Assembly: GCA_944392965.1 (NCBI GenBank)
Contig: CALXYM010000001.1
Location: 124,001-188,000 of the forward strand
Direction: 5' to 3'
DNA length: 64,000 nt
From: an uncultured Spirochaetaceae bacterium
Lineage (GTDB): Bacteria; Spirochaetota; Spirochaetia; Sphaerochaetales; Sphaerochaetaceae
Shown here: positions 1 to 64,000 of the stretch, in pieces
How positions within the stretch are numbered: position 1 is the stretch's first letter
Layout of the letters: each line of letters opens with the position of its first letter
Program-made: the position numbers and the translations under genes
The notes under the pieces: model-generated
What the model was told of the DNA's origin: nothing
Databases searched by the model: none
The model's input: only the letters and a program-made list of their open reading frames with translations

Positions 1-665
1 ATGATTCCATTACAGCGATCATCCTTTTCCAAAAGGGATGTGTCTATTTTTATTATCCTGCATTTTGGATAGGGAGTTCTGAGAACAGTGAGATAGACCA
101 CGTCATCAAGCTGGATGTCATCAACGAATATTCCCTTTCCCAGGGCTTTTTCAACAGCATCGATTCGCATGAAGCGTTCTCCGAGTCTTGCACTCTCCCT
201 CTCTTCATCCCTTTTTTCCTCCTTGAAGAGGGTAGAGGCCATGAGAATAGCTTCTTCTATCTTCTTATAGCCCGTGCAGCGGCATATGTTACCTCTGATG
301 GCCTTTTTCACATCTTCTCTTGTTGGTTCCGGATTTACATCCAGAAGGGCTTTTGCACTCATCACCATGCCGGGGGTACAGTAGCCGCATTGTACGGCCC
401 CTGCCTTTGCAAAGGCATAGGAGTAGATGTCTTTTTCCTTTTCTGTCAGCCCTTCTATTGTGATTATGCTTTTCCCTTCCAGTCTGGAGAGCTTCTGGAC
501 ACAGGCCCTCTGTGCCTTCCCGTCGATGATTACGGTACAGGCACCGCAGGCACCTTCCGAGCACCCATCCTTGGTTCCCTCGAGCTTTAAAACGTCTCTG
601 AGAAACCGTAAAAGTGTCATATCTTTTTCTATTTGGTAATGAATGCCGTTAACTAAGATATCCAT
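1..665 (-). CDS. Molybdenum hydroxylase (xanthine dehydrogenase/aldehyde oxidase type), N-terminal part
   Basis: Partial: it starts at ATG 665 behind a GGAG site and stays open to the left edge (221 residues visible). Residues 1-80 are a plant-type 2Fe-2S ferredoxin domain with Cys35, 40, 43 and 55. Residues about 85-150 are the second [2Fe-2S] domain with Cys93, Cys96, Cys128 and Cys130. From about residue 165 the chain runs into the hammerhead segment of the molybdopterin subunit without a stop, so iron-sulfur and Mo-cofactor parts are fused in one polypeptide. The family hydroxylates purines or aldehydes and passes electrons from Mo through the clusters. A selenium-dependent xanthine dehydrogenase is possible but cannot be told from this part. 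It is the last visible gene of a minus-strand run after dCMP deaminase. Confidence 0.88.
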   Translation of the reverse strand, partial: MDILVNGIHYQIEKDMTLLRFLRDVLKLEGTKDGCSEGACGACTVIIDGKAQRACVQKLSRLEGKSIITIEGLTEKEKDIYSYAFAKAGAVQCGYCTPGMVMSAKALLDVNPEPTREDVKKAIRGNICRCTGYKKIEEAILMASTLFKEEKRDEERESARLGERFMRIDAVEKALGKGIFVDDIQLDDVVYLTVLRTPYPKCRIIKIDTSLLEKDDRCNGI

Positions 666-717
666 CGTGTTCTCCAAAAATATTGTCCAATCCTAATGGA
701 CTGCTGTCAATGGAAAG

Positions 718-1203
718 TTAGAACTTGAGAATAAGCTCCCTTTTCGCCGGGGTTAACTGGACGAGTTCCACACCCGCAGATGTAAGCATTTTCACAGATG
801 CTTTTGTCGCGTCCGTATCCTTGTATTTGTTTGAGAGATATATGACTTTTTTTATCCCAACCTGTATGATTGCTTTCGCACATTCATTGCATGGAAACAG
901 CGCCACGTACAGTGTCGCACCCTTTAAAGATGGAAGGCTGGAATTGAGGATAGCGTTCAGCTCGGCATGGCACACATAAGGGTATTTCGTCTCTATCCAG
1001 TCCCCGTTCCTGTCCCAGGGCAGTTCATCATCACTGCATCCGATGGGAAATCCGTTATATCCTACGCCTATGATCTTCTTGTCAGGGCTGACGATACATG
1101 CTCCCACCTGCGTATTAGGATCTTTGCTCCTCATGCTTGATAGCACCGCTATCCCCATGAAGTACTCATCCCATGATATATAATCATCTCTTTTTGAACT
1201 CAT
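718..1203 (-). CDS. Deoxycytidylate (dCMP) deaminase
   Basis: 161 residues, the usual length. It deaminates dCMP to dUMP, the precursor for dTMP synthesis in the cytoplasm. The zinc site is visible: His79-Ala-Glu81, where Glu81 is the proton shuttle, and Pro104-Cys105-x-x-Cys108. A substrate-loop segment with a GYNGFP motif lies at residues 48-53. The ATG overlaps the stop of the upstream hydrolase gene (ATGA), so translation is probably coupled. The fold and motifs point to the ComEB/DCTD family rather than cytidine deaminase or RibD. Confidence 0.94.
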   Translation of the reverse strand: MSSKRDDYISWDEYFMGIAVLSSMRSKDPNTQVGACIVSPDKKIIGVGYNGFPIGCSDDELPWDRNGDWIETKYPYVCHAELNAILNSSLPSLKGATLYVALFPCNECAKAIIQVGIKKVIYLSNKYKDTDATKASVKMLTSAGVELVQLTPAKRELILKF

Positions 1204-2129
1204 CTGTCATCCTCCTTTGCAAAAAACTTGAGTATCATATCTGTGTATTCCCTCTTACATGAATCATACATCAAGAGGGAGTGATGCGTATGCCTATAGT
1301 TTGGCATTTTAGGACTATGCGACTCAATATCCCTGCTTCTGACAGAGTCAAGGATTATCTTCTGATTACGGAATGGGACCGTTTTGTCTCCTTGGTCATG
1401 AATGCTTATCATGGGAACGATGACTCTGCATAGATTTCTTCGTATGCCTTTCAGATTGTATATGAGGGAGATTCCCTGACGGGGAAATGTTCCACCGTAT
1501 CCCGTCCATTCCTCATTACCATCCTCTCCATCTGGAAGTCCATCAATATTTTTCGCCTTTATTGACTTTATGAAGAGCGCTATGGTCCGTCCTATATATG
1601 CTGCCCAGCTTGTGACTATGCCATCCTTTATGATGCTGTTGTATACGACAGGTGCTGCGAGTACTGCGATCCGTGTAGGGGAGAGAGGTGTATTTGAATA
1701 TTTCTCCGCAAGACCAAGCGTCATCGCACCTCCCATTGACACACCGATTACATATACATCCTTATATCTTTTTTTCAGATCCTGATAATATTCATCAATA
1801 TATGCAAACCACTGAGAGAAGTTTGACTTCTCAAATTCCTTGTAGTCCGATCCGAATGTGGGAATGAGTGGGGCGAATACGTCATAGCCATTCTCACTGA
1901 ATACCTTCGCAGGATATGCATACATATGAGGTGTAGTTGGAAAACCGTGTATGAAGAGGGCTGCTTTATCATTTCCTTCTTCATATATTATTGATCTGCA
2001 ACGGGGAGAGAAGCATCTGCTCTCATCGCTTATGAGCTTCACTTTGGATTCCTCCTTGTAGAATACAAGGCTTATATTCCAGAAGAAGAAAAGTATGATT
2101 AACAGGACAATGATAAAAAGATAGAACAT
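1200..2129 (-). CDS. Membrane-anchored alpha/beta hydrolase (esterase/lipase type)
   Basis: 309 residues from ATG 2129. An upstream in-frame start at 2180 is rejected because it lies inside the oadB terminator. Residues 1-19 form one hydrophobic segment, probably a membrane anchor. The hydrolase fold shows an HGFP oxyanion-hole motif near residue 61, the nucleophile elbow GVSMGG with Ser131, a likely acidic residue in HDQGD and a C-terminal His in an RHTHH stretch. This resembles monoacylglycerol lipase or carboxylesterase proteins; the substrate is unknown. There is no Shine-Dalgarno site, but TATAAT ends 9 nt before the ATG, so the message may be nearly leaderless. Its stop overlaps the dCMP deaminase start. 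Confidence 0.8.
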   Translation of the reverse strand: MFYLFIIVLLIILFFFWNISLVFYKEESKVKLISDESRCFSPRCRSIIYEEGNDKAALFIHGFPTTPHMYAYPAKVFSENGYDVFAPLIPTFGSDYKEFEKSNFSQWFAYIDEYYQDLKKRYKDVYVIGVSMGGAMTLGLAEKYSNTPLSPTRIAVLAAPVVYNSIIKDGIVTSWAAYIGRTIALFIKSIKAKNIDGLPDGEDGNEEWTGYGGTFPRQGISLIYNLKGIRRNLCRVIVPMISIHDQGDKTVPFRNQKIILDSVRSRDIESHSPKMPNYRHTHHSLLMYDSCKREYTDMILKFFAKEDDR

Positions 2130-2150
2130 ATTAAGTCTATTATAACATGA

Positions 2151-2179
2151 AAAAAGTGCACCCCGAAGGATGCACTTCA
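2151..2179 (-). terminator. Rho-independent terminator after oadB
   Basis: On the minus strand there is a 10-bp stem (one T-G wobble) closed by a TTCG tetraloop and followed by a run of T. It lies directly downstream of the oadB stop and ends the oadGAB transcript. Confidence 0.88.
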
Positions 2180-2198
2180 TTTTGATTTATCGCAATTC

Positions 2199-3392
2199 TT
2201 AGATAGCTGCCATCATGGTAGGTACGACGGAAATCAGAACACCTGCTGCAACCGCACTTCCGATAACACCGGATACGTTCGGTCCCATGGCATGCATGAG
2301 AAGGAAGTTCTGAGGATCCGCTTCCTGACCGACCTTGCTTGATACACGGGCCGCCATAGGAACAGCTGATACTCCTGCAGATCCGATAAGCGGATTCGTA
2401 GGATGCTTCGGATCAAGCTTGTTCATGAGTTTTCCAAGCAGGACACCACCTGCGGTTCCGACTCCGAATGCTACCATTCCAAGAAGGAGGATTCCGAGCG
2501 TCTCAAGATTAAGGAACCTGTCTGCTGCCATCTTTGAACCTACGGAAAGCCCGAGGAAGATGGTTACGGTGTTCATAAGTGCATTCTGCATCGTATCAGA
2601 AAGCCTTCCGATGACACCGCACTCTTTTGCAAGGTTACCGAACATGAGAGCTCCGATGAGTGGACATGCGGATGGAAGAAGAATAGCACAGACCGTGATT
2701 ACCATAATCGGGAATACGATCTTCTCAAGTCTGCTTACAGGCCTGAGCTGCTGCATTTTTATCTTCCTTTCCTTCTCTGTCGTCAACAGCTTCATGATTG
2801 GTGGCTGGATGATTGGAACGAGGGCCATGTATGAGTATGCGGCAACTGCGATTGATCCAAGATAATCAGGAGCAAGACGGCTTGTCACATAGATGGCTGT
2901 AGGTCCATCAGCACCACCGATAATTCCGATTGATGATGCGACAAAAAGATCGAAGTTGATTCCCGGGATGAAGGAAAGGAGCAGTGCTCCGATAAGAGCG
3001 GTGAAAATTCCGAGCTGTGCCGCGGCTCCTAAGAGAAGAGTCTTTGGATTTGCGATCAGCGGTCCGAAATCGGTCATTGCTCCAACTCCCATGAAGATGA
3101 GGACGGGGAAGAGCCCCGATTCGATACCAGCATTATAAAGAATCTGGATGAATCCCGCATCTCCACTGGTGGGATCAACACCTGCGATATATGCAAACGG
3201 GATGTTTGAAAGAATACATCCCATTCCGATTGGAATAAGTAGCAGGGGTTCAAAGCCCTTCTTGATTGCAAGATAGAGCAGTACGAAGCCTACCAGGATC
3301 ATCAGGGCATTGCCCCATCCCCCGTCCTGCATGAATCCGACGATTCCCGTCGTATTCCATAGCGATTTTGCGCCTTCAATAATAGCTTCCAT
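2199..3392 (-). CDS. oadB: Oxaloacetate decarboxylase beta subunit (sodium-ion pump)
   Basis: 397 residues, very hydrophobic, about nine to eleven membrane segments. It is the integral membrane subunit that decarboxylates carboxybiotin and uses the energy to export Na+. The conserved GGADGPT motif, whose Asp is essential for Na+ in studied homologues, is present, as is the charged cytoplasmic loop TEKERKIKM. Length and motifs match OadB/MmdB/GcdB. It follows oadA by 12 nt and a terminator follows it. The companion substrate subunit is OadA, so oxaloacetate is the likely substrate; the beta subunit alone would not distinguish it from methylmalonyl-CoA decarboxylase. Confidence 0.95.
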
Positions 3393-3404
3393 TATTTGCT
3401 CCTA

Positions 3405-5855
3405 TTAACCTATTGTCATAAGGAGGTCGCCAGACTGGAGCTGGTCACCCTGGTTGACATCGATACTCATGATGGTGCCTGTTGCCGGAGAGTAGATCTC
3501 ATTCTCCATCTTCATAGCTTCCATGACCATGAGCAGGTCATTTTCCTTTACCTTGTCACCGACCTTTACCGCAAAGCGAAGAGCAAGACCAGGCATTGGT
3601 GCGTTAACCTGAACACTTCCTTTCGCTCCTGTTGCAACAGGTGTTGGTTCTGCTACCGGCTCTGGTGCCTTTACCGGCTCTGGCTCTGGTGCGACTGGAG
3701 CTGCTACCACAGTACCACCAATCTGCATGAGGAGGTCTCCAGACTGAAGCTGATCACCCTGCTTTACACAGATCTTTGATACAACGCCATCGCAAGGGGA
3801 GTAGATCTCGTTCTCCATCTTCATAGCCTCCATGACCATGAGGATGTCGTTCTTCTTAACTGTATCTCCTTCCTTGACCTCGAAGCGGAGAGCAAGGCCT
3901 GGCATTGGAGCTGTGATATCAGTGCTGCCTGTAACAACTGTCGCGGCCTGAGGAGCTGGAGCTGCCTGTGGTGCTGCAGGAGCGGCCTGAGGAGCTGGAG
4001 CTGCTGTCGTGGTTACGACCGTTCCGCCGATCTGCATGAGAAGATCACCAGACTGAAGCTGATCGCCCTGCTTTACACAGATCTTTGAAACAACACCGTC
4101 ACAAGGAGCATAAATCTCGTTTTCCATCTTCATAGCTTCCATGACCATGAGTACATCGTTCTTCTTGACTGTATCTCCTTCCTTGACTTCGAAGCGGAGA
4201 GCAAGGCCTGGCATTGGAGCTGTGATATCGGTACTTCCTGTGACCACAGTAGTTACTGTCTGCTGTGCAACAGGGGCTGCCTTAATTCCATCAACGATAG
4301 AAAGCGGATACTTCACTCCGTTGACCGTCGCCGAATCTTTCTCGAGCTTAACAGCATAAGAGGCTCCGTTGACAGTGACTGTGTATTCTCCATTGGAGCT
4401 CTTCTTCTCTGCAGCAGCAGGAGCTGCTTCTGCTTTCTTCTTCTCTTCGCTGATCTTTCTTACTCCGTTGACCTTTGCCTTTCCTGTGAGGTAGAGGATA
4501 CCCTTGTCCTTACAAGCAGCGGCGATGAATACGTTCTCATCTGTGATCGGAAGTCCAGCATCCTTGAGCATTGCTTCAGCAGCTGCTCTTCCCTTCTTAG
4601 GATCACGGTCGTTGATATCAGCACATTTTTCAGTTGTCGGCTCAAGCTTAAGCTGCGCTGCTGCGAGTTTTACGACCTCCGGATCCGGTGCTACAGGGGT
4701 CTTTCCGAAGTAACCGAGAACCATCTTGCCGTAACCTTCTGCGAACTTCTTCCATGGTCCGAACATGACGTTGTTGAACGCCTGCTGGAAATAGAACTGG
4801 CTGACAGGTGTAACAGATGTTCCGAAACCACCTTTTGCAACGGTCTCACCCATGGCCTCAACAATCTGAGGATACTTGTCCATCAGTCCGTTATCTCTGA
4901 GCATCTGTGTATTGGCAGTCAGAGCTCCACCAGGGAGAGGGAAGAATGGGATTTCAGGATTTACCATCGTTGCTTCTGGCGGGAGGAAGTAGTCCTTCAT
5001 ACAATCTTCGAAAACCTTTTCCGCATTTCTTACCTTGTTGATGTCGATGTCGAGGGTATAATCTGTTCCTCTTAAAGCATGCCACATCGTAATGATGTCA
5101 GGCTGACAGGTTCCACCTGAACAAGGGCTCATGGAGAGGTCTACCTGATCAGCACCTGCTTCAATGGCTGACATGTACTGCTGGATGGATACTCCTGCCG
5201 TCTCATGGGAATGGAATACGATCTTCACATTTGGTCCGAGCATCTTTCTTGCTCTCTTTATCGTCTCATATACGTTATGCGGAGTCGATGTACCGGATGC
5301 ATCCTTGAAACATACACTGTCGTATGGGATTCCCGCATCAAGGATCTGGCGGAGAATCTTCTCATAGAAATCAGGATCATGAGCACCTGTCACACCCTCT
5401 GGGAGACTCATCATCGTTACGGTGACCTCGTGCTTGAGTCCCGCCTCGTGAATATATCTTCCGCTGTCGATGAGGTTGTTGACATCATTTAGTGCATCGA
5501 AGTTCCTGATAGTCGTCATTCCATGCTTCTTGAAAAGCTGGGCATGGAGCTTGATCATGTCGCGTGGCTGACTGTCAAGTCCTACTACGTTCACACCTCT
5601 TGCCAGAGTCTGGAGGTTCGCATCAGGGCCTGCGACCCTTCTGAACTCATCCATCATCTCGAATGCATCCTCATTCGTATAGAAATATAATGACTGGAAT
5701 CTTGCGCCACCACCTGCTTCAAAGTGTGTGATACCCGCTTCTTTTGCAGCTGCAACAGCAGGCATGAAGTCTTTTGTGAAGACGCGAGCTCCGTAAACGG
5801 ACTGGAATCCGTCACGGAATGCCGTACACATAAAATTAACTTTCTTCTTGCTCAT
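3405..5855 (-). CDS. oadA: Oxaloacetate decarboxylase alpha subunit with three tandem biotinyl domains
   Basis: 816 residues, against roughly 590-610 for a standard OadA. Residues 1-270 form the carboxyltransferase TIM barrel (N-terminal RDGFQS and metal-site HSHETAG motifs), followed by the conserved PYC/OADA domain to about residue 430. The subunit moves the carboxylate of oxaloacetate to biotin, giving pyruvate. The C-terminus carries three biotinyl domains, each with EAMKMEN; the biotin lysines are Lys576, Lys679 and Lys782, exactly 103 residues apart. The linkers are Ala/Pro-rich. Copies 1 and 2 are nearly identical and copy 3 is more diverged. It sits between oadG (10-nt gap) and oadB. 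Confidence 0.95.
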   Translation of the reverse strand: MSKKKVNFMCTAFRDGFQSVYGARVFTKDFMPAVAAAKEAGITHFEAGGGARFQSLYFYTNEDAFEMMDEFRRVAGPDANLQTLARGVNVVGLDSQPRDMIKLHAQLFKKHGMTTIRNFDALNDVNNLIDSGRYIHEAGLKHEVTVTMMSLPEGVTGAHDPDFYEKILRQILDAGIPYDSVCFKDASGTSTPHNVYETIKRARKMLGPNVKIVFHSHETAGVSIQQYMSAIEAGADQVDLSMSPCSGGTCQPDIITMWHALRGTDYTLDIDINKVRNAEKVFEDCMKDYFLPPEATMVNPEIPFFPLPGGALTANTQMLRDNGLMDKYPQIVEAMGETVAKGGFGTSVTPVSQFYFQQAFNNVMFGPWKKFAEGYGKMVLGYFGKTPVAPDPEVVKLAAAQLKLEPTTEKCADINDRDPKKGRAAAEAMLKDAGLPITDENVFIAAACKDKGILYLTGKAKVNGVRKISEEKKKAEAAPAAAEKKSSNGEYTVTVNGASYAVKLEKDSATVNGVKYPLSIVDGIKAAPVAQQTVTTVVTGSTDITAPMPGLALRFEVKEGDTVKKNDVLMVMEAMKMENEIYAPCDGVVSKICVKQGDQLQSGDLLMQIGGTVVTTTAAPAPQAAPAAPQAAPAPQAATVVTGSTDITAPMPGLALRFEVKEGDTVKKNDILMVMEAMKMENEIYSPCDGVVSKICVKQGDQLQSGDLLMQIGGTVVAAPVAPEPEPVKAPEPVAEPTPVATGAKGSVQVNAPMPGLALRFAVKVGDKVKENDLLMVMEAMKMENEIYSPATGTIMSIDVNQGDQLQSGDLLMTIG
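3408..4247 (-). repeat. Three 309-bp-spaced in-frame repeats encoding biotinyl domains
   Basis: Biotinyl blocks lie at about 4017-4247, 3708-3938 and 3408-3629, with biotin-lysine codons at 4128, 3819 and 3510. The period is exactly 309 bp. The two upstream copies are almost the same at DNA level, so the array may change copy number by recombination. Confidence 0.9.
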
Positions 5856-5865
5856 TTGATACCCC

Positions 5866-6156
5866 TTATCTCTCTTTGTCGTAGGCTGCTGCGATAGCTG
5901 CTGCTATGGCCGCATCATTGCTCTTCGCAACTACGTTTGGCGTTGCTGTCGCGCTTGGTTTCTTTTCGACGGTCTTCACCTCAGATGTCTGAGGGGAGAT
6001 CCTCGCACAGATCTTACTCATCAGCTTTGTCGCATAGATGAGAAGAACGAGGAAGATGAAAACCGTTCCCATTCCAAGAACCAGCAATATAAGCCCATCA
6101 TAGATTTGTTGGACAAGGACTTCTCGAGGCAAATTTGTCAACAATGATAACATCAT
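5866..6156 (-). CDS. oadG: Oxaloacetate decarboxylase gamma subunit
   Basis: 96 residues: one N-terminal membrane span (about residues 18-43), then a basic stretch and an Ala-rich tail. OadG assembles the alpha and beta subunits and, in studied enzymes, binds zinc and speeds decarboxylation. GAGGAGAT lies just upstream; the second Met (6153) is an equally good start. The sequence alone is weak, but its size, topology and place before oadA and oadB make the call firm. Confidence 0.87.
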   Translation of the reverse strand: MMLSLLTNLPREVLVQQIYDGLILLVLGMGTVFIFLVLLIYATKLMSKICARISPQTSEVKTVEKKPSATATPNVVAKSNDAAIAAAIAAAYDKER

Positions 6157-6501
6157 CTATCTCCTCTAAATACTAATAAAAGTCATTCAAGATAGAATCT
6201 TAGCGAAAAGCACCCCTTTCATCAAGTAAGTGCAATAAGTTTGTCGGGGTAAAACGGCTTTTGTTCTGTGTCTTGTAACTCTTTGTTGATAAAAGAAAAA
6301 CAAAATTCTCTTTTTATTCTACATTGCTGGGTTTTTATGTGAAAACCAGTTAAAATAAAATGGAATGATGTTTCAGAAAATTAATCCTTTGCGGGGTGTT
6401 TTTGCTCTGAATTGTCATCAGGACGGATCTCTTTCCTTTCTTTTTACCTCTAGTTAGATTAAGATAGATGAGATTAAAGATAATCAAGGGAGATTATTAA
6501 A
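6157..6501. other. Divergent intergenic region between oadG and mrp
   Basis: 345 bp without a gene. Toward oadG there is a likely promoter (listed separately) and a GAGGAGAT ribosome site. Toward mrp there is an A/T-rich tract and GGGAGATT before the ATG, but no convincing -35/-10 pair. An imperfect hairpin (CTGGGTTTT/AAAACCAG) lies near 6329-6351; its role is unknown. Confidence 0.6.
6197..6225 (-). promoter_or_regulatory. Likely promoter of oadGAB
   Basis: On the minus strand: TTGATG, a 17-bp spacer, then TAAGAT, about 40 nt upstream of the oadG start. Each box matches the sigma-70 consensus at four of six positions. Confidence 0.5.
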
Positions 6502-7422
6502 ATGGCGGAACAAGTCAAGGATGAGTATGAGCTTACGAATGAACGCATTCGTGAGCGTATGGATAAGATAGGAAGAAAGATAATGGTCATGAGCGGCAAG
6601 GGGGGAGTAGGAAAGACTACCGTTACCGTAAACCTTGCCAATGAGCTTGCCGATATGGGATGTCGCGTCGGTGTTCTTGATACCGATCTGCATGGACCGA
6701 ACGTAGCAAAGATGTTGGGGGTAGAGGGAGCGAGTCTTACAAGTGAGGATGGAGTCTCTTTTCTCCCTGTGAAAGTAAGGGAGAACCTTTCTGTGATATC
6801 CCTTTCATTTGCTCTTGAGGATCCAGATGCCCCTGTAATCTGGCGTGGAAGCATGAAGATGGGAGCCATCAGGCAGTTTCTTGCAGATGTCGAGTGGGGA
6901 GAGCTTGATTATCTTCTGATAGATACTCCTCCAGGAACGGGAGATGAGCAGCTTACCGTCTGTCAGGCGATACCCGAGCTTACAGGAACGATAATCGTAA
7001 CAACTCCTCAGGATGTTGCGATTCTTGATGCAAGAAGAAGTGTCAATTTCTCCCGGAAGCTGGGAGTTGCCATAATCGGTGTGATTGAGAACATGAGCGG
7101 ACTCATATGCCCTAACTGCAGAACGGAGATTCCTGTTTTCGGAAAAGGTGGAGGAAAGAGAATGTGTCAGGAGATGCATGTTCCTTTCCTTGGCGAGATT
7201 CCCATGGAGATAGATTTAAGAATCGCGGAAGATGAGGGAAAAGACTGGAGCCATGAGGGGGCGAGTCATCCTTCACAGAAGGCTCTGAATGAGATAGCCA
7301 ATACGATCAACAATGGCACTGCATGTTCTACAAGTAGGGATACGTCTTTCCTGGGAACCCCGTCCTGTAAGCCGAGTGCCTGTGCATCTTGCACTTCCAA
7401 CTGTCCCTCAAGGAAGAAATGA
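6502..7422 (+). CDS. mrp: Mrp/NBP35-family iron-sulfur cluster carrier ATPase
   Basis: 306 residues. The deviant Walker A SGKGGVGKTT (31-40) and the DTPPGTGDE switch (141-149) mark the Mrp/ApbC/Nbp35 group, cytoplasmic carriers of iron-sulfur clusters. The CxxC that binds the bridging cluster in the family is present (Cys203, Cys206). Unusually, the last 32 residues are Cys-rich (Cys275, 289, 294, 297 and 301) and hydrophilic, an added potential metal site. GGGAG precedes the ATG. The Nudix gene starts inside its stop codon, so the two are an operon. Confidence 0.92.
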   Translation: MAEQVKDEYELTNERIRERMDKIGRKIMVMSGKGGVGKTTVTVNLANELADMGCRVGVLDTDLHGPNVAKMLGVEGASLTSEDGVSFLPVKVRENLSVISLSFALEDPDAPVIWRGSMKMGAIRQFLADVEWGELDYLLIDTPPGTGDEQLTVCQAIPELTGTIIVTTPQDVAILDARRSVNFSRKLGVAIIGVIENMSGLICPNCRTEIPVFGKGGGKRMCQEMHVPFLGEIPMEIDLRIAEDEGKDWSHEGASHPSQKALNEIANTINNGTACSTSRDTSFLGTPSCKPSACASCTSNCPSRKK

Positions 7423-8039
7423 TGGATAAGAATCTTTTTAAAGAACCACGGAGCTCAGAGGAGCTCCGGTGGATATCAGGAGAGGAGAGGAAGGAGCTGC
7501 ATACACCTATCTTCGATGTCATGAGGGTTGAGAGAAAGAGCAGGGACGGCAGTAAGAGAGGAGCCTTCGTCAAGCTCCATACAACAGACTGGATCGTTGT
7601 GATTCCCTGGTTCCGGGATGAGGAGGGTGTGCCACGCTTCATAATGGAGCAGCAGTACAGGCATGGAAATGATCGTGTGACATGGGAATTCCCCGGAGGT
7701 CTTGTCGATGAGGGAGAGGAGAGCCTTCATGCTGCAAAGAGGGAACTTCTTGAGGAGACTGGACTGAAAGGGGATATCACATTCTTGGGAGAAGTGTGTC
7801 CAAATGCCGCTTTCATGGATAACAGGCAGAACTTCTATCTTGCGGAGAATCTTACTCTGGTCTCTGCTCAGGACCTGGATGAGAATGAGGAGATTGATGT
7901 CTTCACCATCCCCGTAGAGGAGGCGGTAGAGAAGATGGGTACGGGCATCTTTGATAACGGTACGATGATGATGGCCCTTGGTTATTTCCTCCGTTATGCA
8001 GAAAGTCATCCATATCTCAGGGAGAAGAGGAGGGGATGA
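7422..8039 (+). CDS. Nudix hydrolase, ADP-ribose pyrophosphatase type
   Basis: 205 residues from ATG 7422; AGGAAG lies 5 nt upstream, and an ATG at 7419 is an alternative. The complete Nudix box GX5EX7REUXEEXGU is seen in GGLVDEGEE...RELLEETGL. The layout, with an N-terminal substrate half and the box in the middle, resembles ADP-ribose pyrophosphatases that split nucleoside diphosphate derivatives. The true substrate cannot be read from sequence. It is translationally coupled to mrp. Confidence 0.88.
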   Translation: MDKNLFKEPRSSEELRWISGEERKELHTPIFDVMRVERKSRDGSKRGAFVKLHTTDWIVVIPWFRDEEGVPRFIMEQQYRHGNDRVTWEFPGGLVDEGEESLHAAKRELLEETGLKGDITFLGEVCPNAAFMDNRQNFYLAENLTLVSAQDLDENEEIDVFTIPVEEAVEKMGTGIFDNGTMMMALGYFLRYAESHPYLREKRRG

Positions 8040-8164
8040 TCCTCTCTTCTTTAATTCAACATAAATCTTCAACTGAGACATAGAGTATTCAAACTCAGTT
8101 CAGGTTATAGTTTAAGAAGAGAATGAGATGAAACAGAGTATTTCTTCTCTGAATGGAGGATTAT

Positions 8165-8878
8165 ATGAGAAAGGGATTAATCATTGTATTATCGTTGGCC
8201 CTTCTTCTTTCATCATGTGCGACTAGCACAGGTGGTGATAGCTCGACAATCAGCGTCAGCGGAACGTCCACCGTCTACATGGAGGCCGACAGTGCATCGT
8301 TCACTGTATCTGCAGAGGCCGTCAAGGAAACGACGGAGGAGGCTAGGAATACTATTGACGGTATAATAACGGAGGCCGTGAACATCTTAAAGGAGAAATA
8401 CGGGGTAAAGACGGAGGACATAAAGACGAATTATCTTTCTTTAAGTCCGGAATATGCCTATGTGGATAATCAGAGGGTTCTTACAGGTCAAAGGGGATAT
8501 CAGAGCATAGATGTAAGCCTTGATGATATAACGATCATAGGTTCCATTGTTGAGGACCTTTCGAAGATTAACGGTATTTCCATTTCCTCGATAACCCTCG
8601 ATAAGGCTGATAAATCTGCACAGATCGCAGAAGCCAGACGCCTGGCTGTGGAAGATGCGATGGAGAAGGCATCCACATACGCCGCGGCAGTAGGAAAGAC
8701 TGTTACGGATGTAGTTTCCATATCCGATGGAAGTTCTCCGATGCCGAAGGTTAACTCCCTACGTCTTGAGGCAGCTGCATTTGCCCCTGTTGCGGATGAT
8801 GCAAGTTACAGCACGACTTTCTACAGTTATGATCTCAGCTGTTCGGATTCCGTTAATCTGGTAGTCACGATAGACTGA
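8165..8878 (+). CDS. SIMPL-domain (DUF541) lipoprotein
   Basis: 237 residues from ATG 8165 behind GGAGG. A lipoprotein signal (hydrophobic core ending LLLSSC, modified Cys at about residue 18) is followed by a SIMPL/DUF541 domain that covers the rest of the protein, with the typical start ISVSGTSTVYMEADSA. The family forms periplasmic or membrane-anchored ring assemblies of poorly known role, linked to stress tolerance in some species. A terminator follows directly. Confidence 0.86.
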   Translation: MRKGLIIVLSLALLLSSCATSTGGDSSTISVSGTSTVYMEADSASFTVSAEAVKETTEEARNTIDGIITEAVNILKEKYGVKTEDIKTNYLSLSPEYAYVDNQRVLTGQRGYQSIDVSLDDITIIGSIVEDLSKINGISISSITLDKADKSAQIAEARRLAVEDAMEKASTYAAAVGKTVTDVVSISDGSSPMPKVNSLRLEAAAFAPVADDASYSTTFYSYDLSCSDSVNLVVTID

Positions 8879-8885
8879 TGTTATA

Positions 8886-8907
8886 AAGGTCGCCTTCTGG
8901 CGGCCTT
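8886..8907 (+). terminator. Terminator between convergent genes
   Basis: A 9-bp GC-rich stem (AAGGTCGCC/GGCGGCCTT, one wobble) with a TTCT loop, followed by GTTATTT. It ends the SIMPL gene and lies just before the 3' end of the convergent lipoprotein gene. Confidence 0.7.
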
Positions 8908-8908
8908 G

Positions 8909-9479
8909 TTATTTATAAAGCTCATAACACTGCCAGCAGAGAGGTAGTTCCCTGTATACCTCATCGTAGGGATAGTAATCGACAGGAACAAGGCGGAGTC
9001 TTGTGCCGACCTTCACATTCCATATGGCGGAGTTTATGTAATCCTCATCATCGATATCTGGATTTCTTACTATTTCTACTCTTATAAGGCCGTTGAAATC
9101 TTCGGCCTCATATCCCGGTTCCACACGCTCTCCATCCTCAAATAACAGTTCATCTATGTGGTAGGAATTAAAATCATAACCACCCCAGTATCCTGCACTC
9201 TTGACCCTGCCTTCATGTCTGTATTTCCCATTCAGCTCTACGAATGGAGATTTCTCTTCTGTTATCGGATCTTCTTTGTAAATCGTGAGGATTACATTCG
9301 CTTCATGCTCATGACTTCCTTGGATCTTAAGTTCATAGAGCAAATTTCCTATTTGGGCGATATATCTGCCGCTTTTCAGCTCTCCATGCCTTGTCTCTCC
9401 GTATAACAGTGAATCCGGATTATATGTGCATGCTGTGATCATCATTATGCATGATACTATAAGTAATAGTTTTTTTCAT
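8909..9479 (-). pseudogene. Lipoprotein gene with a poly-A frameshift in its signal peptide
   Basis: A good start (ATG 9479 with AGGGA upstream) leads into seven A residues (9470-9476). Read as is, the frame is lost at once. With one A fewer it gives a classic lipoprotein signal (MKKLLLIVSC... ending ITAC) that joins an open frame of over 170 codons to 8909. The body is a secreted, acidic, beta-rich protein of unknown function. Either the gene is switched off by slippage, or it is broken, or the base is an assembly error; a shorter internal start at 9445 would lack most of the signal peptide. Confidence 0.7.
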
Positions 9480-9541
9480 CAGTATCCCTTTAAGATAATA
9501 GTATACCGAAACTGGTAAAATGTGTAGATGCGAGTAGATGG

Positions 9542-9570
9542 TAGACAAAATCACTTAGAGTCCTTAGATT
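9542..9570 (+). promoter_or_regulatory. Promoter of the MATE gene, probably leaderless
   Basis: TAGACA (five of six), a 17-bp spacer, then TAGATT, which ends 7 nt before the ATG at 9578. No Shine-Dalgarno site is present, so transcription should begin at or 1-2 nt before the start codon. Confidence 0.62.
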
Positions 9571-9577
9571 AACTGAC

Positions 9578-10921
9578 ATGGAAGACAAATCAGATTTTAC
9601 CTCTGGCAGTATACTTAGAAAACTTACTTCTTTTATGTTCCCAATCCTTGGTGCTCTGATACTTCAGGCCATGTATGGGGCCGTCGATGTGATGATGGTC
9701 GGCTGGTTCGGATCAACAGAGGGGCTCTCCGGGGTCTCCACTGGTTCAAGCATCATAAATCTCATTACTTTCGTCCTTACCGGTCTTGCAATGGGTATCA
9801 CCGTGATCATAGGACGGTGCCTTGGTGAGAAGAATGAGGGGAGAATAGGTTCCGTAATAGGCAATGCCATCGCATTTTTCGCTCTTATCGGAGTAATCCT
9901 TACTGTTCTGATTGTGTTTTTCGCTCGTCAGATAGCCATCCTCATGCGCTCTCCTATGGAAGCCGTCGAGGAGACTGCAAACTATGTGAGGATCTGCGGT
10001 GCGGGGCTTCTTTTCATAATTGCGTACAATGTCATAAGCTGTATCTTCCGCGGACTTGGAAACTCCCGTCTTCCTCTGATCTTCGTGCTTATCGCTTGTA
10101 TCACGAACATAATCGGAGATTATGTACTCATCGCGGTCTTTAACATGGATGAATCAGGGGCAGCCCTAGCAACCGTCGCAGCACAGGCTGTGAGCGTCAT
10201 CCTCTCCCTGATCATTCTCAGAAGGGAGAAGCTGCCTTTTTCCCTCAAACTTTCAGATATAAGGCTTTCCGGTCAGATCAGGGATCTTCTAAAAGTAGGA
10301 ACACCTGTGGCGCTGCAGGAACTTCTTACCCAGATATCTTTTCTCGCACTGGTTGCTTTTATAAACCGTATTGGATTAGATGCATCTTCGGGATATGGTG
10401 TGGCCAATAAGATCGTCAGTTTTGTGATGCTCATACCCAGTGCCATCATGCAGTCGATGAGTTCCTTCGTCGCACAGAATGTAGGTGCGGGTAGGGAAGA
10501 GAGGGCTAGAAAGGCCATGCTCACAGGCATGGTGATAGGTATGGCAATCGGAATGATCGTATTTTATTTCACGTTCTTCCACGGAGATCTTGTAAGTGCT
10601 GTTTTCAGTAGGGATTCTCATGTGATTACAAGGAGTGCCGAATATCTCAGAGGATTCGCATTCGAAGCCGTGGTCACGAGCATTCTCTTTTCCTTCATCG
10701 GCTATTACAACGGACATCAGAAGACCGTGTTCGTCATGATACAGGGGCTTCTGCAGACATTGCTTGTCCGTCTGCCCGTGGCTTATCTGATGAGTAGTGA
10801 ACCCGATCCGAGTCTTACGAGGATAGGTATGGCTGCACCTCTTGCTACGATCTTCGGGATATTGATCAACCTTATCTATTTCATCCACTTCCAGAAACGG
10901 CTTAGCTCAGCGCGTCTGTGA
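9578..10921 (+). CDS. MATE-family multidrug efflux transporter
   Basis: 447 residues with about 12 membrane segments in two homologous halves, the normal MATE size. The family exports cationic drugs or metabolites in exchange for Na+ or H+. The N-terminal signature around residues 30-50 (ALYGAVDVMMVGWFG-like) and the central inter-half loop are present. Substrate unknown. It has no ribosome site but a promoter very close to the ATG. Its 3' end overlaps the convergent gpsA by 20 bp. A second MATE gene lies at 22249. Confidence 0.93.
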   Translation: MEDKSDFTSGSILRKLTSFMFPILGALILQAMYGAVDVMMVGWFGSTEGLSGVSTGSSIINLITFVLTGLAMGITVIIGRCLGEKNEGRIGSVIGNAIAFFALIGVILTVLIVFFARQIAILMRSPMEAVEETANYVRICGAGLLFIIAYNVISCIFRGLGNSRLPLIFVLIACITNIIGDYVLIAVFNMDESGAALATVAAQAVSVILSLIILRREKLPFSLKLSDIRLSGQIRDLLKVGTPVALQELLTQISFLALVAFINRIGLDASSGYGVANKIVSFVMLIPSAIMQSMSSFVAQNVGAGREERARKAMLTGMVIGMAIGMIVFYFTFFHGDLVSAVFSRDSHVITRSAEYLRGFAFEAVVTSILFSFIGYYNGHQKTVFVMIQGLLQTLLVRLPVAYLMSSEPDPSLTRIGMAAPLATIFGILINLIYFIHFQKRLSSARL

Positions 10922-11858
10922 TGTAATCATTCAGACTGCTGTTCTTATAGATCAGGCGGTAGAGGGACATGACGAGAGGAAACTCCTCCTCCTTCTTGTT
11001 CTCTGCCACAATCTCTCCTATGAGTTTTATTGTCCTTTTACCTTCGATTACGGTCGCGCCTCCCTTCTCATCATAGGAAAATCCCTTACCGATGAGCATG
11101 CCGAATGTCCTGTTCCTTGACAGGTCGTTGAGGCTTGTAAGCCCGAGGTCGCCGATTCCACAGTAGCGGAAGATCGTCTCCTCATCACAGTTGAAGAGGT
11201 GCAGAAGCCCCCTCATCTCGTTTACGGCTTTCGTATATACGAGGAAGTCTACGTTCGGACTGTTGTATCTTCCAGAGACGAGCCCGATGGCTATTGCATA
11301 CATGTTTTTAAGAATACTTGCGAGTTCTACTGCCCGTACATCCCTGCTGTAATCGAGGGAGAATCCGGTAGCGGTGATGATTTCCGATTTGAAATAATCA
11401 TAGTCGCTCTTCTTTCCTCCAAAGGTGAAGGCGGTGGGAAATCCGTTCAGTGTCTCAATCGCAAATGAAGGACCCTTCATGCTCGCAGTTCTGTCAAACG
11501 GTATCTTTTCCGTGATGAATGCTCCATCATCACTCATTCCTTTCGCAAGATTCACGACGAGGGGATTCTTCTTCGTGTGTTTCCTCATCTCCAGAGAGAA
11601 GCTTACTATAGCTTTTGATGGTATCACAAGCATGATGACATCCGCATCATCGAATACGTCGTACGATGTCGTTGCTCCTATTCTCTGGTTTATGAATCGG
11701 GTAGGAAAGTATTTCGTGTTCTTATGGTTTTCCGTTATGTCCTTCGCCACATCCTCTTCGATGGTATGTAGGTATATCTTGTTATCCTGATTCCAGGCGA
11801 GACGTTCTGCAACGCTTGTTCCGAAGGTTCCCGCTCCTGCTATTACGATCTTGTTCAT
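10902..11858 (-). CDS. gpsA: Glycerol-3-phosphate dehydrogenase [NAD(P)+]
   Basis: 318 residues from ATG 11858; a longer in-frame start is rejected because GAGGAAAA lies right before this ATG. It reduces dihydroxyacetone phosphate to sn-glycerol-3-phosphate for phospholipid synthesis. The Rossmann motif GAGTFG is at residues 7-12, NLAKGM carries the conserved Lys, a second conserved Lys lies in ILKNMYAIAIG, and RNRTFG is the substrate-binding signature. The ATG overlaps the stop of the upstream GH36-like gene (TAATG). The 3' end overlaps the convergent MATE gene. Confidence 0.93.
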   Translation of the reverse strand: MNKIVIAGAGTFGTSVAERLAWNQDNKIYLHTIEEDVAKDITENHKNTKYFPTRFINQRIGATTSYDVFDDADVIMLVIPSKAIVSFSLEMRKHTKKNPLVVNLAKGMSDDGAFITEKIPFDRTASMKGPSFAIETLNGFPTAFTFGGKKSDYDYFKSEIITATGFSLDYSRDVRAVELASILKNMYAIAIGLVSGRYNSPNVDFLVYTKAVNEMRGLLHLFNCDEETIFRYCGIGDLGLTSLNDLSRNRTFGMLIGKGFSYDEKGGATVIEGKRTIKLIGEIVAENKKEEEFPLVMSLYRLIYKNSSLNDYITDALS

Positions 11859-14095
11859 TAAATTTTCCTCAGTATATAAAGTCTTGAGCTGTTGTCCTTC
11901 AGTTTTCTCATGTCCTCTGTGTATCCTGTACCCCCGTCTTTCTCTGAGAGTGCGATTCCAGCCCATTTTATCGCATCTCCCCATGCCTCATAGCATTCGA
12001 TTTCTGCCGGGTAGCGTAGTTCATCCTCCTCGCTCTGAACATGAGTACGTGAATATATCCTGTATTTATAATCTTCTCGAGCCTGTCTGATGAAGAGCCT
12101 TTCCTTGATGTCGTTCGGGGTGAGCTCTTTCTGCAGATAGAGAACGATTATTACAGAACCATCCTGATTTGATGCAGACCAGATTATCCTTTCCCCGTTT
12201 TCCTCACTCTGGACATCTCCGAACTGAAGCACCTGTCTGTACTGTTTATAAAACTCGATCTGGTTTTTAATCGCAAGCACCTCATGAGGAGGCAGTTTTG
12301 TTATATCCAGGGAGTATTCCAGTGCATTGAAAATAGAGACGTTGAATCTTGTTTCCACATCCACATCTTTTCCTGTTATCTTATCTGGAGAGGTGGATAG
12401 CGTGACAAGTCCTGCTGCATTCGGATAGAAAAGCCGAGCTCCCTCTATAGAGGGGATACGTGATATCGGGTCCGTGTTAGCCGTGATCCTCATCAGAGAT
12501 GAATAGCTGAGCATTCCAAGATCAAAACGGCCTCCGCCAGAGAAGCTTGTCTCGATAAGAAGATTCGGGAACTTACGGGATATCGTATTTAGTACGTTAT
12601 ATATTCCCATGATGTATCTGAGAGAGAATGCGTCAGCACTCTCCCTCTCAAGATCGGAGATAAGTTTGGATTTTTCATATCTGAGATAATCGAGCTTTGC
12701 GATCTCTATCACATCTGAGAGCGTGTCTATTGCCCATTCCTGCACATCCTCTCTCGTATAATCCAGGATATAATCATCATCCCCCTGTGCATATCCGATC
12801 TTTTTCTCTGTGTATATCGCCCAGTCCTTCTTCTCCTTGAAGAGGTTGCTGTTACGGCTTACCGTCTCAATGTCGAAGTAAAGTCCGAAAAGGAGCCCCT
12901 CCCTGTGGATCTCAGAGGAGAGCATCTTCAGGCCTCCTGGGAATTTCATGGAGTTGACATACCAGTCTCCGAGGCTCGTCTGCTTATCTCTTCTTACTCC
13001 GAACCATCCGTCATCAAGTATGATTGCCTCAAAGCCCATCGCCTTTGCTGTTCTGCATAACTCTCCGGTTCTCTCCTCGTTCACATCCAGGCCGCATATG
13101 TCCCTTGTTGACAGAGAGATAGGACGAAACCTCTCTTTCCATAGTCCCCGCATCACGAGCTTCTCTATGCCCTTTTTGAATCTTCTTCCCGCCTCATCCA
13201 GTCCACTTTCCGAATAGCTCAATATGGCTTCGGGACTTTCAAATTCCTCCCTGCTTTTCAATGCCCATTCGAAATCCTCACTGTTTATTCCACTGGTAAT
13301 ATGGAGTTTTGAGTATGGACTCTTTTCAAAATTCGTCGCATAGCTTGCAGAATATATGAGGCCTGAAATGTAACACTCATTCCTCTCATTAAGCAGTGCA
13401 AAGACGTTGTTGCATTCAAAGCCCGTGTTCATGTTTCTAGAAGAGAGTGTGATTCTGCCGTTATCTATTTTCCTCTTCTCTTTTTGCAATTCCCTGAGAG
13501 GTGCACCTCCGAGGTTTATAAGATTGAAGTCCTTTCCATAAAGATCAAGCTGCATGGATGCACAGGATGTTATTGCGATATCCTCGTCACCATCATTTCT
13601 CACGATTGTCTTACGTGTTATGATGTCCCAGTCCTTGAAAAGAGTGTAGCAGAGTATTATCGATATCTTTTCTTTCCTTTCTTCAAGAAGAATCTCAATC
13701 GTCTCGGAGTTCGTCTCTTCCGCAACTGCCATCGGAAGGTGTGCATTCTTGTATCTCCTTATTCCCGCATAGACTCTATGTCCGGAATATTTGAAATCAA
13801 GGATTTTCTTTCCCTTCACCCTTATTAGAGGTATCCTGAAATCTCCTTTTCCTTCAAATGAGGCCTCAAGAGCGGTATTGTTCAGATCCCTTGTCGGATG
13901 TGCGCTGTCATAGGCTATCGAAAGTCCCGCCTTTGCAAGATTCTTTTCCACGATGGCTCTCTCTGACTGGGCTACGTTGTTAAGCCTTTTCCCATAGTAT
14001 ACATGTTCCAGATGGTCTGTATCCGTGACCCTGAATATATAACTTGTATTTCTTCCTTCGAGATGTATCAGTCTGCCATCATTTATTTCTATCAT
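11858..14095 (-). CDS. Divergent GH36 (alpha-galactosidase-like) protein, catalytic residues replaced
   Basis: 745 residues with the GH36 order: N-terminal beta-supersandwich (1-320), TIM barrel (about 325-640) and a C-terminal beta domain. The substrate-site motif LDDGWFG (360-366) and SGGGRFDLGML (519-529) are kept. However, the segment that should read KWDMN (nucleophile Asp) is RYEKS (472-476), and WTSDDTD (acid/base Asp) is RITANTD (536-542). The NNWEA motif is also missing. It is therefore either inactive or has another mechanism or substrate. An AGAGG site precedes the ATG. It is coupled to gpsA and divergent from the 14144 gene. Confidence 0.78.
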   Translation of the reverse strand: MIEINDGRLIHLEGRNTSYIFRVTDTDHLEHVYYGKRLNNVAQSERAIVEKNLAKAGLSIAYDSAHPTRDLNNTALEASFEGKGDFRIPLIRVKGKKILDFKYSGHRVYAGIRRYKNAHLPMAVAEETNSETIEILLEERKEKISIILCYTLFKDWDIITRKTIVRNDGDEDIAITSCASMQLDLYGKDFNLINLGGAPLRELQKEKRKIDNGRITLSSRNMNTGFECNNVFALLNERNECYISGLIYSASYATNFEKSPYSKLHITSGINSEDFEWALKSREEFESPEAILSYSESGLDEAGRRFKKGIEKLVMRGLWKERFRPISLSTRDICGLDVNEERTGELCRTAKAMGFEAIILDDGWFGVRRDKQTSLGDWYVNSMKFPGGLKMLSSEIHREGLLFGLYFDIETVSRNSNLFKEKKDWAIYTEKKIGYAQGDDDYILDYTREDVQEWAIDTLSDVIEIAKLDYLRYEKSKLISDLERESADAFSLRYIMGIYNVLNTISRKFPNLLIETSFSGGGRFDLGMLSYSSLMRITANTDPISRIPSIEGARLFYPNAAGLVTLSTSPDKITGKDVDVETRFNVSIFNALEYSLDITKLPPHEVLAIKNQIEFYKQYRQVLQFGDVQSEENGERIIWSASNQDGSVIIVLYLQKELTPNDIKERLFIRQAREDYKYRIYSRTHVQSEEDELRYPAEIECYEAWGDAIKWAGIALSEKDGGTGYTEDMRKLKDNSSRLYILRKI

Positions 14096-14143
14096 TAAAG
14101 GCCTCTTTCTGTGCTATTATATTATAGGAGAGAGGATTTTTCC

Positions 14144-15322
14144 ATGGATATTCGCCGTATACCACTCTGGGAGGGCAGGAATGCCACCTATATGAGCAAT
14201 GATATCGTTAACGTAGTGATAGAAGATCAGGGGGAGGTGTGTCTTGAGCTTTCCAATTCCTGTGTGACAGGAGCAAGGGTCAACCCTCTCAGTCTTCCAT
14301 ATTTCAGGGGAATTGGCAGTGGTGTCCTCTCCGATGCCAATGGTGAGTGGTATCAGATGAAACAGAGCCTGTATCAGGCGGGTGGAAGCTATTTCACGTT
14401 TCCTTTTTCAAGTGAAGAGCACATAACAAGCAATAACACCTATTGGACCGTGAGAAAATATGGTACGGAGGAGAATTATGGCGGGGTATGGAGGCTTTCA
14501 GAGATGAAGAGCAGGGAAGAGGGGAATCGCTATCGGCTGGAAAAGGTCGATCTCCTCATACCCGGACATCCCGTGCTGTATACTGCGATACGGATCACCA
14601 ATTTACAGGAGGAGATTCTTTATTCATCACCTTCTCACTCTGTGATGCTTGGCTCTCCCTTCTTTGAATCCGGCTGTTTCATCGATACGAATGCCCGAAA
14701 TTTCTCTGCTTATCATACTGCGGTGAGAGAACTTGCCTCTAACCGTTTTCTTTCCGGACCTGTCTTTGACGATCTGAAAAAAGCCCCACTTGTAAAGGGA
14801 GGGACGGCAGATGCCTCATATGTACCTGCTCCTACGGGAACATATGACTATCTTCTTGGTAAGTTTCCCGAGAGGGCCCGAACGGGGTGGGTAAGCGTCA
14901 TAAATCCACGTCTGCAGCAGCTTTTCATCTCCTTCACTCCAGCTGATATGCTCGACAGTTTCCCGAATGTGTTTCTCGTTGAGAACTATCTTGGGCGAAT
15001 GGATACTCCGTGGTCGCTTTATGACGGTGCGACAAGTCAGGTATACAGCCTCTCTGTCGGAATGAACTATGGTCCGAAGCATACGAAGAACTTCATGATT
15101 GAAACTGGAAAATCGAAGGTGTTCTATTATGCTGATGCGTTCCTCGGCTATGATAACCCGAGGATGAACTTAGGATTTTACACAGTTGAATTCATAGAAG
15201 GTGGAATTCTTTTGAAAAGGACGAAGAGTTCGATCTTCGTCCCTGCCGATCACAGCTTCGAGGCTATCGCATCGGTGTCAAAATCCCTGTTTCAGAATGG
15301 CCAGGAATCCGTAAGACCATAG
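14144..15322 (+). CDS. Unknown protein, possibly galactose-mutarotase-like
   Basis: 392 residues from ATG 14144, with GAGAGGA upstream; an in-frame start at 14111 lacks a site. I do not recognise the family with confidence. The chain is beta-rich, without signal peptide or membrane span, and has sugar-enzyme-like stretches rich in Trp, Tyr and Gly (for example NTYWTVRKYG and WRLSEMKSREEG). A mutarotase-like or glycoside-hydrolase N-domain fold is a guess. It is divergently transcribed from the GH36-like gene across 48 bp, which supports a shared carbohydrate role. Its 3' end overlaps the next gene by 31 bp. Confidence 0.55.
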   Translation: MDIRRIPLWEGRNATYMSNDIVNVVIEDQGEVCLELSNSCVTGARVNPLSLPYFRGIGSGVLSDANGEWYQMKQSLYQAGGSYFTFPFSSEEHITSNNTYWTVRKYGTEENYGGVWRLSEMKSREEGNRYRLEKVDLLIPGHPVLYTAIRITNLQEEILYSSPSHSVMLGSPFFESGCFIDTNARNFSAYHTAVRELASNRFLSGPVFDDLKKAPLVKGGTADASYVPAPTGTYDYLLGKFPERARTGWVSVINPRLQQLFISFTPADMLDSFPNVFLVENYLGRMDTPWSLYDGATSQVYSLSVGMNYGPKHTKNFMIETGKSKVFYYADAFLGYDNPRMNLGFYTVEFIEGGILLKRTKSSIFVPADHSFEAIASVSKSLFQNGQESVRP

Positions 15323-16428
15323 CGTTCGGAGAGTTCTTTTATCACTTTCTGCAATGAAGGAGGTACCGGACAGCCGTATTTCTTCCTTATCTGGTATGCG
15401 ATGTATTCCATCTCGCCTGCCGTGTAGATTCTCTCCTTGCCCGGAGCTTTTCTGCTTTCCCTCAGTTCTTTTAATATCGCAGAGGCTATTCTTTTGAACG
15501 TCTTTCTCCCCATGAAGAAGTCGGGATCGATTGCAATGAAGAAATGTCCCAGCGGGTAGGGGATTGGTTTCCCGTTTTCATCCTTTCCATTGAGGGCTTT
15601 CAAAAATGAGCCGTCCTGCAATGCCGCTGAAAGTATTTCGACTACGGTCGCATATCCGTATCCCTTGTATCCTCCCGTCTCCGTTCCAAGTCCTCCGAGC
15701 GGGGTAAGTGCGGCTTTTCCGAGTGTCAGATCCTTTAATATTCCGTCGGTGTCTGTTCTCGTATTCCCGCTTTCATCTATAACCCAGCCTGGGGGAATGT
15801 CTTTTCCTGCTCTGCCATATACTTCGATCTTCCCCCTCTGGCTTACACTTGTCGCACAGTCGAGCACGAAGGGAAATGGGTCATCTGTTGGGAGCCCAAT
15901 TGTCAGAGGATTTGTACCCAGCATGTTCTCCACTCCGAATGTCGGTGCGATGGATGGTCTTGCATTCGTTCCAGTTATTCCGATCAGATCCTCTTTTGTC
16001 GCCATCGTCGCGTAATATCCTGCGATTCCATAGTGGGTGCTGTTGCGGACAACGGTCATGGCGATTCCGTTCTTCTTTGCCTTTTCAATCGCCATCTCCA
16101 TTGCTTTATGTGATACCACGTGCCCCATTCCGTTGTGCCCATCGAGGACCGCTGTCGCTTTCTCCTCTCTTACAACTTCTATTTCTGTCTCAGGATTCAA
16201 TATTCCTAGATCTATCCTGTCGATGTATATGGGTTTCAGCCTTCCGATTCCATGGCTGTCAATGCCTCTTTTATCACTTTCAATGAGAACGTCTGCAATT
16301 ATCTCCGCATCCGCCTTTGGTACTTTCGCCCCTATAAGGGCTTCCTTCATGAACTTTTCAAGTTTATCAAAAGGAACAAAGGCGCAGTCCTCATATCGTG
16401 CAAGATATTCTTTTTCCTCTTTTGTCAT
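15292..16428 (-). CDS. Malate/L-lactate dehydrogenase family oxidoreductase (Ldh_2)
   Basis: 378 residues from ATG 16428 behind GGAGG. The protein belongs to the Ldh_2/YlbC/YiaK family, NAD(P)H-dependent 2-ketoacid reductases unrelated to the classical Rossmann LDH/MDH. Seen motifs: SDKRGIDSHGIGR with the catalytic His, VVRNSTHYGIAGYY, GTNPLTIG and FVLDCATS. Substrates in the family include malate, lactate, ureidoglycolate and 2,3-diketogulonate. With malic enzyme and the oxaloacetate pump in the same window, malate or lactate is plausible but unproven. Confidence 0.88.
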   Translation of the reverse strand: MTKEEKEYLARYEDCAFVPFDKLEKFMKEALIGAKVPKADAEIIADVLIESDKRGIDSHGIGRLKPIYIDRIDLGILNPETEIEVVREEKATAVLDGHNGMGHVVSHKAMEMAIEKAKKNGIAMTVVRNSTHYGIAGYYATMATKEDLIGITGTNARPSIAPTFGVENMLGTNPLTIGLPTDDPFPFVLDCATSVSQRGKIEVYGRAGKDIPPGWVIDESGNTRTDTDGILKDLTLGKAALTPLGGLGTETGGYKGYGYATVVEILSAALQDGSFLKALNGKDENGKPIPYPLGHFFIAIDPDFFMGRKTFKRIASAILKELRESRKAPGKERIYTAGEMEYIAYQIRKKYGCPVPPSLQKVIKELSERYGLTDSWPF

Positions 16429-16480
16429 ATTAGCCTCCAAAGATAGTATAAGACCACTTTTGAAGGCTTTCTACAAAATT

Positions 16481-17065
16481 CTAAATGCTTATATAGTCTA
16501 TGTATGAATATCCCAGAGGAAGGGGTGCATAGAATGGGGACTCAAATCTCACCGTCAACCCGATGTATGCTCCTCCGTAATAACCGAAGTATGCGGGAGT
16601 ATAATCATCCCTCAGACAGGCGGAGAAGTAATTGACTACGCCAAAAGATCCTCCCACGGTTTTCTCATTGTTGAAATAGTAGGTGATGCCAAGATCCAGA
16701 CCTCCTCCTACTCCCACCATTGAAGTGGTGCTGTCAGGGACTATCGCTGTCACCTGGGGGCCGATTATGAGATAAAGTTCCGTTCTGCTATTCAGATTTG
16801 CATTCATGGCAAAACCGCTTATTACACCCATGGAGAACGTGTCTAACGGCATGCTGAATGAAACATCAAGACGAGAACCGAATCCAAGACTCACCGGACT
16901 GCTGTCTATTGGAAATGTGTAGTAGAAGTTGGAATAGAATCCAAATTCAAAATAATTATATGGCTGATCATATATTCCATTTATTCCAAATCCTGTGAAA
17001 GATGCGGAGAACGCGGACGTCAAAACTACCATCAGGAGAAGTAACACGAGAATTGTCTTTTTCAT
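16481..17065 (-). CDS. Secreted, outer-membrane beta-barrel-like protein
   Basis: 194 residues. There is a clear signal peptide with likely cleavage after SAFSA (about residue 21), then alternating hydrophobic/polar strands rich in Gly, Tyr and Phe, as in small outer-membrane barrels. No named family is recognised. AGGAAG precedes the ATG and a promoter lies 34 bp upstream. It stands alone between the dehydrogenase and a region of broken genes. Confidence 0.62.
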   Translation of the reverse strand: MKKTILVLLLLMVVLTSAFSASFTGFGINGIYDQPYNYFEFGFYSNFYYTFPIDSSPVSLGFGSRLDVSFSMPLDTFSMGVISGFAMNANLNSRTELYLIIGPQVTAIVPDSTTSMVGVGGGLDLGITYYFNNEKTVGGSFGVVNYFSACLRDDYTPAYFGYYGGAYIGLTVRFESPFYAPLPLGYSYIDYISI

Positions 17066-17098
17066 TTTTTTCTTCCTGCTTTCTCTATTTTTTCCCTT

Positions 17099-17126
17099 AG
17101 TATAAGAGCATTTTCATGGAATTGAA
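17099..17126 (-). promoter_or_regulatory. Promoter of the beta-barrel-like gene
   Basis: On the minus strand: TTCAAT, a 16-bp spacer and TATACT, followed by an A/T-rich leader and AGGAAG before the ATG at 17065. Confidence 0.55.
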
Positions 17127-17143
17127 ATAAGTAAATTCTACTA

Positions 17144-17404
17144 TTACTCGTTTGCCGCCGCGGTCTTGGACCTTATCAATTCCAGATCGTTGTACAGTGT
17201 AAATTTGCTTATTCCAAGAACCTTGCAGATCTTATCACCTGCCTTCGATATCTGCATCGTGCCTTTCTCATCTAAGAAAGAGAGGAAATCCAACCTTTCG
17301 TTTTTCGTGAGTTTCTTCGGATCCTTGTTCGTTATAGCAGTAGCCTGCTGCAGCAGGTGATCTAACAGGCTCTCCACATTCTGGGCGAAATACTCGGGCT
17401 GGTC
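17144..17404 (-). pseudogene. Truncated YheO/DauR-type regulator, HTH part only
   Basis: The reading frame encodes about 85 residues matching the C-terminal end of PAS-plus-HTH regulators of the YheO/DauR group: a linker, then the typical FLDEKGTMQISKAGDKICKV run and an HTH with GISKFTLYNDL. An in-frame TAA at 17411-17413 ends the frame upstream and no PAS domain is found, so about two thirds of the gene is missing. The only in-frame start is a GTG at 17377 without a good ribosome site. The break coincides with the break of the next pseudogene. Confidence 0.7.
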
Positions 17405-17439
17405 CTGTATTTAAAATTTATCGGACGCAGTGTGGCCTT

Positions 17440-18093
17440 TCCTGTCCTGTTTCTGTTGTCAGCGATTCAGAACTTGCCCTTGGTGCTGTCACCGGAGGAG
17501 AGGGGATTCTTCTAATCTCAGGAACGGGATCAATCGCATTCGGCAAAACAAGAGAAGGTGTGACTGCAAGAGCCGGTGGCTGGCTTTTCTCAATTTTAGG
17601 AGATCAGGGCGGAGGATACTGGGTATCAAGAAGGGCAATGCAGTTGCTGTCGCGCTATTTTGATGGTGCTATCTGCAAAACAGAGATGATTTCTGAATTA
17701 TGCATATATTTAAATATCCAAAATCGGAATGATTTAAATAAAATAGCACGTAAGGCAGGGGAGCCGCCATGGGAACTTCCTCCTCTTGGAAAGATTGTTT
17801 CACGATACACTGAGCAGGGAGATTTGGAGGCTATCGCCATATTTAAAGAGGCTGCAGAACACGTCTTTTCTATAGTAACAGATCTGGAGCATATCCTTTC
17901 CATGAGTAAGAACTGGCCTGATTTTCCTATAGGATTATGGGGAAGTACGATTTTAGGTTCGTCTGTAATGCGTGATTATTTTTCAAGACTGGTGAAGGAG
18001 AGATATCCACTTGCGAAGATTGTCCTTCCCTCTTCAAAGACCGCGTTGGATGAGGCTTCTTTTCAGGCCTTTAGACTTTGGCAGGGAAGATAA
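17440..18093 (+). pseudogene. 5'-truncated BadF/BadG-type N-acetylglucosamine kinase
   Basis: About 215 residues of the C-terminal two thirds of a sugar kinase of the BadF/BadG/BcrA/BcrD ATPase family. It contains SDSELALGAVTGGEGILLIS, the phosphate motif GTGSIAFG and GGWLFSILGDQGGG. The N-terminal ATP-binding lobe with its DxGGT loop is absent; upstream sequence switches directly into the opposite-strand YheO fragment at about 17410-17440. The first in-frame ATG (17638) is deep inside the domain. A deletion probably joined the two remnants. Confidence 0.75.
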
Positions 18094-18106
18094 TTGACAT
18101 GGGTTT

Positions 18107-18116
18107 AGCCCGGTTT
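18107..18116. repeat. Left direct repeat flanking the IS30 element
   Basis: The ten bases AGCCCGGTTT abut the left inverted repeat and recur at 19885-19894 next to the right one. They are probably a target-site duplication. Confidence 0.8.
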
Positions 18117-18155
18117 AGGTTAATTGAAAAAGCAAATGCAGGGTATAAGGGGTAA
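18117..18155 (+). repeat. Left terminal inverted repeat of the IS30 element
   Basis: 39 bases, from AGGTTAATTG to AAGGGGTAA, identical to the reverse complement of 19846-19884. The match ends exactly at base 40. Confidence 0.95.
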
Positions 18156-18381
18156 ATGCAGATATGAAAAAGAGAATGCAGGAAATATTGAAAATTCCCC
18201 GGAAGGAAAAAGTCAAAAAGACTAAAATAAAGAGTTAAATGTGTTATTATGTAAAAATAGACGAGGTGGGGGCATAACGAAGCGCAGGAGGCCTGCATGT
18301 TTGAATTTTCGAAGAAGTGGATGCAGCCTTCTGTAGGATGTCTAGGTATAGATGTTTTAAGCCCCGGCCGCTTGTCTGTTT

Positions 18382-19692
18382 CTAGTTTTCTAGTAAAGCT
18401 GGGGTAAGATTGATGTCGGCCTTATTAATCTTTTTTACACCCAGCTTTTTTAAGATCTCTTCTCCGTTCTCATAATAGAAGCAGAACATCTCATACGCCG
18501 TCTTATTCGCATCAGTAGGGCGGGAGTATGAATTGATGTGGCTCATCATTTCCTGCTGTATCTGCTCTTGAGAGAAGGGAGACATGTCTTTTCCTTTCGG
18601 AATGACTTTTCTAATCTCCACATGGTTCTTCTCGCATGCGCCTTTTTGCTCGGCATGCCTTGCCTTGCAGAAGAAGACCTCACCTCCGGTAAGATCTTCA
18701 ATAGATCCGGGATCTGAGAACTCGGAGCCGGGATCGGTAAGGATCAGTTTAAAAAGCTTTCCGAATGTCTCCTCTCCGAGGATTTCCCTCATCTCCCTGA
18801 AACAGGCAATAACATTTCCAGACGTTTTAGCTTCCAACCTGAATGCCAGCTGGAGCTTGCTTACGGGGAACTCGAGCGTAAGAAGACAGACGCCGCTGCC
18901 GCCTTTCGGTCCTTCAACCGTATCCATCTGTACTGTAGGGACGGACGGATCCTCATTGACCCTGATGGCGTAATCGGCATATGTCCTCCCCTTGTAGATC
19001 TCCCTGTTCTCTTCCACCCTCCGGGTCTTCTCCTTCTTCCTTTTTGAGTAACGGACTGCTTTTGGCAGATCTATCCTCTTTACATCGGGGAACAAGCCGT
19101 TATTCACGTAATTGTATACGGTCCTTCCGACAACAGGGAACGCATCTCCCGCATAGGATGTGATATGGTTGATGGATTGGTTCTTCCTGCTGCCCTTGGA
19201 AAGAGTGTGGTTCATCTCCTCCAGCTCTTCTTGTGTCACGTGTATTACCTGTCTCGACTCAGAGAGCGTCCTTTCATATTCGACCTGCGCATGGGCGGCG
19301 TAATAATAATGCCGCTCCAGAGTACACCTGGCCGTCTCCTTACAGCCATTGCAGACATATGGCGCCTTCGTCAGCTTATAGCAGACCTCCTTCTCATATT
19401 CCTCGCATTTTCCGGGAGAACATTTCTCCCTGCAGTTGCGGCAGGCAGCGTATCTGCATTCTTTGCTGCGGGAACAGGCGCTGCTGACAGGACAACGCTT
19501 CCTTTTCCTACAATCGTTGAAGGATCTTCCAAGCGCGCCCTTCTTTTCCACCTGTATATGGTTCCTTACCTCTCTTGAGATGGTGGTTTCTGAAACTCCG
19601 ACCTCTTTCCCTATCTGGGAGAATTTTCTTCCCTCCGTAAGCGAATTCTGAATCTGAATCCTCTGGCTTCTTGTCAAATGCTTCTTTTCCAT
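18382..19692 (-). CDS. IS30-family transposase
   Basis: 436 residues from ATG 19692; an upstream in-frame start is rejected because the protein then lacks the usual N-terminus. Domains: an HTH_38 DNA-binding domain (about 4-45, with SQIGKEVGVSETTISREVRNH), a long Cys-rich probable zinc region (about 60-135), a second helical linker, then the DDE core with Asp in QMDTVEG, Asp in LTDPGSEF and Glu in KGACEKNH. The Cys-rich insert is typical of a longer IS30 subgroup. No frameshift is seen, so it is probably functional. Confidence 0.95.
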   Translation of the reverse strand: MEKKHLTRSQRIQIQNSLTEGRKFSQIGKEVGVSETTISREVRNHIQVEKKGALGRSFNDCRKRKRCPVSSACSRSKECRYAACRNCREKCSPGKCEEYEKEVCYKLTKAPYVCNGCKETARCTLERHYYYAAHAQVEYERTLSESRQVIHVTQEELEEMNHTLSKGSRKNQSINHITSYAGDAFPVVGRTVYNYVNNGLFPDVKRIDLPKAVRYSKRKKEKTRRVEENREIYKGRTYADYAIRVNEDPSVPTVQMDTVEGPKGGSGVCLLTLEFPVSKLQLAFRLEAKTSGNVIACFREMREILGEETFGKLFKLILTDPGSEFSDPGSIEDLTGGEVFFCKARHAEQKGACEKNHVEIRKVIPKGKDMSPFSQEQIQQEMMSHINSYSRPTDANKTAYEMFCFYYENGEEILKKLGVKKINKADINLTPALLEN

Positions 19693-19845
19693 TTTTTTAC
19701 TCCTTGTAAGTAACAGCGGGCCAGGGCTTGCAAGCATGATAACACAGCATTGGAGATAGGAATAAGGATCAGGGGACATCTAATTTTGCAGAAGCAAATG
19801 CAGCCTGTGCTAATAATTTGAGTTTGAAAAAGTAACCGCTGCTCA

Positions 19846-19884
19846 TTACCCCTTATACCCTGCATTTGCTTTTTCAATTAACCT
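19846..19884 (-). repeat. Right terminal inverted repeat of the IS30 element
   Basis: Exact 39-base reverse complement of the left repeat (18117-18155). Confidence 0.95.
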
Positions 19885-19894
19885 AGCCCGGTTT
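19885..19894. repeat. Right direct repeat flanking the IS30 element
   Basis: AGCCCGGTTT, identical to 18107-18116. Ten bases is longer than the 2-3 bp usual for this family. Confidence 0.8.
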
Positions 19895-19963
19895 ATTCTT
19901 CAAAAAGTCAGTTATACTCTTGCATAAGATATTTCTTTCTGTTAAAGTCATTAGAGCAATTCT

Positions 19964-20037
19964 GGTGCGATACCCAAGTGGCCTAAGGGAACGGTCTGCA
20001 AAACCGTCTTTCATCGGTTCGAATCCGATTCGCACCT
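19964..20037 (+). tRNA. tRNA-Cys (GCA anticodon)
   Basis: Full cloverleaf: acceptor stem GGTGCGA/TCGCACC, anticodon stem ACGGT/ACCGT with loop CTGCAAA (anticodon GCA), a five-base variable loop and T arm ATCGG/CCGAT with TTCGAAT. The discriminator base is T, a Cys identity element. CCA is not encoded. Upstream, TTGCAT and TAAAGT with a 17-bp spacer (about 19919-19947) could be the promoter. Confidence 0.96.
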
Positions 20038-20040
20038 ACT

Positions 20041-20080
20041 AGAGGTGTCGGAACGATAAGTTCTGCACCTCTTTTTATTT
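20041..20080 (+). terminator. Terminator of tRNA-Cys
   Basis: Stem AGAGGTG/CACCTCT with an inner GGAAC/GTTC pairing, followed by TTTTTATTTTTTTT, four bases after the tRNA. Confidence 0.88.
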
Positions 20081-20106
20081 TTTTTGTCAGCTTTGGTATT
20101 ATTGCT

Positions 20107-20499
20107 TCATTTAATTTCTTTTATGTCATCAAATGAAATGTTCTCACCGCAGGAGAGAATGAGGATTTTCCTCTCCTCATCTATTTTCTTCACTTTTGTC
20201 CTCTTTGTAATATATTCCCCGCCATCTTTCACCTTGTCTGGGATAAAATATGTTACTTCAAGTTCCGCTGATAGATCTTCTCTCCATTTATTCAGACTCT
20301 TATTGATCGCATCTTTCTCTTCTTCTGAGATTTGTATCTTCCGCTCTACATCCCTTGATTCTTCCTTTATCACTCTCTCATAACCGGTAAGGGCTGCAAA
20401 AGGAGAGAACTGTGCAGCTCTCTCATCTAGGCTCATCTTCTCCCGTTCCGTGGGATAGGGATACTCGAGATTGATGATGTCATCGTATTCCCGTCTCAT
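20107..20499 (-). CDS. YolD-like protein
   Basis: 130 residues. The family signature RAAQFSPFAALTGYERVI lies at about residues 28-45. YolD-like proteins are small partners usually encoded next to a Y-family DNA polymerase, as here; they are thought to act with it much as UmuD does with UmuC. The ATG overlaps the stop of the polymerase gene (ATGA), so the two are made together. No signal peptide; acidic, helical C-terminus. Confidence 0.88.
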   Translation of the reverse strand: MRREYDDIINLEYPYPTEREKMSLDERAAQFSPFAALTGYERVIKEESRDVERKIQISEEEKDAINKSLNKWREDLSAELEVTYFIPDKVKDGGEYITKRTKVKKIDEERKILILSCGENISFDDIKEIK

Positions 20500-22025
20500 G
20501 CCCTATGCCCTCCTATCTGCATGTTCCTCTCTTTTGCAGTTGCCCCCTCTTCTAGGCTTATACCTTTTAAAAGAGCATTCTTTCCGTATTTCTTCTTTAT
20601 AGCGATCGTCACATTCTGCAGATTCTTTTCCTTCTCTCTTTCTATCTTCTCCTCTTCCTCTTGTCTTTTCTCAGCCTCATAATCTGTGAACAGGTCGAGC
20701 TGCTTTTCTTTCTTCATGAGGGTGACGTCTTTTTCATAGATCACCCCACATGCGGTGATGTACATTCTCTTTATAAGAAGATGGGGATTCACTATCTTTT
20801 CAAATAGTTCAGTTGATGCTCTTGTAATCAGTTTCGAGGATGAAGTAGGTGTTTTCAGATGAATGGTTCCATGAGCATACATAGGTATCTTCCTTCCGTA
20901 GTAATCTTCTTTTATCTCACCTTTGAAGTTCTTCATCCTCTCTGGATCCTTTAGATTCTCTGTGTCATAACCGACTGTTATCACGATCTGTTCTGTTACC
21001 AGTCCTTTCTCTACAAGATCAAGAGATAGGCTATCCGTCATCTCCTTTAGGACGATTTCTGCTTTTTCAAAGGTGTATGGACACTGTAATACCTGCCCTG
21101 ATCCTATGCTGTTATCTTTCGGTTTATATGATTTGATCTTCTCCATAGTGCATGGTTCATACCCCCATGCGTGGTCGATTAGGAGTTCTGCATTCTTTCC
21201 GAACGTCTTATATAGGAGATCTTCGTTGTAATATTCATCCTTCTTTCCTATCGAACATCTTGCGATATCGCCCATCGTAAATAACCTTAGCCCTTCAAGG
21301 CGTTTTGCATAGCCGTGCCCGATTCTCCAGAAGTCTGAGAGAGGACGATGGTCCCAGAGGTTTCTTCGGTATTCCATCTCATCCAGATATGCTATTCTTA
21401 CCCCATTCTTGTCGGCTTTGATGTGTTTCGCCATGATATCCATCGCAATCTTCGCAAGGTAGAGATTTGTTCCGATGCCCGCAGTGGCGGTGATTCCGGT
21501 CTCTTTCAGGACATCAAGTATGAGACGCATTGCGAAATCATGTGCGGATAATTTATAAAGGGTTAGATATGTTGTGGCGTCTATGAATACCTCATCTATG
21601 GAATACACGTGTATATCCTCGGGCGCTATGTATCTTAAATAGATGGCATAGATTTTCCTGCTGTATTCCATGTAGAGGGCCATTCGTGGCAGTGCGATCA
21701 GAAAATCCGCATCCAGATTTCTGTTCTTATTTAATTCTGAAAGAAATACGGATTTCCCCTCAGCTCTCTTCCTCGGAGCTTTCATCTTTCTTTCCCTGTT
21801 GACCTCTCTTATCTTCTGGTTAACTTCAAAAAGTCTAGCTCTTCCTGGCAGACCGAATGATTTCAGAGAAGGGGAGATGGCAAGACAGATCGTCTTCTCG
21901 CTCCTGCTCTCATCTGCTACGACGAGGTTCGTATCCAGTGGATCAAGATCCCTCTCCTTGCATTCGACGGAGGCGTAGAAGGATTTCAGGTCTATCGCGA
22001 TGTATGTCCTCTCTCTTTCTTTCAT
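20496..22025 (-). CDS. Y-family translesion DNA polymerase (UmuC/UvrX type)
   Basis: 509 residues. The palm carries Asp12 in AIDLKSFYASVEC and Asp144-Glu145 in YSIDEVFID, the metal-binding catalytic residues, followed by helix-hairpin-helix thumb and little-finger domains. Length above 400 and the YolD partner place it in the UvrX/YqjW-like group, not DinB. It copies past DNA lesions. The C-terminal 80 residues are charged and probably coiled. No ribosome site; TATTAT ends 8 nt before the ATG. Whether it is under SOS control cannot be seen: I find no clear LexA box. Confidence 0.93.
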   Translation of the reverse strand: MKERERTYIAIDLKSFYASVECKERDLDPLDTNLVVADESRSEKTICLAISPSLKSFGLPGRARLFEVNQKIREVNRERKMKAPRKRAEGKSVFLSELNKNRNLDADFLIALPRMALYMEYSRKIYAIYLRYIAPEDIHVYSIDEVFIDATTYLTLYKLSAHDFAMRLILDVLKETGITATAGIGTNLYLAKIAMDIMAKHIKADKNGVRIAYLDEMEYRRNLWDHRPLSDFWRIGHGYAKRLEGLRLFTMGDIARCSIGKKDEYYNEDLLYKTFGKNAELLIDHAWGYEPCTMEKIKSYKPKDNSIGSGQVLQCPYTFEKAEIVLKEMTDSLSLDLVEKGLVTEQIVITVGYDTENLKDPERMKNFKGEIKEDYYGRKIPMYAHGTIHLKTPTSSSKLITRASTELFEKIVNPHLLIKRMYITACGVIYEKDVTLMKKEKQLDLFTDYEAEKRQEEEEKIEREKEKNLQNVTIAIKKKYGKNALLKGISLEEGATAKERNMQIGGHRA

Positions 22026-22196
22026 ATCTTTATATAATAGTAGCCTGAAAAGACACTGTTTTTCAAAAACTTATCAACTGTCGTATTATAACCCATCTAT
22101 TTTCTATAGATCGATTCTTTTGAAGAATCCTGTATCCTGTTCATTTTGTTAATAATGAAAACATACAAGTTTGGCTCTCAATATTTCTTTTCTTAC

Positions 22197-22225
22197 TTGA
22201 CTGTATTTTCTTTCCCCTTCATGAT
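22197..22225 (+). promoter_or_regulatory. Possible promoter of the second MATE gene
   Basis: TTGACT, a 17-bp spacer and CATGAT, 24 nt before the ATG at 22249, which has GGAGG in front. Confidence 0.4.
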
Positions 22226-22248
22226 TACAGATTATCAACGGAGGAAAG

Positions 22249-23634
22249 ATGTTAAGTGACGAGAGAGTGAGATTATTTGAAAGTGAGGGGATTCCAAGGG
22301 CTATTGCAGCATTATCCATTCCGACGGTGCTCTCTTCTTTAGTCACGATATTATATAGTCTTGCGGATACCTATTTCGTAGGCATGTTGAATAACAGTGT
22401 ACAGAACTCTGCAGTAACGCTTGCTGCTCCCGTTCTTCTCGCATTCAACGCTGTGAACAATCTCTTTGGGGTCGGTTCTTCTAGCATGATGAGCCGTGCT
22501 CTTGGGAGAAAGGATTATGAGGCGGCAAGGAAGAGTAGTGCTTTCGGCTTCTATTGTTCAATTTTTTTCGGACTTCTTTTCTCCCTTCTCTGTTCAGTAT
22601 TCTCCGTTCCCCTTCTTAGTCTGATCGGTGCCGATGAAATGACCTCTCAGGCGACGGAGGAGTATCTGTTCTGGACTGTGAACCTGGGAGCTGCTCCTGC
22701 GATTCTGAATGTCGTAATGGCGTATATGGTAAGGGCTGAAGGTTCTGCGATGCATGCGAGCATCGGAACGATGAGTGGATGTTTCCTGAATATAATCCTA
22801 GACCCGATATTCGTACTGCCATGGGGCTTTGACATGGGAGCAGAGGGCGCTGGTCTTGCCACCTTCATTTCCAACTGCGTTGCCGTACTCTATTTTCTGA
22901 TCCTAATCATTCATAGAAGGGGAAATACATTCGTTACCATAAATCCAAGATATTTCGGATTGAACAAGATCATAGTCCTTGGTGTATGTGCTGTTGGTAT
23001 TCCGGCAAGCATACAGAATCTCTTAAATGTCACGGGCATGACGATATTAAATAATTTTACGAGTGCCTATGGTTCTGATGCGATTGCAGCGATGGGAATC
23101 GCTCAGAGGATAAATAATGTCCCGATGAATATTGCAATGGGCTTTTCTCAGGGGATAATGCCCCTTGTAAGCTATAACTGGGCAAGTGGAAACATAAAGA
23201 GGATGAAGGACGCGATCTATTTCGCGTTTAAGATAATACTTTTTAGCATGCTTGCTGTTACCGTGTTATTTTACGTAGGTTCTCCATTGTTGATATCACT
23301 CTTCATGGATAATGAGATAATCATAGATTATGGAACAAGATTCTTAAGAGGATTCTGTCTTGCCATTCCTCTTTTAACGATTGATTTTCTTGCCGTCGGC
23401 GTTTTCCAGGCTGTGGGGATGGGCTCAAAGAGTTTCATGTTTGCCATTCTCCGTAAGCTCATCCTTGAAATCCCTCTAATATTCATTCTTAATGCCCTCT
23501 TCCCACTTTATGGCCTGCCATACTCACAGTTCGGCAGTGAGATCGTGATGTGCATTCTGGCTGTATTTGCTCTCCGTTCGATAATAAAAAAGGGTAACGA
23601 GCGGGCAAAAATGGAAGTAAGGACAGATAACTAA
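22249..23634 (+). CDS. MATE-family efflux transporter
   Basis: 461 residues, about 12 membrane segments in two halves; the start has GGAGGA. The first span carries TVLSSLVTILYSLADTYFVG, the typical MATE opening, and GSSSMMSRALGRKD follows. This copy belongs to the group often annotated as NorM/DinF-like cation-driven exporters and is clearly different from the MATE at 9578. It may export drugs or metabolites; substrate unknown. It is alone in its transcription unit, between the polymerase (divergent) and malic enzyme. Confidence 0.92.
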   Translation: MLSDERVRLFESEGIPRAIAALSIPTVLSSLVTILYSLADTYFVGMLNNSVQNSAVTLAAPVLLAFNAVNNLFGVGSSSMMSRALGRKDYEAARKSSAFGFYCSIFFGLLFSLLCSVFSVPLLSLIGADEMTSQATEEYLFWTVNLGAAPAILNVVMAYMVRAEGSAMHASIGTMSGCFLNIILDPIFVLPWGFDMGAEGAGLATFISNCVAVLYFLILIIHRRGNTFVTINPRYFGLNKIIVLGVCAVGIPASIQNLLNVTGMTILNNFTSAYGSDAIAAMGIAQRINNVPMNIAMGFSQGIMPLVSYNWASGNIKRMKDAIYFAFKIILFSMLAVTVLFYVGSPLLISLFMDNEIIIDYGTRFLRGFCLAIPLLTIDFLAVGVFQAVGMGSKSFMFAILRKLILEIPLIFILNALFPLYGLPYSQFGSEIVMCILAVFALRSIIKKGNERAKMEVRTDN

Positions 23635-23713
23635 CATCTCTTACTAAGGAAAAGCATCAGTTTCTTGTTTTAGATGGAAGGATATTCGTTTATACTGCTC
23701 TTTGGAGGATACG

Positions 23714-24997
23714 ATGGACGAATTAGAAAAGAAAGCCTTGGAATACCATAGCATGGGAGGAGTAGCGGGAAAGCTCTCCGTAGTCCCGACGAAACCATGT
23801 AAAAGCGCGGAGGACCTATCCCTTGCATACACTCCGGGGGTTGCGAAGCCCGTCCTTAAGATAGAAGAGGATGAGGATAACGCTTATCGGTATACGAACA
23901 AGGGGAACCTTGTCGCGGTGATTTCAAACGGTACAGCGATCCTCGGTCTTGGAGACAGGGGGGCACTAGCCAGCAAGCCCGTGATGGAGGGTAAGGGCGT
24001 TCTCTTCAAGAGGTTCGCCGATATAGACGTGTTCGACATCGAGGTCGATGAGAAGGATCCGGACAGGCTTATAGAGATTGTGAAGGCCATAGCGCCTACC
24101 TTCGGGGGGATAAACCTGGAGGATATAAAGGGTCCCGAGTGCTTCAGGATAGAGAGGAAACTGATTGAGGAATGTGACATTCCCGTGTTCCATGACGACC
24201 AGCACGGGACGGCGATAATCGCTTCTGCGGGGCTTATGAACGCAGCGGAGGTCGCGGGTAAGAGGCTGGAGGACCTACGGGTGGTCGTGAGCGGTGCCGG
24301 GGCCGCGGGTATCTCATGCGCACGCATGTTCACCCTCATCGGAGTGAGGAGAGAGAACATCATCATGCTCGACAGCAAGGGTGTGATCTATGAGGGAAGA
24401 GAAGGATTGACGGAGGAGAAGGAGGAGTTTGCGACCTCGTATTCTGTCCGTACACTGCGGGAGGCGATGAAAGGAGCCGATGTATTCATGGGATTAAGCA
24501 AGCCGAATGTTGTAGACGGGGAGATGCTGCTCTCGATGAATAAGAGCCCGATCGTGTTCGCGATGGCCAATCCGGATCCGGAGATAACCTATGAGAAGGC
24601 GATTGCGACGAGGGATGACATCATAATGGCGACGGGGCGTTCTGATTACCCAAATCAGATAAACAACGTGCTTGGATTCCCATTCATATTCCGGGGAGCC
24701 CTCGATACCGGAGCGAAGAAGATAACGGAGAACATGAAGCTTGCCGCAGCAAAAGCTCTGGCGGAACTGGCGAAAGAGCCCGTTTCTGAGGTAGTATCAA
24801 AGGCGTATGGGGGACAGCAATTCAGCTTTGGCAGGAACTACATAGTTCCAAAGCCGTTTGATCCCCGTGTGATAGAGTATGAGGCTGTGGCCGTCGCAAG
24901 GCAGGCATGCCTCGACGGGGTAGCCACAAGGCCTATTGAAGACTTTGAGGCTTACCGCCTGGCTTTGAAAAAGAGGATGGAGAAATACTGGGATTAG
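23714..24997 (+). CDS. NAD(P)-dependent malic enzyme
   Basis: 427 residues from ATG 23714 behind GGAGG. It decarboxylates malate to pyruvate and CO2 in the cytoplasm. Motifs: YTPGVAKP with the catalytic Tyr (about residue 38), a catalytic Lys region near [17 protein letters not shown], the metal site in [10 protein letters not shown] and the Rossmann motif GAGAAG. It is the short bacterial form without a phosphotransacetylase tail. The base composition looks richer in GC than neighbours. The stop overlaps the convergent gene by four bases. It links to the same malate/oxaloacetate/pyruvate node as oadGAB. Confidence 0.94.
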
Positions 24998-25572
24998 AAA
25001 GAGGCCTCTAGGCTCTTTTTAGCATTTTCCAGATTGTCGTTATATTGTTTTTCAAGATGCTCGAGGTTCTGTTCTATAATCTCGAGCGTCTCTTTGTCAT
25101 CCTCTATGTTCAGCCTTATGGCTCTTCCAAATTTTTGTGACATTGCCTCTGACTTCTCTTCAAGCATCGGCTCGAGCTGTTTTTTCAGGGACTCCACGAG
25201 TTCTTTCCTGTGTAGAGGGTACTGCTTGAGGAACGTCGTGATCCTCTCATAGAGTGCGATCGCATTCTTGTCATCCCTCATAATGCAGTTCATGATTGCA
25301 AGAAGACGTTCGTAACGGTCGTCTACGACCTCGTAATTAGGGAGGGTCAGGGAAGATAGCATGAGATTTTTCAAGGCTCTTTTCAGGACTTCTTCACTGT
25401 AATCGTCAAGAGCCTTCAGAAGGCTGTCATCCCTTTCTTCCTTCGCAAGATATTCCCCTGCGATCCTCCTTATCCTCTCATTCTCCTGATTGATTCTTAT
25501 CTTATTTTCATCTATCGCGATGTTCTCGGTTTTCTCCATCGCGATTTCCAATGCACTTTTTATTTTTCCCAT
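24994..25572 (-). CDS. Unknown helical (coiled-coil) cytoplasmic protein
   Basis: 192 residues, highly charged and almost entirely helical by composition, with a coiled-coil-prone C-terminus (about 150-190). The opening [18 protein letters not shown] resembles a small family I associate with spirochaetes, but I cannot name its function. No signal peptide or membrane span. There is no Shine-Dalgarno site; TATATT ends 7 nt before the ATG. It is divergent from the TRIC gene across 80 bp. Confidence 0.68.
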
Positions 25573-25579
25573 ATCATAA

Positions 25580-25608
25580 AATATATCGATAAGAAGGAAA
25601 AAAGAGAA
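25580..25608 (-). promoter_or_regulatory. Possible leaderless promoter of the helical-protein gene
   Basis: On the minus strand: a weak -35 (TTCTCT), 17 bp, then TATATT, with 7 nt to the ATG at 25572. Confidence 0.42.
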
Positions 25609-25615
25609 TAAGCGA

Positions 25616-25644
25616 TTGTCTACTCTTTTCCTTTTGTTTAATCT
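25616..25644 (+). promoter_or_regulatory. Leaderless-type promoter of the TRIC-alaX operon
   Basis: TTGTCT, a 17-bp spacer and TAATCT, with 8 nt to the ATG at 25653. No ribosome site. Confidence 0.58.
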
Positions 25645-25652
25645 TACGTGGT

Positions 25653-26288
25653 ATGGATTCGAGTATTATTCTGTTCTTCGACCTTTTCGGTACGATGATC
25701 TTTGCTATAACAGGGGCTGTCAAGGGGATCCGAAACCGCCTTGACCTTCTTGGCGTGCTTTTTTTTGCCATCACTGTAGGCTGTGGGGGAGGTATGATCC
25801 GTGATGCTCTGATTGGAAGCACGCCTGTCGCGGCATTCAATGATTATAGGTATTTCCTCATATGCGTGATTACAGGGCTTCTATGCTTCATCCTCTCTCC
25901 TGTCGCAATTGGACGATGGGCGATAATCGTATATTGCGATGCGATAGGACTCGGGGTATTCACTGCACTCGGGGTTGCAAAGGCCGCAGAGCTTGGAGTG
26001 AGTGTCGTCGGACAGATAATGAGTGGTATGTTTACAGCTGTCGGTGGTGGTATACTTCGAGATGTCTTTTCAAAAGAGGTACCAATGGTTTTCACTTCGG
26101 ATTTCTATGCCACTGCCTCGATCTTTGGTGCATTGATGTACGTCATTCTTAATAATTTCACACCTCTTGGTGGAAATGCCCTGCTGTTCATAACGGCAGT
26201 TTTCACATCAGGGTTAAGAATCGTCGCTTACCGCTATCATTTTAAACTTCCCGTTGCAAGAATGCATGGAGAGGAGAAGAGGAGATGA
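25653..26288 (+). CDS. TRIC-family cation channel (UPF0126/YadS)
   Basis: 211 residues, about seven membrane segments made of two repeats. Each repeat carries the family signature GGGxxRD: residues 45-51 and 131-137. Bacterial TRIC proteins form trimeric monovalent-cation channels, although some relatives have been linked to glycine uptake. The stop overlaps the start of the AlaX gene (ATGA), so it heads an operon. It has no Shine-Dalgarno site and a promoter directly before the ATG. Confidence 0.9.
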   Translation: MDSSIILFFDLFGTMIFAITGAVKGIRNRLDLLGVLFFAITVGCGGGMIRDALIGSTPVAAFNDYRYFLICVITGLLCFILSPVAIGRWAIIVYCDAIGLGVFTALGVAKAAELGVSVVGQIMSGMFTAVGGGILRDVFSKEVPMVFTSDFYATASIFGALMYVILNNFTPLGGNALLFITAVFTSGLRIVAYRYHFKLPVARMHGEEKRR

Positions 26289-27415
26289 TTAGACAATACT
26301 ATAAAGAACCATATCAGAGAGAGGCTGAAGTCCAGGTAACAAGAATTGATGGGAACAAGGTCTTTTTTGATAGTACGATATTCTATCCTGAAGGGGGAGG
26401 CCAGCCCGGGGACAGGGGAACTTTCAATGGCATTGAGATTCTTGATACTCAGAAGGATGGGGATGATGTTGCTCATATCTTTAAGAGCTCGGATGGAATC
26501 AAAACAGGAGATACGGGTATCTTGATTCTTGACTGGGGCCATCGATACTCTTTTATGAAACGCCATAGTGCACAGCATCTGCTCTCTTCCGTATTCTTCA
26601 AGACACTTGGAATAGGTACCCTTGCAGTCCATCTTGCCGATGAGCACGTGACGATAGAGCTCGATAGAAAGGATGTCTCCCCCGAGGATTTATTCACAGT
26701 GGAGAGCGTGGCTAATGAACTTGTACGAAAAGGCCTTATAATAGAGCAAAAGGATCTCTTGAGAGGGGACGCTGAAGAGCTTCATATGCGTCGTAGCATA
26801 AAGGTCGATGATGAGGTTGTGAAAGTAGTCTTTATTGAGGATCAGGATGCTGTCGCCTGTGGAGGTGTTCATGTATCGAATACGAGAGAGATAGGGGAGA
26901 TATCATTCTATTCCACAGAGCTTATCAGAGGTCATCTCAGAACTATCTGGAAAGTGGATGATGAGGCGGTGAGAACCCGTAGGGGAAATCTTACAGCCGT
27001 GTGTGAGATATCAGAACTTTTATCTTCTCCTCATGATGAGATAGTCCCTTCTTTAAAAGCACGGCTTGATGAACTTGAGAGGTTAAGAAGAGAGGTAAGG
27101 GGGCTTTCGTCCAGAATTGCCCGCATGGAGGCCTCTTCGATCGCAGGAGACTGTTCTGTGTATATGACCGATCTTCCACTTGAGGAGTTCAGAGATGTCC
27201 TTGTCTCTAATGAAAGGAAGGATGTCCTTATAATCCGGGATGGTGAAAAGAAGGAATTCTTGTATATTGGAAGTGAAGAACATTTTACTGTTCTTAAAAA
27301 ATTATTATCTTTAAAAGGAGGCGGCAGGAACTCCCTGTTCCAAGGTTCCTACAGCCAGAGAGGGGATGTTTTCTGTTCCCTGGCAGAAGAGGTGATAAAT
27401 GGATTTAAAAGATAA
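26285..27415 (+). CDS. Alanyl-tRNA editing protein, AlaX-L type
   Basis: 376 residues. It is a free-standing homologue of the AlaRS editing domain, which clears Ser (or Gly) from mischarged tRNA-Ala. The zinc ligands are seen: His94 and His98 in KRHSAQH, Cys192 and His196 in CGGVH. The N-terminal GGGQPGDRG is the OB-like glycine-rich motif, and a C-terminal extension (about 240-376) contains a coiled coil, as in the long AlaX form. It is coupled to the TRIC gene and overlaps the VTT gene by 17 bp. Confidence 0.92.
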   Translation: MIRQYYKEPYQREAEVQVTRIDGNKVFFDSTIFYPEGGGQPGDRGTFNGIEILDTQKDGDDVAHIFKSSDGIKTGDTGILILDWGHRYSFMKRHSAQHLLSSVFFKTLGIGTLAVHLADEHVTIELDRKDVSPEDLFTVESVANELVRKGLIIEQKDLLRGDAEELHMRRSIKVDDEVVKVVFIEDQDAVACGGVHVSNTREIGEISFYSTELIRGHLRTIWKVDDEAVRTRRGNLTAVCEISELLSSPHDEIVPSLKARLDELERLRREVRGLSSRIARMEASSIAGDCSVYMTDLPLEEFRDVLVSNERKDVLIIRDGEKKEFLYIGSEEHFTVLKKLLSLKGGGRNSLFQGSYSQRGDVFCSLAEEVINGFKR

Positions 27416-27980
27416 GATTTCTAAGAATCCGAAGATAAAACTTTATATCGTGGTGGGGTTTATTCCCATTGTATTGATGTTCGTAGGCTTCTTCATCCTC
27501 ATGCAGAAGATGGGGAGGCAGAATTTTGAGCATTTCGCGAATGCCGTAAATGATCAGTTCAGTCTCTTTTCCATGTGTGTATATATCTGGATCACAGATA
27601 CGTTCGTCCTTCCTCTTTCCCCGATGTTCGTATTTCCCATGCTGATTCAATATCCATGGTACATTGCAATCCCTACGACGGCAATCGCATCGGCACTGGG
27701 AGGAATTTCCAGTTATCTCATAGGACGCCTTCTTGATAAGGTCAGCTTCATTAACCGTGCCGTCATAAGGGCATATGAGAAATGGGGGACCTATATCGAC
27801 AAGTATGGAACCGCTTTTGTCCTTATTGCCTCCATATTCCCCCTTCCTTTCTCTGCTGTGTGCATGGCGGCAGGAGTAATGAAGCTTAACTTCTTCAAAG
27901 TCAGCCTTTACTCTGCGACGCGCATACTTCGTATGGCCATATATTATTTCATGTTCTATCTTGGTCTCGTCGCAGCCTGA
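27399..27980 (+). CDS. VTT/DedA-like membrane protein (YqaA type)
   Basis: 193 residues with four or five membrane segments. The VTT (SNARE-associated) domain covers about 50-180, with the re-entrant Gly-rich part GGISSYLIGRLLDK and the later FPLPFSAVCMAAGVMKL. DedA/VTT proteins are thought to flip lipids or carriers across the inner membrane; exact cargo unknown. Third gene of the TRIC-alaX operon. Its 3' end overlaps purB by 25 bp. Confidence 0.85.
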   Translation: MDLKDKISKNPKIKLYIVVGFIPIVLMFVGFFILMQKMGRQNFEHFANAVNDQFSLFSMCVYIWITDTFVLPLSPMFVFPMLIQYPWYIAIPTTAIASALGGISSYLIGRLLDKVSFINRAVIRAYEKWGTYIDKYGTAFVLIASIFPLPFSAVCMAAGVMKLNFFKVSLYSATRILRMAIYYFMFYLGLVAA

Positions 27981-29350
27981 ACAACCTTCTCCGTACGTTC
28001 TGCAGCCTCTCCTATGTAGGATGAGGCGTCAAGGAGGTTTTCTATCTCATCCTTTTGGAGATATTGCAGGATTCTCTCATCCTCCATCATTTCCCTTTTG
28101 AGAGGATTGTCCCTTCCACTCTGTACTTCCTGCCATGCCTTCAGGCTGAGTTCTCTTATGATCTCATGCATTTCCTGCCTGTCAGCACCTCTCTTTCCTG
28201 TCTCCATCAGGACGCGCTCTGTGGCACTGAATATCCCGTAATTTGCCATCAGACGTTTTGTCGCCGTGCTGTGGATATTCATTCCCTTCACTATCCTTAT
28301 CTCTGTCATGAGCATCTCATCGAGGGCGATGAAGCTCTCGGGAATGAATATGCGCCTGTTTGCAGAATCATCAAGACTCCGTTCCAGAATCGTCATCGAT
28401 GCGTTCTGCCATGCACTCATATATGCTGAGGATATGAGACGGGAAAGGGAGTCTATTTTCTCGCTGTTTATCGGATTGCGCTTGAATGGCATCGCGGAAG
28501 ACCCTACCTGATGTTTCCCGAATGGTTCGGAGAATTCTCCGATCGGAGGGCTTTGAAGAATCCTGAAATCCAGACTGAATTTCGCAAGGGTGCATGCAAT
28601 CTTCGACAGTACTTCTATTATCCTTATGTCCTGTTTTCTTGAATATATCTGCGTGGAAGCGGTGAATGCCTTGATACCAAGTTCTGCCATTGCCTCATCT
28701 TCCATATCCCCCGCACTCATTTTTTTGTCCTTTAAAAGCTCTGCATAGCTTGCGAGTGTTCCCACGGCCCCCTTGAAACCTTTTCCTCTTATTCTCTCCT
28801 TTACATAGATTAGGTCGTCAAGGTCATCACTTAGGTCCTGTATCGTCTGAGCCAGACGGTAGCCTATTGTTGTTATCTCTGCAGGCTGAATATGCGTAAA
28901 TGCCATTGTCGGGACATCTTTGTATTCAAGTGCCTTATCTGAAAGTACTTGAATAAGTTCCTTTGTTTTTTCTTCTACGATACACAGAGCCTCTTTGAAT
29001 CTTATCGCATCTGCGTTATCCAGGGCGTCCATGCTGGTTGCTCCGAGATGGATTATCCCGCCTGCCTTCGGGCACTGTTCAGCATATGTCTTTATCTCTG
29101 CCATGAGATCGTGTTTTATATCCCTCTCTATCTCCGTCGCTCTGTCGATGTCGATATCATCCTTATGGACTATGAGCTCTTCAAGCTGTTCTTCTGAGAC
29201 AAGACCTGCTTTCATCTCGGCCTTTGCAAGGGCTATCCAGACCCTTCTGAGGAGTTTCCTTTTATGTACTTCAGAAAACACGCTTCTCATCTCTTCTGAT
29301 CCATAACGCCATGTATATGGGCTTATAAAGGTATCATGTGAATAATCCAT
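27956..29350 (-). CDS. purB: Adenylosuccinate lyase
   Basis: 464 residues. It acts twice in purine synthesis: SAICAR to AICAR and adenylosuccinate to AMP, releasing fumarate. The fumarase/aspartase superfamily signature GSSAMPFKRNP is at 283-293, with TSMD (106-109) and the general-acid region THIQPAE (152-158). Normal length. AGGAGAGG precedes the ATG. It stands alone; its end overlaps the convergent VTT gene. Confidence 0.96.
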   Translation of the reverse strand: MDYSHDTFISPYTWRYGSEEMRSVFSEVHKRKLLRRVWIALAKAEMKAGLVSEEQLEELIVHKDDIDIDRATEIERDIKHDLMAEIKTYAEQCPKAGGIIHLGATSMDALDNADAIRFKEALCIVEEKTKELIQVLSDKALEYKDVPTMAFTHIQPAEITTIGYRLAQTIQDLSDDLDDLIYVKERIRGKGFKGAVGTLASYAELLKDKKMSAGDMEDEAMAELGIKAFTASTQIYSRKQDIRIIEVLSKIACTLAKFSLDFRILQSPPIGEFSEPFGKHQVGSSAMPFKRNPINSEKIDSLSRLISSAYMSAWQNASMTILERSLDDSANRRIFIPESFIALDEMLMTEIRIVKGMNIHSTATKRLMANYGIFSATERVLMETGKRGADRQEMHEIIRELSLKAWQEVQSGRDNPLKREMMEDERILQYLQKDEIENLLDASSYIGEAAERTEKVVQAATRPR

Positions 29351-29560
29351 CTTTCCTCTCCTGACTTATATAGAACGTGAAGTTATCTTCATCTCTTTAT
29401 GATTATCTATTCCTTTTCCTCTTTTCTCGTGGAATATAAGAATCCTGATTAGCTGAGTATTCTGGAATCTCTGATTGTCTCATGATTATGATGATAGCAT
29501 TTAAAGGGGAAAAGCTGAATGTTAAATCCTTTGGAGATTTCAGTTCTCGCACTACCATAC

Positions 29561-29836
29561 TCATACAAATGAGATGACGAGTTTCTTTCCAAGTCCTTTT
29601 GCAAGTTTCTGCAGCGTGGAAATTGAAGGATTTGCATTGCCGTGTTCCAGTTTGCTTATGTTTGCCTGATTGATCCCTGAGCGCTTGGAAAGCTCTTCCT
29701 GTGTAAGTCCTGATTCCTCCCTTGCGTCAATGATTGCTCTGATAATCTGAAATTCAGGTTCTAATCGTTCCATCTCTGCTTTGACAGCTGGATTACATAA
29801 ATCTTCTGCAAGTATTTTTTCATATCTATTTCCCAT
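29561..29836 (-). CDS. higA: HigA-type antitoxin, XRE family
   Basis: 91 residues. The HTH_3 domain lies at about 37-88, with LTQEELSKRSGINQANISKLEHG as recognition part. It belongs to the antitoxins that follow a HigB/Gp49-type toxin; the toxin reading frame ends 11 nt inside it. It should bind its own promoter (see the palindrome at 30195) and neutralise the toxin. The toxin here is broken, while the antitoxin is intact. AGGAGAA precedes the ATG. Confidence 0.88.
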   Translation of the reverse strand: MGNRYEKILAEDLCNPAVKAEMERLEPEFQIIRAIIDAREESGLTQEELSKRSGINQANISKLEHGNANPSISTLQKLAKGLGKKLVISFV

Positions 29837-30178
29837 AATTTCTCCTGAGGTAGTCTTCTCTATAGGCTATTGCTATTTTTATTTCTTTTAGTGGAGTTTT
29901 TTCCGTTTTTTTCTTGAATCCATTTGTGAAAATTATTTTCTTCTCAGCCATGAAAAAATAAAGAACTCTAAAAGAATCCCGCCCTGTTAGGAGTCTAATC
30001 TCAAAATACCATCATTAAGATATCTCGAATATGGCATTCTTACATCAGGGCCTTTTTCTTTTAATAAATCAATAATCATGTGTAGTTTTGCTCTGCTTTG
30101 ATCAGGCATTTTTCGAATAAAATTATCGATAGGCGAATCTCCGTTCTTTTTTTCATATAGGATAATTTCGAAAGACAA
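29826..30178 (-). pseudogene. higB: HigB/Gp49-type toxin gene with a frameshift
   Basis: TTG start at 30178 behind AAGGAG. The first 62 codons read like a RelE/HigB (Gp49) toxin up to DGILRLD, then a TAA at 29987 ends the frame. About the same place another frame continues the family perfectly (TGRDSFRVLYFFMAEKKIIF, then GFKKKTEKTP and a stop at 29826). One base missing near 29990 would explain this. The remainder, DYLRRNYG, overlaps higA as in intact loci. The toxin is therefore predicted dead, unless the base is an assembly error. Confidence 0.82.
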
Positions 30179-30191
30179 TTTCTACTCCTTT

Positions 30192-30220
30192 GTTATATGG
30201 TATATATACCATATTGTCAA
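30192..30220 (-). promoter_or_regulatory. Promoter of higBA
   Basis: Minus strand: perfect TTGACA, a 17-bp spacer and TATAAC, followed by AAGGAG and the TTG start at 30178. The spacer is filled by the palindromic operator. Confidence 0.8.
30195..30214. promoter_or_regulatory. Palindromic operator in the higBA promoter
   Basis: A perfect 20-bp palindrome, half-site ATATGGTATA, occupying the spacer and touching the -10 box. An autoregulatory HigA site is the natural reading. Confidence 0.75.
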
Positions 30221-30255
30221 ATGCTCTTTTCTTTCATCTTCGACTTCAAAAACTG

Positions 30256-30927
30256 TTATGGAATGATCCCTTTGGTTTTCAAAGAGATGTATCCGGATTC
30301 AGAGATTATCAGATGGTCCAGGACCGTTATTCCTAGTATCTGACCACAGGCTAGTATTCTTTTTGTAAGGGCGGCATCTTCTGTGCTTACCTTCAGGATG
30401 TTTGACGGATGGTTATGTGCGAGTATTATTCCTGTAGCCCTGTTTCTCACGGCGTTTGAGAATATCTCCCTTGGGTGAGCATAGCTCATATTCACCGTTC
30501 CAATGGAGACGACCTCAGTGAACATTATCTCATGTGCTCCGTTTATCGCGACTACTATAAGGTGTTCCTGAGGTCTGTCCGCATAATGACGTACTTCATT
30601 GTAAGCATCCTCTGGAGTTCTTATCTGTCTTTGTTTTCGAGCTGGCCATCGTCTTCCACTTTCTAATGCGGACAGGATGAGTCTTGCCATGGAATGAGTT
30701 ACTCCTGGAATATTCGTAAGGTGTTCGAATTTCAGCATCATGTTCTTATCCAGTACCCTGATGATATCCAAAACCATGGCATCCTCCTTTTCCTTTTCAA
30801 TGGAAAATGGAGAGATGAGATTTCTTATGAGCTCCTTATCGTTCAGTCCTCTGATCCCAGAATAGTTCAACCTGTCTTCTGCTACCGGTTTGGTATTTTT
30901 TCTTCCCTCCATGTTCTGTCTGTTCAT
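30256..30927 (-). CDS. radC: RadC family JAB-domain protein
   Basis: 223 residues from ATG 30927, because GGAGGAG sits just before it (the ATG at 30942 overlaps that site). Residues about 20-90 form a helix-hairpin-helix region (NIPGVTHSMARLI). The C-terminal JAB/MPN domain has the metal motif with Glu in TEVVSIG and HNHPSNILKVSTED (HxH...D). RadC proteins were once linked to DNA repair, but their role is unsettled. Convergence with no neighbour; it lies near the TA locus and a MerR gene. Confidence 0.9.
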   Translation of the reverse strand: MNRQNMEGRKNTKPVAEDRLNYSGIRGLNDKELIRNLISPFSIEKEKEDAMVLDIIRVLDKNMMLKFEHLTNIPGVTHSMARLILSALESGRRWPARKQRQIRTPEDAYNEVRHYADRPQEHLIVVAINGAHEIMFTEVVSIGTVNMSYAHPREIFSNAVRNRATGIILAHNHPSNILKVSTEDAALTKRILACGQILGITVLDHLIISESGYISLKTKGIIP

Positions 30928-30998
30928 TTTCAACTCCTCCATATTTACTTAATGGAAGAACCTTAACTTTTGTTCAGAAATTTCAGATAATATGTCCC

Positions 30999-31454
30999 AT
31001 GAAGCGCTATAAGATAGGGGAGATTGCGAAACTGACAGGCCTTACGGTTCGGACTCTTAGATATTACGAGGAGGAGGGGCTTATAAGCGCATACCGTTCA
31101 AGCCATCGTCAACGTTATTACTCGGATGAGGTGATAATCTATATCAAAAGGATAATGGAGCTGAAAGGACTGGGTTTCACTCTTGATGAGATAAAAAGGA
31201 TTATTGAAATGAAAGGGGAGGATGAAAGCGGTAATAAACGAAGAGAGGAACTTCTTAGCGCTTACAAGGCAAAACTCTCAGAGAGCATTGAGAGAAAAAA
31301 GAAGCTAGAGGACCATATAGCAGAACTTGAATGGCATATAAATCAGCTTGAGGGGGCAGAGGACAGCTTTCAGGAATGTCCCGGAAGGCTCTGCGAAAGC
31401 TGTCGATATAAAGAAAAATGTACGTTTTTCAAAGAAGATGAAGAAACGAGTTGA
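30999..31454 (+). CDS. MerR-family transcriptional regulator
   Basis: 151 residues. The winged HTH lies at residues 1-70 (KIGEIAKLTGLTVRTLRYYEEEGL), followed by a coiled-coil dimer helix and a C-terminal cluster CPGRLCESCRYKEKC that probably binds a ligand or metal (five Cys). The effector is unknown. It is divergent from radC. Its 3' end overlaps the convergent TIM-barrel gene by 26 bp. Confidence 0.88.
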   Translation: MKRYKIGEIAKLTGLTVRTLRYYEEEGLISAYRSSHRQRYYSDEVIIYIKRIMELKGLGFTLDEIKRIIEMKGEDESGNKRREELLSAYKAKLSESIERKKKLEDHIAELEWHINQLEGAEDSFQECPGRLCESCRYKEKCTFFKEDEETS

Positions 31455-32226
31455 TCGCATCTTTGATAACCTTTTCCTGATCGTTTATGGATAGCGAGCG
31501 TGAGTAGTACATCGCCTCATAGGTAAGGTATCCGGAATATCCGGCTTCGCTCAAGGCTCTCACTACTTCTTTCCAGTTTATCGTACCCATGAACGGCAGA
31601 AGGTGTTGATCGCTCTTTCCATCATTGTCATGGATGTGCAGCCCCACGAGGTTTTTCCCATAGCCTTTGATTTCCTTTGCCAGGTCCAGTTTCCGCATAT
31701 GGGCATGTCCCGTGTCAAAAAGTGCTTTCAGCCTTTTGGGATTACTTTCTATTATCGTGTTTATCTCTTCATGTTTTGAAATCTCCTCATCACTCTCCAT
31801 GTTCTCTATCGCAATCGTGATATCACTTTCCCTGATGAGGCGATCATAGTATCTGATGTTCTCTTCAATATCCTTGCCCACCGGGTGTACCACGATATGA
31901 GGAATACCAAGTTCAAGTGCAAGGTTCAGTGCCTTGATTATCCTTGCATCCCATTCGTACACAGTGCTTCCTTTAATAGGATAGGGAGCATGGGCCTGGA
32001 TGTAAGCAAGCCCATACTCTTCTCTTTCTTCTTTCAGACGCTTTATGTAGTCTTTCGCCCTTTTATCATTAAGGCGGGAGTCATCTCTCATCATCTCGCA
32101 GAAATTCAGGTCAAGATTTCTTATTCCGTATTGAGCATAGATCGGAATAAGCTCATCCATGTCACGGCTTATATGTTCCCTGTTGAATGCGATGAGGTTC
32201 GTATTTGTGGAGAATTCCTTATGCAT
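31429..32226 (-). CDS. Sugar phosphate isomerase/epimerase-like TIM-barrel protein
   Basis: 265 residues, xylose-isomerase-like TIM barrel (AP_endonuc_2 family). Likely metal ligands are the Glu in IAIENMES, His/Asp in DTGHAHM and His in GLHIHDNDG. It could be a sugar or inositol epimerase or a related isomerase. Its start overlaps the end of the sugar-binding-protein gene by 8 bp, so it is part of the ABC operon and probably acts on the imported sugar. Confidence 0.82.
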   Translation of the reverse strand: MHKEFSTNTNLIAFNREHISRDMDELIPIYAQYGIRNLDLNFCEMMRDDSRLNDKRAKDYIKRLKEEREEYGLAYIQAHAPYPIKGSTVYEWDARIIKALNLALELGIPHIVVHPVGKDIEENIRYYDRLIRESDITIAIENMESDEEISKHEEINTIIESNPKRLKALFDTGHAHMRKLDLAKEIKGYGKNLVGLHIHDNDGKSDQHLLPFMGTINWKEVVRALSEAGYSGYLTYEAMYYSRSLSINDQEKVIKDAINSFLHLL

Positions 32227-33493
32227 GCTGCCTCGTGTATTCTGCCAGACTCGTGTTGATCATGTCAGCCATCGTTCTGACTGCATCATCTATGCTCATT
32301 CCATCCTCCAGAACCGATGCGATTGTGCTCTGAAATGAATAATATACCTGGTATGCGGATGGAATCCAGAGTCCTATGACGACTTCACTTGAAGAAAGGG
32401 CCTGATCGAGCGCGACCGAGTAGAGGGGATTTTCAGCTATGAAACTCTGCCAGTCCTCGCTTTCCACTGTCTTGGAATTTACCGGCATATACCCTGTATG
32501 CTCTGCCCAGTAAGCCTGAACAGATGGACTTATGAAATACTCGATTACCTCTTTGACTGCTTCTGAATTCGTAAATGCCGCAAGGCATCCTCCTCCGATG
32601 TTGACCCCTCCCGTGGCCTCATCGTCAACCATCGGGACATTGGCGACACCAAGGGAGAATAAGCCGTCGGTATTCTCAAGTGCGGTGGAAAGGTTTGATG
32701 AGGAGGCAAGCATACTTGCACTCTGCCCGGAATAGAATGCGCTTGATACTCCGCTTGTTAGATTATTCACAGCTCCTGTGTCGTAAAGGGCTTTCCATTT
32801 TTCAAGGAAGGTTTTGAATGTTCCATTCTCATCGAAGAGCACCTTTGTCGATACCCCGTCATGTCCGTTTCTGTTGTCACTGATGTATACACCACCTTGC
32901 TGTGAGCCGAGAAATGATACGAGTTCGTAGGTCGTAGGGACTCCGCTGAACGCATAGACCCCCGTTTTCTCATGGATTACAGGTGCTATCTCTATGAACT
33001 CATCAAGAGTACGGGGAACATTCACTCCGGCCTGTTCAAAGAGATCCGCATTATAATAAAAGAGGAGGCTTGATGCATTAAACGGTACTCCGATATGTCC
33101 ATTCATACCGTCATATGCGGCATAGGCGCTTGCAATGAGAGCCGATGTGTCCACTCCAAGCTCTTCGACCGTTACAAGGTATGGGGCATACATCATATCT
33201 AGTCCTGCGGTCGCATCCAGCTGTGCGATATCTGGAAGACCTGATCCTGCGAGAGAAGCAGCATTCACACTTGTAAGTACGTCATTTGCTCTCCCCTGAT
33301 AGATCGCGTCTATCCTTATATCATCATGGTTTGTATTGAATTCATCTACGAGATGATTGAATGCATCTTCCAGCACACCGCTGTTTGAATGCCAGACGGT
33401 CACGGTTGAGACATCGCCACTTTCCGTATTCCCGTTTGCAAAGAGCATGGCGGGAATCAGGAAGAGAAGAGGAAGTAGTCTTAAGATTTTCAT
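32219..33493 (-). CDS. Sugar ABC transporter substrate-binding protein
   Basis: 424 residues, extracellular solute-binding protein family 1 (UgpB/MalE-like). The signal peptide ends AMLFANGNTES, a form common in spirochaete binding proteins, and contains no lipobox Cys. The mature part has the usual two lobes with Trp- and Tyr-rich sugar-binding segments. It is the third gene of the importer operon, after both permeases. The sugar may be a di- or oligosaccharide or glycerol-3-phosphate type substrate; not resolvable. Confidence 0.92.
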   Translation of the reverse strand: MKILRLLPLLFLIPAMLFANGNTESGDVSTVTVWHSNSGVLEDAFNHLVDEFNTNHDDIRIDAIYQGRANDVLTSVNAASLAGSGLPDIAQLDATAGLDMMYAPYLVTVEELGVDTSALIASAYAAYDGMNGHIGVPFNASSLLFYYNADLFEQAGVNVPRTLDEFIEIAPVIHEKTGVYAFSGVPTTYELVSFLGSQQGGVYISDNRNGHDGVSTKVLFDENGTFKTFLEKWKALYDTGAVNNLTSGVSSAFYSGQSASMLASSSNLSTALENTDGLFSLGVANVPMVDDEATGGVNIGGGCLAAFTNSEAVKEVIEYFISPSVQAYWAEHTGYMPVNSKTVESEDWQSFIAENPLYSVALDQALSSSEVVIGLWIPSAYQVYYSFQSTIASVLEDGMSIDDAVRTMADMINTSLAEYTRQHA

Positions 33494-33503
33494 TATGTGC
33501 CTC

Positions 33504-34301
33504 CTAATAACTCAGGCCGTTAGAAAGGGCCTTTATTATAAGTTTTCTCGTAGCGACTACGAGGATCACAAAAGGAATCAGTATGATGAGTAGTGTTGCG
33601 AATAGCGGTCCCATTCTTCCGCTCTCCTGATAGCCCATCAGGCTCACTCCTATCTGTATCGTTCTCATATCAGGAGTGTTCGTCACTAGCAGCGGCCATA
33701 GATAGGCATTGAACACTCCTATGAAACTTTGAAGAAAGATTGTTATTATCACGCTCTTCGTAAGGGGTACGATTATATGGAAAAGTATCGTGATGTCCTT
33801 CGCCCCATCCACCCTTGAGGCATCAAAGGTATCCTTCGAGAGACTCTTCATCGCTGTCATCAGCATCATCAGCTGTGTGGCACTGAAAAGGCTCGTTATT
33901 ATTATCCCGAGATATGTGTTCGTAAGATTCATCCTGGAGACTGTCACATAGTTCTGATAGAGTAGGGAATCCTGCGGTATGAATGCACTCAGAAGAAGGA
34001 AAAACAGTATGATCTTCTTTCCTCTGAAATGCAGAAAAGAGAAGGCATAGGCACTCAGTGTCACGATAAGCGTCCTTATGACAGCGGCGAGTGTCGCTGT
34101 TACCAGGCTGTTTATCGTATAACGCAGGAAATACCTGTGTGATACAGCCCTTGAGAAGTTCTCAAATGCGGGAGAAGACGGGAAAAAGAGTGCTGGACTC
34201 GTGTTGAAATCCCTTGGAGAGAACAGGGAGAGTGAGATGTTATAGAAAAGAGGAAATACTATTACCAAGGCAAGAAGGATTGCAAATATCTTTTTAAGCA
34301 T
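33504..34301 (-). CDS. Sugar ABC transporter permease, UgpE/MalG type
   Basis: 265 residues, six membrane segments. The coupling (EAA) loop is seen as DASRVDGAKDITILFHIIVPL, typical of the MalG/UgpE half. It pairs with the gene upstream, whose stop it overlaps by eight bases. No ATPase gene is present in the operon, so a shared MsmK/UgpC-type ATPase encoded elsewhere is expected. Confidence 0.93.
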   Translation of the reverse strand: MLKKIFAILLALVIVFPLFYNISLSLFSPRDFNTSPALFFPSSPAFENFSRAVSHRYFLRYTINSLVTATLAAVIRTLIVTLSAYAFSFLHFRGKKIILFFLLLSAFIPQDSLLYQNYVTVSRMNLTNTYLGIIITSLFSATQLMMLMTAMKSLSKDTFDASRVDGAKDITILFHIIVPLTKSVIITIFLQSFIGVFNAYLWPLLVTNTPDMRTIQIGVSLMGYQESGRMGPLFATLLIILIPFVILVVATRKLIIKALSNGLSY

Positions 34302-35151
34302 GCCTCCTCCTTTTCTGGACAGCTGAATAGATGATCAGAAGAAGAGCGGAAAAGAGTACCGTTATGGTACTTATCGTACTTTCTGCAGCCCTGTTCTGTC
34401 CTCTGAACGCTTCTATGTAGTAGTAGAACATGACACTCTCAGTACTTCGGAATGGTCCTCCTTCTGTCATCAGCATTATTGGTGCTGATATCAGGAGGGC
34501 ATCTTTTACTGCGATGAATATCGTCATTATGAGTGTCGGAATGATCTGTGGCAGTTCTATCAGGAAATATCTTTGTATCTCATTGGCCCCATCAATCAGG
34601 CTTGCCTCTATTATGTTCCTCTCTATTTTCCTGAAAGCAGATAGCAGGAGTATGTAGTCAAGAGCGAAATCGAGGAATATACATAGTATGATGATTGCGA
34701 ATATGGCGCTAATCCTGTCATTTAGCCACACGATGTCGAGACCGAATATCCTATTTATTATCGAGTTTGTAGGACTGAATATCTGTTTGAAGAGCAGCGC
34801 AAGCAAGGACATGGAAAACGCCATTGGTATTATGTAAAGGGAACCTGTTATCTCATTGAACCTGCTCTCCCTCCTTACAAATGATGCGGCAAGCAAGGTC
34901 AGAAAGGTGTTGAGAGGAACGAATATCGCGGTTATTAGGAACGTCGTATTCACACTCTCTAGAAAATAACCGTTGCTGAATAACGCCTTGTAATTATCCA
35001 GACCCACGAAAGCAGAGAATTCTCCCGATTGCGTCTTTAAGAAGAAAGATGAGATGAAAGCCTTCAAAAAAGGGTAGTAAGAGAATACCGCTACCAGGAT
35101 CACTGCAGGTAGTACATATAGATAACCCCTTTTATCATTTTTAGCTCTCAT
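34294..35151 (-). CDS. Sugar ABC transporter permease, UgpA/MalF type
   Basis: 285 residues from ATG 35151, six membrane segments, with the EAA loop IEASLIDGANEIQRYFLIELPQ split only by its usual spacing. It begins the operon permease-permease-binding protein-isomerase. There is no ribosome site; TATATT ends 7 nt before the ATG, and TTGATT lies 18 bp further upstream, so the mRNA probably begins at the start codon. An upstream TTG at 35175 is a less likely start. Confidence 0.9.
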   Translation of the reverse strand: MRAKNDKRGYLYVLPAVILVAVFSYYPFLKAFISSFFLKTQSGEFSAFVGLDNYKALFSNGYFLESVNTTFLITAIFVPLNTFLTLLAASFVRRESRFNEITGSLYIIPMAFSMSLLALLFKQIFSPTNSIINRIFGLDIVWLNDRISAIFAIIILCIFLDFALDYILLLSAFRKIERNIIEASLIDGANEIQRYFLIELPQIIPTLIMTIFIAVKDALLISAPIMLMTEGGPFRSTESVMFYYYIEAFRGQNRAAESTISTITVLFSALLLIIYSAVQKRRRHA

Positions 35152-35158
35152 AAGATGA

Positions 35159-35188
35159 AATATAGTAAGAAACAAAGAATAAAATCAA
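35159..35188 (-). promoter_or_regulatory. Leaderless-type promoter of the sugar ABC operon
   Basis: Minus strand: TTGATT, an 18-bp spacer and TATATT, then seven bases to the ATG at 35151. Confidence 0.58.
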
Positions 35189-35294
35189 TAGTAAAATTAA
35201 AATAATTTGTTGTATAGCAATAAAATATCTTACGGATTAAAAACTTACGTAAGTTTTCTTTGCGTAAGGATATTTCCATAAACCCACAAAGAAG

Positions 35295-35318
35295 AAGGAG
35301 GTACGTCACTACCTCCTT
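35295..35318 (-). terminator. Terminator after the flavin reductase gene
   Basis: A 9-bp perfect stem AAGGAGGTA/TACCTCCTT with a six-base loop, followed on the minus strand by CTTCTTTG. The T run is imperfect. Confidence 0.6.
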
Positions 35319-35331
35319 CCGCAACAATATA

Positions 35332-35904
35332 TCAGGCATTCATCAAAGGAACTCCCTCATGCCAAGCTCTTCCTGCCTTTTCCCCGATCTTGTAATAACT
35401 TCGTCCCGCCTGATCGAATACGATTGGATCCAGCTTCTTGATGTCGACATCTCCTTTCTCATTTAAGATGCTTTCATCCGCTTTGACATCGACGATCTCT
35501 CCGATTACGGTAAAATCATTTCCGTCGTTTATGATCTTGTGGACCTTGCATTCAAGAGAAAGGGGATATTCCTTGATGATTGGAGCATCTACGAGCTCGC
35601 TCTTTTCCGCTTTCAAGCCTGATCTCTCAAACTTGTCCTTCATCTTGTTAGCTGTCGCTATTCCGAAGAAATCTGCTTGCTTCATGTGCTCGGTGTTTGA
35701 AACTGTGATTGTGAATGCACCTCTTTTCTTAATGTTTCTGCTTGTCGCATGCTCCTCATCAAGATTCAATGCGATCTTGTTTTCTGAACAGATTCCAACC
35801 CAGGCTGCATTCATGACATTTACAGAACCGTCTTCATTATATGTTGCAATCAGGGCAACCGGCATTGGAAAAAGATATGGTTTTACTCCCAGACTTTTCT
35901 TCAT
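35332..35904 (-). CDS. Flavin reductase family (FMN-binding split-barrel) protein
   Basis: 190 residues. The split-barrel flavin reductase domain covers about 10-165: PYLFPMPVALIAT at the N-terminus and the FMN loop around NVMNAAWVGICSENK and TSRNIKKRGAFTITV. Such proteins bind FMN and serve as NAD(P)H:flavin reductases or flavoredoxins in anaerobes. AGGAGA precedes the ATG. It is a single gene with its own terminator, divergent from the nucleotidyltransferase. Confidence 0.9.
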   Translation of the reverse strand: MKKSLGVKPYLFPMPVALIATYNEDGSVNVMNAAWVGICSENKIALNLDEEHATSRNIKKRGAFTITVSNTEHMKQADFFGIATANKMKDKFERSGLKAEKSELVDAPIIKEYPLSLECKVHKIINDGNDFTVIGEIVDVKADESILNEKGDVDIKKLDPIVFDQAGRSYYKIGEKAGRAWHEGVPLMNA

Positions 35905-36074
35905 TTTTGATTATCTCCTATTAATTAAAATATAAGGAAGCGATTGCCTACAGGGAAGTCTCTCTTTGTTCTTCTCTTATGATAATAAGTTCTAAGTAAA
36001 GCCGATGGAATCTTTTCTGCTTTTCTTATTCATTCTTTCTGATGTTAACTCTTCGTAACATGGTATCAAATCTT

Positions 36075-36103
36075 TTGCCATACAACATTCTTTGTGGTAG
36101 GAT
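36075..36103 (+). promoter_or_regulatory. Promoter of the nucleotidyltransferase gene
   Basis: TTGCCA, a 17-bp spacer and TAGGAT, then GAGGAGGAG and the ATG at 36124. A small inverted repeat (ATGTTA/TAACAT, 36041-36060 region) lies upstream. Confidence 0.5.
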
Positions 36104-36123
36104 TTTAGAAGAGGAGGAGAAAA

Positions 36124-37035
36124 ATGAAGCCAACGCTTTTAGTACTTGCCGCAGGTATGGGTTCCCGTTATGGCGGGGTAAAACAGATTGATGCCGTTGG
36201 AGTCCATGGGGAGACCCTTTTGGATTTTGGTGTGTATGATGCTCATAATGCCGGATACGGTAAGGTCGTTTTCATCATAAGAAAGGATATCGAGAAGGAT
36301 TTCAGAGAGCGTCTTTTCGATCGTATCGCCAGAAACATGGATGCAGAATATGTGTTTCAGGGAATGGACAGTCTCTTGACTCCAGAACAGGTGAGGCTGA
36401 GTGCGGAAAGGAAGAAGCCATGGGGTACCATTCATGCTCTTCTTTGTGCAAAAGACGTCGTTAAAGAACCATTTACTGTCATAAATGCGGATGATTATTA
36501 TGGCAGAAGTGCATATGAGACGCTTGGAAAGTATCTTTCAGGGCTGAATCCTGATGACACGACGCATGCCATGGTCGGCTTTATTCTTGAGAATACCATG
36601 AGTAAAAATGGTTCTGTTACCCGTGGTATCTGTCAGGTAAAAGAAGGTAATCTAGAATCGATGGTAGAGCATACCAAGATTGAGTATACCCAGGATGGAA
36701 GAATCGTATCCCATTTCAATGGAGAAGACCTTTATCTTACAGGTAAAGAACCTGTATCGATGAACTTCTTCGGTTTTACCCCAAAGGCCTTTGAAGGTTT
36801 TGAGGAGTACTGGGAGGATTTTATCAAGGAGAATGTCACAGAGCCAAAGAAGGAGTGTCTGCTGCCAAACGGGGCTTCTGAGATTGTTACAAGTGGAAAA
36901 GGAACCATAAAAGTATTCACGAGCCAGGATCGCTGGTTTGGCATGACATATCCAGAGGATAAGCCTCTTGTTATGTCTGAGATAAGAGCGAAACTCGAAT
37001 CTGGATACTACCCGGAAAAACTCTGGGAAAAATAA
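36124..37035 (+). CDS. Sugar-phosphate nucleotidyltransferase family protein
   Basis: 303 residues. The N-terminal LAAGMGSRYGGVKQ is the nucleotide-binding signature of NTP_transferase enzymes (GlmU/RmlA/GalU-like), and NADDYY holds the metal-binding Asp pair. The rest (about 150-303) is a variable sugar-binding half. It probably makes an NDP-sugar for glycans or capsule; the sugar is unknown. It stands alone between its promoter and a terminator. AGGAGGAG precedes the ATG. Confidence 0.85.
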   Translation: MKPTLLVLAAGMGSRYGGVKQIDAVGVHGETLLDFGVYDAHNAGYGKVVFIIRKDIEKDFRERLFDRIARNMDAEYVFQGMDSLLTPEQVRLSAERKKPWGTIHALLCAKDVVKEPFTVINADDYYGRSAYETLGKYLSGLNPDDTTHAMVGFILENTMSKNGSVTRGICQVKEGNLESMVEHTKIEYTQDGRIVSHFNGEDLYLTGKEPVSMNFFGFTPKAFEGFEEYWEDFIKENVTEPKKECLLPNGASEIVTSGKGTIKVFTSQDRWFGMTYPEDKPLVMSEIRAKLESGYYPEKLWEK

Positions 37036-37056
37036 GCAGGAATTGCTTTTGCATAG

Positions 37057-37078
37057 CGCCTCCATTCGGGGGCGTTTT
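37057..37078 (+). terminator. Terminator after the nucleotidyltransferase gene
   Basis: Stem CGCCTCC/GGGGGCG with an ATTC loop and TTTTAT after it. Confidence 0.8.
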
Positions 37079-37181
37079 ATATTTCTTTTATTTCTTCAAA
37101 TCAGAGAACAAACCTTCGACTTATACCATTAAGAACGCAGGAGGGGAGGATGATACATGACATCCGCTGTCCGGATTCGGA

Positions 37182-37351
37182 ATAGCTGAAGGTGAAGCTC
37201 ACGGCATGAAGGAAGGACGCAAAAAACAATAGAGACTATCCTAAGGGATAAGCTGGCGACGTCGGAACAGGTGTCGAAGAGTTTCAACCTGTTTCTTCCC
37301 GAGGTAAAGAAAATAGCGACAGAATGCGTTGAAAAAGATAGGCTTTGGTAG
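37182..37351 (+). pseudogene. 3' remnant of an Rpn/PD-(D/E)XK nuclease-transposase gene
   Basis: Only the C-terminal tail remains. One frame reads IAEGEAHGMKEGRKKQ and stops; the next frame continues as TIETILRDKLATSEQVSKSF and further to a stop at 37351, a typical Rpn-family ending with Glu/Lys/Gly repeats. No N-terminal nuclease domain is found upstream, so the gene is both truncated and frameshifted. Stretch 37079-37181 shows nothing else recognisable. Confidence 0.6.
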
Positions 37352-37358
37352 CCTATCT
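37336..37358 (-). terminator. Terminator after the 38420 lipoprotein gene
   Basis: A perfect 9-bp stem AGATAGGCT/AGCCTATCT with a five-base loop; on the minus strand it is followed by TTTTTC. It lies 27 bp after the lipoprotein stop. Confidence 0.78.
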
Positions 37359-37385
37359 GATATTTTGTATTAAGAATTTTGTTTT

Positions 37386-38420
37386 TTAGGGAATAAGTAC
37401 TTCCGCATATATCGCCCTGCTGTCCATCCCTGCGACTGAGAATGTCGTGCTGGTCAAAGGAAGGGCGTTCTTTACATATATGAAATCCATCCTCTCATAG
37501 ATATCGTCATTTTTTCTTGTTATCCCTGGATCTGTCTCCGCGCTATAGTGGGTTGTTCTATATATGTCGATATAGGAATTGGCTTCAAACCAGGTGGAAG
37601 TCTTGAACTCGTGTTCATTTCTGTAAGGATATGCTGTGAAAGGAATCCAGTCTGTACTGCTGGGCTCATAAGAGGAGAGGGCGAATATGACTGTGTCCTC
37701 CTGCGTTGTTATTCCTTCTAAGATCGATGTCTTATCCTCTAGATATGGTAGATAGTCCTTAATCTCGTTTGATGATTCAGGCAATCCTTCATATGTAGAC
37801 AGGATAACGGTCTCTATGCTTTTTTCATCGTTGAGCAGGAAAGAAGAAGAGTCTGTGTCAATGGTTTTAACCTTTGTGTTATAAAGAACCATTCCACCCT
37901 CTGTTAGAACAGTATCCTTACCCATCATCTTTGAGAATTCAACTAATTGTTCCGTACTTCCCGTGACAAATGTGAAATCAACAGGCAAGGAACTGATAGA
38001 AGATTTGACACTGTTAAGATCTGCATTCGGTTCTAGTGGTATGAATAAAAGACGAAGAGGTGTATTCTCTGTTTCGATACTCAGATGTTCTCTCAGTGGC
38101 CTGTAATTATGGGGGAGTGTGAGTCCTTCAATGTTCTCAGGATACTCATATACGGCAGTGGCCCTGATATACTCATCCCTGAGCCTCTCAGCCTCTGCTT
38201 CCCTTTCAAGTCTCTCTGCTTCAGCTGCAGCTTCCGCTTTCTGCCTTTCCTCCTCACTCAGTCGTTCCCATTCCTTCCGCTCCATTATAACCCTGTATCT
38301 CGTCTCAGGTTCTCCTGTGACTTCAGGCACATGTATGTTTGCCTTACCCTGTCCTACAGTGTAAACAGCACATGATGATAATAAGATTAGAACGAGCAGA
38401 GGAATGAGAAGTTTTTTCAT
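37386..38420 (-). CDS. Lipoprotein of unknown function with charged coiled-coil region
   Basis: 344 residues. The lipoprotein signal ends LLSSC (modified Cys about residue 17). Residues about 48-85 are rich in Glu, Arg and Ala, a likely coiled coil. A globular domain (about 100-344) follows; no family is recognised, although the middle (QLVEFSKMMGKDTVLT...) looks like a repeated alpha/beta fold. It follows the HIT gene with a 4-base overlap and is closed by a terminator. Confidence 0.75.
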   Translation of the reverse strand: MKKLLIPLLVLILLSSCAVYTVGQGKANIHVPEVTGEPETRYRVIMERKEWERLSEEERQKAEAAAEAERLEREAEAERLRDEYIRATAVYEYPENIEGLTLPHNYRPLREHLSIETENTPLRLLFIPLEPNADLNSVKSSISSLPVDFTFVTGSTEQLVEFSKMMGKDTVLTEGGMVLYNTKVKTIDTDSSSFLLNDEKSIETVILSTYEGLPESSNEIKDYLPYLEDKTSILEGITTQEDTVIFALSSYEPSSTDWIPFTAYPYRNEHEFKTSTWFEANSYIDIYRTTHYSAETDPGITRKNDDIYERMDFIYVKNALPLTSTTFSVAGMDSRAIYAEVLIP

Positions 38421-38815
38421 AACGCGAGTTTCCTTCCGTATTCCGCAGCCTCTCCTTCCTCATACTTCATGCTTGGAGGGAAGAATGATATTCCATCATC
38501 CTTAAATCGGGGGATCACATGAATATGAAGATGTGGAACCTCCTGGCCGGAAGCGGGGGAATTGTTGATTATTACATTCGTGCCGTCTGCCCCCAGTTCC
38601 TCTCTCATCTTTCTGTCCACCTTCTTTACGATATCCATCATATGGGAGACCGTCTCACTTGGTGCCTCTGCGAGTGTCGGATAGACCTTCTTACTTATTA
38701 CCAGGGTATGTCCTTTTGATCTTGGTGCTATGTCCAGGATGGCCAGGCAGATGTCATCCTCATATATCTTTGTGCTTGGGATGTCCCCGTTGATTATCAT
38801 TTCAAATACAGTCAT
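38417..38815 (-). CDS. HIT-family nucleotide hydrolase/transferase
   Basis: 132 residues from ATG 38815 behind AGGAGG. The catalytic histidine triad is seen in HLHIHVIPR, with the N-terminal CLAILDIAPRSKGHTLVI typical of the Hint/HinT-like branch. It hydrolyses nucleoside phosphoramidates or similar adenylates; exact substrate unknown. It starts an operon with the lipoprotein gene. Confidence 0.92.
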   Translation of the reverse strand: MTVFEMIINGDIPSTKIYEDDICLAILDIAPRSKGHTLVISKKVYPTLAEAPSETVSHMMDIVKKVDRKMREELGADGTNVIINNSPASGQEVPHLHIHVIPRFKDDGISFFPPSMKYEEGEAAEYGRKLAL

Positions 38816-38950
38816 AAGTCCTCCTGTTGAAGATGAGTATAGCATCTTTAGATGAAGTAAGAAAGAATTTAGCGGATGTTTCAAATGTGTTATTACGCGG
38901 TTAAATTCCCCTCTATTCTATAGGTTAAAAGAAAAAAGGATAATCGACTA

Positions 38951-38979
38951 TTGCATAAAACCCCTAAAATCCATATTAT
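38951..38979 (+). promoter_or_regulatory. Promoter of fusA
   Basis: TTGCAT, a 17-bp spacer and TATTAT, about 100 nt before the ATG, so fusA has a leader of roughly 95 nt. Confidence 0.6.
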
Positions 38980-39079
38980 ACATCCTTGGTGATTTTTGCA
39001 GTCACTATTTTGTTATGCCAATTAAGTTAGGAAGAAGTTCCTAGATGGATATACAGACATTGATTTTGCGAGGTTAGAT

Positions 39080-41194
39080 ATGATGAACGACCTACTGGGC
39101 ATGAGGAACATAGGAATCAGCGCCCACATTGACTCAGGAAAGACTACTCTTTCCGAACGCATCCTTTATTTCTGTAACAAGATCCACGCCATCCATGAGG
39201 TTCGTGGTAAGGACGGAGTCGGAGCAACCATGGACTCCATGGAGCTTGAGAGGGAAAGAGGAATTACGATTGCAAGTGCCGCTACTAACGTTAACTGGAA
39301 GGGACATGAGATTAACATCATCGATACTCCGGGACACGTAGACTTCACAATCGAGGTAGAGCGCTCACTTCGTGTTCTCGACGGAGCTATTCTTGTTCTC
39401 TGCTCTGTAGGTGGTGTACAGAGCCAGTCGATTACGGTTGACCGCCAGATGAAGAGATATCATGTTCCACGTATCGCATTCGTTAACAAGTGTGATAGAA
39501 CGGGAGCAAATCCATATAAGGTAAAGCAGCAGCTCGTTGACAAGCTCGGTCTTAATGCTGTTTTGATGCAGATTCCAATCGGACTTGAGGACCGCCTTGA
39601 GGGTGTTGTAGATCTCGTGGATATGAAAGCAATTTATTTCGATGCTGGAGCAGACGGACTTCAGGCAAGAGAGGCCGAGATTCCTGAAGAGCTTAGAGCG
39701 GAAGCAGAGGCTAAGAGGGAAGAGATGCTCGATGCCGTATCCATGTTCTCCGATGAGCTGATGGAAGCCATGCTTGAAGAGACTGTCACACCTGAACTCA
39801 TCAGGGATGCTGTTAGAAAGGGAACAATCTCCTTACAGCTCTGCCCTGTATTCATGGGTTCTGCTTATAAGAATAAAGGTATTCAGCCACTGCTTGATGC
39901 TGTCATCAGCTATCTTCCAAATCCGACAGAGGTTGAGAACGTAGCTCTCGATCTCGATAATAACGAGAAAGAGGTTGTGCTTGAGTCGAATCCTGATAAA
40001 CCCGCCGTAATCCTCGCATTCAAGCTTGAGGATGGCCAGTTCGGACAGCTCACATATATCCGTGTCTATCAGGGTAAGATCAAGAAGGGTGACACTCTTT
40101 ACAACACGAGAACAAGGAAGAAGTTCAATGTTGGAAGGCTCATCAAGATGCACGCATCCGAGATGGAGGATATCTCCGAGTGTGGATGTGGGGAGATTGC
40201 TGCACTCTTCGGTATCGACTGTGCTAGCGGAGATACATTCTGTGATCCTTCCCTCAATTATTCTATGACGAGTATGTATGTTCCAAATCCTGTTATCTCA
40301 CTTGCTATCAAGCCTGTGGATAAGAAGGCTGCGGATAACATGGCTAAGGCCCTCAACCGCTTCACAAAGGAAGATCCTACTTTCCAGACCTATGTCGATC
40401 CTGAGTCGAATCAGACGATCATCAAAGGAATGGGAGAGCTTCACCTCGATGTTTATATCGAGAGAATGAAGAGGGAGTATAAGGCAGAGGTCGAGGTCGG
40501 TAAGCCGGAGGTTGCTTACAGAGAGGCTATCAGCCAGAGAGCAGACTTCAACTATACCCATAAGAAGCAGACGGGTGGTTCTGGACAGTATGCACGTGTC
40601 GCCGGATATATTGAGCCGATTACCGCTACAAGCGATGATGAGCAGCCGAAGGACTATGAGTTCATCGACGAGATCAAGGGTGGTGCTATTCCTACAGAGT
40701 ACATCCCATCCTGTGATAAGGGATTCCAGGCTGCAATGAAGAAAGGAACACAGGTCGGTTTCCCTGTAATCGGAGTCAGGGTTTGCATCAATGATGGTGC
40801 ATGGCATCCTGTTGACTCTTCCGATATGGCGTTCCAGACTGCTGCAATCGGAGCTTTCAGAGAGGCTTTTGAGAAGGCAAAGCCATGTATTCTTGAGCCT
40901 ATAATGAAGGTAGAGGTAGAAGGACCAAGCGAGTTCCAGGGTAACATCTTTGGTTCTATCAACCAGAGAAGAGGTATCATCGTTTCCTCTACTGAGGATA
41001 ACAACCAGTGCCAGGTTATCGCAGAGGTTCCACTTAGCGAGATGTTCGGTTACTCCACGGTTCTCAGAAGCCTTACCCAGGGTAAAGCTGAGTTCACGAT
41101 GGAAGTCGCCCACTATGGAAGGGTTCCTTCTTCTGTTTCTGAGGAGCTTAAGAAAGCCTATCAGGAGAAGAGGAAAAAGGAAGCTGGAAAATAA
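39080..41194 (+). CDS. fusA: Elongation factor G (spirochaete/mitochondrial-type EF-G1)
   Basis: 704 residues. GTPase that moves tRNA and mRNA through the ribosome. G1 reads AHIDSGKTT (residues 15-23) with Ser in place of the usual Ala, RGITI is the switch I part, DTPGHVDF is G3 and NKCDR is G4. These Ser-type EF-Gs form the spdEFG/mtEFG1 group found in spirochaetes and planctomycetes, whose members may divide translocation and recycling between two paralogues; only one is in this window. GAGG precedes the ATG. Own promoter and terminator. Confidence 0.96.
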
Positions 41195-41213
41195 AGTAAT
41201 AAAGCTAGAACAC

Positions 41214-41243
41214 AGACGGTCAGGTTTACTGGCCGTCTTTTTT
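41214..41243 (+). terminator. Terminator after fusA
   Basis: Stem AGACGGTCAG/CTGGCCGTCT (one wobble), GTTTA loop and six T. About 130 bp downstream (41366-41388) a second, shorter hairpin AAACTG/CAGTTT with seven T could back it up. Confidence 0.88.
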
Positions 41244-41433
41244 CCCCCTATAGAAAGTTCCATTGCAGGATGGTTGAAGCCGATGGGTCTTTCGTACAGT
41301 ATCTCTGAAACTTCTTACTTAGAGAACGTATATGTTATTAGAGTTGTAGATTCTGCCACATAGGAAACTGTATGGCAGTTTTTTTAACAAATTTGCAGTT
41401 TCCTTGGAGTTTGTTAAAAATAAATAAATTTCT

Positions 41434-41462
41434 TTGTCTTTGCAATTTGGGGATGTTATACT
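41434..41462 (+). promoter_or_regulatory. Promoter of the 41493 gene
   Basis: TTGTCT, a 17-bp spacer and TATACT, with a short leader carrying GAGGAAAA before the ATG. Confidence 0.68.
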
Positions 41463-41492
41463 TAGAAAAAGCAAAAACAGGAGGAAAATAAA

Positions 41493-42200
41493 ATGGACAT
41501 CAAAGAACTCAACAGTGTTAGCCCACTTAGGGTTTTTGAAGAGGCGATCAACGGAGGACTTGGAAAGGGGAACCTCGGAGTCATCGTCTCCCGGCACGGT
41601 GTAGGAAAGACCGCATGTCTCGTACATCTTGCAACTGATAAGCTATTCAAAGGTGAGAGCGTTATCCACGTATCCTTCTCTGGAAATGTTGAACATGTAA
41701 TAAACTGGTATAAGGAAGTATTTAAAGAGATCGCAGAGATGCAGAGCCTTGATGATGCTACCATGGTTTATAATTCTATTCTTGCAAACAGGGTAGTAAT
41801 GAATTTCTCTCAGGAACAGGTTCCAATTGAAAAGGTTCTTTCCAGTCTTGAGTCTTTAATCAGTCAGGGGTCTTTCAAAGCCGATGCGGTTCTCTTCGAT
41901 GGTTATAAACTCACTGTCGCAGATGAGGAAGATATCGTAAAGATTAAGGAATTCGCAAAGAAGATGGGGCTTGAGGTATGGTTCAGCGTATCTCCTATAC
42001 GTCCCGATGTCGTATACGATGAGCATGGAGTTCCTAATACCCTCCTGAAATATTATGATTTGATCGATGTGCTCGTCGCACTGCGCTATGATGATAAGAT
42101 TGATAAGGTAGTAATGACTGTCGTCAGAGCCCATCATGAGGATGTTCCAAAGCCGATGGGTGTCAATCTTGATCCTAAGACGATGCTTATTTCCAAATAG
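41493..42200 (+). CDS. P-loop (RecA/KaiC-like) protein of unknown function
   Basis: 235 residues. Walker A is SRHGVGKT (33-40), preceded by an N-terminal helix; a Walker B-like DAVLFDG follows near residue 130, as in the RecA/KaiC/DnaB fold. The chain ends in a beta-strand-rich part without a second domain. No membrane span or signal. It has its own promoter and terminator directly after fusA. I do not recognise a family; a single-domain KaiC-like regulator or ATP-binding switch is a fair guess only. Confidence 0.7.
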   Translation: MDIKELNSVSPLRVFEEAINGGLGKGNLGVIVSRHGVGKTACLVHLATDKLFKGESVIHVSFSGNVEHVINWYKEVFKEIAEMQSLDDATMVYNSILANRVVMNFSQEQVPIEKVLSSLESLISQGSFKADAVLFDGYKLTVADEEDIVKIKEFAKKMGLEVWFSVSPIRPDVVYDEHGVPNTLLKYYDLIDVLVALRYDDKIDKVVMTVVRAHHEDVPKPMGVNLDPKTMLISK

Positions 42201-42217
42201 TTTTTTTTCGCATACAA

Positions 42218-42246
42218 AGGGGTGGATCTCGAGTCCACCTCTTTTT
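42218..42246 (+). terminator. Terminator after the P-loop gene
   Basis: Stem AGGGGTGGA/TCCACCTCT (one wobble) with a seven-base loop, followed by TTTTATTT. Confidence 0.85.
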
Positions 42247-42298
42247 ATTTGACTTATCTTTTCAATCTTGTTTAATTTAGAGAAGGAGGATAGTTATC

Positions 42299-43450
42299 AT
42301 GTCATACAGATTCAATTTAAATGAGACCAGCTACCATGGTAGCGGTGCTATTAAGGAGATTGCAGCAGAAGCAAAAGGCAGGGGCTTTAAAAAGGCTTTC
42401 GTATGTTCCGATCCTGATTTGATAAAATTCGGAGTGACAAAGAAGGTTCTGGATGTCCTTGATGAGGCATCTCTTTCTTATGAGGTATATTCAGATATCA
42501 AGGCGAATCCGACGATTGAGAACGTACAGCATGGCGTAGAGGCTTTCAAGAAAAGCGGTACAGATTACATAATCGCCATTGGCGGAGGATCTTCAATGGA
42601 TACGGCGAAGGCCATTGGCATCATTATTACGAATCCTGAATTCTCTGATGTCCGTTCATTGGAAGGGACGGCTCCAACCAAGAATCCATGTACTCCCATC
42701 ATCGCAGTCCCCACGACGGCGGGAACGGCGGCAGAAGTTACAATCAATTATGTAATCACGGATGTTGAGAAGAAGAGGAAGTTCGTATGCGTGGATCCCC
42801 ATGATATGCCTATCATAGCGGTTGTTGATCCTGATATGATGTCCAGCATGCCTAAGGGACTTACAGCATCGACGGGAATGGATGCTCTCACCCATGCAAT
42901 TGAAGGTTATACCACCAAGGGGGCATGGGAAATGTCAGACATGTTCCATCTCAAGGCAATTGAGATCATTTCAAAGAGTCTGAGAAAGGCTGTCGCCAAT
43001 GATTCTGAGGGTAGGGAGGGCATGGCTCTCGGACAGTATATCGCAGGAATGGGCTTCTCAAATGTTGGTCTGGGAATCGCACATTCAATGGCACATACCC
43101 TTGGTGCTGTTTATGATACTCCACATGGGGTGGCCTGTGCCATGATGCTTCCTATCGTAATGGATTTCAACAAGGATGCGACAGGTGAGAAATACAAGGA
43201 GATCGCACGTGCTATGGGAGTTAAGAACGTCGATTCGATGAGCCAGGATGAATATCGTCAGGCAGCGATTGACGCGGTAAGGAAGCTGAGTAAGGACGTA
43301 GGCATTCCAGAGGTCATTGAAGCGATCAAGGAAAGTGATCTTGATTTCCTCGCAGAGAGTGCTGCCGCCGATGCCTGTGCTCCAGGCAATCCTAAAGAGG
43401 CGTCGATCGAGGACTTCAAGGCGATGTTCAGAAAGATAATGAAGAAGTGA
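42299..43450 (+). CDS. fucO: Iron-dependent alcohol dehydrogenase, lactaldehyde reductase (FucO)-like
   Basis: 383 residues, group III alcohol dehydrogenase. It is strongly like E. coli FucO along its length: the same ILNETSYHG-like start, AIGGGS (NAD site), PTTAGTAAEVTINYVITD, FVCVDPHD, GMDALTHAIEGY with iron ligands and HSMAHTLGAVYDTPHG with the His ligands. It should reduce L- or D-lactaldehyde to 1,2-propanediol or interconvert similar small aldehydes and alcohols. GGAGG precedes the ATG; a terminator follows. Confidence 0.92.
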   Translation: MSYRFNLNETSYHGSGAIKEIAAEAKGRGFKKAFVCSDPDLIKFGVTKKVLDVLDEASLSYEVYSDIKANPTIENVQHGVEAFKKSGTDYIIAIGGGSSMDTAKAIGIIITNPEFSDVRSLEGTAPTKNPCTPIIAVPTTAGTAAEVTINYVITDVEKKRKFVCVDPHDMPIIAVVDPDMMSSMPKGLTASTGMDALTHAIEGYTTKGAWEMSDMFHLKAIEIISKSLRKAVANDSEGREGMALGQYIAGMGFSNVGLGIAHSMAHTLGAVYDTPHGVACAMMLPIVMDFNKDATGEKYKEIARAMGVKNVDSMSQDEYRQAAIDAVRKLSKDVGIPEVIEAIKESDLDFLAESAAADACAPGNPKEASIEDFKAMFRKIMKK

Positions 43451-43462
43451 TCATTTGAAGAG

Positions 43463-43489
43463 AAAAAGGCAGGCATCCTCTGCCTTTTT
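43463..43489. terminator. Bidirectional terminator between fucO and the AraC gene
   Basis: AAAAAGGCAG/CTGCCTTTTT with a seven-base loop; T runs on both strands, so it can serve both convergent genes. Confidence 0.85.
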
Positions 43490-44481
43490 CATTCTTCGCC
43501 TTCGGAGAATGTGGCGTAGTGTTTTCTATATAGGGCAGGGGTTTTTCCTGTGACGCTTTTGAATGCGGATGCGAATTTGCTCTGGTTCTCATAACCACAT
43601 TTGCATGCGACTTCCCCGATACTTATGCTGCTGTCTTCTCTTAGCATCTTCTCTGCTTCCTTGATTCTCAGTTCTTTTTGAAATGAGCCGATAGGAAGTC
43701 CGTAAATCGATTTGAAGCACTGCCTGAGAGATGTCTCCGCAAGATGATATTTGGCACTCAGTTCTTTCGATGTATGACGTTCAATTGGATGATTTAAAAG
43801 GAATGAGTAACATCTTCTGGTTCTCTCTACTACCGTCCGTGAGAACTGAGGCAGTATCTCCTCATCTTCAATCATCCCTTCAAGAAGTATGAGTAACATC
43901 TCTGCGGTTTTCAGAGGCAGATATCTTGCGGAGATCTTGGGGTTTATTGATTCAAGTTCGTGAAAAAGATGGCATATCTCACTCCTTCCTCGCAGAAAGT
44001 ACACGCTCTTTTCCGAAAATAATGATTCCAGTCTTTCCAGATTCAGATCAAGAAATGGGAAATTCTTCCTCAGTGCCACATCAGCTTTCTCTCTTTTAAT
44101 GATGAATGCAATTCCCTTATAAGATCCGGAGGGGACCCTGCTTGCAGTTAGTCGTATCTTCTCCGGCATGCTCAGCGACATGTCTGAATCAGAGAGATAG
44201 CATACCTGGTTATCTGATAGAACCACCTCATAGCTTCCGGATATGCAGTAATTTATCTCTAAAAAGCCGCTTATCGGTTCAACTTTCTGAAAACAACTCT
44301 TTAAATTTAAGTCAATGTAGGATATCGCGATACCGTCCATCACTGGGTGTATTCTCATCACACCCTCGCCTTTATCTCCGATTCCACTTATATGAGCCTC
44401 TATGATCCCATTTTCCTCTTTTATGGAGGAGAAAGAGTAAGATGAAAAAAATTCATATATAAAAGAAGTATCTATACACAT
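43489..44481 (-). CDS. AraC-family transcriptional regulator
   Basis: 330 residues. The C-terminal 100 residues are a double-HTH AraC domain (HTSKELSAKYHLAETSLRQCFK and the second helix pair with GYENQSKFASAFK). The N-terminal half (about 1-200) is an AraC-type ligand-binding region; effector unknown. There is no clear ribosome site. GTTAGCTCTAAC (44485-44496) is an inverted repeat immediately before the start and could be an operator. Confidence 0.9.
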   Translation of the reverse strand: MCIDTSFIYEFFSSYSFSSIKEENGIIEAHISGIGDKGEGVMRIHPVMDGIAISYIDLNLKSCFQKVEPISGFLEINYCISGSYEVVLSDNQVCYLSDSDMSLSMPEKIRLTASRVPSGSYKGIAFIIKREKADVALRKNFPFLDLNLERLESLFSEKSVYFLRGRSEICHLFHELESINPKISARYLPLKTAEMLLILLEGMIEDEEILPQFSRTVVERTRRCYSFLLNHPIERHTSKELSAKYHLAETSLRQCFKSIYGLPIGSFQKELRIKEAEKMLREDSSISIGEVACKCGYENQSKFASAFKSVTGKTPALYRKHYATFSEGEE

Positions 44482-44507
44482 ATTGTTAGCTCTAACTAAC
44501 TCTATAC

Positions 44508-44858
44508 TTATTCTTCCTCTCTGTCCACCTCTTTTCTATTTCTGTCCCCCCATTCTGTCATCTCATCCAATATTCTGCATAGGGTTTTTGCATAATCTGT
44601 AAGGCTGTATTCGACGCAGAGAGGGAAGTGAGAGATCTCATTTCTTATGACAAGACCATCCTCTTCCATCTCACGCAGTGTCATTGTAAGGCTTCGGGAG
44701 GAGATGTCGCTTATATATCTTTTCATCTCATTGAATCGTACCGGTCCATACTCCATCAGCGTGTAAAGGATGGGAAGACGAAAATTTCCTCCCATTATTC
44801 TCAGGGCATAGCCGAATCCCGTATCTTTTATGGTGCTCTCTCTTACACTATCCTTCAT
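44508..44858 (-). CDS. HxlR-family winged-helix regulator
   Basis: 116 residues, HxlR/DUF24 domain over about 15-105: GNFRLPILYTLMEYGPVRFNEMKRYI and SSRSLTMTLREMEEDGLV. Members sense aldehydes, quinones or redox state, often through one Cys; here a Cys at about residue 83 is the sole candidate. No Shine-Dalgarno site; TATATT ends 7 nt before the ATG. It is next to an AraC and a divergent MarR gene. Confidence 0.88.
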   Translation of the reverse strand: MKDSVRESTIKDTGFGYALRIMGGNFRLPILYTLMEYGPVRFNEMKRYISDISSRSLTMTLREMEEDGLVIRNEISHFPLCVEYSLTDYAKTLCRILDEMTEWGDRNRKEVDREEE

Positions 44859-44933
44859 AGGAACTAATATAGCATGAAAACCTTTTCTTGACCTGCACTT
44901 TGTTGTATTTTAGATTATTTTTAGGAGGATGAT

Positions 44934-45356
44934 ATGAATGACTTTCCGGCAGCTTTCCTGATTGGAAAACTGTCTAACAGGATCAGGCGCAGGATTACGG
45001 AGATGGCCTCGGATTTACCGTATACCGGAGCCCAGGGCAAGGTGTTGCATTATTTGCTGGCACAAAAGGAGAATGTTTATCAGAAGGATATCGAGGAGAA
45101 TTTCTCTCTCCGTCCGTCTTCTGCCACAGAGGTGTTAAAGAAGATGGAGGATGCAGGACTCCTTTATCGTGTTCCCGAAGAGAAGGATGCCAGACTTAAA
45201 AGGATTATCCTTACGGAAAAGGCTTTATCCTTTAAGGATGTGGTGATGGATGGACTCGACAACGTGGAGGCCGATATAAGCAGAGGGATAAAACCAAAGG
45301 ACATAGAGACCTTTAAAAAGGTCTGCGCCAAGATGATAGATAATATAGAGCTCTAG
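44934..45356 (+). CDS. MarR-family transcriptional regulator
   Basis: 140 residues. The winged helix lies at about 30-105: YQKDIEENFSLRPSSATEVLKKMEDAGLLYR and the basic wing EEKDARLKRIILTEKA. It has the usual dimer helices at both ends. AGGAGGA precedes the ATG. The effector is unknown; the regulators around it suggest local control. Its stop overlaps the convergent ATPase by four bases. Confidence 0.9.
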   Translation: MNDFPAAFLIGKLSNRIRRRITEMASDLPYTGAQGKVLHYLLAQKENVYQKDIEENFSLRPSSATEVLKKMEDAGLLYRVPEEKDARLKRIILTEKALSFKDVVMDGLDNVEADISRGIKPKDIETFKKVCAKMIDNIEL

Positions 45357-46648
45357 GCTTTTAAAGAGAACACGTCTTTGAGTGAAATGCACGTCTCACC
45401 GTCAGATGGGAATGTGAAACCATTCGTGGAGAAAAGTCCAACTTCCGCTTCCCCTCCGGTGAGATCTTTTATTCTCTTTCTTTCCTTTGAGAACATCTCA
45501 TCATCCACTCTCTTGTCATAGAATATGGAGTATATCCTCTTTTCTTCTTCCGTGATGAGAGCCATCTCCTCCTCTCTCTCATCATCTATGTAATATCTTC
45601 CTATGAGGGTTATACTGCCGAGTTTTCCATCCAATGATGCTTTCTCAAGATATTCTGTAAGTACCGTTCTCAGGCTTGTCCTGAAATAGTCATCAAGTTC
45701 TTTCTCTATGTATTTCTCATAATATGCCTTGCTTCCTATCATTTCCACGAGATCTCTGTTCGGGTATATGAATCTGAAATAGAATCGAAGGAGATTATCG
45801 CTTATCTCATAGAGGACTTTTTTCCTGTCAACTTTCTTATTTATCGGGTAGCTCTTTCTTATAAGTCCAAGTTCGCTGAGTATGTTCAACTGCTTATCAA
45901 GCAGGCCATTGTATTTCTGTCCTGTGAGGCTTACTAGTTCACCGTATTTCATTCTCCTGTCTTTCAGAAGAGAGAGGATGAGGAATGCGTAGCTTTTCTT
46001 TCCCAGATCCTCAAATAGTTCATGTTCTATGTACTCACTTATGGCGCTCTCTGATGTGAGCAGGAGGTTCCTCACATTTCTTTTCAGAGACTCTTCCGGG
46101 TCTATTTTCGAGATTGCGAATTCAGATGATCCGAATACCAGGAAGAACGTCAGCTGCTTGGATGAGGGGAGGGAGCGCAGGGGATCAAAACTCTCATAAT
46201 ACTTCGGTACGATTTTCTCTATGGCTATGAAAGCCTCATCCTTTTCCGCCTCCTCTGCAAAGGCGATATCCCTTGTCGTAAGTATTACCCTATGTTTTCC
46301 TGCCAGTTTTTTCAGCCAGCTTAACGTTGATGTGGAGGTGAATTTGCTCAGAAGTTCGATGTTCTCCAGTATGACGATGATTCTCTCATCTAAGGATGTG
46401 ATGGCTGTAAACAGACTTTCAAAATCTTCTGATGTGCAATCAATGCCGATGAGGAAACGCAGACGTTCTTTTAAGAGCTGAAAATTCTCCTTTCCATTGG
46501 TGTTTTTCATTTCATAATAAAGAATCTTCTCCTTTCTTCCCTTCAGAGAGTTCTTTATATAGCTCGTCTTACCGCTCTTTCTTATGCCATATATAAGTAG
46601 AATGTTCTCATCTCTTGAGGAAAGGTATTTCCTTGCTCTGTCATCCAT
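45353..46648 (-). CDS. AAA-type ATPase with DUF234-like C-terminus
   Basis: 431 residues. Walker A is GIRKSGKTS (about 21-29), Walker B-like IIVILENIE (about 93-101). The second half (about 215-300) is a winged helix followed by a DUF234-like nuclease-related part (LIGRYYIDDEREEE...). It is the common archaeal/bacterial ATPase-plus-DUF234 group, sometimes linked to mobile elements and TA-like systems; function unknown. GGAGG precedes the ATG. It stands alone. Confidence 0.82.
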   Translation of the reverse strand: MDDRARKYLSSRDENILLIYGIRKSGKTSYIKNSLKGRKEKILYYEMKNTNGKENFQLLKERLRFLIGIDCTSEDFESLFTAITSLDERIIVILENIELLSKFTSTSTLSWLKKLAGKHRVILTTRDIAFAEEAEKDEAFIAIEKIVPKYYESFDPLRSLPSSKQLTFFLVFGSSEFAISKIDPEESLKRNVRNLLLTSESAISEYIEHELFEDLGKKSYAFLILSLLKDRRMKYGELVSLTGQKYNGLLDKQLNILSELGLIRKSYPINKKVDRKKVLYEISDNLLRFYFRFIYPNRDLVEMIGSKAYYEKYIEKELDDYFRTSLRTVLTEYLEKASLDGKLGSITLIGRYYIDDEREEEMALITEEEKRIYSIFYDKRVDDEMFSKERKRIKDLTGGEAEVGLFSTNGFTFPSDGETCISLKDVFSLKA

Positions 46649-46704
46649 ATTGCCTCCGATATCCCAATTTTCTTATATTTCTGAAAAAAAACAAGATGGC
46701 AAAG

Positions 46705-47034
46705 CTAATCAGCCTGACCTGTAGAAGTCTTGATTCTCTCTATTTTAAAGATTACAGGACGTATACCATCTCCGCAGCAGATGATGGATGTACCATCATT
46801 CTTATACCAGGGACGATAAGTTGCTCCGTTTGAAATTGCACTGACTGTAGCATAGATGTCAATCCAGGCCCAGGGGCAGAATCCCTCTGGCATCTGAGCG
46901 CTTTTTTCATATATGAACTCATCTCCTATATTGAGAAGAGGGCAGGAGGTGACGTTTTCCTCATCGCTTAAATATTCCTTTGCAAGCTCCCTATATAACT
47001 CCTTTCTTATCACCTTGATCCGAACTCTGTACAC
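46705..47034 (-). CDS. TIGR04076-family small protein
   Basis: 109 residues from GTG 47034, seven bases after AAGGAGG; this gives the family's usual MYxVxIxVI start and is better than the ATG at 47058, which lies before the site. Motifs: CPLLNIGDEF, MPEGFCPWAW and CCGDGIRPVIFKIER, with three or four conserved Cys. Such proteins are widespread in anaerobes, have no known function and may bind metal. Confidence 0.8.
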   Translation of the reverse strand: MYRVRIKVIRKELYRELAKEYLSDEENVTSCPLLNIGDEFIYEKSAQMPEGFCPWAWIDIYATVSAISNGATYRPWYKNDGTSIICCGDGIRPVIFKIERIKTSTGQAD

Positions 47035-47091
47035 AGCATCCTCCTTTTTAATTATCATAATTACATATATGGGAATAAGAAAGTTTTATTA

Positions 47092-47118
47092 TAAAAGCCA
47101 TCCCTTGCGAGATGGCCC
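47092..47118 (-). terminator. Terminator after oppA
   Basis: Stem GCCATC/GATGGC with an eight-base loop and TTTTAT on the minus strand, 20 bases after the oppA stop. Confidence 0.72.
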
Positions 47119-47138
47119 ATAAGATGAAATTCTCATTC

Positions 47139-48716
47139 TTATTTCTTGTAGATATCCTTTGTGGGATGGTAATCCATCGTGTTCGTATACCAGCCACCCC
47201 ATACATCCGTATCGATAAGGTTCTGGGATACATAGAAATAAAGTGGGATGATTCCCTGATCTTCGAGGATGAAGATCTCCTCTGCCTGCATGAGGACATC
47301 CATTCTCTCCTCTCCAGCCGGCATTCTTGCTGCCTGGTTGATGAGTTCATCATATTCAGAATTTGAATACTTACCACCATTCATTCCCGCACCCGTGATG
47401 AACATGTCGAGGAACGTGTTCGGATCCTGGTAATCTCCGACCCATCCTGCTCTCGCAACATCGAAGTTGCCTGCGTTCCTGTTTGCAAGATATGTGGCCC
47501 ATTCCTGGTTCTCAAGGGTCACGTTGATGTTAAGATTCTCTCTCCATGACTGCTGGATGTATTCGGCAATGGCTCTGTGCGTCTCGTCTGTGTTGTAAAG
47601 CAGTGAGAATGTTGGGAAGCCGATACCATTCGGATAGCCTGCCTCTGCAAGAAGTCTCTGTGCCTCCTCAGGATCGAATTCTGGATAACCGAGACCTTCG
47701 TAGCCAGCCATCTCAGGTACGATACCTACTGCAGGAATCTGTCCACCCCTTGTTACAGTGTCAACAAGTTCCTCCCTGTCTATGGCAAGAGAGAGCGCCT
47801 TTCTCACGTTCGGATTATCGAACGGTGCACGTGTGTTGTTGATCGTATAGTAATAGGAAGAGAGCTGTGGAGCACTCTGGTAGTCCTCTCTCATCATGGC
47901 CTCTTCGAGCCTTCCCTGTGGAACGTTCGTGAGCCAGTCAATCTGTCCAGAGAGATACATGTTGTATGTCGTGTCGATATCATCAGAGGCATAGAATACG
48001 ACTTCATCAAGCTGTACGTTCTCAGCATCCCAGTAAAGTGGGTTCTTTACTGCTACGATCCTGTCCTGAGGAGACCATTCCTGAAGGACGAACGGACCGT
48101 TTCCTACGAAATTTTCAGGAAGAATCCACTCTGATCCGTACTCTTCAATTGCATGCTGAGGCACGATTGCGAATGAATAGTGGGTAAGTGCTCCAAGAAC
48201 ATATGGAAGTGGTCCAATGAGCGTCATCTGGAATGTATGGTCATCAAGTGCTGCAATCTGGACAGCTTCAGGACCTGCTTCTCCCGCATTGTACTCCGCA
48301 GCTCCTTCAAGGAACATAGCAGGGAACCATGCGTATGGACTTGCAGTTTCCGGTGCGAGTTCCCTGAGCCACGAGTAGACGACGTCATGTGCGGTTACAG
48401 GTACTCCGTCAGACCAGAGTGCATCCTCTCTGAGATGAAATGTATATGTAAGTCCATCATCTGAGACATCCCAGCTTTCAGCAACTCCCGGAATTCCCTC
48501 TGCCGTCTCAGGATCAATGATGAGCAGTCCTTCAAAGAGGGCCTCATAGATCCTGTGCTCAGGAACTCCCTGGATCTGAGATGGATCGAGAGATTCAGGT
48601 TCCGCGCTGTTGGCAATCCTGAATACGACCTTTTCATCATCAGCTGCTACAAGCGGAGATACCGCAACTGTGAAAATACAGAGTGTGGCGAACAAAGCAA
48701 CCAATATCTTTTTCAT
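47139..48716 (-). CDS. oppA: Oligopeptide ABC transporter substrate-binding protein
   Basis: 525 residues from ATG 48716 behind AGGAGAG; longer in-frame starts are rejected. A signal peptide ends near SPLVAADD (about residue 23), without a lipobox. The rest is a family 5 binding protein (SBP_bac_5): EPESLDPSQIQG, GVAESWDVSDDGLTYTFHLR and DVVYSWLRELAP. It delivers peptides to a permease. Its operon has no permease; the matching oppBCDF lies at 51862-56460, three kilobases away with unrelated genes between. A shared upstream sequence suggests joint control. Confidence 0.93.
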   Translation of the reverse strand: MKKILVALFATLCIFTVAVSPLVAADDEKVVFRIANSAEPESLDPSQIQGVPEHRIYEALFEGLLIIDPETAEGIPGVAESWDVSDDGLTYTFHLREDALWSDGVPVTAHDVVYSWLRELAPETASPYAWFPAMFLEGAAEYNAGEAGPEAVQIAALDDHTFQMTLIGPLPYVLGALTHYSFAIVPQHAIEEYGSEWILPENFVGNGPFVLQEWSPQDRIVAVKNPLYWDAENVQLDEVVFYASDDIDTTYNMYLSGQIDWLTNVPQGRLEEAMMREDYQSAPQLSSYYYTINNTRAPFDNPNVRKALSLAIDREELVDTVTRGGQIPAVGIVPEMAGYEGLGYPEFDPEEAQRLLAEAGYPNGIGFPTFSLLYNTDETHRAIAEYIQQSWRENLNINVTLENQEWATYLANRNAGNFDVARAGWVGDYQDPNTFLDMFITGAGMNGGKYSNSEYDELINQAARMPAGEERMDVLMQAEEIFILEDQGIIPLYFYVSQNLIDTDVWGGWYTNTMDYHPTKDIYKK

Positions 48717-48814
48717 ATTGTCTCTCCTTTGGGTATTGGAATTACGTTTTAGCATAATGGCTTTGATAGGCTTTAGCAATAGAAAACGGAGTCGGTTTGC
48801 AAAAAAATGTATAA

Positions 48815-48823
48815 AAATTGCAT
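48815..48823 (-). promoter_or_regulatory. ATGCAATTT motif upstream of oppA
   Basis: ATGCAATTT on the minus strand, followed by TTATAC, about 100 nt before oppA. The same core occurs three times upstream of oppB (56516-56559). It may be a common operator. Confidence 0.4.
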
Positions 48824-48843
48824 AATCATGCATAATTAATTAT

Positions 48844-49875
48844 TTATTCTTTGTGCTCAATTTTCTTGATTCCAGTCTTTCCCCTCTGCTTTGGTATTAC
48901 AATATTCCTTGATGCAGCCACACCTTTATCGAAAGAGGAACGGCTGTAAAAGGAAGTGGTATTTCTTCTTCCCGTTATCCTTGAGGAGGTGAATATATTC
49001 TTGAATCTTCTGCTGTTGTCGTTATAACTCAGTACCAGAGCCTTTGATATCTTTTCATCATTCTCTTTTTCTATCCTCTCATAGAGTCTGCTTGAAAGCC
49101 CTGCGGAGAAGGAGAAAAAGTCTAAATCCTTGTCATTCTTTCTTTTTTCCTTTCTAAATGCCTCTCTAAGGGCATCATTGAGAAAAAGATAGGTCTCGTA
49201 TGAAAACTCAACTTGTTCAATTGAACCATAGGCGACTAAGGCTATTTTATCATCTCTTTTTTCCCTGAGTATCAGGGCCCCTGATAACTTTGTTATTATT
49301 GAGATGAACATCTTTTCATGAAAATAGAACTTTCCCTTCCTCTCCAGTTCTGCAGAATAGAGTCTTATATCCTCTTCATCATCCTCTTTTATCCCGTACT
49401 CGGCCATAAGGCGTTGTGCTGCTTTCAAGGCCGACATGCTCTCGTTTTCGAAAGGGCTTTCTGAGAGCCTTATGAGTTTCCTCACTTTCTCTCTCACTTT
49501 TTCTTTCTCTCCGTTTTTTAATCTTACTTTTGCCTTCTCAAATCCATCTGGGACACCGAGTGTGGAACATATCTGATGGAAAAGATGGTCATGCTGGCTG
49601 TATCCTCTTCTGCTGAAATCTACAGCATGTGCAAGTTCATGCAGAAACGTAGCTTCCTCATCCCCCTCCATTCCTTCTTTGAGCAGATTATCATCAAGGA
49701 CGATCAGGTTCTGCTCTGGATCGAAATAACCTATTCTTCCATCCTTGTCCGTGGGAGCAAAGATTATTCTAGGAAGAAGGAGTTGGATATCTGTTCTTCT
49801 TAATCTCTCTTCCATGATGGCGCTGAGGCGTTTCACCTCGCTTAGCGCTTTCCTGCTTACCGTTCTTATCTCCAT
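48844..49875 (-). CDS. SprT-like metalloprotease joined to a DUF2786 domain
   Basis: 343 residues. Residues about 1-95 form a SprT-like domain with HELAH (79-83), a zinc-protease motif. Residues about 115-170 are a DUF2786 domain (VRKLIRLSESPFENESMSALKAAQRLM), followed by a DUF7168-like part and a basic tail. This fusion occurs in phages and genomes, but its role is unknown; DNA-protein crosslink handling is one guess from SprT. It is divergent from the 49938 gene. TATCAT ends 8 nt before its ATG and there is no ribosome site. Confidence 0.8.
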   Translation of the reverse strand: MEIRTVSRKALSEVKRLSAIMEERLRRTDIQLLLPRIIFAPTDKDGRIGYFDPEQNLIVLDDNLLKEGMEGDEEATFLHELAHAVDFSRRGYSQHDHLFHQICSTLGVPDGFEKAKVRLKNGEKEKVREKVRKLIRLSESPFENESMSALKAAQRLMAEYGIKEDDEEDIRLYSAELERKGKFYFHEKMFISIITKLSGALILREKRDDKIALVAYGSIEQVEFSYETYLFLNDALREAFRKEKRKNDKDLDFFSFSAGLSSRLYERIEKENDEKISKALVLSYNDNSRRFKNIFTSSRITGRRNTTSFYSRSSFDKGVAASRNIVIPKQRGKTGIKKIEHKE

Positions 49876-49902
49876 TTTCCATGATGATAGCCTAATTGCA
49901 TG

Positions 49903-49931
49903 TTGAGAAAAAGAGTGAAATATCTGATACT
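49903..49931 (+). promoter_or_regulatory. Leaderless-type promoter of the 49938 gene
   Basis: TTGAGA, a 17-bp spacer and GATACT, with six bases to the ATG at 49938: the predicted start of transcription is the A of the ATG. Confidence 0.6.
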
Positions 49932-49937
49932 TTTCCT

Positions 49938-50492
49938 ATGTTCAGCTATGATGTCAGGATAAGAGGAGAGAAGGCCTATTACAGCATGGGGCTTTCTTTC
50001 AGGATAGTATGTGCGCTTTTCTTTGTTTTTCTCCTGGTAGGACTTGTTCTTACTATCCAGGGTGAAGGGCTGTCATTTTCACTTCTTATTCCTTTCTTCA
50101 TCATGCTGATCCTGCTTCTTAGCCTTCTTTACAGGGATGAATGGGTTTTCGATAACGGGAAGAAGGAGGCGGTAATGATATTCGGCCTTGCTTGCTTCAT
50201 TAAAAGAAGGACTATCCCTTATTCCGATATCAAATGGATAGAGGTTACACATTTTCTTAAAGGGATAGAAGAGGGGAGTGAACTTGTGAAGAAGCCCAGC
50301 TGGAAGCATCCTGAGCAGATAGTCCTCTCAATAAGGCTTAATGATGAGGAGACGAAATACGATCTTGAGATCATGTCAGATAAGAAAAGTGGTGGAAAAG
50401 TTGACAGGAATGCCAGTTATCTTTCTTCCTTTACCGGTCTTGCCCTTCATTTTGATAAGGTAAGGGATACTGGTCGTACGCTGAGAAGATGA
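49938..50492 (+). CDS. Small membrane protein of unknown function
   Basis: 184 residues from ATG 49938; an upstream TTG at 49896 is also in frame but lies before the promoter. Two adjacent membrane segments (about 18-38 and 43-63) are followed by a soluble part with a beta-rich, PH-like look (WVFDNGKKEAVMIFGLACFIKRR). It resembles short PH-like (DUF304-type) membrane proteins, but I cannot name it. It overlaps the next gene by four bases (ATGA). Confidence 0.66.
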   Translation: MFSYDVRIRGEKAYYSMGLSFRIVCALFFVFLLVGLVLTIQGEGLSFSLLIPFFIMLILLLSLLYRDEWVFDNGKKEAVMIFGLACFIKRRTIPYSDIKWIEVTHFLKGIEEGSELVKKPSWKHPEQIVLSIRLNDEETKYDLEIMSDKKSGGKVDRNASYLSSFTGLALHFDKVRDTGRTLRR

Positions 50493-50854
50493 GATACCAT
50501 GTGACTGCTTGTATGACGCTGATCAGTGCGCTTTTAGGTTTTCTTTATTCTCTTCGGGGCGTAAGGAACTGTAAGGGTGGAAATGATAAAGCTTTTTCAT
50601 ATATGGCCGCAAGAAGTTTCGCATTACTCATACTCGCAGTTATTCCCATAGCAGAGAAAAGTGTCTTTGTTTTGCTCCTCATAACCTTTTCGATGATGAT
50701 CGTGCAGGTGATTGATAGAAAAGCTTGGCAAGGACACTTGGACCGCTTATCATGGCCTTGTGCCATCTTGTTTGTCTATTGCCTTTCTTGCTTTCTCCAG
50801 ATTCTTGCCTCCTCCAATAACCGTTGTATGATCTCTTCTTTTCCTGATGTGTAA
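50489..50854 (+). CDS. Small hydrophobic protein of unknown function
   Basis: 121 residues with three probable membrane segments (about 8-25, 45-75 and 90-110). No family recognised. It is coupled to the 49938 gene by ATGA overlap. The last 79 bp lie opposite the grpB-like gene, and the final segment may be a read-through of a lost stop; an earlier end is possible. Confidence 0.5.
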   Translation: MRYHVTACMTLISALLGFLYSLRGVRNCKGGNDKAFSYMAARSFALLILAVIPIAEKSVFVLLLITFSMMIVQVIDRKAWQGHLDRLSWPCAILFVYCLSCFLQILASSNNRCMISSFPDV

Positions 50855-51315
50855 CTTTTCCTGTCATCAGGAAAAGACAGGGCTAATTCCTCTTTGTATT
50901 TCTCATATTCCTTTGCTTTTTGTGGATGAAAATTCAGGTAATCCCTGAAATTGATGTAATTATTCCACGCAGAGCTTGCCCAGACGGTGATGTGGATATG
51001 ATGTGTCCGTATATCATCGTGAGCTTCCCTTATGAACAGATATTGTCCCTGTACCACCTCTCCGCGAAAGAGAAAACCATGATATTCCAGTATTTCGATA
51101 TATGGAAGGATGTCCTCTAACTCATGTACTCCGACTACGATGTCGATAATCGGTTTTGCTTTGATTTCTCTTATGGCCGTACTTCCGACATGCTGTATGT
51201 CAATGGCCTCTCTTCCTAGGAGATCCTTTAAAATGGAAATGGTTTCCCTTGCCGTCTCCTCCCATTCCCTCTGGTGAGGTATGAGCCTCACATTTCCCCT
51301 CTTAAGTCCAGTCAT
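50776..51315 (-). CDS. GrpB/UPF0157 family nucleotidyltransferase-like protein
   Basis: 179 residues from ATG 51315. The GrpB domain covers most of it: LIPHQREWEETARETI, then HVGSTAIREIKAKPIIDIVVGV with the G-S and D-x-x-V of the nucleotidyltransferase fold, and HIHITVWAS. Function of the family is unclear (possible dephospho-CoA- or tRNA-linked role). It converges with the 50489 gene. AGGGA precedes the ATG. GC and codon use are as in its neighbours. Confidence 0.87.
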   Translation of the reverse strand: MTGLKRGNVRLIPHQREWEETARETISILKDLLGREAIDIQHVGSTAIREIKAKPIIDIVVGVHELEDILPYIEILEYHGFLFRGEVVQGQYLFIREAHDDIRTHHIHITVWASSAWNNYINFRDYLNFHPQKAKEYEKYKEELALSFPDDRKSYTSGKEEIIQRLLEEARIWRKQERQ

Positions 51316-51509
51316 GATGAAATTCCCTGTTTCCATTAGTATGCCTGATAATCCAGTACAAGAGAAGTCTGTATGGAGATGAGATACAGTTCAAACCATT
51401 TCTCCATATATAATCATATGCTCTTCTCATTATTTTATTCCTTATTTTGAGAGCATACATGAAAGATGCAAATTCCCCTGTGATACTACTCGCATAGGAG
51501 AGAAAAAAT

Positions 51510-51728
51510 ATGGGAAAGAAAGTAATTCTTTTACTTGTAGTAACAGCCATAACATGTATGGCCTGTTTCGCAGATGATGTCACAGCAGGAGAGGAGACTG
51601 TTGCTACTGTAACTGAGGAGACGACAACGGTCACGACTATGGAGATTCCTGAAGGCTATATGCTGGCAGAGGATGGAACTTTAATACCTATCCCTGTGGA
51701 AACGGAGACGGCAGTAGTGGAGGAGTAG
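51510..51728 (+). CDS. Small secreted Thr/Glu-rich protein
   Basis: 72 residues: a signal peptide (about 1-21, ending CFADD) and a short tail rich in Thr, Val and Glu. AGGAGAG precedes the ATG. No family recognised. A bidirectional terminator follows. It lies between the grpB and opp genes and may be an exported small peptide. Confidence 0.6.
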   Translation: MGKKVILLLVVTAITCMACFADDVTAGEETVATVTEETTTVTTMEIPEGYMLAEDGTLIPIPVETETAVVEE

Positions 51729-51810
51729 GGCTCTACTCGTTATTCCTCTTTGAAGTGTGGACATGCTGCATGTTTCAGAGCCCGCACGCCTTTTATTTTC
51801 TCAGAAAATG

Positions 51811-51850
51811 AAAACGTCATAAGACATGTCCTGTCCTATGACGTTTTTTA
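51811..51850. terminator. Bidirectional terminator between the small secreted gene and oppF
   Basis: Stem AACGTCATA/TATGACGTT with a palindromic interior; TTTTTT on the plus strand, TTTTCATTTT on the minus strand. It closes both convergent units. Confidence 0.86.
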
Positions 51851-51861
51851 CATTGTTACTA

Positions 51862-52881
51862 TCAGTTATGACCTTCCTTGTCGTATAACCAGCAAGCCAC
51901 CTCATGATTCTCTCCTGCTTTGAACATCGGAGGGATGTTGCATGAGCAGAACTCCATCTTATGCGGACATCTGTCATAGAAATAACATCCGTGCCTTTCC
52001 TTGTCGGGGGAGGGGACATCTCCTTCAAGCACTATCCTTTTTCTGTTCCTCTCAACTTTGGGATCTGGAACGGGAGCTGCGGAGAGCAGAGCTTCCGTAT
52101 AAGGATGCTTCGGGTTCTTATACAGCTCCTCTGACGTGCTTATCTCCATGATTTTGCCAAGATACATCACTATTACCCTTGAGGAGATATGTTGTATTAC
52201 ACCCAGATCATGGGCTATGAAGATGAATGTTATTCCCATCTCCTTCTGCAGGTCTATGATGAGATTGAGAATCTGCGCCTGAATTGAGACGTCAAGTGCC
52301 GAGACCGGCTCATCTGCAAGTATGATTTCAGGATTGAGTGCAAGGGCACGGGCTATTCCTATCCTCTGCCTCTGCCCACCGGAGAATTCATGAGGATATC
52401 TGTTCTTGTAGAGCTTGTTAAGCCCTACCTTCTCCATAAGTTCCTCAACACGATCCTCTATCTCATCTTTCGTCCACTTGTGGTCAAGAAGCCCCCTTCT
52501 GTTATAGATGTTAAGAGGCTCGCTTATGATCGTACGCACCGTCATCCTCGGATCGAGGGATGCATATGGATCCTGGAAGATCATCTGTATGTTCCGTCTT
52601 TCTTTTAACAGGGTTTTCTTATCAGCCTTGCAGAGATCAACACCATGGAATAAGACCTCTCCCGAGGTGGGCTTATAAAGCTGGGCAATGCTCCTGACCG
52701 TGGTACTTTTACCGCATCCCGATTCTCCTACGATACCAAGGGTTTCACCTTTCTTTACTGTAAAGGATATCCCATCGACGGCCCTTATGGCTCCGATCTG
52801 CTTTTTGAAGATTCCCCCATTGTCGATAGGAAAGTGCTGATAGAGGTCCTTCACTTCGAGTATCGTGCTATTTCCTGACAT
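51862..52881 (-). CDS. oppF: Oligopeptide ABC transporter ATP-binding protein
   Basis: 339 residues. Walker A GESGCGKS, signature FSGGQRQRIGIARALAL and Walker B DEPVSALDVS of the Opp/Dpp ATPases; a C-terminal oligopeptide transporter tail with CYFYDRCPHK...C Cys-rich segment (possible Fe-S site, as in other OppD/F). Last gene of oppBCDF, 14 bp overlap with oppD. AAGGAGG precedes the ATG. Confidence 0.94.
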   Translation of the reverse strand: MSGNSTILEVKDLYQHFPIDNGGIFKKQIGAIRAVDGISFTVKKGETLGIVGESGCGKSTTVRSIAQLYKPTSGEVLFHGVDLCKADKKTLLKERRNIQMIFQDPYASLDPRMTVRTIISEPLNIYNRRGLLDHKWTKDEIEDRVEELMEKVGLNKLYKNRYPHEFSGGQRQRIGIARALALNPEIILADEPVSALDVSIQAQILNLIIDLQKEMGITFIFIAHDLGVIQHISSRVIVMYLGKIMEISTSEELYKNPKHPYTEALLSAAPVPDPKVERNRKRIVLEGDVPSPDKERHGCYFYDRCPHKMEFCSCNIPPMFKAGENHEVACWLYDKEGHN

Positions 52882-53905
52882 CTCTGGCCTCCTTTAGTGC
52901 ATTGTCGATCTCCTCTTTGCTCGCATAGAGCCAGCATGCGACATGGTGCTTCTCATCCTTGTGGTACACAGGCGGATACATGGCTTGGCATATTCCCATT
53001 TTCTTCCGACATCGCGGATGAAATGGGCAGCAGGGGGGCAGGTCTATGACGTTTGGTGGCTGTCCTTCGATTGAGAACAGCTTTTCCTTTCCCCCGTCAT
53101 CGAGTTTTGGAACTGACGCGATCAGTCCTTCTGTATAGGGGTGCATCGGATGCTCGAAGAGATCCTCCGTCGGGGATGATTCGACAATACGCCCTGCATA
53201 CATCACACATACCTTGTCGCACATTCCTGCGACCACACCAAGATCATGTGTGATGAGGATTACAGCCGTATTGAATTTCTCGGTAAGGGCTTTTATGAGT
53301 TCCAGTATCTGTGCCTGGATTGTCACATCGAGCGCTGTTGTTGGCTCATCTGCAATCAGGATCTTTGCATGGCAGGATAGGGCCATTGCGATCATTACAC
53401 GCTGTCTCATGCCTCCTGAGAACTGATGGGGGTAGCAGTCTATCCTCTGTTCAGGTTTTGGGATGCCGACAAGACGCAGCATCTCCACGGCCTTTTCCCT
53501 CGCTTCCTTCTTTGTGACATCCTGATGAAGCCTGATTGTCTCAATCATCTGTGTTGAAATCTTTAAAAATGGATTGAGGCTCGTCATGGGGTCCTGGAAT
53601 ATCATGGAGATCTTGTTTCCTCTGATGTTCCTCAGTTCCTTCTCGCTCATCTGAAGTATGTCTTTTCCATCGAAGATTACCTTTCCTCCAACGGTCTTTC
53701 CTGGAGGAGAGGGGACAAGCCGCATGATAGAGAGGTTCGTGACGCTTTTACCGCATCCTGACTCTCCCACAAGTCCTACCGTCTCTCCTTCGTGGACGAC
53801 GAAGGATACTCCGTCAACAGCCTTTAATATGCCTGCATCGGTTTTGAAATATGTCTGGAGGCCTTCTACGTTTAAAATGACCTTCTCTTTATCAAAATCT
53901 TTCAT
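52868..53905 (-). CDS. oppD: Oligopeptide ABC transporter ATP-binding protein
   Basis: 345 residues. Walker A GESGCGKS, signature FSGGMRQRVMIAMALS, Walker B DEPTTALDVTIQAQ. The C-terminal tail holds a similar Cys cluster (PPCCPFHPRCRKKMGIC). It powers peptide import with OppF. AAGGAGA precedes the ATG; it overlaps oppF. Confidence 0.94.
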   Translation of the reverse strand: MKDFDKEKVILNVEGLQTYFKTDAGILKAVDGVSFVVHEGETVGLVGESGCGKSVTNLSIMRLVPSPPGKTVGGKVIFDGKDILQMSEKELRNIRGNKISMIFQDPMTSLNPFLKISTQMIETIRLHQDVTKKEAREKAVEMLRLVGIPKPEQRIDCYPHQFSGGMRQRVMIAMALSCHAKILIADEPTTALDVTIQAQILELIKALTEKFNTAVILITHDLGVVAGMCDKVCVMYAGRIVESSPTEDLFEHPMHPYTEGLIASVPKLDDGGKEKLFSIEGQPPNVIDLPPCCPFHPRCRKKMGICQAMYPPVYHKDEKHHVACWLYASKEEIDNALKEARDVRK

Positions 53906-53914
53906 CTTTTCTCC

Positions 53915-55516
53915 TTAAAGCTGGTTCTTGCTCTGTGGATCAAACGCGTCCCTGAGTCCATCTCCGAAGAAGTTCATCGCGAAGAGGAATACGACCATCA
54001 CCACTGATGGTGCGATGAGCTTGTATGGATAGAGTGTCATGCTCGATACCGCGTCTCCGATCAGAGATCCCCATGATGCATAAGGAGCCTGAACTCCAAG
54101 TCCGAGGAATGAGAGGAACGACTCCTGCATGATGAATGCCGGAATCCTTATCGTAGAATAGACTATGATGACCGAAAGGGAGTTCGGGATCATGTGGCGA
54201 AGTATTATGTGGAACGTAGATGCTCCCATGCTCCGTGCCGCCTCGACATATTCCTGGTTCTTGAGGCTCATTATCTGGCCACGTACCATACGTGCGATCG
54301 TAAGCCATGATACCAATGCCAGAGCTAGGAAGAGGTTCAGTATGTTGCGCCCGAAGATCGCCATACAGATGATTACAAGAAGCATGTAGGGCAGTCCGTA
54401 CATGATGTCTACGAATCTCATAAGATAATAGTCAACTCTTCCTCCTAGGTATCCGGCAAGAGAACCTACGAGGATTCCGATTACAAATGAGGCTATCGTA
54501 CCGACAAGGCCGATGGCTATGGATATCTGGCCTCCGTATATTATCCTTGAAAGCAGATCCCTTCCAAGGTAATCGGTTCCAAGGTAATACCTCCTCTCGT
54601 GCATCTTTGACGCCTCAATCTCAGCAGTCATTCCACTTGAAAGCTCAAAGGATCCCTTATATGGGAAAGTGATCGTGCCTTCACTGTTCTGTGCGGACAC
54701 GTCACGCTCCGCTTCTCTGCGTGCAAGCTGCATTATGTACCCGACAAGGTTCTGAGTTGCCCTCTCCTGATAGCCCTCCTCTCCAAGGGCATCCATCTCC
54801 AGTTCTACAGCCGCCTCAAGATCCTCACCCTCAAGGGTTTCATCATTTGCTCTCACCTGATTGGAAACCGAGGTCCTCACCTCATTTCTCAGTGTCGTTT
54901 CCACGAGAGAGGGCTCGACATTAAGCAGTGTTGAATAAAGGTTCAGAAGCGTCTGGTAGTCTGCATTCGCCACCTCATAGCGCTCTCCATCTGCATCATA
55001 TGCATAAAGATGGTTCACTGTGATCTGGATATCATTCTCAATGTCCTCAAGCATCCTGTCAATCTGACGCTGTGCGGATCTGCTGAACTCGAAAGTCCCG
55101 TTTGCCCTTGCCTCCTCTCCATATTTGTATACCAGATCCCATACTGCGTTTGTACGGCTTTCCTGTACCCATTCTCTGATCCTTGCATCATCTTCTTCAC
55201 TTACAGCCAGCTCTCCATTTCTCCATGCCTGGAAATAGATGTTCTTGAGCCTTTGCTCAAGCATAAGCTCTCCTGCACTCCTTGTCAGGGACGGTCTGAG
55301 GTTCTGATGTTGCGTGATCGCCTCATCGTAGGGGTAGAGCGGAAGAGCGTCTGCAAAGATCGCAAGCAGGGCGTATATAATTACGACGACCATGCCTACA
55401 ACGGCCATCTTATTCTTTCTCAGCCTCTTCCATGCCTCTTTTGTAAGGCTTGTTCCTTCTACGGTCTGATTGAATTCGTTGGTGGCAACCATCTTTTTTT
55501 TCTTAAACAGTTTCAT
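53915..55516 (-). CDS. oppC: Oligopeptide ABC transporter permease OppC with a long insertion
   Basis: 533 residues, against about 300 normally. The first membrane span (about 37-57) is followed by some 240 extra residues (about 60-300), hydrophilic, helical and rich in Glu, Arg, Gln and Asn. Then the standard permease domain follows: six-span core with EAARSMGASTFHIILRHMIPNS. The insert lies on the outer side by topology. AGGAGG precedes the ATG. It sits between oppB and oppD. Confidence 0.9.
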   Translation of the reverse strand: MKLFKKKKMVATNEFNQTVEGTSLTKEAWKRLRKNKMAVVGMVVVIIYALLAIFADALPLYPYDEAITQHQNLRPSLTRSAGELMLEQRLKNIYFQAWRNGELAVSEEDDARIREWVQESRTNAVWDLVYKYGEEARANGTFEFSRSAQRQIDRMLEDIENDIQITVNHLYAYDADGERYEVANADYQTLLNLYSTLLNVEPSLVETTLRNEVRTSVSNQVRANDETLEGEDLEAAVELEMDALGEEGYQERATQNLVGYIMQLARREAERDVSAQNSEGTITFPYKGSFELSSGMTAEIEASKMHERRYYLGTDYLGRDLLSRIIYGGQISIAIGLVGTIASFVIGILVGSLAGYLGGRVDYYLMRFVDIMYGLPYMLLVIICMAIFGRNILNLFLALALVSWLTIARMVRGQIMSLKNQEYVEAARSMGASTFHIILRHMIPNSLSVIIVYSTIRIPAFIMQESFLSFLGLGVQAPYASWGSLIGDAVSSMTLYPYKLIAPSVVMVVFLFAMNFFGDGLRDAFDPQSKNQL

Positions 55517-55524
55517 GTTGCCTC

Positions 55525-56460
55525 CTATTTATATGTGATCCTCGGATCAAGCTGTGCATAAACGATATCCACGATGAAGTTCATGATTACGAGGATGATT
55601 GAATATACGATGACGACTCCGACGATCAGTGTATAGTCGCGGTTAAAGGATGACTGTACGAAGAATTTTCCAAGACCGGGGATCGTGAATACCTGTTCTA
55701 CCACGATGCTCCCCGTAAGAATTCCCGCGAACGCTGGTCCAAGGTAACTCACCACGGGCAGCATGGCTCCTTTCATCGCATGCTTGAAGATGATCGTGCT
55801 GTTTTTCATCCCCTTTGCCTTTGCCGTTCTGATATAGTCACTTCTGAGCGTCTCAAGCATGCTTGAGCGTGTGAGCCTGGCGATATCCGCATAATATGCG
55901 AAGGAAAGCGCTATCGTGGGCAGTACTGCGGTCTTCCATCCTCCGCCTCCTGTTGTCATGAACCATCCTGTTGTAGGAAACCAGTGCAGCTGCATTGAGA
56001 ATATCTGCTGTAATAGCGGTGCAACTACGAACAGCGGGACCGATAGCCCGAGTGCTGCAAGACACATCGGGAAATAATCGAGAATCGTGTTCTGTTTTAC
56101 CGCTGCTGTTATTCCCAGCGATATTCCGAATACTAGGGCAACGGCCATGGCCATTGAACCAAGTACTATGGAATTCGGGAGACTGTTACCTATAAGATAG
56201 TTAACATCATGATCCTTGTATTTGTAAGATGGGCCTAAATCTCCTCTCAATACGTCGAACATGTATCTTGCATATTGTTTGACAAGGGGTTCATCGAAGT
56301 GATAGCGCGCTTCAATGTTCCTTCTGACCGCTTCGGTAAGTACCCTCTCTCCGTCAAAAGGACCTCCGGGGGCGATTCTGACTATAAAAAAGCTGAGCGT
56401 AATTATGATCAATATGGTCGGAATCATTCCCAGAAGGCGCTTTATTATGTATTTTGTCAT
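55525..56460 (-). CDS. oppB: Oligopeptide ABC transporter permease
   Basis: 311 residues from ATG 56460 behind GAGGAG; longer starts are rejected. Six membrane spans. The EAA loop reads LRSDYIRTAKAKGMKNSTIIFKHAMKG. The first gene of the permease operon. Its own upstream region carries three copies of a motif shared with oppA. Confidence 0.94.
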   Translation of the reverse strand: MTKYIIKRLLGMIPTILIIITLSFFIVRIAPGGPFDGERVLTEAVRRNIEARYHFDEPLVKQYARYMFDVLRGDLGPSYKYKDHDVNYLIGNSLPNSIVLGSMAMAVALVFGISLGITAAVKQNTILDYFPMCLAALGLSVPLFVVAPLLQQIFSMQLHWFPTTGWFMTTGGGGWKTAVLPTIALSFAYYADIARLTRSSMLETLRSDYIRTAKAKGMKNSTIIFKHAMKGAMLPVVSYLGPAFAGILTGSIVVEQVFTIPGLGKFFVQSSFNRDYTLIVGVVIVYSIILVIMNFIVDIVYAQLDPRITYK

Positions 56461-56515
56461 CGCATCTCCTCTAATGGTAAATGTTTTAATTAAAAATTCC
56501 CTGATATTCAAGAAC

Positions 56516-56559
56516 AAATTGCATACAAATTGCATGAATATGGAAAATTTATGCAATTT
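56516..56559. promoter_or_regulatory. Repeated AAATTGCAT motifs upstream of oppB and rimO
   Basis: AAATTGCAT at 56516-56524 and 56527-56535, then its reverse complement at 56551-56559. The 11-bp step between the first two fits one helical turn. The same core is found upstream of oppA. The site lies 56-100 nt before oppB and also near the rimO start. Confidence 0.48.
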
Positions 56560-56623
56560 TAAATATTTTTCTGCGGTAAAAACTTCGTTGCTAAAATCTC
56601 CTTAAAAAGATAATGTAATGGCT

Positions 56624-57949
56624 ATGGAAAAGATATACATAGAGAGTTTAGGATGTGCTAAGAACCAGGTAGACAGTGAGATACTTTTAACATATGCCCT
56701 TGAAAACGGGTATGAGAGGACATCTGATCCTGCAGTGGCTGATGTGATAGTCGTCAACAGCTGCGGATTTATCGAGGATGCGAAGAAGGAGTCCATTGAG
56801 ACCGTTCTCTCTATGCGTGAGCTCTATCCCAGCGCAAAGATCATCCTGGCCGGATGTCTCGCACAGCGTTATGGTGCGGAGATGGAGTTTGAGGAGGCCA
56901 ATGCCATTTTCGGCAACCATGATCTCTCTCAGTTTCCAAAGATACTTAAAGATGTAGAGGATAGCGAACACCCCGTTGAAACACCGGAATATCCTGATCC
57001 TGACAGGGAAAGGGATGACAGGAAGATTCTCCTCTCAAGAAAAAGAACCGCTTACCTGAAGATAAGTGAAGGCTGTAATCATTGCTGCTCATATTGTGCT
57101 ATTCCGGTTATCAGGGGACCGCTGAGAAGCAGACCTTTTGAGAAGATAGTAGAGGAGGCGAAGAGACTTATTTCAGAGGGGATTTATGAGATATCGGTCA
57201 TCGCACAGGATCTTGGTGCCTATGGTCTAGATCTTTATGGAAAAAGCAGGTTCACCGAGCTTATGGACGCTCTCTCTTCCCTGGATGGGGATTTTGTGTT
57301 GAGGATGCTTTATATCCATCCAGATACTTTCCCAATGGATCTGATTCCTCTTACGAAGGAGAAAGAAAAGATCCTGCCTTATTTCGATATTCCCGTACAG
57401 CACGCCGATCCGAGGATCTTAAGTAAGATGGGAAGGACTGGTAGCAGGGAGATATATCTCAATCTTATAAATAATATACGGTCAGCCCTTCCTGATGCGG
57501 TCATAAGAACCACCATCATGCTTGGTTTCCCCGGAGAGGATGAGAAGAGCTTTGCGGAGGTTAAGAGATTTATCATGGAAGGCCAGTTTGACTGGATGGG
57601 ATCTTTCACCTATTCAAGGGAGGAAGATACCCCCGCATATAAGATGCGTAACAAGAAGGATCATGATAAGGCACATAAGATAGCACTTTCCTATCAGAAG
57701 GAGCTTATGGAAATACAGAACGGCATAAGCGAGGAGCGGATGAAACGCTTTGTCGGAAATACTTACAAGGCGATAATAGAGGAGAAGATAGAGAACGAGG
57801 AGCTTTATTTCGGCAGGATCTACGCTCAGGCTGCGGATGTAGATGGGCTTACGGTCATCTCCTCTTCAAGGGAATTGAAAGAGGGGAATGTCGTGGATGT
57901 CAGGATTACCAAGTCCATGGGATTTGACCTTGATGCGGTGGCTCTATGA
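56624..57949 (+). CDS. rimO: Ribosomal protein uS12 methylthiotransferase
   Basis: 441 residues (ATG 56624; ATG 56618 also in frame). A radical-SAM enzyme that adds a methylthio group to Asp of ribosomal protein S12. MTTase domain cluster: Cys11, Cys47, Cys78. Radical-SAM cluster CxxxCxxC: Cys151, 155, 158. C-terminal TRAM-like domain. GATAAT ends 9 nt before the chosen ATG and no ribosome site is present. The stop overlaps pcrA (ATGA). Confidence 0.93.
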   Translation: MEKIYIESLGCAKNQVDSEILLTYALENGYERTSDPAVADVIVVNSCGFIEDAKKESIETVLSMRELYPSAKIILAGCLAQRYGAEMEFEEANAIFGNHDLSQFPKILKDVEDSEHPVETPEYPDPDRERDDRKILLSRKRTAYLKISEGCNHCCSYCAIPVIRGPLRSRPFEKIVEEAKRLISEGIYEISVIAQDLGAYGLDLYGKSRFTELMDALSSLDGDFVLRMLYIHPDTFPMDLIPLTKEKEKILPYFDIPVQHADPRILSKMGRTGSREIYLNLINNIRSALPDAVIRTTIMLGFPGEDEKSFAEVKRFIMEGQFDWMGSFTYSREEDTPAYKMRNKKDHDKAHKIALSYQKELMEIQNGISEERMKRFVGNTYKAIIEEKIENEELYFGRIYAQAADVDGLTVISSSRELKEGNVVDVRITKSMGFDLDAVAL

Positions 57950-60330
57950 CCTATCTAGACACTCTGAATGAGGCTCAGAGGGAGGCCGTACTTGATACGG
58001 AACATAACCTTCTGATCCTTGCATGTGCCGGCAGTGGAAAGACTCGTACGATAACGAGTAAGATTGCCTATTACATAGAATCGGGGATATTGAAGCCCTG
58101 GCAGATTCTTGCTGTAACATTTACCAACAAGGCTGCACAGGAGATGCGTACAAGGCTTGCCCAGATGCTCTCCGATTATGATATATCCTCTCTTGAAATA
58201 CGCACATTTCATTCGTTTGGGGCATGGGTTCTGAGACGTCATAGCAAGGAGGCCGGCCTTCTTAGTGGTTTCCAGATTTATGATGACAGTGATTCTGCCA
58301 CCCTCCTTTCCTCGATATTCCCTGATATCGATAAGAAGGAGGCGAGGAGCATATATAATGCCATCTCTCAGGCGAAGGACAGGGGTATTGCCCCCAATTC
58401 CGGGAAACTTGAGTATTTTGCAAAGGATATCGAAGATCTTGGTGCTTACTATCAGGAATATGAGAAGGCCCTGAGAGGAACGGGAAACTGTGATTTTGCA
58501 GATCTCATACTTAAACCTGTAATACTATTTAATAAATATGATGATATAAGAACATATTACCAGAAGCGGTTCAAGCTCATTCTCGTGGACGAGTATCAGG
58601 ATTCGAACAAGATGCAGTTCGAACTTTTAAGTCTGATCTCCTCAAAAGATTCCCAGCTCTGTGTCGTTGGAGATGATGACCAGTCCATATACTCCTTCCG
58701 TGGAGCGGACATAGAAAACATCCTTTCGTTTAATAAGTCATTTAAAAACGTAAGGGAGATAAAGCTCGAGAAGAACTACCGTTCCACCAGTGAGATTCTG
58801 GCACTTGCCTCCTCTGTTATTAAGAATAATAAGATTCGACATAAGAAGGATATCATCAGTTTCGACGGGCATCATGGAAAGAAGCCGGAGCTGATTTCAA
58901 ACATTGATGGAAAAGGGGAGGCAGAAGGTATTCTCAGTCGCATACGGCGCATAGACGATTATGATAACACAGCTGTGATTTACAGGACGAATGCACAGTC
59001 TCTAGAGTTTGAGCGGGTTCTTAGCATGAGTCATGTTCCATACCGTCTCGTTGGGGCTCTTAAGTTCTACGAGAGAGAGGAGGTCAAGGATTCACTTGCT
59101 CTGCTCCGCCTTCTTTGTAACCGGCATGATGTAATCAGTTTCCGCCGTATGATAAACAAGCCTGCACGCGGCTTAGGTGATAAAACCGTAGAGAACATAA
59201 TAGGAGGAAGAGAGAGTGTCGATGTCTTGTCCGCCCTTTCTTCTTTCTCAGAGAATGCGAAAGGTAAGGCTAAGGAGGGGGCACAGGCATTCCTTTCCGC
59301 TTACGAGAAATGTTCATCTGAACTTGATTCTGGGATAGAGCTTGAGACATTGCTGGCAGAGGTCCTGGATTATTTCGGACTGAAAGATTATTACGAAGAG
59401 GAGAAGGATGCATCTATCAGGGAAGGAAAGAGGGAGAACCTGAACGCACTTGCAAACTCTCTTGCCGAATACGGAGCGGGCAGGGGGCAGCTTGAGACTT
59501 TCCTTGAAAATATCACGTTGGATAATACAACTGTGGGTGGAACGGGAAAAGATGAACGTCCGGGAGTCACCCTCATAACGATGCATAATACGAAAGGTCT
59601 TGAATTTGACTATGTATTCGTAGCGGGGCTTGAGGATGAACTCATTCCTGGAAGTCGGAGCAGTCAGAGTGCGAAAGGACTGGAAGAGGAGAGGCGTCTA
59701 CTTTATGTCGCAACGACAAGGGCACGAAAGGAGCTCTATCTTTCATATGCAGCGATACGCTCAATGTGGGGAAGAAAGGACTATAGAACCCCATCCCGTT
59801 ATCTTGATGAGATTCCAAAAGAGTTTTATAGCGGAGCTCTTTACAAGAAAGCCGTCAACCCTTATTCATTCGTAGGAGCGAAAGTCGAGTATAAGAGCAA
59901 GAGTAGCTATACCAACATTCCTTCCTGGGCTGCGAACATAAATATCCCAAAGAAGGAGGAGGTTAAGAAGGAGATTCCGCTTTTCTCTTTGAATGATGAG
60001 GTTTCCAGCCCCCTTTATGGGAAAGGAACCATATTAGATATTAAAACAGGAGAGATAGGACATCGTCTCCTTACCATAAAGTTTGAGAATCTTGGTACGG
60101 TCCGACTTAATGAGGGCACTGCAAATCTTACTCTCCTTTCATCTTCTTCCAATGCGAAAAATACCTCTTCCCGTTTTGAAAAAGGGGATAGGGTGAAAAG
60201 TCCCGCCTATGGGGAAGGTGTCATTGAGAATATATCTGAGATCAACGGCAAACGGGTTCTCACCGTCCATTTTGCCTCTGATAAAACCATTAAACTTATG
60301 GAAGGGTATTCCAAGCTTGAGAAACTGTAA
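57946..60330 (+). CDS. pcrA: UvrD/PcrA-type DNA helicase with two C-terminal Tudor-like repeats
   Basis: 794 residues. Superfamily 1A helicase that unwinds 3'-to-5' in repair and at replication forks. Walker A ACAGSGKT (26-33), DEYQD, DDDQSIYSFRGA, the Q-motif NEAQREAV and motif VI VATTRARK. The tail has two similar units (NDEVSSPLYGKGTILDI and KGDRVKSPAYGEGVIENI), each a PcrA-like Tudor fold; one such unit is normal. It is translationally coupled to rimO. Confidence 0.93.
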   Translation: MTYLDTLNEAQREAVLDTEHNLLILACAGSGKTRTITSKIAYYIESGILKPWQILAVTFTNKAAQEMRTRLAQMLSDYDISSLEIRTFHSFGAWVLRRHSKEAGLLSGFQIYDDSDSATLLSSIFPDIDKKEARSIYNAISQAKDRGIAPNSGKLEYFAKDIEDLGAYYQEYEKALRGTGNCDFADLILKPVILFNKYDDIRTYYQKRFKLILVDEYQDSNKMQFELLSLISSKDSQLCVVGDDDQSIYSFRGADIENILSFNKSFKNVREIKLEKNYRSTSEILALASSVIKNNKIRHKKDIISFDGHHGKKPELISNIDGKGEAEGILSRIRRIDDYDNTAVIYRTNAQSLEFERVLSMSHVPYRLVGALKFYEREEVKDSLALLRLLCNRHDVISFRRMINKPARGLGDKTVENIIGGRESVDVLSALSSFSENAKGKAKEGAQAFLSAYEKCSSELDSGIELETLLAEVLDYFGLKDYYEEEKDASIREGKRENLNALANSLAEYGAGRGQLETFLENITLDNTTVGGTGKDERPGVTLITMHNTKGLEFDYVFVAGLEDELIPGSRSSQSAKGLEEERRLLYVATTRARKELYLSYAAIRSMWGRKDYRTPSRYLDEIPKEFYSGALYKKAVNPYSFVGAKVEYKSKSSYTNIPSWAANINIPKKEEVKKEIPLFSLNDEVSSPLYGKGTILDIKTGEIGHRLLTIKFENLGTVRLNEGTANLTLLSSSSNAKNTSSRFEKGDRVKSPAYGEGVIENISEINGKRVLTVHFASDKTIKLMEGYSKLEKL

Positions 60331-60443
60331 GAAATTTATATAATATCTGAAAATTCGGAGTATCTGCTATCTTGCGAAATAGGATGTTCCGTATTTTCAG
60401 TTGGAATTCATTACAATGCTTCATTGTTGAAGTAAATCATTGA

Positions 60444-61916
60444 TTATTGCTTAAATCGATATTTCCCTTTTCCTTGCCCTTTGACTTCTGCAATTAGACT
60501 AGAAGTTTTTAATTTAGCAATCAATTCTCCTGCTGATGAATATGATGTTGCAGTTACCGTAGCAATATCACTTCGTCCAAAAACACCTTCAGTACCATAT
60601 GTCTTGAATAGCGCCATTGCTTTACTTCTTGTGTTTTTGTTTGCATTCATTTTATTGATGGCTGTCTCAATAGCCTGATTTGAGGATTCAATAGCCGGTT
60701 TTTCAAACTGAATAGCTTGGTTTTTCAAATCAATCACCAGATTCTCAATGGATTTCCCATAGTTTAGATTCTTGAGAATTACTGAGAACTGCGAAGAATC
60801 AGAAAAGAACTCTGGTTTCAAGTTACTACTGTAATTAGGCTCTGTTTCATAGCCCTCTATAATTTTCTTGATACCACTTCCTTGGCGTTCCATATAACCG
60901 AGTCTTGCAAACACATCTGCAAGTACGGGATTTCTGCGTTTCGAGATTATATTCTTGCTCAGGTCAAGATCCTGAATATTCTTCCCATTTACCATTCCAC
61001 CAGGAGATGAGATCTCAAGCCTATCATCAAAGATGTCAATATTGTACTTCACTACCAAGCTCCAGATAGCTACGATGGATTAGGACATTTGTGAGAGCTT
61101 CAAGGCAGCTTCGTTCTGCATATTCTGGCATTTCTATTCTAGATGTAGGAGCTTTTCTCCACATCATCTTATTATTATGTTTGATGAAATTCATACCATC
61201 TTCAAGTAAGAGAATCAGACTTCCTGTATATTCTGCACTGTCAATGGCATCAATGAGCCCTCCTGCTTTTGTAAGTCCATTCCATCTTACACAAAAGAGC
61301 CTCGACTGCCTCAACGGGCAATCATCCGCTATAAGGACTCCAGCATTGGTAAGTTTGTTCGTAGCTTCTTCAACTAGTCCGAAAGAAGCAAGGAACTTGT
61401 CATCAAAACTCTTACCAGTCCATTTCCTATAACGTTCCCTGAGCTTCGAGAATGCAAAATCTTTCGCATCATATTTTGAAACAAGAGCATCAAAAGTCTC
61501 ATTCATTCCATCTAGGATAAGCTCATGAAGAATGTGATCTGGTGCACTATGCTTTCATCTCCAAGCCTGATATACGCTTCTCTGATTCCATCTGCCTTGT
61601 AGTAATAAGGGGTATGGCTTCCTTTTGAAATAAAAAGAACAAGGAGATTCTTTCCATCTTCTTTCTCTGCAGTGAGAATGAAGCGTGGAATTGGAGATAT
61701 TCTTTCCTTGATAAGTCTGCTTATATCTTCTGCATCCTTTTGCGGATCTGCTAAACCAACAATATTGTGATCATTATCAATACTGAAGAAGAGAGTACCG
61801 CCGGATGTATTTGCAAAAGCACTGACACTTTTAAGCCAGCTCTTGGGCTTTTTCACCTCGAGTACTTCTTTAAAATCACAAACGGTAGCTTCTGCGATAA
61901 GTCTCTCTAACATCAT
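60444..61916 (-). pseudogene. AlbA_2/ATP-binding (RecG-like) regulator gene with two frameshifts
   Basis: One ancestral gene of about 485 codons is split in three. Piece 1 (61916-61512) is an AlbA_2 DNA-binding domain (FANTSGGTLFFSID and IREAYIRLGD). Piece 2 (61530 region down to 61036) continues as PDHILHELILDGMNE to HRSYLELGSEV. Piece 3 (61058-60444) gives IDIFDDRLEISSPGGM (the ATP-site motif) and a C-terminal winged helix. A missing base near 61535 and an extra A near 61040 restore one frame. AAGGAAAG precedes the first ATG. The frames fit so well that decay is recent or the errors are in assembly. Confidence 0.82.
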
Positions 61917-62309
61917 CTTTCCTTTTTGATAGATTATCTTATAGGAGGAATGAGCTTAGCAATACTCCATAGCTAATTGAAACTGTAATTCTTCTTATAT
62001 TTTATGTTTTGAGACTTGAAGAATAAATTCTTTTACACTATTTACATAGCCGTCATTTTTCAACTATAATACATTTTCGGTCGGCTTTGCCGGCCTGCAT
62101 ATAAAAGGAACAGATCCATCTTTTCCAGAGTCTCCCTAAACTGTGGATGAGATTGTAATGTTTCCTCTTATAGGAAGTCTTAAGGGATTTCTGACTATGT
62201 CAAACACCTTATTCGCCTTCCCACAGAATATGGTGGTTAGTTCTTAGGTCCTTTTGAGCCGGTGAGTCCTGTAAGATATGCAATAACGCTAACTTAAAGG
62301 GTTTTGTTT
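61917..62309 (+). other. Upstream region and long leader of rplM-rpsI
   Basis: About 390 bp. The first 120 bp separate the pseudogene and hold no gene. The promoter lies at 62041; transcription would start near 62078 and leave a leader of about 230 nt with a GC hairpin (GGTCGGC/GCCGGCC, 62079-62095) and several smaller stems. A ribosomal-protein feedback site is possible but not recognised. Confidence 0.45.
62041..62070 (+). promoter_or_regulatory. Promoter of rplM-rpsI
   Basis: TTTACA (five of six), an 18-bp spacer and perfect TATAAT. Confidence 0.78.
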
Positions 62310-62738
62310 ATGAAGACTATTTTTATTAAGCCAGCGACTGTCGAGAAGAAATGGTATCTTATCGACGCGGAAGGCCAGAACCTCGGTCGTGTCGCAGTAA
62401 AGGCTGCAAACATCCTCAGGGGTAAGAATAAAGCTGAATATGTTCCTCATCAGGATTTAGGGGACTATGTCATCATCATCAATGCTTCAAAGGCAACTGT
62501 CACCGGCAACAAGATGGAAGATAAGAAGTACTATCGCCATTCCATGTATCCAGGTGGACTTAGAGAAGAGAAGTATGGTGATGTTCTTAAGAGAAAGCCA
62601 ACCTTCCCTATGGAGCATGCTATCAAGGGAATGCTTCCTCATGGAAAGCTTGGAAGAAGGCTTTTCCTGAATGTGAAGATTTACGCAGGAAACGAGCATC
62701 CACATATTGCTCAGAAACCTATTAAGGTGGAGCTCTAA
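62310..62738 (+). CDS. rplM: 50S ribosomal protein L13 (uL13)
   Basis: 142 residues from ATG 62310 behind AAAGGG. Family pattern: KWYLIDAEGQNLGRVAVKAANILRGK, HQDLGDYVIIINASK, GKMEDKKYYRHS and HPHIAQKPIKVEL at the end. It binds 23S rRNA in early large-subunit assembly. It is followed after 11 bp by rpsI, the usual pair. Confidence 0.97.
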   Translation: MKTIFIKPATVEKKWYLIDAEGQNLGRVAVKAANILRGKNKAEYVPHQDLGDYVIIINASKATVTGNKMEDKKYYRHSMYPGGLREEKYGDVLKRKPTFPMEHAIKGMLPHGKLGRRLFLNVKIYAGNEHPHIAQKPIKVEL

Positions 62739-62749
62739 GGAGGTAGATG

Positions 62750-63163
62750 ATGGCTAAGAAAGATGTTAAGAACACTGCCAACCTCGGACATGGGGTAGGA
62801 AGAAGAAAGACGGCGGTAGCAAGAGTTTACCTCAGAGAGGGAAACGGACAGATCACCGTTAATGGAAAGAATGTTGACGAGTACTTTGTTGACGTGCTCA
62901 ATGCTTCTCTTGTAAGCCAGCCTTTCAAAGTCACAGAGACTGAAGGCAAGTACGACCTCGTAATCAATGTCGTAGGTGGTGGAATCAAGGGACAGGCAGA
63001 GGCTTGCAGACACGGTGTTGCAAGGGCTCTCGTCGATGAGAACGCTGATTACAAGCCAGCTCTCCATGCTGCAGGACTTATGACTAGAGACCCGAGAATG
63101 GTCGAAAGAAAGAAGTATGGTCAGCGCGGAGCAAGAAGGCGCTTCCAGTTCTCAAAGAGGTAA
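62750..63163 (+). CDS. rpsI: 30S ribosomal protein S9 (uS9)
   Basis: 137 residues (ATG 62750; ATG 62747 also possible) behind AAGGAGG. The family markers are GVGRRKTAVARVYLREGNG, GGGIKGQAEACRHGVARAL and the basic C-terminal tail ending FQFSKR, which reaches the P-site tRNA. Terminator follows. Confidence 0.97.
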   Translation: MAKKDVKNTANLGHGVGRRKTAVARVYLREGNGQITVNGKNVDEYFVDVLNASLVSQPFKVTETEGKYDLVINVVGGGIKGQAEACRHGVARALVDENADYKPALHAAGLMTRDPRMVERKKYGQRGARRRFQFSKR

Positions 63164-63187
63164 TCTTATATTACCCATTACATATTC

Positions 63188-63212
63188 AACCGGTCCTTGT
63201 GGCCGGTTTTTG
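63188..63212 (+). terminator. Terminator after rpsI
   Basis: AACCGGTC/GGCCGGTT (one wobble) with a short loop and TTTTTG. Confidence 0.85.
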
Positions 63213-63235
63213 TTTGCTGAAATTAATGATGTTAT

Positions 63236-64000
63236 TTATTTGGATATTGCCTTATTAGAAGAAGAAAACCCTAAACGTATGAGATAGATTCCCAATGCGA
63301 CGACTACTGCTACCACGACAAGTGACAGGATACCGTGCATTATAGGAACGAATATGGCATCATCTTCTTCTCTGAAAGATGAGAACATCGCACTTTGCAG
63401 TGTCAGAAGTGTTACGACCGACAGCGATAGCGACATTGTACGGTAGCACTTATAGTTTATATCATCGCTTTTCCTGTGCTTTATGAATCCATAGATCGAA
63501 GTGGAGAGGAAGATGAAGGAGTAAAGGGCGAATACGTATATAAGCATGCCGGGGTAGGAGAATGCGAAACTCTCTCTCACAAGATCCCTTGCTATGAATG
63601 TCAGAGGAAATGCCATGATAATCAGGAACACGCCAAGAAAAAGAGGAGTGTTCATCTTCTTTCTCCTTGCGAATAGTATCAGTGTTTTCATTAAGAATAC
63701 TATCAGGTAATATGCGGCAAGAGCGAGAAGCCAAGGAATATGGAATACTATCGCGACGACGCTTTTCAGTGTTATATATGCTCCATTGAAGATGAGGGAA
63801 CCTAACAGACTGTATTTCTGTCTGAGCTTTACATTCCGTACGATCTCTTTATTCTTTACCTTGTCTATGAAGGGTTTGAGTTTCCTCGTTTTGTAGCAGA
63901 TGACGGCTAGGGTATATGCTGAGATTGTGTAGAAAATAGGTGCGAAAGAACTTCCATCATATCCTTTTACGAATATGTAGGTAAGGGATATTGTAGAAAG
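63236..64000 (-). CDS. Polytopic membrane protein of unknown function, partial
   Basis: The frame is open to the right edge (254 residues shown), so the N-terminus is outside; the internal ATG at 63691 is not its start. It has six or seven membrane segments with short basic loops (KTRKLKPF, FARRKK, KHRKSDD). No family recognised. It converges with rpsI. Confidence 0.7.
   Translation of the reverse strand, partial: LSTISLTYIFVKGYDGSSFAPIFYTISAYTLAVICYKTRKLKPFIDKVKNKEIVRNVKLRQKYSLLGSLIFNGAYITLKSVVAIVFHIPWLLALAAYYLIVFLMKTLILFARRKKMNTPLFLGVFLIIMAFPLTFIARDLVRESFAFSYPGMLIYVFALYSFIFLSTSIYGFIKHRKSDDINYKCYRTMSLSLSVVTLLTLQSAMFSSFREEDDAIFVPIMHGILSLVVVAVVVALGIYLIRLGFSSSNKAISK

Follow-up and report, generated by a model that had tools for sequence, protein, structure and literature searches.

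Why would the alpha subunit of an OAD-type sodium pump carry three biotinyl domains in a row, when the pumps of Klebsiella, Salmonella and Vibrio have one? The question is raised by a stretch of 64,000 nucleotides from an uncultured Spirochaetaceae bacterium (the window), in which an 816-amino-acid frame with an ATG start and no internal stops runs on the minus strand from 5855 to 3405. The motif EAMKMEN, which fits the (A/S)MKM pattern of biotin sites, occurs in it three times; lysines 576, 679 and 782 are separated by exactly 103 residues in both intervals, and the last of them lies 34 residues short of the C terminus. Pfam Biotin_lipoyl passed in three separate stretches (whole-protein E value, 5.7e-63), and in a six-frame scan of the whole genome each copy scored 76 to 80 bits against a cut-off of 22.1. 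Frame reading and Pfam thus confirm the three intact domains and their period, as described in a sequence-only reading of the locus. That reading had also called the first two copies nearly identical in DNA, which holds for the protein only: over the 74-residue domain, 68 of 74 amino acids but just 190 of 222 nucleotides (86%) are identical, the codon differences being 21 synonymous and 6 non-synonymous. Copy 3 is farther from copy 1, with 136 of 198 nucleotides and 50 of 66 amino acids identical.

The gene is the middle member of a complete oadG-oadA-oadB operon on one strand, with gaps of about 10 bp each (Table 1); an Rfam search found no riboswitch near it. The oadG-like protein seems to cross the membrane once and has a C-terminal tail rich in Ala.

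Table 1. Parts of the oadG-oadA-oadB operon and of its alpha subunit, in window coordinates
Feature	Position	Strand	Details
oadG-like gamma subunit	5866..6156	-	96 aa; Pfam OAD_gamma E 5e-19; TIGR01195 above cut-off
alpha subunit carboxyltransferase domain (residues 1-460)	4476..5855	-	Pfam PYC_OADA and HMGL-like
small beta-sheet (residues 490-520)	4296..4388	-	strands 490-517 in AlphaFold model
linker ahead of biotinyl domain 1 (residues 525-543)	4227..4283	-	pLDDT <50 over 520-538
biotinyl domain 1 (residues 544-610)	4026..4226	-	predicted biotin lysine 576 at 4128-4130
linker 1-2 (residues 611-646)	3918..4025	-	Ala/Pro/Thr/Gln-rich, 50% Ala+Pro; pLDDT <50 over 613-641
biotinyl domain 2 (residues 647-713)	3717..3917	-	predicted biotin lysine 679 at 3819-3821
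linker 2-3 (residues 714-748)	3612..3716	-	Pro/Ala/Glu-rich, 43% Ala+Pro; pLDDT <50 over 716-745
biotinyl domain 3 (residues 749-816)	3408..3611	-	predicted biotin lysine 782 at 3510-3512
oadB-like beta subunit	2199..3392	-	397 aa; Pfam OAD_beta E 4.7e-159; putative carboxybiotin decarboxylase/Na+ pump

The composition of the operon makes a decarboxylase sodium pump by far the likeliest role for its predicted products. OAD_beta and OAD_gamma proteins are encoded in the adjoining genes, as is usual for OadA, and the beta subunit could be aligned with the solved Salmonella OadB (6iva) over most of its length. Residues E40, D203, R304, N311, S382 and N412 of the Salmonella protein, which are required for sodium binding or decarboxylation (PMC7274780), all have equivalents in it, those of the sodium-site residues D203, S382 and N412 being D162, S342 and N372. 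These sodium-site residues, the small gamma subunit, the shared operon and an alpha chain composed of carboxyltransferase, association and biotinyl domains are common to the window's pump and the known OAD pumps (PMC7274780). In the carboxyltransferase domain, the metal-binding or catalytic residues R14, D15, Q18, R86, K184, H215, H217, D239 and T349 were invariant in all 89 aligned rows. Solved relatives of this domain are transcarboxylase 5S (1rqb) and OadA-2 (2nx9), and D15, K184, H215 and H217 align with the latter, indicating that the barrel with its metal-binding Asp, two His and carbamylated-Lys position is present.

The window protein differs from known OAD alpha subunits in its divergent carboxyltransferase domain as well as in its domain number. 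It reached 428 bits against the OadA equivalog model TIGR01108, below the cut-off of 756.5, but exceeded the cut-off of the broader PRK09282 model, and its best-scoring sequence match among solved structures was transcarboxylase 5S. On these grounds the sequence is best described as that of a divergent OadA-type alpha subunit, and because of the score below the TIGR01108 cut-off, oxaloacetate can be named only as the presumed substrate. OadA family profiles, with about 590 positions, stop after one biotinyl domain; where OadA has a single C-terminal biotinyl domain, the window protein has three. Pyruvate carboxylase subunit B and transcarboxylase 5S share the carboxyltransferase fold with it but occur without oadB or oadG partners, and have one biotinyl domain or a separate carrier. 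A dedicated biotin carboxylase partner gene, expected for subunit B, was not found in the window genome, whose one Biotin_carb_C protein (biotin carboxylase) is clustered with AccB and fatty-acid synthesis genes, as named from the sequences. Since the only biotin carboxylase sits in this cluster and oadB and oadG flank the gene, we disfavor pyruvate carboxylase subunit B. The AccB beside AccC was the only other strong biotin carrier in the whole-genome Biotin_lipoyl scan, a fifth match on contig C19 being weak (24 bits), and the genome contains one biotin ligase match.

An AlphaFold model based on a 30-sequence alignment (mean pLDDT, 73.5; pTM, 0.55) displayed an alpha/beta barrel region, a beta sheet and, for the most part with high confidence, three beta-rich domains that have the lysine at a hairpin; it is uninformative on the placement of the domains relative to one another. 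By likeness to VcOAD2 (PMC7274780), the sheet probably serves as the association domain to which the gamma tail attaches. The stretches of low pLDDT match what is expected of flexible linkers.

The sequence-only reading had set the window protein apart from one-domain OadA proteins as exceptional and had called for a survey of spirochaete homologues. Among 85 distinct full-length proteins, three, two and one domains were found in 10, 50 and 25, respectively. The three-domain array was present in ten distinct genomes of the window's genus (Candidatus Ornithospirochaeta-like, Spirochaetales; those relatives that bear names are metagenome genomes of Spirochaetales, several of them under the label Candidatus Ornithospirochaeta), and a further three-domain protein was found in another genus of the same family (L129, genome G137). 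Every full-length protein examined in the genus had two or three domains, two being the norm, so the window protein is less exceptional than had been thought. A single domain is common elsewhere in the class, and two-domain forms occur in other families of it (G037, G050, G056, G155, G077, G142, G070 and G083). Spacing between lysines in the relatives ranged from 94 to 114 residues, so that the exact 103-residue period, seen in the window sequence only, is not conserved. Searching 297 genomes of the class for tandem MKM codons by DNA pattern gave only seven matches, a figure that is not a count, since the permitted gap of 260 to 290 nt was so tight that the window's own array escaped it. Outside the class, an OadA-type protein of a Kiritimatiellae genome (L098:4989-7130) has two biotinyl domains with DVMKMET motifs, apparently the result of an independent duplication.

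Domain number has changed repeatedly. One-, two- and three-domain proteins are scattered over the catalytic-domain tree of the 85 proteins, which requires at least 16 changes, in keeping with the earlier suggestion that copy number can change. In a tree of the individual domains, which with 68 columns per domain left many forks poorly resolved, the last domains of two- and three-domain proteins grouped together, and domain 1 of the former fell with domains 1 and 2 of the latter. The simplest history would therefore start from two domains in the ancestor of the genus, with the inner domain duplicated again in at least two of its lineages, that of the window and that of L004 to L007 and L046. 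Within the window's clade, three domains are found in L001 and L003 and two in L030, L031, L033 and L034, even though the catalytic regions of the latter four are 95 to 97% identical to the window's. Copies 1 and 2 of one protein (dS, 0.68 in L001 and 0.25 in L003) were less diverged from one another than the catalytic regions of L001 and L003 were (dS, 1.38), yet the nearest match to domain 2 of the window was domain 1 of L031 (dS, 0.36). The present sequence data do not discriminate between separate duplications, gene conversion and losses. With one to three arms in the relatives and the biotin site almost always intact, the multi-arm design looks real and like one that evolved repeatedly rather than an assembly error.

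Are all copies maintained? In 10 of 10 three-domain proteins, dN/dS between copies 1 and 2 was 0.018 to 0.090, at dS values of 0.09 to 0.68, indicating that copies which have had time to decay have stayed intact. None of the 157 domains in the tree set lacked the Met-Lys motif. Since every copy in the genus retains the biotin lysine and dN/dS is this low, each copy is, as judged from these comparisons, under purifying selection. Loss is possible in OadA-type proteins of the class, where other families include some that lack the lysine or the domain altogether. In other genera or families, L116, L152, L164 and L167 have an OadA-type biotinyl domain without the lysine motif (FMMMET in L152, for example). 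That every lysine in the genus persists argues that every copy there is used. Among the same wider set, L156 has a first biotinyl domain that looks degenerate by eye, followed by an intact second one, and G057, the source of L116, has a separate biotin-carrier-like frame just upstream of an OadB gene on C22, suggesting split pumps.

We think it somewhat more probable than not that the protein is a multi-armed swinging biotin carrier on the alpha subunit of an OAD-type sodium pump in a gut spirochaete. All three lysines would be biotinylated by the genome's single biotin ligase. Each domain would be loaded with CO2 at the carboxyltransferase barrel of its own or a neighboring alpha chain and would then swing to the beta subunit, where carboxybiotin would be decarboxylated and sodium pumped. 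The extra arms would raise the local carrier concentration and extend the reach, so that several carboxyl groups could be in transit per alpha chain, for which the multi-lipoyl E2 chains of pyruvate dehydrogenase serve as a model; arm number would shift through in-frame duplication or loss of the inner domain. In OAD pumps already studied, the gamma tail and alpha associate at 1:2, and as many as six alpha chains could dock on a beta3gamma3 core (PMC7274780). By extrapolation, with three arms on each alpha chain, the three beta sites might be surrounded by as many as eighteen carriers.

Parts of this arrangement have precedents. The glutaconyl-CoA decarboxylase (Gcd) of Clostridium symbiosum has two different carrier subunits in one pump, GcdC1 and GcdC2, and thus shares with the window's pump more than one biotin carrier as well as Ala/Pro-rich flexible linkers (PMC7145394). 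Its carriers are, however, separate small subunits rather than tandem domains, and its carboxyltransferase acts on a CoA ester. E2 chains such as E. coli E2p bear between one and three lipoyl domains, again on linkers rich in Ala and Pro (PMC8421416, PMC6270654). They share with the window protein a homologous carrier fold, tandem copies, the linkers and a number that varies between species, and phmmer aligned window residues 659 to 814 with residues 21 to 176 of the E2 chain 7b9k. In E2, by contrast, lipoate and acyl transfer take the place of biotin and CO2, the array is N-terminal, and the complex is not a sodium pump. Our search of a library of open-access papers found no description of tandem biotinyl domains in a biotin-dependent enzyme. 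Why carrier chains such as E2p should have several swinging arms is an old question, studied essentially in one enzyme family; the same architecture is seen here in an ion pump that depends on biotin. Because related bacteria naturally have one, two or three arms, what arm number does to rate and sodium coupling can be tested directly in a second system, independent of the first. More tentatively, multi-arm carriers that correspond in function to multi-lipoyl E2 chains may have evolved repeatedly in spirochaete pumps, with arm number as an evolvable parameter of rate or coupling, adjusted by inner-domain duplication, and with inner and outer arms specialized.

Among the explanations to be weighed against a multi-armed carrier, an assembly artefact is the least credible. 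A repeat could have been collapsed or expanded, tandem repeats being a known cause of misassembly and the genome a draft in 38 contigs. We reject this, since the copies differ at 14 to 31% of positions, far beyond read error, and the array recurs with species-specific sequences in ten distinct genomes of the genus and in one from a different genus; three domains in ten or more relatives remove the worry. The main rival is that the array is a neutral product of unequal crossing over, with all copies biotinylated and redundant and arm number without functional effect. The frequent changes on the tree fit this, as does the difference between close relatives, the window species and L003 having three domains and their two-domain neighbors being so similar in the catalytic region. 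Several points also weigh against multiple working arms: biotinylation and activity are deduced from sequence, gene conversion between copies could likewise hold them similar and lower dN, and many relatives manage with one or two arms. Chains of E. coli E2p with fewer lipoyl domains stay catalytically competent, and the benefit of extra arms may therefore be small. Neutral redundancy nevertheless seems unlikely to us, given the very low dN/dS between copies and the absence of lysine loss in the genus, and a neutral process would not ensure that all full-length members seen there have at least two copies. Several working arms, as proposed in the sequence-only reading, fit this conservation best; they might also, as suggested there, reach several beta subunits.

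It is improbable that only one arm, presumably the C-terminal one, delivers carboxyl groups to beta while the others mainly extend the tether or bind elsewhere. The long, apparently flexible linkers would suit such a spacer, and the outer copy forms its own lineages apart from the inner ones (domain 3 of three with domain 2 of two), which means that positions may have specialized. A spacer, however, would need neither the biotin lysine nor the hairpin, both kept in all copies, and linkers alone could lengthen a tether. Still less probable is that the extra arms serve a second, orphan OadB-type subunit. A gene for one, of 376 aa, is encoded elsewhere in the genome (L173:6826-7956, minus strand; contig C5, about 81825-82955) with no carboxyltransferase or biotin carrier nearby, and at least two OadB-type matches were found in 34 of 35 other genus members searched. 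Any interaction between the two is, however, hypothetical, and the presence of a second OadB does not track arm number, which makes it a weak reason for extra arms: G037, G050 and G056 have a two-domain OadA but one OadB, and G087 has a one-domain OadA frame but two OadB genes.

The second OadB-type gene adjoins genes for a DUF1538 transporter-like protein, a PII-like protein and a 98-aa small membrane protein without a Pfam match. At L173:9385-10673, also on the minus strand, two adjoining frames resemble, by reading, a group II intron reverse transcriptase/maturase that a frameshift seems to have disrupted.
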